From: a virus
Virus record (IMG/VR): IMGVR_UViG_3300037041_002243
Span: 1 to 36,823 of that record
Direction: 5' to 3' (one strand)
DNA length: 36,823 nucleotides
Within the stretch, counting starts at the first letter, position 1. Every line of letters starts with the position of its first letter. Shown one piece after another: positions 1 to 36,823 of the stretch. The notes under the pieces were generated by a model, which did not search any database, had not been told where the DNA came from, and worked only from the letters and a program-made list of their open reading frames with translations. The position numbers were made by a program, and so were the translations under genes.

Positions 1-127
1 GAGCAACAACTGCCGATCTCAGGTGTGCCTCCGCTGGCGTGTCGATTAAGATATACGACGCGACACTCGCTGGATCGACAAAATTGAGCACCACCGCAGG
101 TTGCATCATGGTGCAAAACTACGGCGG
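1..127. repeat. Left copy of the 127-bp terminal direct repeat
   Basis: Bases 1-127 are identical to 36697-36823. A reading frame continues in phase across the join, so the two ends overlap on a closed molecule or a circular map. The length equals a standard maximum k-mer of de Bruijn assemblers (established knowledge), so I read it as an assembly overlap. The unit genome is then 36696 bp. Confidence 0.93.
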
Positions 128-563
128 CGATGCTTCCGCAATCCTAGGATCAGCGGCGGGTTTGACTATCTCAAGAGACACTTCAGAAGTGGACGGTACG
201 GCTGCGTCCAGTCTTAAACTGCTGGTGAATACCACTACCGCAAGTTCACTGTTTCCTCTTTATTGGCAGGGTCCGACACACAAGCACTCCGCGAGTATCA
301 GTGGAGCATCGGTCACGGTGTCAATGCGTATAAAGAAATCGCATGCAACAAACATTCTTGGCCGACTGGAAGTAAAGCGCGGGGTCATCCTCGCTGCTGA
401 CGCAGTAACGGACATACCTTCAAATACTGACTGGAACACAGTTTCAGTGACCTTCACTCCGTCCGCAGACGGTAAAATCGAAGTATATTTTGAAACCTGG
501 GCGACCTCTAGCACAGACTATATCCTCATCAACCCAGAATCTCTGACAGTCACGGTGTCGTAG
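1..563 (+). CDS. C-terminal part of the wrap-around tail/fibre protein (continues from 35259-36823)
   Basis: This is the end of the gene that starts at 35259. Base 1 corresponds to 36697 and is the second base of a codon, so codons here begin at position 3. The whole frame is 2001 nt, about 666 residues. The part seen here encodes roughly the last 187 residues. It is rich in Ser, Thr, Ala and Val with alternating beta-type hydrophobicity. Its end (about positions 240-560) resembles a carbohydrate-binding-like beta sandwich, with segments such as EVYFETWATSSTDYILI. The internal ATG at 39 is not the true start because the frame is open upstream through the join. A receptor-binding or tail-spike role is inferred from length, composition and position between the lysis and tail genes. 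Confidence 0.8.
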   Translation, partial: ATTADLRCASAGVSIKIYDATLAGSTKLSTTAGCIMVQNYGGDASAILGSAAGLTISRDTSEVDGTAASSLKLLVNTTTASSLFPLYWQGPTHKHSASISGASVTVSMRIKKSHATNILGRLEVKRGVILAADAVTDIPSNTDWNTVSVTFTPSADGKIEVYFETWATSSTDYILINPESLTVTVS

Positions 564-564
564 C

Positions 565-1485
565 ATGACCGCTAACTGGTTTTTTGGAGAACCCGACTGG
601 GATCAAAATCTCAATACGACTTGGGCGTTTGGGTTTCCAGACTGGGATTCTCCTCAGCCGTCTGGCGGCGGCGTAGAAGTCACCGGAAACTCTTCCGTTA
701 CCCTCGGATCAATAGCAGTATCTCAGACCGGCACAGTCGAAAGCGCAAGCGGAATAACAGGTGCATCATCAGTCACCCTTTCAGGCCTTTCGGTCTCTCA
801 ATCTGGAACGGTATCAATCAATGGAGAATCATCAAAAACACTTGAAAGCATCTCATCTTCACAGACCGGCACAGTCTCAATTTCTGGCGCATCATCTGTA
901 AATCTTTCTGGTCTTTCGGTCTCTCAGGCTGGTACAGTTGGCATTTCTGGATCATCAGGAAAAACGCTTGAAAATCTTTCTGTCTCACAAGCTGGAACGG
1001 TAAGCATAAATGGTGCATCATCAGTAACGCTCTCAACAATTTCAGTCTCTCAGTCTGGTGAAGTCCAGGCATCTGGCGGAATCTCAAACGTAACGCTTGC
1101 AGGCATATCGCAATCGGCAACAGGTACAGTTGGAATATCTGGATCTTCTACCGTATCGCTCTCAGGAGTCTCCGTTTCTCAGTCTGGCACCGTTTCAATT
1201 TTTGGATCTTCATCGTCTCAACTTTCCGGTGTCTCTGTTTCTCAGTCTGGACAAGTTTCAATCATTGGCGAGTCGTCAGTCTCTCTTGGTTCAATATCGG
1301 CATCAGGTACTGGGATAGTTGAAATCTTTGGGGCGTCTTCTGTTTCTCTTGCGTCAGTCTCTGTTTTCCAGTCCGGAACCACTGGCGGGGCAATATATCG
1401 AGAATGCGGCGGTCAACTTTTGATACAGGCGGAAAGGTTTGCAATGATGATCGAACAAGATGAAAGGCGGCTGGTGATAGCATGA
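565..1485 (+). CDS. Ser/Thr-rich 21-residue repeat protein, probable virion fibre or adhesin
   Basis: A 306-residue protein starting one base after the previous stop. The N-terminus has two similar aromatic segments (WFFGEPDWD and WAFGFPDWD, residues 5-28), which may be an attachment module. Residues 37-275 are about eleven copies of a 21-residue unit with the pattern G-x-SS-x-T-L-S-x-[IL]-S-V-S-Q-[ST]-G-T-V-x-I. Such periodic small and hydrophobic residues suggest a beta-solenoid or beta-roll. The last 31 residues are different, charged and amphipathic (ERFAMMIEQDERRLVIA), and could be a trimerisation or joining end. I do not recognise a named family. Its place next to the long fibre gene suggests a virion appendage. 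Confidence 0.82.
   Translation: MTANWFFGEPDWDQNLNTTWAFGFPDWDSPQPSGGGVEVTGNSSVTLGSIAVSQTGTVESASGITGASSVTLSGLSVSQSGTVSINGESSKTLESISSSQTGTVSISGASSVNLSGLSVSQAGTVGISGSSGKTLENLSVSQAGTVSINGASSVTLSTISVSQSGEVQASGGISNVTLAGISQSATGTVGISGSSTVSLSGVSVSQSGTVSIFGSSSSQLSGVSVSQSGQVSIIGESSVSLGSISASGTGIVEIFGASSVSLASVSVFQSGTTGGAIYRECGGQLLIQAERFAMMIEQDERRLVIA
673..1389 (+). repeat. Tandem 63-bp imperfect repeats inside the adhesin-like gene
   Basis: About eleven head-to-tail 63-bp units encode the 21-residue repeats. Units stay in frame but differ at many third positions. One unit near 1066-1125 is shortened and altered (GGISNVTLAGISQSATGTV). Such arrays change copy number by recombination, which would alter the length of the encoded protein without a frameshift. 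Confidence 0.85.
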
Positions 1486-1814
1486 ACATTTATGCGAGCG
1501 GCGACGACATCACGATCAATTTCACCCTGACCAAAAACGGCGCGGCGCTTGTTTCTCCTGGCCTCGTTGGCGCTGTAGTTTCTTGCGCGATGCTGCTTTC
1601 TGATCGCTCAGCCTACGCCGCAGGAACTGGCGACGTTGCTGCCACAATTCTTGATGAAGCACTTTGCACTTGCCAAGTGACGTTTCCGCGAGCGACCACG
1701 TCAACGATTGTTCCTGGTCGGTATCTTGTCGAGGCCCAAGTCACCCAAGGCGGACAGGTCAGAACGTACATCGGCGCACATATTGAGGTCGTGAACGGGG
1801 CAAAACCAGCATGA
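1482..1814 (+). CDS. Small Ig-like/beta-sandwich virion protein
   Basis: A 110-residue protein whose ATG overlaps the previous stop (ATGA), so the genes are probably translationally coupled. It opens with NIYASGDDITINFTLTKNGAALVS and ends with a strand-rich stretch (GRYLVEAQVTQGGQVRTYIG). This alternating pattern is that of a small beta sandwich such as those at the N-terminus of phage baseplate or fibre proteins. It shows loose similarity in design to the protein at 31493-32269. Function is inferred only: an adaptor or accessory of the neighbouring fibre, or a tail-neck component. It sits directly before the tail-completion gene. Confidence 0.72.
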   Translation: MNIYASGDDITINFTLTKNGAALVSPGLVGAVVSCAMLLSDRSAYAAGTGDVAATILDEALCTCQVTFPRATTSTIVPGRYLVEAQVTQGGQVRTYIGAHIEVVNGAKPA

Positions 1815-2323
1815 CCGATCCATCAACATCCTACGACGGCCAAGTCCTGGCCTATGCCGCTGGAATGCTGGCCGCATCTGCGACCTGGGCCTCGATCTGT
1901 AACGCCACAGCGCCGGCCAAGTCACGAATCGTCTTGATCGATGGTGGCGACGTTGCAGTCACTGGTGAAGACTCCACCCGAAATTGGGACGGAGTCATGA
2001 TTGATTCTGAAGCCCCCGTCGCGCAGGTATCGATCCGCACGCCAATGACCGAAGAAGAAGTCGGCGTGGGATCCTATCGCAGGACCGGGACCATCGCCAT
2101 CGGGCTCACCATCCGCCCACCAAAGGAATACCACCCCGCCCAGGCCTCGATCTGGGCAACCAATGCGATTGGGTGCATCAAGAAAGAAATCAAAGACCAA
2201 CAGGGTCAAACTGGAAAACTGGCAAAAATCACTGTCAACTCAGAACAAATGACCATCATCGACGGCACAGGCGCACTCGGCGGCTGCTGCCAAACAATCA
2301 TCACCATCGACTGGAGAGCATAA
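1811..2323 (+). CDS. Probable tail completion/terminator protein
   Basis: A 170-residue protein with a 4-base ATGA overlap with the gene before it and one base between its stop and the next ATG. It begins with a helix (GQVLAYAAGMLAASATWASIC). It then has a strand-rich core containing SRIVLIDGGDVAV, RRTGTIAIGLTIRPP and a C-terminal CCQTIITIDWRA. A helix followed by a four-strand sheet, about 130-170 residues long and just before the major tail protein, is what siphophage tail terminators look like (lambda gpU position). No signature residue proves it. A head-tail joining protein is the alternative. Confidence 0.6.
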   Translation: MTDPSTSYDGQVLAYAAGMLAASATWASICNATAPAKSRIVLIDGGDVAVTGEDSTRNWDGVMIDSEAPVAQVSIRTPMTEEEVGVGSYRRTGTIAIGLTIRPPKEYHPAQASIWATNAIGCIKKEIKDQQGQTGKLAKITVNSEQMTIIDGTGALGGCCQTIITIDWRA

Positions 2324-2324
2324 C

Positions 2325-3242
2325 ATGTCAACTGCAATTCATAACGCCACGGCAATCGTCATCAATGGGGCATCTCCGCTCCTGGGCATCACGAAGTCCT
2401 CGCACGACCCGCGCAATGTGGTCGAGAACCACGGGAACAGCGGATCGACCCATATCCGCTTGTCTGTGATCAAAAAGACCGCGCCGGTCATCACCTTCAG
2501 CACCTATGCGATCAACAGCCTTTTGGCTATCCTGGCCCCGAGTGCCAACGATACCCCAATGGTGAATCTCACCGGTAACGGGTGCGAAAAATACTCATTG
2601 AAAAACAAAACAGACGGACCTGGGATTGACGCCACAGGCCACGGCAAGGTTTCTCTCGCCAAAGGCCAGGCATACATTGACAAACTGTCATGGTCAGAAG
2701 GCGGATACGTCAATGCCGACGTGAGTGTGCTTGGCCTTTCCGCAGACGGAACAACACATCCACTGGCCGAAACAACAGTCGCAACCGCATCACTTCCAAG
2801 CATCGCAGGCGGCGAAGAACTGTATGCGCTGGTAAGCGCGACCCAGGGCGGCACTGCAATCGATGGCCTGTCATCTCTGGAAGTCAATTTTGGTCATAAG
2901 GCAGTCAACGACAAAGAAGGCATCGGCGGTTGTTATACCTACGGACTGCCACACCCAACCAGAATCCTTGCCGCCCCCGCAAATGGTCCCATCGAGATCA
3001 CCGGATCGTTTGAAACCAGCGACATTGGGCTTTCCATTCCATCCTCCGCTTTAACACTTGCTTTTGGGTTCAAGCCCTACGCCTTTGGCGGCACCTTCGG
3101 AACACTAAAAACCTTGTCCATTTTGTTGTCCCTGGTCACGCAAACCTCTGAAGACCTGGAAACAGCCGCCCCAGGCAAACAGAAATTCTCCTTTGTCGGC
3201 ACCGTCGTAAACACCTCTTATCCCTGGAGTTGGTCCGCATGA
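2325..3242 (+). CDS. Major tail tube protein (probable)
   Basis: A 305-residue protein with a good ribosome site (GGAG in CTGGAGAGC, 8-11 bases before the ATG). It is strand-rich throughout, with few charged helices. It has a central segment GHGKVSLAKGQAYIDKLSWSE and a C-terminal half rich in small residues (GSFETSDIGLSIPSSALTLAFGF). It sits between the completion protein and the tape-measure region, where siphophages place the tube protein. At 305 residues it is longer than a bare tube domain, leaving room for an extra Ig-like or decoration domain. No sheath gene is seen beside it, which supports a non-contractile tail. Identification is by position, size and composition. Confidence 0.65.
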   Translation: MSTAIHNATAIVINGASPLLGITKSSHDPRNVVENHGNSGSTHIRLSVIKKTAPVITFSTYAINSLLAILAPSANDTPMVNLTGNGCEKYSLKNKTDGPGIDATGHGKVSLAKGQAYIDKLSWSEGGYVNADVSVLGLSADGTTHPLAETTVATASLPSIAGGEELYALVSATQGGTAIDGLSSLEVNFGHKAVNDKEGIGGCYTYGLPHPTRILAAPANGPIEITGSFETSDIGLSIPSSALTLAFGFKPYAFGGTFGTLKTLSILLSLVTQTSEDLETAAPGKQKFSFVGTVVNTSYPWSWSA

Positions 3243-3874
3243 TCTTCCCCCTGTACTATGTTCCACCTGGCGTTGTCCCTCCCAAGCACGTTGCCGGGTA
3301 TCACAGCACCATCGCAGTCCTTCGACCAGGCGCCGCGCCCAACGGCGTCCCTGAAGAGATCGCCGCAATCCCAGATCCCACGAATCCAGAGCGCAAAATC
3401 GGCGGGCATCTCATCGGTGGAGATCTGACCGACCAGGTACGCGGCATGTTCACCAAGACCGATGCCGGCTGGTGGATCGCCATGGGCAACATCAAACCAG
3501 AATCCCTTGCCCGCGTCCGGGGAATTGGCGGAACCTGCATCCCTGGGATCGACCCAGAGCACGAATGGTGCGTCCCCACTCTCTTACACATCTCCAACAA
3601 CAAAGACGGACCCAGACGCCTGACAAGCGCAATCCCGGCCATCTACAAAGACTATCAGTGGCAGAACCCCGCTGAGTTCAACGCCGTCATAGACCGACTG
3701 GGCAACTACCTCCGCGCCGAAGAAACCCCGCCCCGTGAAGAAGCCCTGGCCCTGGCCGTTGACATCCTGTCCATCAACTACCACCTCAGCGTCCATGAAA
3801 TCGCCATCGCCGGATGGTTCAACGAAGAATTCCTTTTGCGTGTCATTACCGCCGCCGTTGACTTCAGTGAGTAA
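3239..3874 (+). CDS. Tail assembly protein, possible chaperone-position gene
   Basis: I take the ATG at 3239, which overlaps the tail-tube stop (ATGA), in preference to the TTG at 3230. The product is 211 residues. The first 60 residues are Pro/Gly-rich (FPLYYVPPGVVPPKHVAGYHS). The middle has KPESLARVRGIGGTCIPGIDPEHEW. The last 80 residues are helical and acidic (EEALALAVDILSINYHLSVHEIAIAGWFNEEF). Genes at this place usually encode tail assembly chaperones (lambda G/GT). No frameshift sequence linking it to the next gene is evident, so that role is uncertain. The acidic helical C-terminus fits a chaperone-type tail-tape binder. Confidence 0.55.
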   Translation: MIFPLYYVPPGVVPPKHVAGYHSTIAVLRPGAAPNGVPEEIAAIPDPTNPERKIGGHLIGGDLTDQVRGMFTKTDAGWWIAMGNIKPESLARVRGIGGTCIPGIDPEHEWCVPTLLHISNNKDGPRRLTSAIPAIYKDYQWQNPAEFNAVIDRLGNYLRAEETPPREEALALAVDILSINYHLSVHEIAIAGWFNEEFLLRVITAAVDFSE

Positions 3875-3876
3875 AA

Positions 3877-4422
3877 ATGCCAGCAAGTATGATAAGCACG
3901 GGGATTATGGCAGACCTCCAGGCCTCTGGATTGGCCCAGAGGACTATTAACAACGTCGCAAAAATGGCCCTCTACCTGGCCGCCGACGAGTTTTTCAAAG
4001 ATCCTCAAGGTTTCCAACTTCGCTTCAGTCCCCGTGCATATTCAGAACTCGGGCTCTCCCAACGCGCCGCATCGACCACCAGACGAAAAATGAAGGTCTT
4101 CGGCGGCAGAGACCTTCCCAACGTGTCCCCACGCCGCAAAGGTGAAGCCCACCTGCGCGAAATGCTCAAAGTCCGTGGCACTGGGTACAACATCAAGACT
4201 GTAGCAAAACAAGGAATTGCAGAAATCGCAGTGACTCTTCCTGGCGCCAGAAAGCAAAACCAATTTGGCTATAAATGGGAAAAATACGGCAAAGAACTCT
4301 TCACGCTATCTGGTGCCCAAGGTTGGCAGGCGCAAAGAATCATGAAACGCGCCCTAGAAATTTTCAAAGAAGAAATCTGGAAAGAGTTCAACAAAAAATC
4401 CCCTGTCCACTGGAGTGCGTAA
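3877..4422 (+). CDS. Tail protein of unknown function before the tape measure
   Basis: A 181-residue basic protein with two bases between the previous stop and its ATG. In-frame ATGs at 3892 and 3907 are alternatives. The N-terminal third is helical (LAQRTINNVAKMALYLAADEFF). A basic middle (QRAASTTRRKMKVF, SPRRKGEAHLREMLKV) is followed by a strand-rich part and a helical end (AQRIMKRALEIFKEEIWKEFNK). The layout recalls HK97 gp10-like or virion-morphogenesis tail-completion proteins, where a helix pair flanks a sheet, but no diagnostic motif is visible. It precedes the tape-measure gene by one base. Confidence 0.55.
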   Translation: MPASMISTGIMADLQASGLAQRTINNVAKMALYLAADEFFKDPQGFQLRFSPRAYSELGLSQRAASTTRRKMKVFGGRDLPNVSPRRKGEAHLREMLKVRGTGYNIKTVAKQGIAEIAVTLPGARKQNQFGYKWEKYGKELFTLSGAQGWQAQRIMKRALEIFKEEIWKEFNKKSPVHWSA

Positions 4423-4423
4423 C

Positions 4424-5743
4424 ATGTCAGACAATGTCGTGAAATTACAATTTGACCTCGCACAGACAGAAGCAAACCTAAAAAAGGCGCGGGAAGAAAA
4501 CAAACTGCTTCGGGAAGAGGTCAGAAAATGCAATGATGAAATGAAAAACGCAGGGGCTTCTGGATCGGAAGCGTACAAAAAACAATCAACAGAACTCAGA
4601 AAAACAGCAAGCGAAGCGGAAAAAACAACAAACAAAATCCGCTCAATGGGCGGGGCGCTCAATATGATTGGTGGCGCAGGAACAGGACAAATTGCCCAGG
4701 TAGCGGGTTCCATTGGAATGCTTGCCAGTCCAATGGGATTGATGGTCGGTCTTACAGGCGCAATTGCCGCTGGTTGGGGATTGGTTTCTTCAGAAATCGA
4801 AGCAGCAGAAAAACGCGCAGAAAATCTTTCAAAAAGCATGAAAAGCATTGATGAAGAAGCGAGAAAGGCTAGTTCAGGAAGGGCGACACAGGCACAAGGA
4901 ACAGTAGAGTCAAATGCTTCATTATCGTTAATTTATCGGGATCCTCAAGAATACAAACGAAATGCACAGGAAAAATACGGTTTTACGCAAGAACAGTCCG
5001 GCGGCATCATGAGTGCAGTTATGCCAAACGCCGGAAAGATACCAAAAGAAAACAGGGAAATCTTCCTGAAGAGTGTTTTTGATGCAGTTCAGATTGCCCA
5101 ACTCGGCGCAGGAATTAACCCCGTTGAGGCAGCAAAAAACCTAGCTGCTGATCCAACAGCAATGATGCACGCAAGATGGGGGCGAAGGGCAGAGGCAGGA
5201 GCAAGAATCGCAAGTGCTTCTTTAGGTTTTCGTGTGACGCCAGAACAAATCGCAGAAAATACACGAAGGCAAATCAAAAAACCAGAAGTATTGGAAAACA
5301 TACGCGAAAACCAACTTGCAGCGCCAAAAGATCCAATCGCCACTGGATTCGACATGCAACGAAAAAGGATCGAAAACAATAGGAAGTTCTTAGAAAATCA
5401 ATTGCGCGGTGGTCCAGAGGCCCTGAAGTTCCTTGAGGAACAACAGAAAGAGAAAGAAAATATAAAAGTCCCATTTATGAAATCCGTTTTGGGATGGGAC
5501 GAAAGAAGTTATGGACCATTACTAGAACAGACACAATCAGAAGAACGATCAAAATTAACAAAGAGATTAGCAGATCAAAATCCCGATGTTTCGCAAGACA
5601 AAATAGCATCAATCCTGAGTTTAATGACAGAAACAATCAGACTAAATACGTTATCAAACGTAGAACTTAAAAAATCACTTGACGCGAATTCAGCAAAGAC
5701 CACGGAAAACACCGAAGCAACCGCCACAGGGATGGTCAAATGA
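4424..5743 (+). CDS. Tape measure protein (short)
   Basis: The start is set at the ATG 4424, eight bases after a TGGAG ribosome site, and not at the upstream GTG. The product is 439 residues. Residues 1-75 form a charged coiled coil (DLAQTEANLKKAREENKLLREEV). Residues about 80-125 are a long hydrophobic Gly/Ala-rich stretch (GGAGTGQIAQVAGSIGMLAS, LMVGLTGAIAAGWGLV). The rest is mostly alpha-helical, Lys/Glu/Gln-rich. This is the usual tape-measure pattern, and tail length scales with residue number in known phages, so the tail should be short. The gene is visibly more A+T-rich than its neighbours. Its stop overlaps the next start (ATGA). Confidence 0.78.
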   Translation: MSDNVVKLQFDLAQTEANLKKAREENKLLREEVRKCNDEMKNAGASGSEAYKKQSTELRKTASEAEKTTNKIRSMGGALNMIGGAGTGQIAQVAGSIGMLASPMGLMVGLTGAIAAGWGLVSSEIEAAEKRAENLSKSMKSIDEEARKASSGRATQAQGTVESNASLSLIYRDPQEYKRNAQEKYGFTQEQSGGIMSAVMPNAGKIPKENREIFLKSVFDAVQIAQLGAGINPVEAAKNLAADPTAMMHARWGRRAEAGARIASASLGFRVTPEQIAENTRRQIKKPEVLENIRENQLAAPKDPIATGFDMQRKRIENNRKFLENQLRGGPEALKFLEEQQKEKENIKVPFMKSVLGWDERSYGPLLEQTQSEERSKLTKRLADQNPDVSQDKIASILSLMTETIRLNTLSNVELKKSLDANSAKTTENTEATATGMVK

Positions 5744-6123
5744 ACATCGGCACCCACATCCCGACCGTCTGGCAAGGCGACTGGCCGTCGCCCTTCCTCC
5801 GTTTCTCCGAAGAAGTCAATCCCGGAATCAATGGCAAAACGCGGATGGAAGACGCCTGGGATTCAGAAGATGCCCAGGTGGAGACCTATCTCCTGGTCGA
5901 GTCTGAAGCGCTCAAAACCCAAACGGTCTCAAAAATCCTGGCGATGCAGGGCTACACCGTCCCCGTTGTTGACCAGCACAGCATTCCTCGCGGTGACTGC
6001 CTGATCCTTCGCGCCGTGTCCACTGCATCCATGGTCGTAGGTGGGAAATGGCTGGTCCATTCCATCTTCCAAATCGCGCCGGAAATCATCGTCCCTGAGG
6101 GTTGGAAGGACCAGGTTCTATGA
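5740..6123 (+). CDS. Small tail-tip protein, unknown
   Basis: A 127-residue protein with ATGA overlaps at both ends, so it is coupled to the tape measure before it and the large tip protein after it. It has a Trp-rich start (TVWQGDWPSPFLRFSEEVN), an acidic patch (RMEDAWDSEDAQVETYLLVES) and a strand-rich end (CLILRAVSTASMVVGGKWLVHSIF). Position immediately after the tape measure suggests a distal tail or tail-tip component. No family is recognised. Confidence 0.65.
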   Translation: MNIGTHIPTVWQGDWPSPFLRFSEEVNPGINGKTRMEDAWDSEDAQVETYLLVESEALKTQTVSKILAMQGYTVPVVDQHSIPRGDCLILRAVSTASMVVGGKWLVHSIFQIAPEIIVPEGWKDQVL

Positions 6124-8075
6124 CCTTCACGACCTTGAATGTCCAAAATCATTGGGTGCAAACCTCTCAAAACTGGCCGACCTCTGACGATGGCTGGCAA
6201 ACCCGGTTCTATTGGTCTGCATCCTCGGCCTCCATTTCCGTGGCCGGCAACGGCTCTTGCGCCATCACCGGCCACGCCGGGAAGATCTACGACCCTCTGA
6301 CAGGCCGCAAGGCCTTTGTGCCCCTGGAAGAATCGCCCGTCGGCCAATGGTGCCGCATCATCGTCAAAGACCCATACCTCGGCACCATCACCTTCAACGA
6401 TGAGAAATACCGCGCCGTCTGGCATGGCATCGTTAAACAACGAAAAATCAAACCAACCGCTGGCGACCTGCCCACCGTCGGCATCACCATGTCCGCCGCC
6501 TGGATCACCGCTGCCTATGAGGCCTGTGATATACTTCATTCCTGGGAACTGGACTTTGAAGATACTTTGACGGAATCCTACGCCCTGCCGGTTTTCAATT
6601 TGCTCGAAGGTGGGGACATGTCAGCAACTGACGATCCCATCATCGACGGCATCTTCACCTATGTTTTTGAGCGCAGTGGTGATGCCACCTATGCCCAGCG
6701 CTGGACATATGCTGCCGCGATGAAATACCTGTGCTGCACCGCACGGCCCTGGATTCCCCCGCAGGCCCTGGGAGAAAAAACCGGCCCGCGACTCATCCTT
6801 GGCGACTATCCCGCCGCCCTCGACTCTGCCCCCTTGCCCCAAAAATCTGGCCGTGGACGCAACGTCATCGAATGGATGCGTTCTATCATTCACCCCGGCA
6901 TGGGATGCGCCCTGGCCTTCCGTGTTGATGGCACAGACATCAAGGTCGATATAAAACAATGCGCCCAGGTCGATATACCACTCCTCGACGGAACTTTAAC
7001 GGTCGATACTTTACCAAATCCCTTCGATGGTCTTGGCGCAACCCCAAAAACCATTGAACTCAACCAAGACCCGACCACTTTCGATTGCGAAATCGTAGAA
7101 TCAGACGACGCCGAAGACTTTATCCAGGTTATTGGCGGTTCTGACACCTATGGAATCAGTCTCAAAATCTCAGACGGTGAGGCGCTAATCCCCTGCGAAT
7201 GGGACTGGACCGACACCCCAGGCGATCCAGCCCAAGATCCCTATGGTGATGTGTTCCGGTTATACAAAATCAATCCCGCCTGGTCTGGCGAGCAGTGGGA
7301 CTCTCCTGGCGATGGGATCCGCGCCACGATCGTCTATGACGAAAATGGAACGAATGGAAACCGGCAATTCGGTGGCGTCCACCCAGCCAACGCAACCCTC
7401 CAAATCACCCGCGAACTCCCCTGGGGTCCATCTGAAACCCCAAGCGCCAGAAGTAGCCCTAGACTCTTCCTTGGCCCAGCCAGCGGGCAAACCGAATGGG
7501 AAGACCTCACCAACAAGATCCCCATCATCCCCCTCAAAAACGGCCTCATCCGCCTGGGCCAAACCACCGCGCATGCATCGATACTCAAAGACGCCTACGA
7601 CAACGACCAAGACCTCATCCTCTCCATCGGTGTCGAAGGATGGCATCCACTCCTGGCAGCCTGGCGCCGGACGACTGTAACGCCCAGAGACCTCCCCAGA
7701 GTCCGCCGCCTCGACCTGCCCCAATGCAGCACCGAAACCGGCCTGGAAGGCACCGCCCAGGCCGTTGACCCAGACGATGGAAGCCTAGTACAAGCAACGT
7801 CAGAAACAGTACGCGAAGAAGACGTCGCAGGCCTGCGCAACGCCCTGGCATGCGCCCAAGCAAAATCACAAACCAACAGCACCACCCTAACCATGCGAAC
7901 CAAAGGAAGCATGGCCCAACGTTTCGACCTCGGCGAAGCAATTTCCACTGTTAACTATGGCAAATCCCCAAACAACACCACCATCACCGTCAACGCAATC
8001 GTCACCTCCATGACCTTCAACTTCACCCCCGACCAATACGGCATCAACTACGAAGCCCTCAGAGTCCTGGGATAA
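6120..8075 (+). CDS. Large tail-tip/hub protein
   Basis: I choose the ATG at 6120, which overlaps the previous stop, over the upstream TTG at 6102. The product is 651 residues, Trp-rich and strand-rich throughout. Residues 1-110 include a beta domain with WPTSDDGWQTRFYWSASSAS. Residues 190-260 are helical, with YAQRWTYAAAMKYLCC. The middle has repeated ten-residue strands. The C-terminal 90 residues (SLVQATSETVREEDVAGLRN, MTFNFTPDQYGINYE) resemble the end of hub-like proteins that contact the tail tube. Size and order (tape measure, small protein, large beta-rich protein, fibres) match the tail-tip hub of siphophages. It shows no visible peptidase or lysozyme motif. Confidence 0.65.
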   Translation: MTFTTLNVQNHWVQTSQNWPTSDDGWQTRFYWSASSASISVAGNGSCAITGHAGKIYDPLTGRKAFVPLEESPVGQWCRIIVKDPYLGTITFNDEKYRAVWHGIVKQRKIKPTAGDLPTVGITMSAAWITAAYEACDILHSWELDFEDTLTESYALPVFNLLEGGDMSATDDPIIDGIFTYVFERSGDATYAQRWTYAAAMKYLCCTARPWIPPQALGEKTGPRLILGDYPAALDSAPLPQKSGRGRNVIEWMRSIIHPGMGCALAFRVDGTDIKVDIKQCAQVDIPLLDGTLTVDTLPNPFDGLGATPKTIELNQDPTTFDCEIVESDDAEDFIQVIGGSDTYGISLKISDGEALIPCEWDWTDTPGDPAQDPYGDVFRLYKINPAWSGEQWDSPGDGIRATIVYDENGTNGNRQFGGVHPANATLQITRELPWGPSETPSARSSPRLFLGPASGQTEWEDLTNKIPIIPLKNGLIRLGQTTAHASILKDAYDNDQDLILSIGVEGWHPLLAAWRRTTVTPRDLPRVRRLDLPQCSTETGLEGTAQAVDPDDGSLVQATSETVREEDVAGLRNALACAQAKSQTNSTTLTMRTKGSMAQRFDLGEAISTVNYGKSPNNTTITVNAIVTSMTFNFTPDQYGINYEALRVLG

Positions 8076-8078
8076 GCC

Positions 8079-9194
8079 ATGCAACAAGACCCAGAAATCC
8101 TTGCCCTGAACCGCAGAGTCGAAGCCCTAGAACGCCTCCTGCGCTCAGGCGTGGCGATCAATCAAGCAACCCAAGACCTCAACAAAACCACCACCTGGAC
8201 CGGAACCACCACCGGCCTGACAGTCGGCACCATCGTCACCTGGACCGGCACCGCCTGGGCAGCAGCAGACCAAGACACCCTGAACCCCGAAGACCAAATC
8301 GGCGTCGTCATCAGCCAAAGCGCCACCAGAATCACAGTCGTCCTCTGGGGCAACTTCATCCTCGACCCTGCCACAGTCACCGACCAAACCGCATACTACC
8401 TTGACCCAGCCAACCCCGGCGACTTCACCGACACCCCAGCAGACACCCTCGTTTTCCGTTGTGCCGAAAACGGGGAATGCTTCATCGCTACCGCTGGTGG
8501 GGGGGGAACTGGGTCCGCGTCGGCTATTGTCGGGTATGCCGATCCATCTGCAAAATCGCTCTATCTCGCCGAGTGCGCCTCGGGAACGGCGTACACTGTT
8601 TGGTCACCAACCGTTTCCGGTCCTACCACCCAAAAAGATACAAATTGGGCGGTTGCAATCGCTGGCCCAACCGTTACAGATCCTGGTGGTAATTACTCCG
8701 CACTATATTTACAAGGTATGGTCCATTACCCATCGCACGGGTTCACGAAACCGCAAGTTCTTTCCGTGCAATACGACACGTATTATCACACATATTCCGC
8801 ATCGATCACTCCGCAAACGAAGACAACGGTCATGGGTGTTGGCGATAGGGTCGTTCTCATCCCGTGCGGCCCAGACGACTTCTATTTTGACGGCGCATTA
8901 CCTGGCAATGAGGTTCCGGGTGCACTAGACACAGGCGAAATGTATGCAAAAAACGCAGCAGATTCAAACCCAACTGCACGCATGGACCCAGAACTTGGCG
9001 TGTCGGCGACGGGCGGAGGCAGGCTCAAGGTGTTCACTGACCCGAACAAACAGGTTGACATCGTACAAACTGGACACGTCCAGGCCACTCGGTCAGCGAC
9101 GGTTTTCGACTATTTACACGTCAACACGATCACAAACGACTCAACAGTGCCAACGGGTTCTGGAGTAAAAGGCCAGATTCACGTCATATATTAA
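8079..9194 (+). CDS. Tail-tip/fibre adaptor protein with mosaic C-terminal half
   Basis: A 371-residue protein. Residues 1-35 form a short coiled coil (EILALNRRVEALERLLRSG), a trimerisation type of start. Residues 36-125 are Thr-rich beta (TTTWTGTTTGLTVGTIVTWT). A glycine bridge (ATAGGGGTGSAS), encoded in part by an eight-G run at 8499-8506, leads to a second beta domain with different codon habits. Its C-terminal residues (GVKGQIHVIY) form a typical strand end for a virion protein. The change in base use near 8455 suggests that the distal half was exchanged. A fibre or tip protein joined to the hub is the likely role. Confidence 0.68.
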   Translation: MQQDPEILALNRRVEALERLLRSGVAINQATQDLNKTTTWTGTTTGLTVGTIVTWTGTAWAAADQDTLNPEDQIGVVISQSATRITVVLWGNFILDPATVTDQTAYYLDPANPGDFTDTPADTLVFRCAENGECFIATAGGGGTGSASAIVGYADPSAKSLYLAECASGTAYTVWSPTVSGPTTQKDTNWAVAIAGPTVTDPGGNYSALYLQGMVHYPSHGFTKPQVLSVQYDTYYHTYSASITPQTKTTVMGVGDRVVLIPCGPDDFYFDGALPGNEVPGALDTGEMYAKNAADSNPTARMDPELGVSATGGGRLKVFTDPNKQVDIVQTGHVQATRSATVFDYLHVNTITNDSTVPTGSGVKGQIHVIY

Positions 9195-9195
9195 A

Positions 9196-10287
9196 ATGCA
9201 AGAACTACACATAAATGAAGCGGCTGCAATACGAAACGCAAACCGTGTTTTTGTGCACGATGGCTCGCAGTATCGTGAAGCAAAAAGAATTTTCATTCAT
9301 GATGGAAATTCATGGGTTGAGTCATTCCGAAATATGCTTGTCCACACCATCTACCCAACCATCAATGGGTCGGTGGCGTCGGATAATGGGCAATTGACCT
9401 ATTGCTCTGGGTATTTCTATACTATTTGCCGATTTATTTATTCGCTATCCCCAACCGTTAGGCATTACGGGATTTTTCAATTAAACACATCAACGTGGGA
9501 ATGGAGTCTTATTTACGATCTTGGAGTAAATAATCCATATATATCTTGCGAAGAGTCTGGAGTTATGTATTTAACCTTGGATGTCAGTGGAACGTATAAG
9601 GCGTATTCATACTATGGAGGCACCCTTACCTTCCTCAAAGACCTGCCGTCCGGAGTTAGAACCTACATCGTCTGCGGAGGAACGATATACCCAACAGGAT
9701 ACCGGTGGAACGGATCTGCATGGGTTTCGATTGGAACTCCTTCAGGAATGACTTCAATGTGGGAAATGTACAATGTCGCTGGTACACTGTACGCTTCGTG
9801 GAAAAATTCTTCAACATACTACTCTGGATTGTATCAGTGGGGCGGATCGTCTTGGTCCATAGTTGGAAACACCATCCCAGGGGAACAATTTGGGAAACCC
9901 CGATATTTTCTTGTTGGCGGTACGTGGTATGCGATTGGATTCAGATATGATGTAAAATATCTTTCCGGTGGCGCGTGGACAGATGTGCCGAATTCTGGAT
10001 CAGGAAGTGAAGTAGCGTACAGTGATGGCTTCGTTTGCGGAGTTTCTATTTTCTTCAGAAGGTGGAATTACAGAAATCAATACGCTTTGGGTATGTGTGA
10101 ATTCAACACCTATACTGGTGTTTTTTCCACAATTTCAACACTACCGTATCCATTTTGTAACCCCGTTTGGACATACTCCGACATGAACAATCACACTGAA
10201 AAGTACGGTGGTAAGTTTATTATGCAAGATACAGGGGATGATACCTATTTTCATGGTTATTTGTTTTGGGACGGTCCATTAACTTAA
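9196..10287 (+). CDS. Probable receptor-binding protein with kelch-like beta-propeller
   Basis: A 363-residue protein at the end of the late operon. The N-terminus carries two copies of a short unit (RVFVHDGSQYREAKRIF then RIFIHDGNSWVES) of the type that anchors many phage fibre proteins. Residues 60-360 hold repeated segments with W-[EI]-W or G-x-x-W and YxxGG pairs (YRWNGSAWVSIG, YQWGGSSWSIVG, KYLSGGAWTDVP). These fit blades of a kelch-like propeller. Gene composition is A+T-rich and Tyr/Trp-rich, unlike the tail core genes, suggesting separate acquisition. No ribosome site is obvious between the previous stop (one base earlier) and the ATG, so translation is probably coupled. Confidence 0.68.
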   Translation: MQELHINEAAAIRNANRVFVHDGSQYREAKRIFIHDGNSWVESFRNMLVHTIYPTINGSVASDNGQLTYCSGYFYTICRFIYSLSPTVRHYGIFQLNTSTWEWSLIYDLGVNNPYISCEESGVMYLTLDVSGTYKAYSYYGGTLTFLKDLPSGVRTYIVCGGTIYPTGYRWNGSAWVSIGTPSGMTSMWEMYNVAGTLYASWKNSSTYYSGLYQWGGSSWSIVGNTIPGEQFGKPRYFLVGGTWYAIGFRYDVKYLSGGAWTDVPNSGSGSEVAYSDGFVCGVSIFFRRWNYRNQYALGMCEFNTYTGVFSTISTLPYPFCNPVWTYSDMNNHTEKYGGKFIMQDTGDDTYFHGYLFWDGPLT

Positions 10288-10344
10288 AATACTAACATAA
10301 AACGCATTGCAACGCCAAGCCACACGACGTATGTCTTTTTTTTA

Positions 10345-10800
10345 TCACTGCGCAACACTCTGCCTCGTCGCCTCAGTAACCCTCAAGGTGAACCAACACC
10401 GACTAACGCTTTGTGGTGCGTTTTGTAAGTCCAAATATACATAAAAAACACCCGCCTGACGTGGAACGCCCGTAATCTTTATATCAAAAGCGTTCGCAAC
10501 ATTGGAAACGCGATGACTGAGGTCGAACTCCATGCCGTCAGGTAGGTTGTTTGATGTCTGAATATGAATGCACGAAGAGGAAATCGAAAGAACAATCGGA
10601 GTCTCACTCCCAACCACAGCGGAAATCTCGCGTGTGGTCAAAATCGTTGGCTGACCAGTCACCCATCTATCAGCAGGCCGACCGTTCGGATCTTGCCCTG
10701 TGGTTGCTGGCGGAGTAGTCGCCTTGTAATCAGGATAATCCCCCAAATCCTGACACCCAACCAGCACCAATAACCAAAAGACCGCCAAACTGATTTTCAT
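10345..10800 (-). CDS. Phage-encoded lipoprotein with Ig-like domain
   Basis: The start is the ATG at 10800, preceded by a strong ribosome site (GGAGGG, 4 bases upstream), so upstream in-frame codons are ignored. The product is 151 residues. It has a signal peptide (KISLAVFWLLVLVGCQ) with lipobox L-V-G-C and Cys16 as the lipidation site. Gln at +2 gives no inner-membrane retention Asp. A Pro/Thr linker follows, then a putative-Ig type domain with the pattern LPDGMEFD ... ITGVPRQAGVFYVYLDL. It is read opposite to the late operon. Exported lipoproteins next to fibre genes are often superinfection-exclusion proteins (such as T5 Llp, as family knowledge); that role here is inferred. Confidence 0.83.
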   Translation of the reverse strand: MKISLAVFWLLVLVGCQDLGDYPDYKATTPPATTGQDPNGRPADRWVTGQPTILTTREISAVVGSETPIVLSISSSCIHIQTSNNLPDGMEFDLSHRVSNVANAFDIKITGVPRQAGVFYVYLDLQNAPQSVSRCWFTLRVTEATRQSVAQ

Positions 10801-10884
10801 ATACCCTCCAGGTGAATGATTTTCCAAAACCTCAGACGCGCCTCTCCCACAATCCTTTCCATCCCAAAGGGAAAGACAAGCCGA

Positions 10885-11559
10885 TCACGACGCCAAGCAC
10901 AATTTCACCAAATCCAAATCAATCCCAAAAGTTTGCACCCCGCGCAGTACGGCCCACCATTTGTGCGAACCACTGCAATCCACCCCAGACTCTTCGGAGT
11001 CTGGGGTGTTTGTTTGTGGGATGTAGAGCGATAAGTGCAGCTTTTTGCGTGAGATTCTGATTTTTTCGCAGAGGCCGGAAAGGATTTCGTTGATGGTTTG
11101 AATGTCGGTGGTTTGTAGAGTGTTTTGCACCCTTTTGATCACCATATCTATCATGGTTATGTGGCCTGCTGTGACTTCTTTGGCGGCTATTTCGCCTTCC
11201 TTTTTGGCGATTTGGTGCTCTATGTCGTCCAGGGATCGCTGGGCGGTGGTGATTTGGGCGACCATGCCTTTTCGGTAAGTTGGGGCGATGTCTTCACCGG
11301 CGACGAAGTCGATGAGGCGTTTGAGTTTTTGACTGGCGTGGTTCTTTGCTGTGACCAGGGCGTTCATTTCTTCACGATATACGGGGAGTTCAACGGCCAT
11401 AGGTTCGCCGGGTTTTCTTGACCCTGCTTTTACATCAGTGATCCATCGTCTGTCTTTTCCTAACATGGTTGCAAGTTGTTTCTGGTCAATTCTTTGTGGA
11501 GAATTGGTCAATGCCATCTCAAGTCTTTGAGCAAGCGAACTCATGCTTTTACCATACAT
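10885..11559 (-). CDS. HTH regulator fused to a serine-recombinase-like coiled-coil tail
   Basis: The frame is open from 11706. I place the start at the ATG 11559, with a GGGGA ribosome-like site 7 bases upstream; 11544 is an alternative. The product is 224 residues. Residues 6-50 resemble a Cro/CI HTH (QKQLATMLGKDRRWITDVKA). Residues 55-165 are coiled coil with a pattern like the C-terminal tail of large serine recombinases (ASQKLKRLIDFVAGEDIAP, then NEILSGLCEKIRIS and HLSLYI). No catalytic Ser/Arg resolvase domain is present. The last 35 codons run through a perfect hairpin (10981-11008) and read KWWAV, so the true C-terminus may be a readthrough of non-coding DNA. A repressor is likely, given the divergent neighbour. 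Confidence 0.6.
   Translation of the reverse strand: MYGKSMSSLAQRLEMALTNSPQRIDQKQLATMLGKDRRWITDVKAGSRKPGEPMAVELPVYREEMNALVTAKNHASQKLKRLIDFVAGEDIAPTYRKGMVAQITTAQRSLDDIEHQIAKKEGEIAAKEVTAGHITMIDMVIKRVQNTLQTTDIQTINEILSGLCEKIRISRKKLHLSLYIPQTNTPDSEESGVDCSGSHKWWAVLRGVQTFGIDLDLVKLCLAS
10981..11017 (+). terminator. Intrinsic terminator, C(UUCG)G hairpin
   Basis: A perfect 12-bp stem (CACCCCAGACTC and its complement, 10981-10992 and 10997-11008) has a TTCG loop closed by C-G, the extra-stable tetraloop. It is followed on the plus strand by TTTGTTTGT. Plus-strand direction is indicated by the loop and the U-rich tail. It would stop late transcription that has passed through the lipoprotein gene antisense. 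On the minus strand there is no U tail. Confidence 0.8.
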
Positions 11560-11585
11560 CGAAAATCCCCAAGAAAATACACCCA

Positions 11586-11621
11586 TTGACACCGTAGACT
11601 TGTCCCTAGACTTGTTTACCA
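11586..11621 (+). promoter_or_regulatory. Divergent control site with paired direct repeats and possible promoter
   Basis: A consensus TTGACA (11586-11591) lies 15 bp before TAGACT (11607-11612), itself 8 bp before the ATG at 11621. TAGACTTGT occurs twice with a 12-bp period (11595-11603 and 11607-11615), covering the spacer and -10. It lies between the regulator start (11559, minus) and the plus-strand frame at 11621. Operator use by the HTH protein is inferred. The short 15-bp spacing makes the promoter weak or regulated. Confidence 0.45.
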
Positions 11622-11983
11622 TGAGCACAAACGACCCCAAAAACAAACAGTCCGAAAAAGTTTCATCAAATATAGATTGGATTGATGAAATTATTGCCAT
11701 TCTCAAAAAAGGCGAAGAAAAAACGAATGCTTTTTGGACTGAAGTTTCAATTGCCTATATTTCGTCCCTTAATTTTAATTTGTCGCATCTCGACGTAAAC
11801 GGACAAAAGAAACTTTCGGAAATCATCCTGAGCAAGGAGGTTTCTGAACTTTGTCTCTTCGTTTGCAGTCATTTCAATGTCGATATCAAAAATCTGCAAA
11901 ATGTAGGGCAGATATTTCGGGATTTCCTCATCAATTTGATTTCGGTCCATTCCAGTGACATGACAGAATGTTTCCCTGAATAA
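11621..11983 (+). CDS. Small acidic protein of the control region (competes with an antisense frame)
   Basis: A 120-residue frame starting MSTNDPKNKQSEKV. It has helix-forming stretches (DWIDEIIAILKKGEEKTNAFW and KKLSEIILSKEVSELCLFVC) and looks protein-like. Its first seven residues and the 21 bases around its ATG are the same as those of the HTH gene at 12066. There is no ribosome site before the ATG. The possible promoter ends 8 bases upstream, so a leaderless message is conceivable. It overlaps the opposite frame 11747-11998, which has a better ribosome site, and only one of the two may be expressed. No function is recognised. Confidence 0.45.
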   Translation: MSTNDPKNKQSEKVSSNIDWIDEIIAILKKGEEKTNAFWTEVSIAYISSLNFNLSHLDVNGQKKLSEIILSKEVSELCLFVCSHFNVDIKNLQNVGQIFRDFLINLISVHSSDMTECFPE

Positions 11984-11998
11984 TTCTCGACGTTTCAT
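11747..11998 (-). CDS. Small antisense protein of the control region
   Basis: An 83-residue frame from the ATG at 11998, with a good ribosome site (AAAAAGGA, 7 bases upstream). It begins MKRRELFRETFCHVTG and continues with a helical acidic core (DEEIPKYLPYILQIFDIDIE, FRNLLAQDDFRKFLLSVYVE). It overlaps most of 11621-11983 in antisense. The strong ribosome site favours it as a real gene. It would be read in the same direction as the HTH regulator and could belong to its transcript. No family is recognised. Confidence 0.5.
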   Translation of the reverse strand: MKRRELFRETFCHVTGMDRNQIDEEIPKYLPYILQIFDIDIEMTANEETKFRNLLAQDDFRKFLLSVYVEMRQIKIKGRNIGN

Positions 11999-12065
11999 GA
12001 TAGATCCTTTTTGAGTGATCAAAAACCTACTCCTGATCTAAAAATCGCAAACGGAAGCAAATACC

Positions 12066-12272
12066 ATGAGCACAAACGACCCAAAAAAAGCGCGTCTGGA
12101 ACTTTTACTTACCCAAGAGCAACTGGCAGAGAAGGCCGGTATAAGTCGGTACCTGGTCTGCCAGTGCGAAGCATCCGGTCGCTGGCCGCAGCACGACCTG
12201 ACCCGTCACAAATACCTCCGCGCCTTGGGAATCGATCCCGCATCGGTCGAGTTGGAGGTGGCACATGGGTAA
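12066..12272 (+). CDS. Cro-like HTH regulator
   Basis: A 68-residue protein with a GGAAG ribosome site (12053-12057). It is a single helix-turn-helix: TQEQLAEKAGISRYLVCQCE corresponds to the two HTH helices of the Cro/CI family, followed by WPQHDLTRHKYLRALGI. The length is that of a Cro-type protein, with no dimerisation or cleavage domain. It is read away from the minus-strand regulator at 10885-11559, as in a temperate-phage switch. It overlaps the next small gene by 8 bases. Its 5' end, including the ATG, is duplicated at 11617-11637. Confidence 0.75.
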   Translation: MSTNDPKKARLELLLTQEQLAEKAGISRYLVCQCEASGRWPQHDLTRHKYLRALGIDPASVELEVAHG

Positions 12273-12426
12273 AACTTTCTACTTCCTACCAATCCGACAG
12301 GTTGGGGCTTCAAGACCAGAAGGATCACCATTCCGGTATTCTCTTGGTGGGGTCTGTCTTTCTGCTCCGAGAGAACGAAAAGAGACGATTTCTTGGGATG
12401 ATTTGTGTTTCCTTTGTAGTTTCTAG
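12265..12426 (+). CDS. 53-residue small protein
   Basis: An ATG at 12265, overlapping the end of the HTH gene, is preceded by an excellent ribosome site (GGAGGT, 5 bases upstream). The 53-residue product starts MGKTFYFLPIRQVGASR and ends DDLCFLCSF with a CxxC pair. The ribosome site and overlap make this a likely real gene even though it is short. It probably shares a transcript with the Cro-like gene. The function is unknown; it could be a small regulator or host-takeover protein. Confidence 0.6.
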   Translation: MGKTFYFLPIRQVGASRPEGSPFRYSLGGVCLSAPRERKETISWDDLCFLCSF

Positions 12427-12594
12427 AGATTCACAGAGTGCCTGATGCGGCGCGAAAGCGTTGATCTGTTGGGGAAGGGAACATCAGCGAGACCGACCCC
12501 CTGAAGTACTGATCGTGTAATTGCGGTGTGATTGCTCCTGGGACCAAAAGCAGCACGAAACGGAGCGGACCAGTCCGGGAAAGTAGCGGACATT
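12427..12594. other. Gene-free stretch with a 12-bp palindrome
   Basis: These 168 bases lie between a plus-strand stop and a minus-strand stop and hold no supportable gene. The palindrome CGGACCAGTCCG is at 12566-12577 and the core CGGAC recurs at 12587-12591. The loop would be only two bases, so this is a better protein-binding site than an RNA hairpin. No U-rich terminator was seen on either strand. Confidence 0.4.
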
Positions 12595-12918
12595 TTATGG
12601 CTTCTTCGCCCGCGTGACTCCAGTGATTTTGACGAACTGTTCAGGCGAAAGCACGAATCCAATTCCTTCGATCATGAAACTTGGGAAATTCTTCTGAACC
12701 TCTTTCCCTTCAACCAGCAATTCATCGCCAAGCGAAAAGTTGTGTTGTAAATGATCACTCATTGAAAGGACGACAATGACCTGTATGCAAAGCAATCCGT
12801 TTTCTTCATACCAATCAGAAAATAAGAAGTCATGGATTTCAACTCGTTTTTTATCTTTGGTCAGAAGAATGAGGTCATGGGTTGGAAGGCGTCTGAGTTT
12901 CCGAACTGGATCGGACAT
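12595..12918 (-). CDS. Small minus-strand protein, unknown
   Basis: A 107-residue protein from the ATG at 12918, with a GGAG ribosome site (TGGAGAATCTTT before the ATG). It starts MSDPVRKLRRLPTHDLILLT and has strand-rich segments (GLLCIQVIVVLSMSDHLQH, FMIEGIGFVLSPEQFVKITG). The predicted product is a compact alpha/beta or beta-barrel protein. It is read toward the gene-free stretch and away from the early operon. Minus-strand genes in this region of temperate phages are often lysogenic (moron) genes, so a prophage-expressed role such as immunity or defence is possible but unproven. Confidence 0.6.
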   Translation of the reverse strand: MSDPVRKLRRLPTHDLILLTKDKKRVEIHDFLFSDWYEENGLLCIQVIVVLSMSDHLQHNFSLGDELLVEGKEVQKNFPSFMIEGIGFVLSPEQFVKITGVTRAKKP

Positions 12919-12943
12919 AAAGATTCTCCAGGTTTCTGAGTCG

Positions 12944-13066
12944 ATGCATGATGGGTTGATGATTTCTTTTTCGATGGAACTGAGAGACGGGACAACCGCG
13001 ACCTATACCTATCGCGCAAAGGAATATGAACGGGAAACGGTCTGCTCCCCCTTGCGCAAGAAGTAG
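12944..13066 (+). CDS. Possible 40-residue small protein
   Basis: A short frame from the ATG at 12944 (MHDGLMISFSMELRDGTTAT...KYERETVCSPLRKK style), with an alternative ATG at 12959. The product has a strand-turn-strand pattern (ISFSMELRDGTTATYTYRAK) that looks translated. No good ribosome site is seen (nearest AGG about 12 bases upstream). It diverges from the minus-strand gene at 12918 and leads directly into the next plus-strand gene, 8 bases downstream. Low confidence. Confidence 0.35.
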   Translation: MHDGLMISFSMELRDGTTATYTYRAKEYERETVCSPLRKK

Positions 13067-13074
13067 TGAATACA

Positions 13075-13374
13075 ATGCCAAAAAAGAGGGATGATAAACA
13101 GTTTGAGCATGGTGGACATACAAGGGATGAGATCAAAAAGGCAAAACTGGAACTGGTCAAATACTTCAGAACTCGATCACCAGACCCAATACTGATCACG
13201 TTCCTGGTTAAACAAGTCGATATCAAAGAGTCCTTGATCCGCAGAACAGTCGATATTTGCAACCGGACATTCATCACCAATCGCGTCTATCTGAGGAAAG
13301 GCCCAAGACTGTATGTCTCTCTTGTCCCTGAACTCTACATCCAAGGCCCAATCAATGGAAAACGCGAAGAGTGA
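13075..13374 (+). CDS. Small winged-helix-like protein, unknown
   Basis: A 99-residue basic protein from the ATG at 13075. The core KKAKLELVKYFRTRSPDPIL, followed by helix KESLIRRTVDICNRTFITN and strands VYLRKGPRLYVSLVPELYI, has the helix-helix-strand-strand order of a winged helix. It is the first clear member of an early operon: its last 20 bases overlap the next gene. A DNA-binding or transcription role is an inference from fold order only. Confidence 0.55.
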   Translation: MPKKRDDKQFEHGGHTRDEIKKAKLELVKYFRTRSPDPILITFLVKQVDIKESLIRRTVDICNRTFITNRVYLRKGPRLYVSLVPELYIQGPINGKREE

Positions 13375-13585
13375 ACACCGGTTGAAGGCGATTTCATTAT
13401 CATTCAAGATCGGTGGATACATCACGGTCAGGGAAGCAGATGACTTCCTACGTCTGAGACATGGCACAACCAAGGAAGCGGTTGATGCAGGACATATCAC
13501 CGCAGTAACCCGCAAATTTGGCACCAAGATCCGCACTGTCGTCCTGGCAAGGGATGTCGAAACCTTCTTCGGGATCAAAAAATGA
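13355..13585 (+). CDS. Small MerR/excisionase-type DNA-binding protein (possible)
   Basis: A 76-residue protein from the ATG at 13355. The segment GYITVREADDFLRLRHGTTKE resembles the first two helices of MerR/Xis-type DNA-binding domains. It is followed by GHITAVTRKFGTKIRTVVL, a strand-turn-strand like a wing, and ends DVETFFGIKK as helix 3. Xis-like proteins start with a similar 'TVREAA-FL' element. It sits between two coupled small genes (20-base overlap before, ATGA overlap after). With no integrase catalytic domain in the genome, a regulator is as likely as an excisionase. Confidence 0.55.
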   Translation: MENAKSEHRLKAISLSFKIGGYITVREADDFLRLRHGTTKEAVDAGHITAVTRKFGTKIRTVVLARDVETFFGIKK

Positions 13586-14199
13586 ACGAACAACATACCT
13601 ATGTCGAAGGCACCCTGTGGGTGTCAAAGGACCTGTCACTCTACTCAGGCACGGGATACGCCTGCGACTTCTGCGACATCGAATGGATCGCAGGCGAGAA
13701 ACGGGTCAGACACTACAGGAAACTCGACAAAGAATGGTATCTCTGGATCTTCTCCCAGGTGCATCGGATCAAGGCAAGCCTGCTGAAAACAAGTTCCCAA
13801 ACCTTCTTCCAAATGCAAGAGCGACTCAAGGAAATCAGGGCAATCGCCACCCAATGGTGGGGCCAAGAAGAAGTCGAACGCATCGAACAATCCTGTCTGT
13901 CTTCAAAGTACACAGCACCAGGCCACATCGCAAAGGCCACACAACCAAGATCCAACGCCATCGAAGTTGTATCCACAGACCTGCCAGAAGACCCAAACTA
14001 CTGGCCATTTGAACTGAAGATGAAGCACGCCAAACACTGCGCCAACCTGCTGAGAGATCGACACGAAATCATCTGGAACAACGGCCACCTCTCAGGCCCC
14101 AAGACAATGCAAGAACCAACTATGTTCCGACTCGCCGAGGAGATCGCAACCGAAGTAAGCGCCCGAATGCGCGGCGCCAAAAAGGAAAACGCAGCATGA
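13582..14199 (+). CDS. Early-operon protein with CxxC, unknown
   Basis: A 205-residue protein with ATGA overlaps at both ends. It has a possible metal-binding pair (ACDFCDIEW, residues 28-36), then a Trp/Tyr-rich region (KLDKEWYLWIFSQVHRIKAS) and helices (FQMQERLKEIRAIATQWWGQEEVERIEQ). The C-terminal half has KMKHAKHCANLLRDRHEIIW and a helical end (RLAEEIATEVSARMRG). No family is recognised. The location just before the primase-helicase gene suggests a replication or early host-takeover function. Confidence 0.65.
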   Translation: MNEQHTYVEGTLWVSKDLSLYSGTGYACDFCDIEWIAGEKRVRHYRKLDKEWYLWIFSQVHRIKASLLKTSSQTFFQMQERLKEIRAIATQWWGQEEVERIEQSCLSSKYTAPGHIAKATQPRSNAIEVVSTDLPEDPNYWPFELKMKHAKHCANLLRDRHEIIWNNGHLSGPKTMQEPTMFRLAEEIATEVSARMRGAKKENAA

Positions 14200-14435
14200 A
14201 GCATTCCAAGCCCATTACAGCAACGATTGATCGCACCCATCAAATGCCACAACACCAAACAGATCATCGCCCCCGCGCCCCCCACACACACCAGGGAGCC
14301 CAAATCCCCCCATCGTCTAAGGTACTCCCGGCCCATCCCCCCGAGAGGGCAGCTCCGCTGAGTATCTATCGAAGAAAATCTGGGATTTTTTTTGGTGTGT
14401 GTTTTTTTTTGACGGTTGTTGGTGATGCGGCATGA
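14196..14435 (+). CDS. Short low-complexity frame coupled at both ends
   Basis: A 79-residue frame whose ATG overlaps the preceding stop (ATGA at 14196) and whose stop overlaps the primase start (ATGA at 14432). Such double coupling is hard to explain by chance. The sequence is odd: a His/Pro/Gln-rich first half (HQMPQHQTDHRPRAPHTHQ) and a hydrophobic end (GIFFGVCFFLTVVG). Two long T runs (8 at 14388 and 9 at 14402) lie in the last third. It may instead be an untranslated leader that merely stays open. Kept as a candidate. Confidence 0.4.
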   Translation: MKHSKPITATIDRTHQMPQHQTDHRPRAPHTHQGAQIPPSSKVLPAHPPERAAPLSIYRRKSGIFFGVCFFLTVVGDAA

Positions 14436-17400
14436 TCTCGGAAATTGAACTGGCCGCGCTGAAGTCGTACACGGACATCGTTTCCCTGGCGGAATCGTTT
14501 GGTCGTAAGGCAGAGCGCGAAGGCCGTCTCTATCGGTGTTGCTGTTTGTGGCACGAGGAGCGAACGCCTTCGATGGTGCTCTACCCAGACCAGGGCACTT
14601 ACCATTGCTATGGGTGCGGCGAGAATGGCGACGTGGTGAAGATGGCGCAGAAGATGACGCAGACGGACTTTCTTGGTGCGTTGCGGCATCTGGCCCGCTT
14701 TTCAGGGTACTGGCCACAAGGCCTGTCTGATTCTGATGGCGTTGTTCAGCCAAAGGTCGTCCCCGCTGCGAAACCAATCCCCCGAGTGTCTGAAGACAAG
14801 CGCATCAACTGGCACGTCGTCACGCCGGTGCCTGCAAAAGTCCCCGCGCCGCATCTGGGCACCTTTGAGCGTTTCCTGCATTCTGCTGGGAAAAGCGTCC
14901 GTCCTGTTGCGTTTTGGGAGTACCGCGACGGTGCCGGCCAACTGCTTGGGTGCGATGTCCGCTATGAATACACCAAGGTCCCGTCCAAGGGATTCAAGAC
15001 TGACGACTTGGTGCAAATCCCTGATGGCCGCCGCGCAATCTGCACATTAGTGTCAGAAACGCGGGCAGAAACCACGCTTGGTTTGTTTGCATTGGATCAA
15101 TTGCTTTTAGTGAAAAAAGACGTGATCACCTGGACCTGGGGCAAGAATATCGAAGACGGTTCGGAAGAATGGCGGCAACGTGCCTGGCCCAGTCCCAGTC
15201 CGTTGTTTGGTCTCAACCATCTTACCGCCAACCCAGACGCCACGGTTCTTCTTGTTGAAGGTTGTAAAACAGCAGCAGCGGCGCAAAAGATCTTCTCCGA
15301 CATGGTGGCCATGACCTGGCGCGGTGGATCCGATGGATGCCATAAAGCAAAACAAGTCGATTGGACACCACTTACAGGCCGCAAGGTCGTCATCTGGCCA
15401 GACGCCGATGAACCAGGCGCAAAAGCAGCCCAGGCAATCGTCGGTCACCTGGCAGGAATCGCCACCAGTGTTTCAGTCGTCAATGTCGCAGGATTCCCAA
15501 AAGGATGGGACCTCGCAGACGACACGGACAAAGACGTGCATGCCATCATGTCCGATGCAAAAAATCCACCACCATCGCCACCAAAAATAGAAATCCAAAC
15601 CACAGATTCCAACGAAGAAATCGAACTCCGTAACGAATACGCCGACGCCGACCGCTTCGTGACAGACATCATGGGCAAGGCCTGGTACTGCCCACAACGA
15701 AGCGCCAAGAAAGCCGACATCGAGGCCGGTTGGCTGGTGTGGGATGGCAAACGCCTGAAACCAAGCGAAGACGGCAGCATCCTACGCCTGGCCAAAGCGA
15801 CCGCGCTCAACCTCTCAACCGAATACCTGGAAAATGCAAAGGTTCTCGGATCCATAATCCAAGAACTCGAAAAAGCGCACCCAATCGACAAGGAAAAGAT
15901 CAAGGAAACAAAACAGAAACAATCCCGCCTGGTCGCTCGCGCCGATCGAATCCAAACGGAATCGCGTTCCCTGGTCCTGATCAACCTTGCCCGCATCGAT
16001 CAACGCATCCTCATCGATCAAAAAGAACTCGACGCAGACCCCAATATACTCAACATGCAAAACGGCGTCGTCCATCTGCCCACTGGCACACTGACCACAC
16101 ACGACCCCAAACACCGTTGTACCAAAATCACGGCCACACATTACGACCCAAGTATAGACCAATCCATCGTCCTGCGCCTGCTCAACCGCGCCTGCATGAA
16201 ACAAAACGCGGATGGAGTCTGGATCCCCGACACCGACCGAATCAGATTCCTCCAGGACGCAATCGGCAGCGGACTCTACGGACACCAAGAACTGCAAAAG
16301 TTCTACCTCTGCATCGGCAACGGTGGCGACGGCAAGGGCACCCTCTTCGAATCCCTCCTCGACGCCCTTGGTGGTGGCCACGACGGCTACGCCATGAAGG
16401 CCGACATGCAATCTTTCGTCCGCCAAAAGGTCAGCGGCCACCGCATCCGCGACGACCTCGCCAACATGGCAGGCGCCCGCCTGGTCCTGGCCAGTGAAAT
16501 CAACAAAGGCGAAGCCCTCGACGCCGCCCTGGTCAAAACTCTATCCGGTGAAGACACCCAGCGCGTCCGGCACCTCTTCGGCAAAGAGTTTGAATTCAGA
16601 CCCATCTGCACCCTCTTCATGCAGGCCAACCACGAACCCTACGTTGACAGCCAAGACGACGCAATCTGGCGCCGCCTGGTCAAGATCCCCTTTGGACCAT
16701 CCCTGCGCGAAGACGAACGCGACCCATCAGTCCGCCGCGCACTCCACGACCCAAAGACCGGCGGAGCAGCCCTGATGGCCTGGGCAATTGAAGGCGCCAA
16801 ACGCACTTACCAGGTCAAACACCTCACCACAACCGAATCGGTTGAAGATGCGACCAAGAAATATCGAGAGGAAATGAACCCACTCACCGGGTTCCTCATT
16901 GAGGACCTACGTTTCGCCTCCAAAGACCACGCCAAAGAAACCTGGGTCGCCCAGTCCGCCATCGTCCCAGCCTTCCAAAAGTGGCAGACCGACTCAGGCC
17001 TGGAAGACAAAAAGGGAAGTGGACTCAGTGGCCAACGCATCGGCAGACAACTCAAGGACTTCGGAGCATTCCCAGGCACAAGAAAAGTAGGCGTCAAACA
17101 GACCAGAATTTGGTATGGCGTCACTCTTGGCCCAGAATCAGAAAATCGTTACGAGTCATGCGAAGGCAGTTTTGTCCCAACAGAACAGGAACACCATGCC
17201 CAAATAGCACGTAAAGGTGTTTCCGTCATCGCTCGCAATCAGGCAATCGAGACTTATGACGGTTCTGACGCGCACGCGCAAAAAAATATACGTCCCCCCC
17301 CCAATAATACACGTCCCCAAGAAAAAATCCCTATAGGGAATTTTCCCACGCACGCGCCTGAAACTCTCCACAAACCTCGATTGGCTGATTGTGGCAATAC

Positions 17401-17437
17401 GCTCCCAGACCTAGATTCTTTTGATCCTGACTTCTAA
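14432..17437 (+). CDS. Primase-helicase, CHC2 + Toprim-like + D5/P4-type helicase
   Basis: A 1001-residue replication protein. The zinc finger is CHC2 type: Cys38, His41, Cys59 and Cys62. A Toprim-like domain occupies about 271-355, with TVLLVEGCKT (Glu276) and IWPDADEPG (Asp324, Asp326). A D5_N-like linker follows. The SF3-type helicase has Walker A GNGGDGKGT at 629-637, a Walker B region with ARLVLASEINKG, and a sensor segment CTLFMQANHEP. It should make RNA primers and unwind the fork on phage DNA. The last 100 or so residues are disordered Pro/His/Asn-rich and are encoded by an unusual DNA element (17271-17357). It starts with an ATGA overlap with the previous frame. Confidence 0.92.
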   Translation: MISEIELAALKSYTDIVSLAESFGRKAEREGRLYRCCCLWHEERTPSMVLYPDQGTYHCYGCGENGDVVKMAQKMTQTDFLGALRHLARFSGYWPQGLSDSDGVVQPKVVPAAKPIPRVSEDKRINWHVVTPVPAKVPAPHLGTFERFLHSAGKSVRPVAFWEYRDGAGQLLGCDVRYEYTKVPSKGFKTDDLVQIPDGRRAICTLVSETRAETTLGLFALDQLLLVKKDVITWTWGKNIEDGSEEWRQRAWPSPSPLFGLNHLTANPDATVLLVEGCKTAAAAQKIFSDMVAMTWRGGSDGCHKAKQVDWTPLTGRKVVIWPDADEPGAKAAQAIVGHLAGIATSVSVVNVAGFPKGWDLADDTDKDVHAIMSDAKNPPPSPPKIEIQTTDSNEEIELRNEYADADRFVTDIMGKAWYCPQRSAKKADIEAGWLVWDGKRLKPSEDGSILRLAKATALNLSTEYLENAKVLGSIIQELEKAHPIDKEKIKETKQKQSRLVARADRIQTESRSLVLINLARIDQRILIDQKELDADPNILNMQNGVVHLPTGTLTTHDPKHRCTKITATHYDPSIDQSIVLRLLNRACMKQNADGVWIPDTDRIRFLQDAIGSGLYGHQELQKFYLCIGNGGDGKGTLFESLLDALGGGHDGYAMKADMQSFVRQKVSGHRIRDDLANMAGARLVLASEINKGEALDAALVKTLSGEDTQRVRHLFGKEFEFRPICTLFMQANHEPYVDSQDDAIWRRLVKIPFGPSLREDERDPSVRRALHDPKTGGAALMAWAIEGAKRTYQVKHLTTTESVEDATKKYREEMNPLTGFLIEDLRFASKDHAKETWVAQSAIVPAFQKWQTDSGLEDKKGSGLSGQRIGRQLKDFGAFPGTRKVGVKQTRIWYGVTLGPESENRYESCEGSFVPTEQEHHAQIARKGVSVIARNQAIETYDGSDAHAQKNIRPPPNNTRPQEKIPIGNFPTHAPETLHKPRLADCGNTLPDLDSFDPDF
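17271..17357. other. Structured DNA element inside the 3' end of the primase-helicase gene
   Basis: The element has direct repeats CGCACGCGC at 17271-17279 and 17349-17357. Between them are seven A (17280-17286), TATA, ACGT with nine C (17294-17302), a second ACGTCCCC, and the 12-bp palindrome TCCCTATAGGGA (17328-17339), followed by ATTTTCCC. It encodes a low-complexity tail (KNIRPPPNNTRPQEK) with no domain. Mixed A+T tracts, G+C repeats and a palindrome within the replication gene would suit a replication origin or a protein-binding site. The role is inferred. Confidence 0.5.
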
Positions 17438-17531
17438 ATAATAATAAAATAAAGAGTTAAGTAAAAAAGATAAAGAATTTCCAACCCATGATGGCAATCC
17501 AGCCGTCCAAACATCCCAAGAAAGGGATTCT

Positions 17532-17804
17532 ATGAGTATATTCAAAACCCTAACCAAAGAGAAACGCTATATCGTTTCTGATGGAGTTACCGGCGAATGG
17601 ACAATCGCTGGTTATTTCTATTCCATTGACGAGGCAGTGAAAGCCTTTCGTCGGTGCCACAAGATTGAATGGAGGAATCTTCTGGCCTACGAAGACAAAA
17701 AAAACTCTATAACTTATTGCATGGAAGAGGTCAACGGGAAAATGGTTCTTGTCCCTTCAAAACAAAAATTCAATGCAAATACTAAAAAAAATAACAAAAT
17801 CTAA
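17532..17804 (+). CDS. Small A+T-rich protein, unknown
   Basis: A 90-residue protein with a good ribosome site (AAAGGGATTCT before the ATG). It is basic and A+T-rich in codons compared with the flanking genes. Its core YIVSDGVTGEWTIAGYFYSI and helix DEAVKAFRRCHKIEW look globular, and its tail is Lys/Asn-rich (KFNANTKKNNKI). The roughly 95 bases before it (17438-17531) are very A+T-rich and hold no gene. No family is recognised. Confidence 0.6.
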   Translation: MSIFKTLTKEKRYIVSDGVTGEWTIAGYFYSIDEAVKAFRRCHKIEWRNLLAYEDKKNSITYCMEEVNGKMVLVPSKQKFNANTKKNNKI

Positions 17805-17879
17805 GTGAAAAAAAAGAATTCCTACCTGATGGCCAACCCCATCGCAACCGCGCCAAAGGCGCACCCAAGGAGACAGCGC

Positions 17880-18479
17880 ATGAGCACCGCAACCCTCACC
17901 GTCGAGACAAAAACCGATCTCGAACGCCAACAAATCATCGCCGCCATCTTCCGGTGTCTCTCAGACGCCAAGGATGCGATCCAAGAAGCCGCGAAGATTT
18001 TCGCCGCCGCAACCAAGGCAGATCCGAATTTTCGCGCCTGGGCGCTGGAAAACGCTCCCAATGGTTGCCGGAGAACACTTCTCGACCTGGAAGGAGTCGG
18101 AAACGGACTCATTGACGCCCGTCTTCTTGGTGGTGAGGTCAAAAATTCCTACCAATTGCGATCCCTCCCAATGCCAGACCAACAGAAATTTATCGAAGGA
18201 TCAATCGAAGTTCTCACCGAAAACGGAGAAACGCTTTTGATCGCAGGTCAAAACCTGACTCAAGACCAATTCCGGCAGGTTTTCAACCGAACCCACATTC
18301 GATCCCTGGAAGAACAAAAGGCCTGGATCGAATCACAAAAGACAAAACAGGCCATCACCGCCAAGAAAACCACCCGGCCAGTCTTGGAGCCGGACAAGAA
18401 AAATCGTTGCATCTTGTTTGATGGTCGGTCAATCCCGGTCAGTCATGTCATGGACGTTTGTCGCCGGGTCATGGAGTGA
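17880..18479 (+). CDS. Early protein of unknown function
   Basis: I place the start at the ATG 17880, seven bases after AAGGAG, and not at the upstream GTG. The product is 199 residues. It opens with a helical half (DLERQQIIAAIFRCLSDAKD, AIQEAAKIFAAATKADPNF) and continues with a mixed half containing GSIEVLTENGETLLIAGQNL, DQFRQVFNRTHIRSLEEQKA and a C-terminal FDGRSIPVSHVMDVCRRVME. A helix-turn-helix-like segment (TQDQFRQVFNRTHIRSLEEQ) is possible in the second half. Position after the helicase and before the small terminase suggests DNA metabolism. Confidence 0.65.
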   Translation: MSTATLTVETKTDLERQQIIAAIFRCLSDAKDAIQEAAKIFAAATKADPNFRAWALENAPNGCRRTLLDLEGVGNGLIDARLLGGEVKNSYQLRSLPMPDQQKFIEGSIEVLTENGETLLIAGQNLTQDQFRQVFNRTHIRSLEEQKAWIESQKTKQAITAKKTTRPVLEPDKKNRCILFDGRSIPVSHVMDVCRRVME

Positions 18480-18483
18480 TGAT

Positions 18484-19086
18484 ATGTATTCCAAAAAATA
18501 CTATGAAGAACACAGGGAAGAACTTTTAGAAAAGAAGAGAAATTACAATGAAAAACACAAAGAAGAATCGCGAAAATACAGAGAAAAACACAAGGAAGAA
18601 ATTAAACTAAGGAAAAGAAAATATGAAGAAAAACATAAGGAAGAACATAAACTAAGGAAAAGAAAATACTACGAAAAACACAAGGAAGAAATTAAACTAA
18701 GAAATAGAAAATACAAAGAAAAACACAAGGAAGAACACTTAGCACTGGGTCGAAAATACGGGCGAAAACACTATGAAAAACACAAGGAAAAAATCCTAGC
18801 AAGGATGCGAGAATACAGAGAAAAACATAAAGAAAAAATCAGCGAACAAAGAAGAGAAAAATCGCGAAAATACAGAGAAAAATACAGGGTGAAACTCTCA
18901 GAAAAAAGACAAGAAGAAAAAAAATCCAAAAAAATCCAAAAATATCAAACCAATATCAAACTCGCCCTCACCTTCCTCAAAGCCAACAACCCATGTCAGC
19001 CATCGACCTCCAATCCATCGCCATCGCAAACCTCCGAAAACGCGCCGAGGCCGGTGAAAAACTCTCCGAATTCGAATGGTCCCTGA
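18484..19086 (+). CDS. Lys/Glu-rich helical repeat protein
   Basis: The start is set at the ATG 18484, after GATGAT, 4 bases beyond the previous stop. The product is 200 residues. Residues 1-150 are almost wholly charged, with repeats of KY-x-EKHKEE-x-KLRKR. This predicts a long single alpha-helix or coiled coil. The last 50 residues are Ser/Pro/Asn-rich and overlap the first 94 bases of the next gene. Base composition is strikingly A+T- and purine-rich against its neighbours. Similar Lys/Glu/Tyr repeat proteins occur in many phages without known function. It may bind DNA or another phage protein. Confidence 0.65.
   Translation: MYSKKYYEEHREELLEKKRNYNEKHKEESRKYREKHKEEIKLRKRKYEEKHKEEHKLRKRKYYEKHKEEIKLRNRKYKEKHKEEHLALGRKYGRKHYEKHKEKILARMREYREKHKEKISEQRREKSRKYREKYRVKLSEKRQEEKKSKKIQKYQTNIKLALTFLKANNPCQPSTSNPSPSQTSENAPRPVKNSPNSNGP
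18574..18753 (+). repeat. Four tandem 45-bp units encoding KYxEKHKEE repeats
   Basis: Residues 31-90 of the helical protein are four consecutive 15-residue units, encoded by about 45-bp repeats that are highly similar at the DNA level. Each has an AAATA[CT] start and an AAACA[CT]AAGGAAGAA core. Related, less regular units extend on both sides. Such arrays expand or contract by recombination. Confidence 0.75.
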
Positions 19087-19775
19087 TCACCACCGCCGCC
19101 CAGGCAGAACGCCCCGACCCAATCGCCGACCTCGCCAAAAACCTCACCGAGCAACTCACCAAGATCCAAGCCGAAGGCAAGAAACCAGGTGCCAATCTCC
19201 TCAAAGCAGCTCAAGAGGCCCTGAAATCTGCCCAAGGCGCCACGATCTGGACTGATGCCGCGTCATGCGCCCAAGAACTCGGCATCAGCGTCCAGACCGC
19301 CCGCAATTGGCTTGGCGAACTCGGCATCCCCTCTGCCCGGACCTCGATCTCCAAAATCGAAGTCTATAAGGGCCTCTGGATCCGAGAACGCGACAGCATC
19401 GGCAAAGCCACCGCCCCAACCAGCGACGCCGACGACCGAGAACAAGAACTGCGCATCGCCGAACGCCAAGCCCGCGTTGATGAACGCACCCAGCGCCTGG
19501 TCGCAGTCGCCAATGACGCCGCCAAGGCAGGCCTCATCACCGCCGTCAGGGACATCAGATCGCCCCTCATCAACGGCCTCCCCAGCCGTCTTGCCGATGT
19601 CCTGGCCACTGACCAAGACCGGATCCAATGGGAAGGCAAGGCCCGCAAAATCATATCTGACCAACTAGAACACATCTGCGCAACCCTCACCCCCGAGAAC
19701 CTCAACCAGAAAGGCGCCACCAATGGCCAAACGCAAAACCCCACCCAAAAAGCCCAGCCCACTCAAAAGGCCTGA
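18993..19775 (+). CDS. terS: Terminase small subunit, lambda Nu1-like
   Basis: A 260-residue protein. Residues 1-80 are a helical extension. Residues 85-130 form an HTH with a Nu1-like pattern (ELGISVQTARNWLGELGIPS, then a marker strand and YKGLWIRERD, compare lambda gpNu1 'IRTIQNWQEQGMPV...YAERD'). A coiled section (REQELRIAERQARVDERTQR) follows. A later segment GLPSRLADVLATDQDRIQWE matches the place of Nu1's 'GLPLSVQRRFPEL'. The C-terminus is Gln/Thr-rich. It should bind the packaging start site. Unusually, the large subunit lies 2.5 kb downstream, with ParB-like and SSB genes between. It overlaps the next gene by 53 bases. Confidence 0.7.
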   Translation: MSAIDLQSIAIANLRKRAEAGEKLSEFEWSLITTAAQAERPDPIADLAKNLTEQLTKIQAEGKKPGANLLKAAQEALKSAQGATIWTDAASCAQELGISVQTARNWLGELGIPSARTSISKIEVYKGLWIRERDSIGKATAPTSDADDREQELRIAERQARVDERTQRLVAVANDAAKAGLITAVRDIRSPLINGLPSRLADVLATDQDRIQWEGKARKIISDQLEHICATLTPENLNQKGATNGQTQNPTQKAQPTQKA

Positions 19776-21024
19776 GCCCAACCGCGTCGATATGCCCATC
19801 GACCACCTGATCCTCTCGCGGGACCTCCAACCCCGCGCAAGGCTCAATCCCGAAACCGTCGCCGAATACGCGGAAATCTACCGCATCGGAGGCCTCAACG
19901 CCATGGAACCGATCCGCGCCTTCACCGACAAAAACGGTGACGCGATTCTGACCCGTGGATTCACCCGCGTCGCCGCCGCCCGCGAAGCAAAACTCACCCA
20001 CCTCCCCTGCGACCTCTACCCAGAACCTGAAGAAGAAATCGACATCCTTCTCGACTCCCTGTCAGGCAACAAACACGGCCAAAAACTCACCAACGCCGAC
20101 AAACAACGCGCCCTTGAACTCTACCATTCCAAAGTCGAAGTAAAACTCTGGGGCACCACGCGTGAAGTCTCCATGCTTTTGGGATGCTCCCACGACCTGG
20201 TCGCAGAATACCGAAAGAAACTCAGCGCCCCGGCCAGGGAAGAAACTCCAGAACCAAAACAAGGAAAAATCGAAACCGCCCCATACCAAAAGGCAAATGT
20301 TCACAATGCCTCACCAATTTTAGACATGGAAGGAATTGAACAACTCGCCACCGACCTTTGCAAAAACATCAAATCGCTCACCATGGAAGAGGCAATGGTC
20401 CTCTCCATCCTCTGGGATCTTCAGGCCTTCGCCGGATCATCAGCCCTCTGCGCCATCGTCCGCAACACCATGCCAACACAACCAGACGAAGAAGACTTCA
20501 TCGAACTGATCGAAGACTTCCGCCAGAGTTGTTACATCGAAAGCGAAGGTGACGAATTCCTCTGGCTCACCGAAGAAGGCCAAAAAGAAATCCTCAGCAC
20601 CCTCAACAAACGCCCACCAAGCCAATCCCCAAAGGAACCCCAAACCCAAGTCACTACCCGCCACGAAACCCCAGAACAACCCAAAGAACCAAAACGAAAC
20701 CCCACCGCCACCATCGACAAGGCCCGCGAAATCCTCGCCGACCGCATCGTCGAAGAACCCATGCGCGCATTCCGCATCCCAGGCCGTCAAAGGGAAATCT
20801 ACCTCCTTGCCTGCATCGTCGGCATCGACTCAAACGGCATGCTGCAATGGGGCGACAGCGACCTCGATGCGGCAGAACTCGCCTTCGCCCAAGGCCTCGC
20901 CAAACGCACCGCCGAAGAACTCAAACGAGGCAACGAAAGAATCGGCACCATCGGCAGCATCGCCCTCCTCTGGGACCTCGACCCCAACGCCATCATGATC
21001 CTGGCAGAAAGGGCGACAAAATGA
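19723..21024 (+). CDS. ParB-like protein
   Basis: A 433-residue protein. Residues 20-125 are a ParB/Srx N-terminal domain: MPIDHLILSRDLQPRARLNP, then DAILTRGFTRVAAAREAKL (box-II-like G-x-x-R-x-x-A-A) and LDSLSGNKHGQKLTNADKQR. An HTH-like part follows (SMLLGCSHDLVAEYRKKL). Residues 215-310 are helical and acidic. After a Pro/Thr/Gln linker the C-terminal 100 residues are helical. No ParA is encoded nearby, so plasmid-type partitioning is not shown. In phages such proteins act in replication, regulation or DNA binding. It overlaps the small terminase gene and is coupled to the next gene by ATGA. Confidence 0.75.
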   Translation: MAKRKTPPKKPSPLKRPEPNRVDMPIDHLILSRDLQPRARLNPETVAEYAEIYRIGGLNAMEPIRAFTDKNGDAILTRGFTRVAAAREAKLTHLPCDLYPEPEEEIDILLDSLSGNKHGQKLTNADKQRALELYHSKVEVKLWGTTREVSMLLGCSHDLVAEYRKKLSAPAREETPEPKQGKIETAPYQKANVHNASPILDMEGIEQLATDLCKNIKSLTMEEAMVLSILWDLQAFAGSSALCAIVRNTMPTQPDEEDFIELIEDFRQSCYIESEGDEFLWLTEEGQKEILSTLNKRPPSQSPKEPQTQVTTRHETPEQPKEPKRNPTATIDKAREILADRIVEEPMRAFRIPGRQREIYLLACIVGIDSNGMLQWGDSDLDAAELAFAQGLAKRTAEELKRGNERIGTIGSIALLWDLDPNAIMILAERATK

Positions 21025-21266
21025 ACCCGCAAATCAAAGAATTGGTCATCAACCTCATGGGAATGAAAGAACTCATGCGGCTAGAAGGAAAGCCACAAAT
21101 CAAACTATTACGCATGGACGTTTTGATCTCAACCTCTGAAATTTTACATATTCAAGAAACAATCGAAGACCTCAACGAAGACCAATGCAAAAAACTGATC
21201 GAAATGTTTGAATCCATCAAAACCATCGTTTCACAAAAACCAGAGGCATCAGGAATGACCCCATGA
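21021..21266 (+). CDS. Small helical protein between ParB-like and SSB genes
   Basis: An 81-residue protein with ATGA overlaps at both ends. It is helical throughout (QIKELVINLMGMKELMRLEG, RMDVLISTSEILHIQETIED, DQCKKLIEMFESIKTIVSQK). No domain is recognised. Tight coupling to SSB suggests a replication accessory or a subunit of the same complex. Confidence 0.6.
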   Translation: MNPQIKELVINLMGMKELMRLEGKPQIKLLRMDVLISTSEILHIQETIEDLNEDQCKKLIEMFESIKTIVSQKPEASGMTP

Positions 21267-21697
21267 GCATCCCCCTCAACCACCTCATCATCGCCGGGAA
21301 CCTCACCCGCGACCCCATCACCAAGTTCCTCGCAAATGAAAAATGCGTCGTGAACTTCGCAATCGCCAACAGCCGAAAATACAAATCGGCCAGCGGCGAA
21401 GAACGGGAAGAAACCATCTTCCTCGACTGCGCCGCCTTCGGCAAAACCGCCGAAACCATCGGCAGGTATCTTGTCAAAGGCAAACCAGTCATCGTAGAAG
21501 GCATGCTCAAACAAGAAACCTGGACCGATAAAGAAACCGGCAAAAACCGCAGCAAAATAGTCCTCAACGTTGACAAATTCCACTTCGTCCCCGACGGCAA
21601 AAAATCCGACCAAGCCCCAAAACAACCCGAATCACCCCAACCAACCACAAGCACCCAACCCACAACTACCGAATCCGAAGATCAACCCCCATTCTAA
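21263..21697 (+). CDS. ssb: Single-stranded DNA-binding protein
   Basis: A 144-residue SSB. It has an OB-fold core with HLIIAGNLTRDPITKFLANE (compare 'KVILIGNLGRDPE'), VVNFAIANS, FLDCAAFGKTAETIGRYLVK and GKPVIVEGMLKQETWTDKE. A Pro/Thr/Gln-rich disordered tail ends in the acidic tip EDQPPF, matching the SSB tip D-D-x-P-F that recruits partner proteins. It binds ssDNA during replication. Coupled to the gene before it by ATGA. A hairpin follows the stop by 9 bases. Confidence 0.93.
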   Translation: MSIPLNHLIIAGNLTRDPITKFLANEKCVVNFAIANSRKYKSASGEEREETIFLDCAAFGKTAETIGRYLVKGKPVIVEGMLKQETWTDKETGKNRSKIVLNVDKFHFVPDGKKSDQAPKQPESPQPTTSTQPTTTESEDQPPF

Positions 21698-21706
21698 CCT
21701 GGGAAC

Positions 21707-21761
21707 GCCGAGGCCAACCTCGGCATTGAATCCCCATGGGAAATCCGAGCGCCTGCTCGGA
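21707..21761. repeat. Two 7-bp hairpins after ssb
   Basis: GCCGAGG-CCAA-CCTCGGC occupies 21707-21724. TCCGAGC-GCCT-GCTCGGA occupies 21744-21761. Both have tetraloops. The first follows the SSB stop by 9 bases, but without a U tail. The second is the reverse complement, over 16 bp (21745-21760), of the hairpin at 22201-22216 on the other side of two small genes. They could be terminators, mRNA-processing structures, or cassette boundaries. Confidence 0.75.
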
Positions 21762-21779
21762 AATTTGAAAGGAACAACC

Positions 21780-21998
21780 ATGGAAACACCCCAGCAAAAC
21801 ACCAAACGGGAAATCTGCACCATCACATTCATTTCCGATGAATCTTCGCACGTTGACATCTTTGTGACCTCACACCCAAACGGCAACGACCTCGAAAAAC
21901 TCGCAAAATCCGTATTGGAAGTACTGCAAGCACTCATGCAACGCAAAGATCCGCAACATAAGGAGACACGCAATGCCGCACATTTTGACAGATGTTGA
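21780..21998 (+). CDS. 72-residue small protein of the hairpin-bounded cassette
   Basis: The start is the ATG 21780, with a good ribosome site (AAAGGAACAACC before it). It has strand-rich KREICTITFISDESSHVDIF and helical EKLAKSVLEVLQALMQRKDP parts. Its last 26 bases overlap the next gene. Its C-terminal coding region carries a 22-bp repeat (21931-21952) that recurs at the end of the next gene. No family is recognised. Confidence 0.55.
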   Translation: METPQQNTKREICTITFISDESSHVDIFVTSHPNGNDLEKLAKSVLEVLQALMQRKDPQHKETRNAAHFDRC

Positions 21999-22188
21999 AG
22001 AAATACAACGATTGATAAAAGAAGGCAAGGTAATTCATCGTCAGGGTTCTGGAGACTATCAAACAACCAGACACGCAAGAGAGTCTGATATGATTCCGAC
22101 AGAATGGTGTTTGTCTGTTGGACATCGGTTTGAATTGATTCCTGGATCACTCATGCAGCGCAAAGATCCTCCCACAGTGGACAATTAA
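21973..22188 (+). CDS. 71-residue small protein of the hairpin-bounded cassette
   Basis: The ATG at 21973 has a strong ribosome site (AAGGAGACACGC before it). The 71-residue product begins MPHILTDVEEIQRLIKEGKV and includes IPTEWCLSVGHRFELIPGSL. It ends with LMQRKDPPTVDN, in which the LMQRKDP also closes the preceding gene. The shared end is a 22-bp direct repeat with one mismatch. No function is recognised. Confidence 0.6.
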   Translation: MPHILTDVEEIQRLIKEGKVIHRQGSGDYQTTRHARESDMIPTEWCLSVGHRFELIPGSLMQRKDPPTVDN

Positions 22189-22199
22189 AAAATCCCAAT

Positions 22200-22217
22200 G
22201 CCGAGCAGGCGCTCGGC
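22200..22217. repeat. Third 7-bp hairpin, inverted copy, before the large terminase gene
   Basis: GCCGAGC-AGGC-GCTCGGC at 22200-22217. Bases 22201-22216 are the exact reverse complement of 21745-21760. The two copies bracket a 440-bp stretch with two small genes. It lies 14 bases before the large terminase start and may affect its translation. Confidence 0.75.
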
Positions 22218-22231
22218 GCTCCCAGGAATTC

Positions 22232-24268
22232 ATGACCGACCTCCTCACCCCATCCGACTACCGCGCCATGGCCCTATCCCTGATGGCCCCACCATCAGGG
22301 ACCTCGGCCTGGGACTGGTGCAGTGACCACCTGCACCTGCGGCATGGTCGTTGGGATCCACGTCGCGCCGGCCTCATGCGCCACTGGTACGAATTGGTCA
22401 CGGCACGGGTCACAGGTCAACCTCTGGAACACGACCCCTACGCCCACCGCATGGAGGAATGCTACCTGGTCATGATCGCCCAGATCGCCAAGACCACCAT
22501 CATGCAATCCATGGTCGCTTGGATTATGGCGCAATATCCCCAAGAAATGGCCTGGTATAACACACGGTTAAAGGATCAACGCCGCTTCCGTGAAACCCGC
22601 ATGGAGCCCATGATCCGCAGCACAGTCCCCCTTGCCAACCTTTTGCCAACCTCCATCGAAGGCCAAGAACGCGCCATCGCCAATGACCTGGTCAGCCTTG
22701 GCGGATCCCTGGTACACCTCCTCAACGGAAACCTCCTCGATGATGTCCGATCCCTCGCTCTTCCAAAAATCTTCTGTGATGAATTTGATCGACTGGTCGA
22801 GGACCTCGATGAGCAAGGCGACCCCATCGACCTCATGCTGGTGCGCCAACGTACTTTCCCTCATGAAAAGTTATTCATGGGCGGCAGCACACCAGGCGCA
22901 GTCAACGGCCACGCCTGGCGCAGACTTCGCACCGGCAGCCATGAACGCCCACTGGTCGTCTGTCCAACCTGCGGCGCCGCTGATTTTCTCAACGACACCC
23001 AGGTCGTCGGCGCACAGGGCGCCCTGGCCGACTACCCCGCCTCAGTGATCATCAATGAACGACTCGCCCGTTGGACCTGCCAATACTGCGACGCACAACA
23101 CGGCGCCAACACCGTCAGATCCATGGTCCTCGACTGCATCCAGGCAGGTGGACGCTGGACACCCGGCACCTGGGCACAGGACGACGACCACCCCTCAGGC
23201 CACTGGACACCACAGGCAGAGTTTAACTCCAATCACGAACTCATCCGCATCCATCCACCAGAAACCACCATCCGCAGCGGTTGGGCCAATGCGTTATACT
23301 CAGAAAATGTAACACTCGACACCTTCGCCGCAGGCATGGTGCAAAAACTCTTCCACGGCAAACCATCGGAAAAGAAAACATGGACCAACACCGAAGGCTG
23401 CCGCCCTTGGATCCACACCTTCATCCCAACCACTGCGGATGAAATTGTTGAAGCAGCCTGCGCCGACTACGCCCTTGGCACCTGCCCCGTGAAAGCCGAA
23501 TGGCTCATCATGACCATGGACCAACAGGGCAACCAGGCCGGAAGGTTCTGGTTCCCCTACGTCGTCCGCGCCGTCGCCCTGGGCGGGGAATCCTGGCTTG
23601 TGGCAGCAGGCAAGGCAGACAATGAACAATCCCGGGATGAACTTGAGGAAAGGTTGTACAGCATCGGAGGCGAAATGCGAACCGTTGACGTGATTGCCCT
23701 CGACATTGCAAATCCAAACTACCGAGAAAAAGGCTACCGTTGGGCAGCGCAAAACTCCCGCCAGCGACTTTGCCTGCGCGGTGATACCAGACTCCAAACC
23801 GGTGAAACCTGGCGCGAAGTTCAACCACCAGACCCAAAACGCCCAGGGAAAACCAGCAAACCAACCTCGGTACATGAATGGCGAATACACCCACACCACT
23901 GGCGCACAGAACTAGAACAGGCCATGCTCGGAAAAACCGCAGCCCCATGGCACCTCCCTAGTCGCAATGCAATCCCAGAGTTTTACCTACGATCGCTCAA
24001 CTCTGAAGACCAGACCGTGGAAAATCGCAGGATTGTGGGCGGTGGATTTGAAGAGGTCGTCGTCTGGACCCCAAGAGCAACCAGTCAAACCGACGACACC
24101 ATCAACGTCCGCAAGGATATTCACTGGGCAGACTGCGAAAAAATGCAACTCGCCCTCGCCGACATCCTGGGCATCAATAAGGCCAGTACCGCCCCAGAAC
24201 GACAGATCGAATCCCGCGAAGACGCAGAAACCACAGAAAAAGAGCAATTCGCAGGCGGAGTCTGGTAA
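22232..24268 (+). CDS. terL: Terminase large subunit, lambda gpA-like
   Basis: A 678-residue packaging motor. The N-terminal ATPase has a degenerate Walker A (VMIAQIAKTT, Lys87-Thr89) like lambda gpA's 'KSARVGYSK'. Walker B is KIFCDEFDRL (Asp183, Glu184). A Cys4 insert (CPTCG at 244-248, then WTCQYCDAQH) is shared with the GpA family. The C-terminal nuclease has conserved acidic residues, among them the segment LIMTMDQQGN. It cuts concatemeric DNA and drives it into the head, so cos-type packaging is probable. The ribosome site is CCCAGGAATTC. It overlaps the next gene by one base. Confidence 0.85.
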   Translation: MTDLLTPSDYRAMALSLMAPPSGTSAWDWCSDHLHLRHGRWDPRRAGLMRHWYELVTARVTGQPLEHDPYAHRMEECYLVMIAQIAKTTIMQSMVAWIMAQYPQEMAWYNTRLKDQRRFRETRMEPMIRSTVPLANLLPTSIEGQERAIANDLVSLGGSLVHLLNGNLLDDVRSLALPKIFCDEFDRLVEDLDEQGDPIDLMLVRQRTFPHEKLFMGGSTPGAVNGHAWRRLRTGSHERPLVVCPTCGAADFLNDTQVVGAQGALADYPASVIINERLARWTCQYCDAQHGANTVRSMVLDCIQAGGRWTPGTWAQDDDHPSGHWTPQAEFNSNHELIRIHPPETTIRSGWANALYSENVTLDTFAAGMVQKLFHGKPSEKKTWTNTEGCRPWIHTFIPTTADEIVEAACADYALGTCPVKAEWLIMTMDQQGNQAGRFWFPYVVRAVALGGESWLVAAGKADNEQSRDELEERLYSIGGEMRTVDVIALDIANPNYREKGYRWAAQNSRQRLCLRGDTRLQTGETWREVQPPDPKRPGKTSKPTSVHEWRIHPHHWRTELEQAMLGKTAAPWHLPSRNAIPEFYLRSLNSEDQTVENRRIVGGGFEEVVVWTPRATSQTDDTINVRKDIHWADCEKMQLALADILGINKASTAPERQIESREDAETTEKEQFAGGVW

Positions 24269-24537
24269 TGGGTGGATGGCTTGATGGCTACGCAGACCAA
24301 GAAGACGAGGACCAAGACCAGTCCCCCGTGTCAGAACTGACAAAACCAGCAATCCCCAGCGTTTTTATATGCAAACATTGCGGCACCGACCGACTGACTA
24401 TGAAGTCAACCAACGAAGAATCTGTTAAATTTATCTGTATTAAATGCGGTCGATACTCCACCTATCCAGCCCCCTATGGCGTCGCCAAAATCTACAGGCC
24501 CATCGGGGACGTAGATTTTGCAGATAGACTTGAGTGA
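24268..24537 (+). CDS. Small zinc-ribbon protein
   Basis: An 89-residue protein whose ATG uses the last base of the large terminase stop. Two CxxC pairs (FICKHCGTDRL and KFICIKCGRYST) form a zinc ribbon in residues 33-62. The rest is acidic at the N-terminus (DQEDEDQDQS) and Pro-rich at the C-terminus. The function is unknown. One-base coupling suggests it belongs to the packaging or late regulation unit. Confidence 0.65.
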   Translation: MGGWLDGYADQEDEDQDQSPVSELTKPAIPSVFICKHCGTDRLTMKSTNEESVKFICIKCGRYSTYPAPYGVAKIYRPIGDVDFADRLE

Positions 24538-24572
24538 TACACCAAAGACCCAGAAAGCCATGGGCCTTGACA

Positions 24573-24642
24573 TAGGGCGGAATGCCCTAGCATCTCACCC
24601 ATGCGACGGCAACACCGCTGTCCTAAACCGAGGGCTAAGCCC
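24573..24642 (+). promoter_or_regulatory. Paired hairpins upstream of the next gene
   Basis: TAGGGC-GGAAT-GCCCTA (24573-24589) is a 6-bp hairpin. GGGC-TAA-GCCC (24632-24642) sits just before the CAGGAG ribosome site of the gene at 24654. The second hairpin is close enough to influence start access. No promoter was recognised in the 114-bp gap. Confidence 0.4.
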
Positions 24643-24653
24643 AGGAGATTACC

Positions 24654-25184
24654 ATGAGCATCACTATCCCAGATCACGCCATCGACGCGATGAAAGCGGC
24701 AAAAATCTACGACCTCGCAGATGCCGCAGAACTGGAAACCACTGACGTGGACGTGGACTGGTACGACGATGAGGGCTACCGATTCCAGGTCACTGGCCAT
24801 GCGGTGCAGGTGACGACCAGCACGATCCTTGTTTGGGTCTCATCCGAGGAGACCGGAGGCAAATGGGGCGACTGCCTAGAGCATGCTACCTACGACGTAG
24901 ATGGCGATTCTCTCGAGTCGTTCGCTAAAATCCTGGCAACAGAGGTCGCTGAAAAAAGTGGAACGCTGGAATTGCCGCCACCAGACTGCATCGAGGGCCA
25001 CTCGCACAGATGGGAACCCGAACAATCAGGATGCGCCGAGAATCCCGGCGTATTCGGTCATGGAGGCGGAGTCGTCATCATTGAAATTTGTGCCCACTGC
25101 AAATGCAAAAAAATCACCGACACCTGGGCAGACGATGGCCACGGCGGTCATCGTGAGGAGGTCAGGTATGAAGAGGCAGAGTGA
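24654..25184 (+). CDS. Zinc-ribbon protein, unknown
   Basis: A 176-residue protein with a CAGGAG ribosome site. The first 110 residues are mixed, acidic, with VTTSTILVWVSSEETGGKWG. The C-terminal part holds the Cys/His set CIEGHSHRWEPEQSGCAENP and IEICAHCKCKKITDTWA, then DDGHGGHREEVRY. This is the typical C-H...C...CxxC layout of a small zinc domain found in many phage and plasmid proteins. Its stop overlaps the next gene by 17 bases. No function is recognised. Confidence 0.68.
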   Translation: MSITIPDHAIDAMKAAKIYDLADAAELETTDVDVDWYDDEGYRFQVTGHAVQVTTSTILVWVSSEETGGKWGDCLEHATYDVDGDSLESFAKILATEVAEKSGTLELPPPDCIEGHSHRWEPEQSGCAENPGVFGHGGGVVIIEICAHCKCKKITDTWADDGHGGHREEVRYEEAE

Positions 25185-25551
25185 CGCTCCCAACCCCGTC
25201 ACCGTCCCCTACCTGCTCGCACTCTGCGAGCAGGTAGGCGGCCAACGTGCCGCCTCCAGACTCCTGCGTGTCAACGAACGCACCCTCAGACGCTGGGTCT
25301 CTGGCGATAGTGAATGCCCCTGGTGCGCCGCAGAACTCTTGCGACGCTTGGCGAAAGAAATCGAAGACCAGAAACCAAAGACACTGATCGCAAAACAGCA
25401 CCTCATGAAATTCCGCTGCCCCGAATGCAACTCGCCTCTTGGCGTTCCAAATCCGTCATGCGCCGCCGACGATCCCGACCATTTACCGGAAGGATCGTCA
25501 GAAAAACAGGCAAAAGATCATCTCGAAGCAGTTTTGCAAGGGGCAAAATAG
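25168..25551 (+). CDS. HTH regulator with a C-terminal zinc ribbon
   Basis: The start is the ATG 25168, preceded by GAGGAGGTC. The product is 127 residues. Residues 12-55 are an HTH: LLALCEQVGGQRAASRLLRV, then NERTLRRWVSGDSECPWCAA, the CI/transcription-factor type, with a Cys pair at the end. A later CPECNSPLGVPNPSC may be a second metal site. It overlaps the preceding gene. It lies directly before the packaging/head operon, so a late-gene regulator is a reasonable guess. Confidence 0.65.
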   Translation: MKRQSDAPNPVTVPYLLALCEQVGGQRAASRLLRVNERTLRRWVSGDSECPWCAAELLRRLAKEIEDQKPKTLIAKQHLMKFRCPECNSPLGVPNPSCAADDPDHLPEGSSEKQAKDHLEAVLQGAK

Positions 25552-25574
25552 GCAAAAAAACTATAACACTCACT

Positions 25575-25610
25575 CATGAACCCCAGGATCCCACGGTCCT
25601 GGGGTTCATG
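25575..25610. terminator. Perfect 14-bp stem-loop between early and head genes
   Basis: CATGAACCCCAGGA at 25575-25588 pairs with 25597-25610 across an 8-base loop. It sits 24 bases after the HTH gene stop. There is no T run on either side, so it may be a factor-assisted terminator, a cleavage site or a dyad for protein binding, and it is equally strong on both strands. Confidence 0.5.
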
Positions 25611-25629
25611 TCGTGCTGACAATTCCCAC

Positions 25630-25660
25630 GGGGACGACATTTCCACATTGGGGACGACTT
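25630..25660. repeat. Two 20-bp-spaced direct repeats before the gpW-like gene
   Basis: GGGGACGAC followed by A/T-rich bases occurs at 25630 and again at 25650, a spacing of 20 bp, about two helical turns. Two copies on the same face of the helix is the pattern of a protein binding site. It lies in the 165-bp gap between packaging and head genes. The role is inferred: terminase, late activator or HTH protein. Confidence 0.5.
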
Positions 25661-25716
25661 TGAAGGGTATGCCAGCCCCTTCGACATCGAGTTTTTATGG
25701 CGCATGATTCGCGCTT

Positions 25717-25914
25717 ATGACACTCGAAGAGAAAATTCAAGACCTTACGGAGAAAAGCGATGGACTAAAACGCGTTTCGTTGCCAAATGGCGTGAGTTAT
25801 GACAAACTGACGGTCCTTGAAATGATCGATGTCCAATCAAAACTCATAGATTTACAGATCAAACAAAAAAATCTTGACTCTCCAATAGTTGTTCAGCAGG
25901 TGTACTTCCAATGA
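25717..25914 (+). CDS. gpW-like head-tail joining protein
   Basis: A 65-residue protein between terminase-region genes and the portal, the place of lambda gpW. It has a helix (LEEKIQDLTEKSDGLKRVSL), a strand-turn (NGVSYDKL), a second helix (TVLEMIDVQSKLIDLQIKQK) and a short C-terminal strand ending VVQQVYFQ. This is the helix-hairpin-helix layout and length (about 68) of gpW, which joins the portal and connector. Overlaps the portal start by ATGA. Confidence 0.7.
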   Translation: MTLEEKIQDLTEKSDGLKRVSLPNGVSYDKLTVLEMIDVQSKLIDLQIKQKNLDSPIVVQQVYFQ

Positions 25915-27428
25915 TGGACACCACGACCGCTCTTGGCATCGGCATGGGTCGCGCCTACGAAGGCGCCTCGACCGGCCCCCTCAGCGGCGACCAGGCGCAC
26001 TGGGACATCCACCCCCAGGACGCCTATGAATTTGACGCCGACATCCTTGGCGCCCGTTCTGCTAACCTCGTCCGCAATAACTCCTACGCCCGCGCAATGC
26101 TCAACGCAGTGCAATCCGGCGTCGTCGGCCCCCATGGTTTGATGTTCAAATCTTTGTACGTCGGCGACCAGATCCCCGGCGTCACCGATGAAGACCGCGC
26201 AATCCGTAGGCAAATCACAGCAAATATCCTTTCAGGCATTCGTCATATCGATGTTTCAGGAATGTTAAACTTCCGCCAGTGGGAAGACTCCCTGGTCTTT
26301 GGCCGCGCCGTCTATGGCGAAACCTTCAAGATCCGCGTCGTCAAAAATCGCCCCCAGGCCCGATATTCCACCGCCTGGCGCTGCATCCATCCCAACCGGA
26401 TCTGTAACCCAGGCAACCTCCCCGACGCTGACAATCTGTACCGTGGCGTCCAACTCAACGGCGACGGCGACCCCATCGGCATCCACATCCGCAGCGCCCA
26501 CCCCAATAAAATGCGCCAGGGCAAGGCCTCGTGGATCTATGTCCCCCTGCTGGACGCCAACGGTGTTGAACAAGTCATCTGGCATAGTGCCCGACTGGAA
26601 CCAGAACAGATCCGCAGTCCAGGATGGTTTTCACCCATCATGCAACTGCTGACCCATATCGGCAAAGTCACCGAGGCCCACGTCGTCGGAACCCGACTCA
26701 AGGCCTGCCTGGGCATGATCGTGGAATCCGACGACCCCGTCGCAGCTGCAAAGGCAGACCGCAACGGCGTCTGCTGGACCAAAAACACCAGAATCGTTCC
26801 AGGCAAAACCTATTACGTCAAAAAAGGCACCAACATCCGCCCCTTCGAATTCAAATTCGAAGGCAGTGACTTTGACATGTTCACCACTGCGATGTTGACC
26901 CCTGCCACAGCCGCCTTTGGCCCAGGCATCCCCTTTCAACTCGCCCTGAACCAACTCACTAAATCAAACATGGCGTCGGCCCGCGCAGCCCTCATGCAGG
27001 CCTGGCGCAGTTTCCGCCGCGAGCAGGTAGATCATGAACATGAACTGCGCATCGTCGTCAAAAACTATATCGCAGAAGACCTCGCCCGTGGCCGCTTGGT
27101 TCTTCCGACGGGTGATGATCTCGACGCTGCTTGTGTTGGTTTCTTTGTTCCACCGCAGCGCCTCTCAGCCGATGAATACCGCGAAATGCAAGGCGCACAG
27201 TTGAAGAAAGAAGTTCTGGGAGTTTCAGAATCGACTTTGGCCCGCGAATATGGCGGCTACGACCGTGATGATGAACGCGCACAAACCGCCGAAGACAAGG
27301 CCCTAGACGAACGCGCTGGTCTCAACCGCAACGCCGAAACCCAAGTGCAACCAGATCCCCAATACGATGAAGACGGCGAAGAAGCCAAAGTAGCTGGAGC
27401 TTCCAGCTCCAGTGGAGACGACCAATGA
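25911..27428 (+). CDS. Portal protein, lambda gpB-like
   Basis: A 505-residue protein beginning at the ATG overlapping the previous stop (an adjacent in-frame ATG at 25914 is possible). Early in the sequence comes LGARSANLVRNNSYARAMLN with SGVVGPHGLMFKS, the segment lambda-family portals share ('RSRDLARNN...VVGTGLRL'). It contains FGPGIPFQLALNQLTKSNMA, a tunnel-helix region, and an acidic, Glu-rich tail (DERAQTAEDKALDERAG, DPQYDEDGEEA). It forms the twelve-fold vertex through which DNA is packaged. A hairpin at the 3' end (27394-27412) lies before the next ribosome site. Confidence 0.85.
   Translation: MMDTTTALGIGMGRAYEGASTGPLSGDQAHWDIHPQDAYEFDADILGARSANLVRNNSYARAMLNAVQSGVVGPHGLMFKSLYVGDQIPGVTDEDRAIRRQITANILSGIRHIDVSGMLNFRQWEDSLVFGRAVYGETFKIRVVKNRPQARYSTAWRCIHPNRICNPGNLPDADNLYRGVQLNGDGDPIGIHIRSAHPNKMRQGKASWIYVPLLDANGVEQVIWHSARLEPEQIRSPGWFSPIMQLLTHIGKVTEAHVVGTRLKACLGMIVESDDPVAAAKADRNGVCWTKNTRIVPGKTYYVKKGTNIRPFEFKFEGSDFDMFTTAMLTPATAAFGPGIPFQLALNQLTKSNMASARAALMQAWRSFRREQVDHEHELRIVVKNYIAEDLARGRLVLPTGDDLDAACVGFFVPPQRLSADEYREMQGAQLKKEVLGVSESTLAREYGGYDRDDERAQTAEDKALDERAGLNRNAETQVQPDPQYDEDGEEAKVAGASSSSGDDQ
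27394..27417 (+). promoter_or_regulatory. Hairpin at portal/protease junction
   Basis: CTGGAGCT-TCC-AGCTCCAG (27394-27412) is a perfect 8-bp stem. It ends one base before the GGAG ribosome site (27414-27417) of the protease gene at 27425. Its location suggests control of the portal-to-protease translation ratio through the coupled start. Inference only. Confidence 0.4.
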
Positions 27429-28825
27429 TCCGCTCCCACCTCCTCGACGCCTTCCTCGCCAACGCCTGGTATCTCCATGGCAGCATCTACGACCGCCTCA
27501 GCGATCTTTTAGAAGCCCACGTCCTCGGCAATAAAGCAGATTTCCGCGCCCAAGCAATCATTCCTTTGAATTTCACTGGTGACGAAGTTGAACAAGCCCC
27601 CTTCGACGAAACCAGCCTCGACACCCAAAACGGCAGCCTCGCAATCATCAACGTCCGTGGCGTCCTGGCCCAACACGCCGACCAAATCAACGGTGCCTGC
27701 CAACCCCAAGGAAGATCCTATGATGCAATCAGATCTCAGGTGGATGCGGCCCTTCAAGACCCTAATATCCGTGCCATCGTCCTCCGGCTCGAAACCCCCG
27801 GAGGATCCGCCGCCGGCTGCCAAGAGTGCTACGACGCCATCAAAGCCGCCGACGCCATCAAACCGTGCTATGCCTATGCCGATCAATACTGCTTCAGTGC
27901 CGGAACATATCTCGCCGTTGCCTGCCGCTCTATAACAGCCAGCAGCGTTGGTGCAAACTTCGGCAGCATCGGCACCGTGATGGCCCTCTGGGACCGCCAA
28001 CAGGCCATCGAAAAACAAGGCTACAAGCGTGTCGTCATCCGATCCGGCCCGTACAAGGCCCTGGCCCAAGACGGCGAAGCAATGACCGACGCGGTTCTGT
28101 CAGAACTGCAACGCGAATGCAACGCCTATGCCGCAGCGTTCTATGACGCAGTCCGCGCTGGTCGTGGCCTCACCGACCAACAGGCAGAACAGTGCCTCAA
28201 CGGTCGCTGCTTCATGTCCCAAGAAGCCCAATCCCTGGGACTCATCGACGACATCATGTCGTGGAACGACTTTTTGAACAAAATCACCGCCAACCATCAG
28301 GAGGCCCGCATGCCCCTCTTTGGCAAGAAACCCGAAGCGCCACCGGTCAGTGCGGGCGCATCCCAAGGTCTCTCCAAGACGGCTTTCGCCGCCCTGGCTG
28401 CGGCCTACCCCGAATGCCTAACCGACATCCAGACCCTGGACGCCGAAGGCAAAGACGCGGGTCAGATCGAAGCCTCGATCCTGACGGGCAAACTCAACCA
28501 GGCCAAAGAAGCCCTTGCCATCGCAAGTAAAACAGCCCAGGACGTTGCCCAAACGCACCAGCAGACCCTGGCCACCAAAGACCAGGAAATCGCAAGCCTG
28601 AAGTCCCAGGTCGAAAAGTTCAACGGCTGGGACGGCGCCGTCCAAGCCGTCAAAGACCCCGGCAGCGACGCCCAGGCCAGTGCCTCCAACACCGACACCG
28701 GTGAAGGCGCCCTGAAAGCCGAATGGGACGCATTGAACGCTGAATCAAAAGGCCATTTCGCCAACGACTTTGACACCTGGGCATTCCTGAAAAAAGAAGC
28801 CCTGGCCAAAGCCAAGAAATCCTGA
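27425..28825 (+). CDS. Head maturation protease of the S49/gpC type, fused to scaffold
   Basis: A 466-residue protein, ATGA-coupled to the portal gene. Residues 70-270 are an S49 (SppA/lambda gpC) protease. The nucleophile is Ser158 in CFSAGTYLA and the general base is Lys211 in SGPYKALA. The spacing of 53 is close to lambda gpC's Ser166-Lys218. GSIGTVMALWDR is the next conserved segment. From about residue 296 the sequence is the Ala/Gln/Glu-rich helical scaffold (LNQAKEALAIASKTAQDVAQ and a C-terminal KKEALAKAKKS). It cleaves scaffold and other head proteins during maturation. An internal start for the scaffold alone is at 28310. Confidence 0.88.
   Translation: MIRSHLLDAFLANAWYLHGSIYDRLSDLLEAHVLGNKADFRAQAIIPLNFTGDEVEQAPFDETSLDTQNGSLAIINVRGVLAQHADQINGACQPQGRSYDAIRSQVDAALQDPNIRAIVLRLETPGGSAAGCQECYDAIKAADAIKPCYAYADQYCFSAGTYLAVACRSITASSVGANFGSIGTVMALWDRQQAIEKQGYKRVVIRSGPYKALAQDGEAMTDAVLSELQRECNAYAAAFYDAVRAGRGLTDQQAEQCLNGRCFMSQEAQSLGLIDDIMSWNDFLNKITANHQEARMPLFGKKPEAPPVSAGASQGLSKTAFAALAAAYPECLTDIQTLDAEGKDAGQIEASILTGKLNQAKEALAIASKTAQDVAQTHQQTLATKDQEIASLKSQVEKFNGWDGAVQAVKDPGSDAQASASNTDTGEGALKAEWDALNAESKGHFANDFDTWAFLKKEALAKAKKS
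28310..28825 (+). CDS. Nested in-frame scaffold protein (Nu3-like)
   Basis: An in-frame ATG (codon 296 of the protease gene) follows a full AGGAGG ribosome site (28299-28304) by 5 bases. The product is 171 residues: MPLFGKKPEAPPVSAG, then helical scaffold with KDQEIASLKSQVEKFNGWDG and the C-terminal helix. Lambda uses the same layout, with Nu3 starting inside C. This would give many scaffold molecules per protease. The ribosome site is stronger than that of the protease gene itself. Confidence 0.75.
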   Translation: MPLFGKKPEAPPVSAGASQGLSKTAFAALAAAYPECLTDIQTLDAEGKDAGQIEASILTGKLNQAKEALAIASKTAQDVAQTHQQTLATKDQEIASLKSQVEKFNGWDGAVQAVKDPGSDAQASASNTDTGEGALKAEWDALNAESKGHFANDFDTWAFLKKEALAKAKKS

Positions 28826-28880
28826 TCGCCTCGCATCCAGACCACACCAATCAACCATCTCCTAAAAAGAGAACCCGCAT

Positions 28881-29615
28881 ATGACCGCACTCGCTCAAAA
28901 CGCCGACCGACGCATCGCCGGCGGCGACTTCGCCCCACTCCCCGTACAAGCCAGCGCCAACCCGTATCAGGGTTCCTTGCTGTCACTCCCCGCCACCGGT
29001 TACGCCCACGAACTTGTCGCTGGCGAACCCTTTGCTGGCATCTGCACTGAACAGATCGCCACAGCCAACGTTGCATCCGCCGATGGCGGACGCACTGTCA
29101 ACGCCATCTCTGGTGAATTCCTCTTCGAAATGGGGCTCACTGGCGTTGCCCAGGACGACGTGGCCCATCGCCGCCCGGTCTATGCCAGCGACGATAACAC
29201 CCTGACTTTCACACCCACCGGCAATACCTTCGTCGGTGTTGTGGTTGGTGTTTCTGCCACCAATGTCGCCATCATCCAGGGAAAGACCAATCGTTGCTGC
29301 CCCATCGCGCAACGCGGCACCCGCTCCCTGGCCGCGACGGGCAACGTCACCCTGACCACTGCCGACCTCGACAAGGTCATCCTGTTGCCCAGCACCGGAG
29401 CCCAAACTATTACGCTGCCTGCAAGTGCTGACTGCGCCGGTCGTTCAATCACCTTCAAAAAGACGACTGCCGACGCTGTTGCAGCGACCATCACCCCAGC
29501 CTCTGGCACGATTGACGGCACCGCAAACCACGCAGCCATCGATGCCGCCAACGACACCATCACAGCCTACTGCGATGGCACCAACTGGTACATCACCGCG
29601 CAAAAGATCGCCTGA
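28881..29615 (+). CDS. Head decoration protein (DUF2190-like) with C-terminal beta domain
   Basis: A 244-residue protein. The first 140 residues are a beta-rich small protein of the phage head-stabilising type (gpD position): AGEPFAGICTEQIATANVAS, then VAHRRPVYASDDN and GNTFVGVVVGVSATNVAIIQ. The last 95 residues are a separate beta domain (ADLDKVILLPSTGAQTITLP, GRSITFKKTTADAVAATITP) ending in CDGTNWYITAQK, a module that is also found on virion fibres. The fusion would put a second domain on the outer head surface. It lies between scaffold and major capsid genes, as expected. The ribosome site is weak (AAAGAGAA). Confidence 0.68.
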   Translation: MTALAQNADRRIAGGDFAPLPVQASANPYQGSLLSLPATGYAHELVAGEPFAGICTEQIATANVASADGGRTVNAISGEFLFEMGLTGVAQDDVAHRRPVYASDDNTLTFTPTGNTFVGVVVGVSATNVAIIQGKTNRCCPIAQRGTRSLAATGNVTLTTADLDKVILLPSTGAQTITLPASADCAGRSITFKKTTADAVAATITPASGTIDGTANHAAIDAANDTITAYCDGTNWYITAQKIA

Positions 29616-29669
29616 TCTGACGACGTAAAACCACCAACCAAAAACCAAGAATCATAAAGAGAAAACCCC

Positions 29670-30602
29670 ATGAGCATTACCGCTCCTTTCGTTGATGGCC
29701 GCATCGGAAAAGCCATCGACACCGCCGTCGCCCCTGCCTACTCGCTGGCCGCCTTGGCCGCGATGATCCCCAACAACCTGTCGTCTGGCGAGTCGATCAA
29801 CCTCGACTTCCTTGGCGCAATCCCCGGTTTCAAAAAGTGGACCGACAAGCGTCAAAGTTCGCAGTTCGTCCCCTACGCCTGGTCAATGAAAAACGAAAAA
29901 TTCGAAGATTCCATCGTCGTACCAGACGAATGGTTGATCAACGACAAAACCGAACTGGTCGATATGCGCATCGGTCAACTCGTTGCCAAATACGCGATTT
30001 GGCCAGGTGCCCTGATCGCATCATTAATCAACGCCTCTGAATCTGCCCTTTGCTTTGACGGTAAGGCATTCTTTGCCGACGATCACGTCTGGGGCAATAG
30101 TGGCACCATCGATAACAAGATCGCTGTAGCAGCAGCCTCTGGCACAACCCCAACGGTTGAAGAATTTGCTCAAGGCATCTTGTCTGCTTACTCGCAGATC
30201 ACCGGGTTCCTTGATGATCAAGGCGAACCGATCAACGAATCGATCACCGATCTCAAAATCGTTGTTGGCAACTCCCTGGCCGGAACTGCCCTGCAAGCGA
30301 TCCAGAACACCATGTTAGACACTGGCTCCGGCACGATCGACAACCCCGTTAAAGGCCTCTCAGCTGCCGGTGTCAAGATCACCCTGGTCGCCTCGCCACG
30401 CATCACGCTGTCCAGCAAGTTTGCTATGGTCAACACCAGTCCAAACGCCTGCCCGTTCATCTTCAGCGAAAACGTCGCCCTTCGCAATCGCACGATCAAG
30501 GATGATCGTCACGATCGCGACCGCTGGGAACACGGCCTGAAGGCTGTCGGAAACGCGGCCTTTGGCATGTTCACCGACGCGGTGCTCTGCGAATTCACTT
30601 GA
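29670..30602 (+). CDS. Major capsid protein, Mu gpT-like
   Basis: A 310-residue protein with an AAAGAGAAAA ribosome site. It matches the pattern of the Mu major head subunit gpT: FKKWTDKRQSSQFVPYAWSM, NEKFEDSIVVPDEWLIND, YAIWPGALIASLINASESAL, then CFDGKAFFADDHVWGNSGTI and a later FIFSENVALRNRTIKDDRHD. It forms the capsid shell with an HK97-type fold. The pairing of a Mu-type capsid with lambda-type portal and protease-scaffold is mosaic. A hairpin follows the stop at 30620. Confidence 0.85.
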   Translation: MSITAPFVDGRIGKAIDTAVAPAYSLAALAAMIPNNLSSGESINLDFLGAIPGFKKWTDKRQSSQFVPYAWSMKNEKFEDSIVVPDEWLINDKTELVDMRIGQLVAKYAIWPGALIASLINASESALCFDGKAFFADDHVWGNSGTIDNKIAVAAASGTTPTVEEFAQGILSAYSQITGFLDDQGEPINESITDLKIVVGNSLAGTALQAIQNTMLDTGSGTIDNPVKGLSAAGVKITLVASPRITLSSKFAMVNTSPNACPFIFSENVALRNRTIKDDRHDRDRWEHGLKAVGNAAFGMFTDAVLCEFT

Positions 30603-30619
30603 ACACCCTGAATCCTCGT

Positions 30620-30646
30620 CCCCCTGAGCCAGCATTGGCCAGGGGG
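30620..30646 (+). terminator. Hairpin after the capsid gene
   Basis: CCCCCTG, a bulged A, then GCCA pairs with TGGC and CAGGGGG around a GCAT loop, giving 11 bp. It begins 18 bases after the capsid stop. There is no U tail, so it may reduce readthrough or protect the capsid message rather than end transcription. The next gene is 39 bases on. Confidence 0.5.
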
Positions 30647-30684
30647 CGGGATCACACCATGAACCTCTGAGACAAGGAAACTCC

Positions 30685-31086
30685 ATGTCCGACCCAGCAT
30701 ACGCAGAAGTCCGCTGCCTTCGCCCAATTCGAGTTGGCAAAGAAACCCTGCAAAAGGGTGACATCTATTGCGCCATCAAGCTCCCATCCAAGGAACGACT
30801 CGATCACTTCCGCCGAAACCTGCGCTGGTCCGCGTTTGAAGTTGTCGAGGTCGATGGCCGCAGCATCAAAGGGGCCGTCAAAGATACCCGCGAACGAGCA
30901 ATCAAAGACCTCATGAAAATTGATGGCATCGGCGAAAACATTGCCGGACACCTCTTCGACGTTCACGGGATTAAAAATATCAATGACCTGGCAAACGCCA
31001 TCACCACCAGTCCCAATAAATTGATGACCGAAAAGACCCTTGGCATCACCGAAAAAACCATTGAACATTGGCAACGGCAACTGTAA
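30685..31086 (+). CDS. Small head protein with a helix-hairpin-helix
   Basis: A 133-residue protein (ribosome site AAGGAAAC). It has a basic beta-rich first half (CLRPIRVGKETLQKGDIYCA) and a C-terminal helix-hairpin-helix (KDLMKIDGIGENIAGHLFDV, residues about 74-93, with G-I-G). The HhH is a general nucleic-acid-binding or protein-protein motif. At this place a head-tail connector or a DNA-end-binding protein is likely. No exact family is recognised. Confidence 0.6.
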   Translation: MSDPAYAEVRCLRPIRVGKETLQKGDIYCAIKLPSKERLDHFRRNLRWSAFEVVEVDGRSIKGAVKDTRERAIKDLMKIDGIGENIAGHLFDVHGIKNINDLANAITTSPNKLMTEKTLGITEKTIEHWQRQL

Positions 31087-31091
31087 CACCC

Positions 31092-31496
31092 ATGACTCTC
31101 GCCGACCAAATCGCCAGCGACCTGGGAAATCTCTTCTCCCCGACATCAGGCCTCGCCCAGGCACTCACGTTCACCCGCGTTGATACCGGCGAATCCTTTA
31201 CCGTCTCTGGCATCCTTTGGGAACCAGCATCATTCAATACTGAGATGGGCATCGTCGGCATCGAATCTGAAAAACGTATTGCCACTCTCTGCATCCTGAA
31301 ATCCGCCCTCGCCGCCGCACTCGCATCCCGCACCGTTCAAGAACCTTGGACAGGCGACATCGTCAAAGAAGCCTCAAATCGCGAATGGAAAATTAGAGTC
31401 TTCCGCGATGACCGCATCGCCCAGACCTGGACCATCGAACTGATCAGCGCCAAAGTCAAATCCCACTCCGGCCCCGGAACGCGCCAACAGCAATGA
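31092..31496 (+). CDS. Head-tail joining / head-closure type protein
   Basis: The start is taken as the ATG 31092 (five bases after the previous stop), not the ATG 31068. The product is 134 residues with helix LADQIASDLGNLFSPTSGLA, then strands and a helix (RIATLCILKSALAAALASRT) and a C-terminal strand set (REWKIRVFRDDRIAQTWTIE). Short mixed proteins at the end of the head module are usually stoppers or adaptors (lambda FII position). It is coupled to the next gene by ATGA. Confidence 0.58.
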   Translation: MTLADQIASDLGNLFSPTSGLAQALTFTRVDTGESFTVSGILWEPASFNTEMGIVGIESEKRIATLCILKSALAAALASRTVQEPWTGDIVKEASNREWKIRVFRDDRIAQTWTIELISAKVKSHSGPGTRQQQ

Positions 31497-32269
31497 GAAC
31501 TCTCCAAACAAATTGTAAGGTATTCAGGGTCTATAACAAGACCACAGGGAACCTCGTGACCGGACTGACCTTGTCTGACTTCACGATCTATGCAGAAAAT
31601 GTTGTCTTCGGAGCGATAACATTTTCAACCTGGACTCATAACGCCTCGCTTCTTGCCTCATCCCGCCGCCCTGGCGCCTATGGTCTGTTTTTCACCATGC
31701 CTTCACCCGGCCCATGCTGGTGGATCGAGGCCTTCCCAAACAACGCGAATTACTCGACTGACATATCATATTGGAACGGGGAATTGACCGTCCAGGACGA
31801 AGATTCTCTATTCAGTAACCTTGCCCGCGCCTCAATCGTTGAAGTCTCCAACGCCACCGCCGGATCACAATACGCAATCCGCCTCAACGCATACCGGCGC
31901 AACGAATTCACCCTGGTATTCAAAACCGGCAATGTCCTGACAGACTTTACCCAGTATTACAACCTTAAACTTGGTGTCAGAACCGCAGACCAAACAACCA
32001 AGAAACTCGACGCCTATAACGGATCGCCAACCGGATTCGTCCTCACCGGCGACAACGTCGGCAACCTCAATATCGTCTTCCCCGCAACGACTGGCACCCT
32101 CAACAGTGTCGCAGACATCTACAGTTACCTCGCAGCAGGCGCAGTCTCCAGCGATCCCCTCTACTGGGATGTCTCAGGCAACCGCACCAACAACGACGAA
32201 ACCACCCGCGAACAAATCGTCAAGGGCGGATCCACGATCATCATCGATCGCCGGGAGTTTGGCACATGA
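31493..32269 (+). CDS. Beta-sandwich virion protein, possible fibre base
   Basis: A 258-residue protein with ATGA coupling at its start and a 4-base overlap (ATGA) with the next gene. Two beta domains are apparent: residues 1-110 (CKVFRVYNKTTGNLVTGLTL, PSPGPCWWIEAFPNNANYST) and residues 120-250 (AIRLNAYRRNEFTLVFKTGN, DQTTKKLDAYNGSPTGFVLT). Similar paired sandwiches lie at the N-terminus of baseplate or fibre proteins. A link between head-neck and fibre is possible. No exact family is recognised. Confidence 0.6.
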   Translation: MRTLQTNCKVFRVYNKTTGNLVTGLTLSDFTIYAENVVFGAITFSTWTHNASLLASSRRPGAYGLFFTMPSPGPCWWIEAFPNNANYSTDISYWNGELTVQDEDSLFSNLARASIVEVSNATAGSQYAIRLNAYRRNEFTLVFKTGNVLTDFTQYYNLKLGVRTADQTTKKLDAYNGSPTGFVLTGDNVGNLNIVFPATTGTLNSVADIYSYLAAGAVSSDPLYWDVSGNRTNNDETTREQIVKGGSTIIIDRREFGT

Positions 32270-33303
32270 CCCAAAACGCCGGAGTCCCAATTTTCGAACC
32301 AACCGCAGTAGCAGTCGCGGTCCACTCAGCCCTGACCATCGGGGTACACGGAATCTCAGCCGCAGGCGCGGAGCTCATTGACGATGCCACTGCCGCCGCG
32401 CAAAGAACGACCTTAGATGTTCCTGGGCTCAACACAGCAAATACCCTCACCGGCGCTCAAAAAGTCCAAGCCGCTGCGAACCAGGACGCGATCGAATTCA
32501 TCGGTCGCGCAGGAGGGACGAGTGGGTTCAAGGTTTCTGTCACACCGTTGGCGTTGTCTGCGAATAGAACGCTTTCCTTACCCGATGAAACGGGAACAAT
32601 CGCAACCAGAAACGCCCAAACCTTTTTGGGTATGCAAATTTTTGACTTTGGTACAGGCGCAATACCAACCGAAATTTCTTCTTCAACACTGCGTATCATC
32701 GGCGAAAACAACGCTTACCCAGGAATCGAAATCACAGGATTCTACGGCTCTAACCCTTCTGGATGCTCGGTGTTGGGCAGGGGAATCGGAGGAACCAGAG
32801 ACGCTATTGCGGCAACGGTCGCAAACTCGACTTTGATCGGCATGGGCGGGTTTGGATACAGTGGGTCTGTCCTAACCGGACAAGTGGCCAGATTTATTGT
32901 GGTGGCTGACGGCACCTTTTCTGCATCAAATTACGGGGCATATTTTCAGTGGGATTCAACGCCAAACAGCTCCACCGCTCGCGCAACTTGGATGACGCTC
33001 AGGAAAGGCGTTTTGTCGCTCACAAACACCACAGACGCAACAGATAAAGACACAGGTTCCATCGTAACTGAAGGCGGCATCGGCGCAGAGAAGTCGATAT
33101 TTGCTGGTGGTGACATGCAATGCTCCGGCGTGATCAAGATCGACGGCACACAGGTTGTTAAAGAACAACAGTCTGCAATCGCAGACGTTTCCACCGCAGA
33201 CGCCACAGATTTAACAAGCGCAATCTCCTTGGCAAATGCGAACAAATCAAAGATCAATTCAATCATAGCCATGGTCAGAACCCACGGCCTCATCGCAACC
33301 TGA
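32266..33303 (+). CDS. Fibre-like virion protein
   Basis: A 345-residue protein. The N-terminus has AVHSALTIGVHGISAAGAEL. Then come TLTGAQKVQAAANQDAIEFI and LALSANRTLSLPDETGTIAT, the 'LSLPD-TGTIA' type of repeat common in phage tail fibres. A Gly/Ser-rich middle follows (GEIT-like FYGSNPSGCSVLGRGIGG). The C-terminal 50 residues are a short helical bundle (ATDLTSAISLANANKSKINS) that could trimerise. ATGA overlap with the previous gene. Probably a side or tail fibre, or a head fibre. Confidence 0.65.
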   Translation: MTQNAGVPIFEPTAVAVAVHSALTIGVHGISAAGAELIDDATAAAQRTTLDVPGLNTANTLTGAQKVQAAANQDAIEFIGRAGGTSGFKVSVTPLALSANRTLSLPDETGTIATRNAQTFLGMQIFDFGTGAIPTEISSSTLRIIGENNAYPGIEITGFYGSNPSGCSVLGRGIGGTRDAIAATVANSTLIGMGGFGYSGSVLTGQVARFIVVADGTFSASNYGAYFQWDSTPNSSTARATWMTLRKGVLSLTNTTDATDKDTGSIVTEGGIGAEKSIFAGGDMQCSGVIKIDGTQVVKEQQSAIADVSTADATDLTSAISLANANKSKINSIIAMVRTHGLIAT

Positions 33304-33312
33304 AGGAATCAA

Positions 33313-33489
33313 ATGAAGACGTACACGATCACAGATCAGCAACTCCAACTTTTGGCGCAAGGTATTGGCAAATCGCTGAATGCTCTTGAGGCTTTCGCCG
33401 TCAATACCACGTTTGCCCAGATCCAGGCCGCAGAAATCAAACCGAAGGAAGAAACCCCATGCGCGGAAAATACGACCAAATCGAACTAG
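33313..33489 (+). CDS. 58-residue small protein
   Basis: A short gene with an AAGGAATC ribosome site before its ATG. The sequence is helical (KTYTITDQQLQLLAQGIGKS then LNALEAFAVNTTFAQIQAAE) with a Lys/Glu end. Its last 31 bases overlap the next gene. The length, ribosome site and coupling argue for a real gene. It may be a fibre accessory or chaperone. Confidence 0.5.
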   Translation: MKTYTITDQQLQLLAQGIGKSLNALEAFAVNTTFAQIQAAEIKPKEETPCAENTTKSN

Positions 33490-33806
33490 ACGGGCAGACC
33501 CGCACGCGGAGTCAAAAGCAAACGGTGGTCACCCCCTCCGGCGGCATTCCGTCTATCGAAATCTGCGAGCAAGAAATGGTCAAACTCTCTGGCAATGGCG
33601 AAGTGGTCTTGCGCGAAACCCCTGCATTTTCAGTGAACCTCACTCCGACAAGACTAGCAAAAACATTCCCACTGAGAAACCCCGTTGACGATTCTCTGCT
33701 TGGCCAGACGGTTGACGGTAACCAAGCGATGGCGTTTTACTACAGTTTTATCAGAGATTGCCAGATCGAACGCGACAATTCACAGACATCAGCACCACAG
33801 GAATAA
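33459..33806 (+). CDS. Small virion-region protein, unknown
   Basis: A 115-residue protein. The ribosome site is GAAGGAAGAAACCCC, within the preceding gene, so the two are coupled. It is a mixed beta protein (QTVVTPSGGIPSIEICEQEM, LSGNGEVVLRETPAFSVNLT) with a helical end (QAMAFYYSFIRDCQIERDN). No family is recognised. It lies between fibre and lysis genes. Confidence 0.58.
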   Translation: MRGKYDQIELDGQTRTRSQKQTVVTPSGGIPSIEICEQEMVKLSGNGEVVLRETPAFSVNLTPTRLAKTFPLRNPVDDSLLGQTVDGNQAMAFYYSFIRDCQIERDNSQTSAPQE

Positions 33807-33811
33807 ATATC

Positions 33812-34159
33812 ATGGCCGACGAGTCTTTGGGCGCAGGATCAATCACCACAATTTGCGTTGCCGTCATCGGTGGGGTCTTCGCCCTGGTCAAATTATTTGG
33901 GACAAAAATCTGGGACATGATGTTGAGGCAAATCAATGAGCGTATCTCAAAGATGGATGAGCGGATCACGAGCCTCGAAAAACAACTCGAAGAATCGAAA
34001 GCAAAAGAATGTAGATTTGCAGACTGCACAGGCGGGCGACCCTGCGATGATCTTGTGCGACGACTGACCATCGAATCCGCAGACTTTCCAACTTCGCACA
34101 AAGAAACTAGATTCATGGATCCACAAATCACCCTCGAAAGCAGAAAGGGAAAGAAATGA
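33812..34159 (+). CDS. Holin candidate, single transmembrane helix
   Basis: The start is the ATG 33812 (frame open upstream to 33758). The product is 115 residues. Residues about 10-30 are one strongly hydrophobic segment (SITTICVAVIGGVFALVKLF). A coiled coil follows (RISKMDERITSLEKQLEESK), then Cys pairs and a charged tail. One-TM, short, followed by a lipoprotein: this is the usual form of a class III holin or an anti-holin/XhlA-like membrane protein beside spanin genes. It is coupled to the next gene by ATGA. Confidence 0.6.
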   Translation: MADESLGAGSITTICVAVIGGVFALVKLFGTKIWDMMLRQINERISKMDERITSLEKQLEESKAKECRFADCTGGRPCDDLVRRLTIESADFPTSHKETRFMDPQITLESRKGKK

Positions 34160-34632
34160 GATATGCAATTGCTTTCATTTTTCTGGCGTTTCTTGCGTCT
34201 TGCACTTCGCAGGCGCGGACCCAAACGCAGACTCGGACGGTGGGTGTTCAGGCAGGCCAGGAAGTCAACATTTCCACGACAAGCACCACTCTTGCATCCG
34301 AGACCTCGGGGGTCGATGTTGCGGCGCTTGTGAGTGCTGCCGTCCAAGCATCACAAGGAAAGATCCTCGGGGCCTTGGAAGCGATCAAACCGCAACCGCT
34401 GCCAAACTTCCCAAGCGTTGAACAAATCTCAAGCGCGGTCAGTACCTCGATGCCGAAACCCGGAACAGACTGGGGAACCGTTGGCGCGAGTGGACTCGCA
34501 ACTCTTATGGCCACAATTTACGCAATGATGCAACGAAAAGAGAAAAAGACGATTGAACTCGACCGCGACAAGACGTATGATGATTATATAGAAGTCTGCA
34601 AAAAAACCCCTCCTGAATCCTTGAAAGGATAA
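34156..34632 (+). CDS. Unimolecular spanin candidate (lipoprotein with a C-terminal TM)
   Basis: A 158-residue protein, ATGA-coupled to the holin candidate. The signal peptide RYAIAFIFLAFLASC has lipobox L-A-S-C, Cys16. A Thr/Gln/Ala-rich, low-complexity periplasmic segment spans about residues 17-105. A transmembrane segment lies at 107-125 (GTVGASGLATLMATIYAMM), followed by a positive RKEKK and a C-terminal acidic tail. An outer-membrane lipid anchor plus an inner-membrane helix in one chain is the u-spanin design (T1 gp11 as the known example). It would join and fuse the two membranes at the end of lysis. A simple Rz1-like lipoprotein is the alternative. Confidence 0.66.
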   Translation: MRYAIAFIFLAFLASCTSQARTQTQTRTVGVQAGQEVNISTTSTTLASETSGVDVAALVSAAVQASQGKILGALEAIKPQPLPNFPSVEQISSAVSTSMPKPGTDWGTVGASGLATLMATIYAMMQRKEKKTIELDRDKTYDDYIEVCKKTPPESLKG

Positions 34633-34635
34633 CCC

Positions 34636-35043
34636 ATGACAGTCCAACTATCAACGGCAGTGCGCAACGCTCGCCTCGACGCAATCGAAACCGCAATCGG
34701 CACATCCGCAGTCCTGAAAATCCGCACAGGCGCGCAGCCAGCCGACTGCGCAACCGCAGACTCAGGCACAGTTCTGGCAACAATCACGCTGCCATCAGAT
34801 TGGGCCAACGCTGCGTCAGGTGGCAGCAAAACCAAAACAGGCACATGGCAGGACGCCAGCGCCGATAACTCTGGCACCGCTGCCCATTATCGCCTGTACG
34901 CAAGCGACGGCACTACCTGCCATGAACAGGGTTCTGTGACCGTTACGGGCGGCGGCGGAGATCTGACGCTTGACAGCGTTTCCATCACCGCTGGCCAGGT
35001 CGTGACCATCAGCACTTGGACTAAAACAGACGGAAACGCCTAG
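34636..35043 (+). CDS. Small Ser/Thr-rich virion protein
   Basis: A 135-residue protein three bases after the spanin stop (ribosome site AAAGGATAACCC). It opens with a helix (STAVRNARLDAIETAIGTSA), then ASGGSKTKTGTWQDASADNS, YRLYASDGTTCHEQGSVTVT and a C-terminal GGGGDLTLDSVSITAGQVVT. This arrangement recurs in many phage genomes as a short virion protein of unknown function. A head or tail decoration is the usual guess. Confidence 0.62.
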   Translation: MTVQLSTAVRNARLDAIETAIGTSAVLKIRTGAQPADCATADSGTVLATITLPSDWANAASGGSKTKTGTWQDASADNSGTAAHYRLYASDGTTCHEQGSVTVTGGGGDLTLDSVSITAGQVVTISTWTKTDGNA

Positions 35044-35058
35044 CAATCTGGAGTTCTC

Positions 35059-35259
35059 ATGCCGTGGTCATTCCTCGAATCAAAAGACACTTCATACGCC
35101 CCTCCACCGGAGGGGTATGTTGCGAAGTTGCTGGCGTTCGTTGACGAAAACGCGACTGAGAGGTCGATCCCTGTCTTTCTTCCGGTCAATCATACCGATG
35201 TAGACGTTACGCGGTTGGTCGAGAAAACTAAAGCGAACCTCGACGCGGGGGAATTGTAA
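35059..35259 (+). CDS. 66-residue small protein
   Basis: An ATG at 35059, after a CTGGAG ribosome site, and a 1-base overlap of its TAA with the next ATG (35259). The sequence (PPPEGYVAKLLAFVDENATE, then PVNHTDVDVTRLVEKTKANL) is small and mixed. No function is recognised. Coupled to the long wrap-around gene, it may be an assembly partner for that fibre. Confidence 0.58.
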   Translation: MPWSFLESKDTSYAPPPEGYVAKLLAFVDENATERSIPVFLPVNHTDVDVTRLVEKTKANLDAGEL

Positions 35260-36823
35260 TGGCAAAAAAGTTTATGCGACCAGGGGCTGGTAACAATGCG
35301 AACGACGGATCTACAAGGGATCTCGCCGTACGGGGATTTAACAATGGGGCAACTGCGCCACGTTGCGAACCCGGTGATCTGTGGGCGCTTGAAGCCTCAA
35401 TCACAGGCAGTCTCTCAGGATGCAGCATCACCGCAGGCGCCACAACGCTGACGCTGCCGTCGGGGAATCACAGGATACTTACCCTTTGCGACTCGACCAC
35501 TGGGTGGACGTTTGCGACCAATATCACTGGTGCAGCGTCAACCTCTCGATGGGAGGGTACTAACTCCGTATCGTTCACCCCGGCGGCGGCGTTTGGTACG
35601 GGGCAGATTGGGTACTTCGATCTAGGGTCCACGGTCGATCTATCCGCGTTCAGTGCTATCCATGCGGCGATCAACACTGGAAGTGTCGCTCAAGTCATTA
35701 CGCTCAAACTGTGTAGCGATGCGTCAGCTACCACAGTCGTTGCAACGCTCACCTACGACGGAAAAGCCGCGATAACTGCGTTTCATTCAGCGCTGTTCAA
35801 AAATGGCGCCGCGCTCCCGAGCAACGTCCGAAGCATTGCCGTTGAGGTGTCTGCTGACCCTGGCACCACTGCGATTCTTATCGACTGCATCGCGGCTTGC
35901 CACGACCCTGCCGTCACCCCCAACAGCATAACGCCTTGGTCTGTATTCAGTAAAGCCTCGACGAAAGCGAATATATACAGCACCGCTCAAGACACTAGTC
36001 TGCAATCGATCCGGCATTTTTTAACCGATACCACTGCGACTCTGCTCGGCACTGGCGTGGCTGGCACGCAAACTGGCTGCGTCTGGCCTCACGCGAGTTT
36101 TAGCAGCGGCACGCTGTACGTTTGGCATGCCGACCAGAATGACACTCTCGCGGCAAGTTCAAACAGTGACGCGAACACTCTGTCAGAGGCCGGGACTGCA
36201 TCGGCAGTATCGGTCTATGAAGGTGGGTACAATCGAACGGATATGTCCACTCTGGACACGGATGGTCTTACCGTGCTGATGGTTTCCAACTTTACTGGCC
36301 AGTCTATGCGAATGCAGCAATTTACCGAGTTGCGTAACTGCGTGTTCATCGGCCAAGTCCACGCGGGGCCTAACGGGGCAACATTTGCAAAGATGGTAAA
36401 TTGTGCGTTCGTTGGGGTTGTTGCGGTTGGAGTGCAAATGGGGTTGCGTGCCGACTGCATCTTTGACAAGGTGATTCTTGCCGGTTCAGCAAACACCGCT
36501 GACACAGCAATAGCAAGCACCGCTGACAGGTCCAAGTACATCTCCATGAAACTGACAAACATGCGCCCATCTATGGCGCTTGGCGAAGGTTTGCAGTTAG
36601 AGGATTTATGGTGCCGTCAGTCAACGTCGTACGGCATGACGTTCACAAGTGGGTCATGCCGACAAGGGTATAATGTCAATAAAATTAACGTCGCCGGAGC
36701 AACAACTGCCGATCTCAGGTGTGCCTCCGCTGGCGTGTCGATTAAGATATACGACGCGACACTCGCTGGATCGACAAAATTGAGCACCACCGCAGGTTGC
36801 ATCATGGTGCAAAACTACGGCGG
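35259..36823 (+). CDS. N-terminal part of the wrap-around tail/fibre protein (continues at 1-563)
   Basis: The frame opens at ATG 35259 (KKFMRPGAGNNANDGSTRDL) and stays open to the window end. It continues in phase at base 3. The total is 2001 nt and about 666 residues. Ser/Thr/Ala/Gly-rich. The N-terminal part has GFNNGATAPRCEPGDLWALE. The middle (FTNLRNCVFIGQVHAGP-like, about residues 360-480) has regularly spaced short hydrophobic runs with N-x-[VF]-x-G, as in right-handed beta-helix spikes. A receptor-binding or polysaccharide-active spike is possible, but no catalytic residues are assigned. No signal peptide is present. Confidence 0.75.
   Translation, partial: MAKKFMRPGAGNNANDGSTRDLAVRGFNNGATAPRCEPGDLWALEASITGSLSGCSITAGATTLTLPSGNHRILTLCDSTTGWTFATNITGAASTSRWEGTNSVSFTPAAAFGTGQIGYFDLGSTVDLSAFSAIHAAINTGSVAQVITLKLCSDASATTVVATLTYDGKAAITAFHSALFKNGAALPSNVRSIAVEVSADPGTTAILIDCIAACHDPAVTPNSITPWSVFSKASTKANIYSTAQDTSLQSIRHFLTDTTATLLGTGVAGTQTGCVWPHASFSSGTLYVWHADQNDTLAASSNSDANTLSEAGTASAVSVYEGGYNRTDMSTLDTDGLTVLMVSNFTGQSMRMQQFTELRNCVFIGQVHAGPNGATFAKMVNCAFVGVVAVGVQMGLRADCIFDKVILAGSANTADTAIASTADRSKYISMKLTNMRPSMALGEGLQLEDLWCRQSTSYGMTFTSGSCRQGYNVNKINVAGATTADLRCASAGVSIKIYDATLAGSTKLSTTAGCIMVQNYG
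36697..36823. repeat. Right copy of the 127-bp terminal direct repeat
   Basis: Identical to bases 1-127. See the left copy: the exact match and the continuing reading frame show the sequence closes on itself. The unit length is 36696 bp after removing one copy. Confidence 0.93.

Follow-up and report, generated by a model that had tools for sequence, protein, structure and literature searches.

In MerR-family regulators an antiparallel coiled coil comes after the helix-turn-helix (HTH), and the CI-type repressors of the HTH_3 family join an N-terminal HTH, in many but not all members, to a LexA-type peptidase. In the large serine recombinases (LSRs), the phage serine integrases such as those of LI/A118 and phiC31, a coiled-coil hairpin is followed by a helix and a beta hairpin; the coil, which is part of the zinc domain, connects dimers bound to DNA (PMC3783163, PMC5814800). 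A recombinase fold may also serve in a lysogeny repressor. The precedent is MrpR of Bacillus phage SPbeta, a protein of tyrosine-recombinase fold that lacks recombinase activity (PMC10516654).

The window analysed here, 36,823 bases, is the whole of virus record IMGVR_UViG_3300037041_002243. It bears an exact 127-base direct terminal repeat, and the genome is thus probably complete, at 36,696 bp, and closes on itself. Its gene P0001 (10885..11559, minus strand, 224 aa) is, judging by profile matches, probably a chimera. The account which we favour, with somewhat more belief than doubt, is that of a chimeric regulator in which a CI-type HTH head has been joined to an integrase coiled coil captured for oligomerisation.

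When P0001 is set against the systems above, the elements of its tail follow one another as in LSRs (coil hairpin, helix, beta hairpin) and are spaced almost alike, whereas the resolvase catalytic domain with its serine nucleophile (PF00239), the recombinase domain (PF07508) and the zinc ribbon are absent and an HTH stands in front instead. Relative to CI-type repressors, the N-terminal HTH is of about the right length and a Cro-like gene lies nearby on the other strand, but the C-terminal domain is an LSR-like coil rather than a LexA-type peptidase; searches of Pfam, PHROGs and NCBIfam gave no match in this part of the protein, to the LexA-type (S24) self-cleaving domain or to any other. The order of HTH and coil is shared with the MerR family, from which P0001 differs in having no Pfam match to the MerR winged HTH (PF00376/PF13411) and in its LSR-like post-coil beta hairpin. 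MrpR is similar, as we read P0001, in being recombinase-derived and in controlling lysogeny without recombinase activity. However, MrpR binds DNA by its tyrosine-recombinase fold, while P0001 keeps only a serine-recombinase tail and would rely on a separate HTH for DNA binding.

The frame of P0001 is open from an ATG at 11559 to a stop at 10885-10887, and is preceded by a good ribosome-binding site (GGGGA, then six bases, then the ATG). With 15 large genes of the same phage as training set for codon statistics, the in-frame score is positive over the whole frame. Residues 57-182 score +0.58 bits per codon with no stop, and are clearly coding; the HTH head, residues 1-56, is near-neutral at about zero; and residues 183-224 (10888..11013, minus strand) score -0.36 bits per codon, a measure which is not absolute, as the likely lipoprotein gene at 10345-10800 is negative too. 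The score falls at the point where similarity to LSRs stops, at residue 182-183, which adjoins a perfect 12-bp hairpin (10981..11008) identified by repeat search. The hairpin has a TTCG loop and a T-rich stretch on its plus side, and is oriented like a putative terminator for the plus strand. Residues 183-224 may be unselected read-through. No tRNA was found at the end of the gene, and an exact 20-base pattern taken from there was unmatched in viral contigs.

The head (residues 1-56; 11392..11559, minus strand), with predicted helices at residues 5-19, 26-35 and 38-44, is likely to be an HTH, perhaps of Cro/CI type, on the grounds of its profile matches. Pfam HTH_3 aligns to residues 1-65 with 16.0 bits (E 0.012), under its cut-off of 23. 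A viral repressor HTH profile scores the head at 11.4-15.7 bits, which none of 2,000 shuffles attained; it was built from HTH genes found upstream of viral LSRs. The sequence-only reading of this stretch had noted the Cro/CI look of the first residues, and a weak HTH over some 56 residues is indeed what these searches recover.

The same reading had described a serine-recombinase-like tail. In standard libraries (Pfam, PHROGs, NCBIfam and PDB sequences) nothing connects this part of P0001 with LSRs, and we consequently collected LSRs, 30 from Ectobacillus-phylum genomes and others from three viral scans of at most 80 loci each, and built custom profiles from them. As the LSR-tail profile was enlarged the score of P0001 rose, from 13.8 bits with 68 viral tails to 20.3 bits with 67 better anchored tails; a profile of 98 viral-contig tails gave 19.3-24.3 bits, depending on weighting, which falls in the range of true distant LSR tails. 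The match spans residues 63-183 of P0001 and positions 42-153 of the profile. With every weighting of the 98-tail profile P0001 ranked first of 3,661 control ORFs, at least 80 residues long, which come from T4, E. coli and the regions flanking LSR loci and include many non-genic frames; generic coils among them reached 15.9-17.4 bits at best. The E-values involved are optimistic, as several profiles and weightings were tried. The tail is thus visible to custom profiles over residues ~63-182 and invisible in standard libraries, and the proposed fusion of HTH and LSR tail stands to that extent.

How specific this similarity is bears directly on a rival account, according to which P0001 is an ordinary phage regulator of HTH and coiled coil, MerR-like in layout, whose likeness to LSRs is a convergence of coil pattern. 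The missing library match already speaks for it, as does the behaviour of the coil taken alone, which is unspecific (P0001 ranks 27-123 among the control ORFs). Plain shuffles never attained the tail score (0/1,000), and class-preserving shuffles, in which the pattern of hydrophobic and charged residues is retained, did so in 0-2 of 1,000; the latter nevertheless come close, at up to 19-23 bits, and most of the LSR-tail signal is consequently pattern. Likewise, in an AUC test of single-sequence searches, pattern-preserving shuffles separated LSRs nearly as well as P0001 did, and an independent small profile, made from 11 clostridial LSR tails only, did not separate P0001. A repetitive generic coil (L285) obtained 28 bits, summed over two domains and on the coil part only.

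Convergence accounts less readily for the post-coil helix and beta hairpin (residues 153-182; 11014..11103, minus strand), a module specific to LSRs. Alone, this part places P0001 first among the 3,661 ORFs if the weights are set (E about 0.05) and 45th if they are left at default. The best-separating test is a single match running through coil and post-coil, in which P0001 scores 18.4-22.7 bits and the next control ORF 5.5-7.5, so that P0001 is the only one of the 3,661 to match both parts well. In alignment its tail is colinear with 42 LSR tails, the post-coil helix and beta hairpin included. A comparison of P0001 with LSR tails by hhalign gave a probability of 52.6, where 80 shuffles gave at most 22.7. 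Identity to LSR tails is at most 19%, the value found for the closest single LSR (L126, in IMGVR_UViG_3300033406_000385; 14.2 bits). We regard the tail as probably homologous to LSR tails by these profile comparisons, the relation being a distant one, and convergence as rather unlikely.

Structure models agree with this in part. An antiparallel coiled-coil hairpin (residues 59-148; 11116..11385, minus strand) appears in the AF2 models, and from the single sequence it is predicted confidently, with little else (pLDDT 81-93 over residues 61-120, then 69 and 50 over 121-140). When 42 LSR tails were supplied as alignment, pLDDT rose to 81-98 over residues 61-150 and the tail acquired a beta hairpin at 164-178; the head remained at 50-67, and residues 190-224, mostly unstructured, below 50. 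The three helices of the head are present in both models, at low confidence. Foldseek returned generic coils only for the single-sequence model, as convergence would have it, and chains of 4kis, an LSR-DNA complex, as top PDB matches for the LSR-guided one (E 0.13-0.26). An LSR alignment carries the LSR idea into the model, and both the guided model and the 4kis match are thus a matter of consistency: the predicted structure is only compatible with the LSR fold.

Genomic setting provides a further argument against convergence. Integration modules are often sited between the late genes and the early region, and P0001 occupies such a place, the last plus-strand late gene ending at 10287. The gene thus sits where an integrase would be expected, in a genome having no other: neither the serine recombinase domain PF00239 nor the tyrosine recombinase domain PF00589 was found, and a six-frame scan of the genome gave no further LSR fragment outside the P0001 frame. 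That no catalytic domain lies in this frame or elsewhere had been claimed beforehand, and holds. With each of three full-length LSR profiles the P0001 frame is the best match of the genome, although it scores no more than about 5 bits. Elsewhere the genome encodes a GpA-type terminase, a portal, a head maturation protease, a major head protein, a D5-type primase-helicase and an SSB. Searches by primase or terminase found no relative of the phage in viral_contigs, and distant matches only in the phage collection.

Relatives of P0001 were absent from viral_contigs, phages and plasmids. Its sole match in genome_contigs (Ectobacillus, L002) was dismissed as chance, because it is based on a peptide, IDFVAGED, shared with a PstS-like phosphate-binding protein. 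Among 398 Ectobacillus-phylum genomes the tail gave three weak matches, two of which are FlhF-like and FliD-like proteins and were rejected; the third (L034) has one internal stop.

The arrangement of genes around viral LSRs suggests how such a chimera may have arisen. Among the viral LSR genes whose upstream neighbour could be read, 94 in all, 22-25 have an HTH gene directly upstream on the same strand, and in one case (L122) 50 nt separate a CI-like gene from the LSR that follows. With genes in this order, a single deletion would be enough to fuse the head of a repressor to the tail of an integrase, and this is the most likely origin of P0001. The deletion would have run from within the repressor gene into the integrase gene, head-to-tail on one strand, removing the catalytic, recombinase and zinc-ribbon parts of the source LSR and sparing its coiled coil and post-coil module. 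No intact ancestor of the fusion was seen. Among short LSR-tail frames of 199 genomes, 14 stretches were examined, none with a visible HTH head; they contain generic coils or LSR ends that are broken or orphaned, and no further gene with this fusion came to light. No LSR-tail repressor or HTH-LSR fusion was found in the open-access literature, and this argues only weakly for novelty.

Broken or orphan LSR tails (L275-L288) are frequent in the 199 genomes when searched with the tail alignment, and several end in GGGGNRTPVR-like peptides, as do many viral LSR frames. That isolated tails are common as broken bacterial genes supports the relic part of the origin proposed here. Taken to its limit, it suggests a second rival, in which P0001 is a functionless LSR remnant left as an unused open frame by deletion or decay; the frameshifted and orphan tails of bacterial genomes, the non-coding look of the last 42 codons and the sub-threshold HTH_3 match favour such a relic, but its frame is intact, its ribosome-binding site good and its tail strongly coding, and phage genomes usually shed dead DNA, so that we consider it unlikely. 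A recruited regulator and an integrase relic are, however, not mutually exclusive readings.

For the regulator itself, we hold the chances that it is a working one to be evenly balanced, and from its position and HTH it is plausibly the lysogeny repressor. P0001 would bind DNA through its HTH, the captured coil would pair or tetramerise it, and the resulting HTH-coil dimers or tetramers could bridge operators and so regulate the lysogeny region of the phage. A fuller version, which we put forward tentatively, is that a repressor HTH works together with the synapsis coil of a serine integrase that the phage itself once had in bridging operators, and that the product might also block the serine integrases of other phages via their coils or directionality factors. 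If the chimeric regulator is real, a phage losing its integrase can retain part of the enzyme as a regulator; P0001 would stand to the serine recombinases as the tyrosine-recombinase-like repressor MrpR stands to the tyrosine family, and the integrase coiled coil would be a portable oligomerisation module.

The Cro-like HTH gene (12066..12272, plus strand, 68 aa) matches phrog_7241, a transcriptional regulator family (E 4.8e-6), and HTH_3 with 24.8 bits, over the cut-off. P0001 had been placed opposite this gene; the two are on different strands and near one another, but not directly opposed, as some 500 bp, in which two ORFs overlap and conflict, lie between them. Two elements in this stretch are possible operators: a tandem 12-bp repeat, CCGTAGACTTGT/CCCTAGACTTGT, upstream of the P0001 gene (11592..11615; repeat search), of which the genome contains no further exact copy, and an 18-bp palindrome, TTTTTGAGTGATCAAAAA (12008..12025), between the minus-strand ORF starting at 11998 and the Cro-like gene, present in single copy in the genome.

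Codon scores do not decide between the overlapping ORFs, 11621-11983 on the plus strand and 11747-11998 on the minus strand. The latter has a good ribosome-binding site (AAAGGAT), and none is visible for the former. A near-identical 27-nt repeat (11617-11643 and 12062-12088) covers the starts of the 11621 ORF and the Cro-like gene, both of which consequently begin MSTNDPK; it is perhaps a partial duplication.

Some observations concern other parts of the genome. The minus-strand gene at 10345-10800, in the lysogeny region, probably encodes a lipoprotein, with a lipobox-like MKISLAVFWLLVLVGCQ and an Ig-like looking end. Its product has no Pfam or PHROGs match, and could conceivably act in superinfection exclusion. 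In this integrase-free genome, the frame at 19723-21024 weakly matches a ParB-like partition family (phrog_1033, E 1.7e-5), and a plasmid-like prophage state would fit this match; a Pfam search of the frame found no ParB domain. An A-rich repeat at 18494-18896, of nine overlapping copies mostly 45 nt apart within one ORF, would encode a lysine/glutamate-rich repeated peptide. Finally, repeats spaced at 63 nt or multiples of ~63 nt occur at 754-1250, in a likely structural gene.
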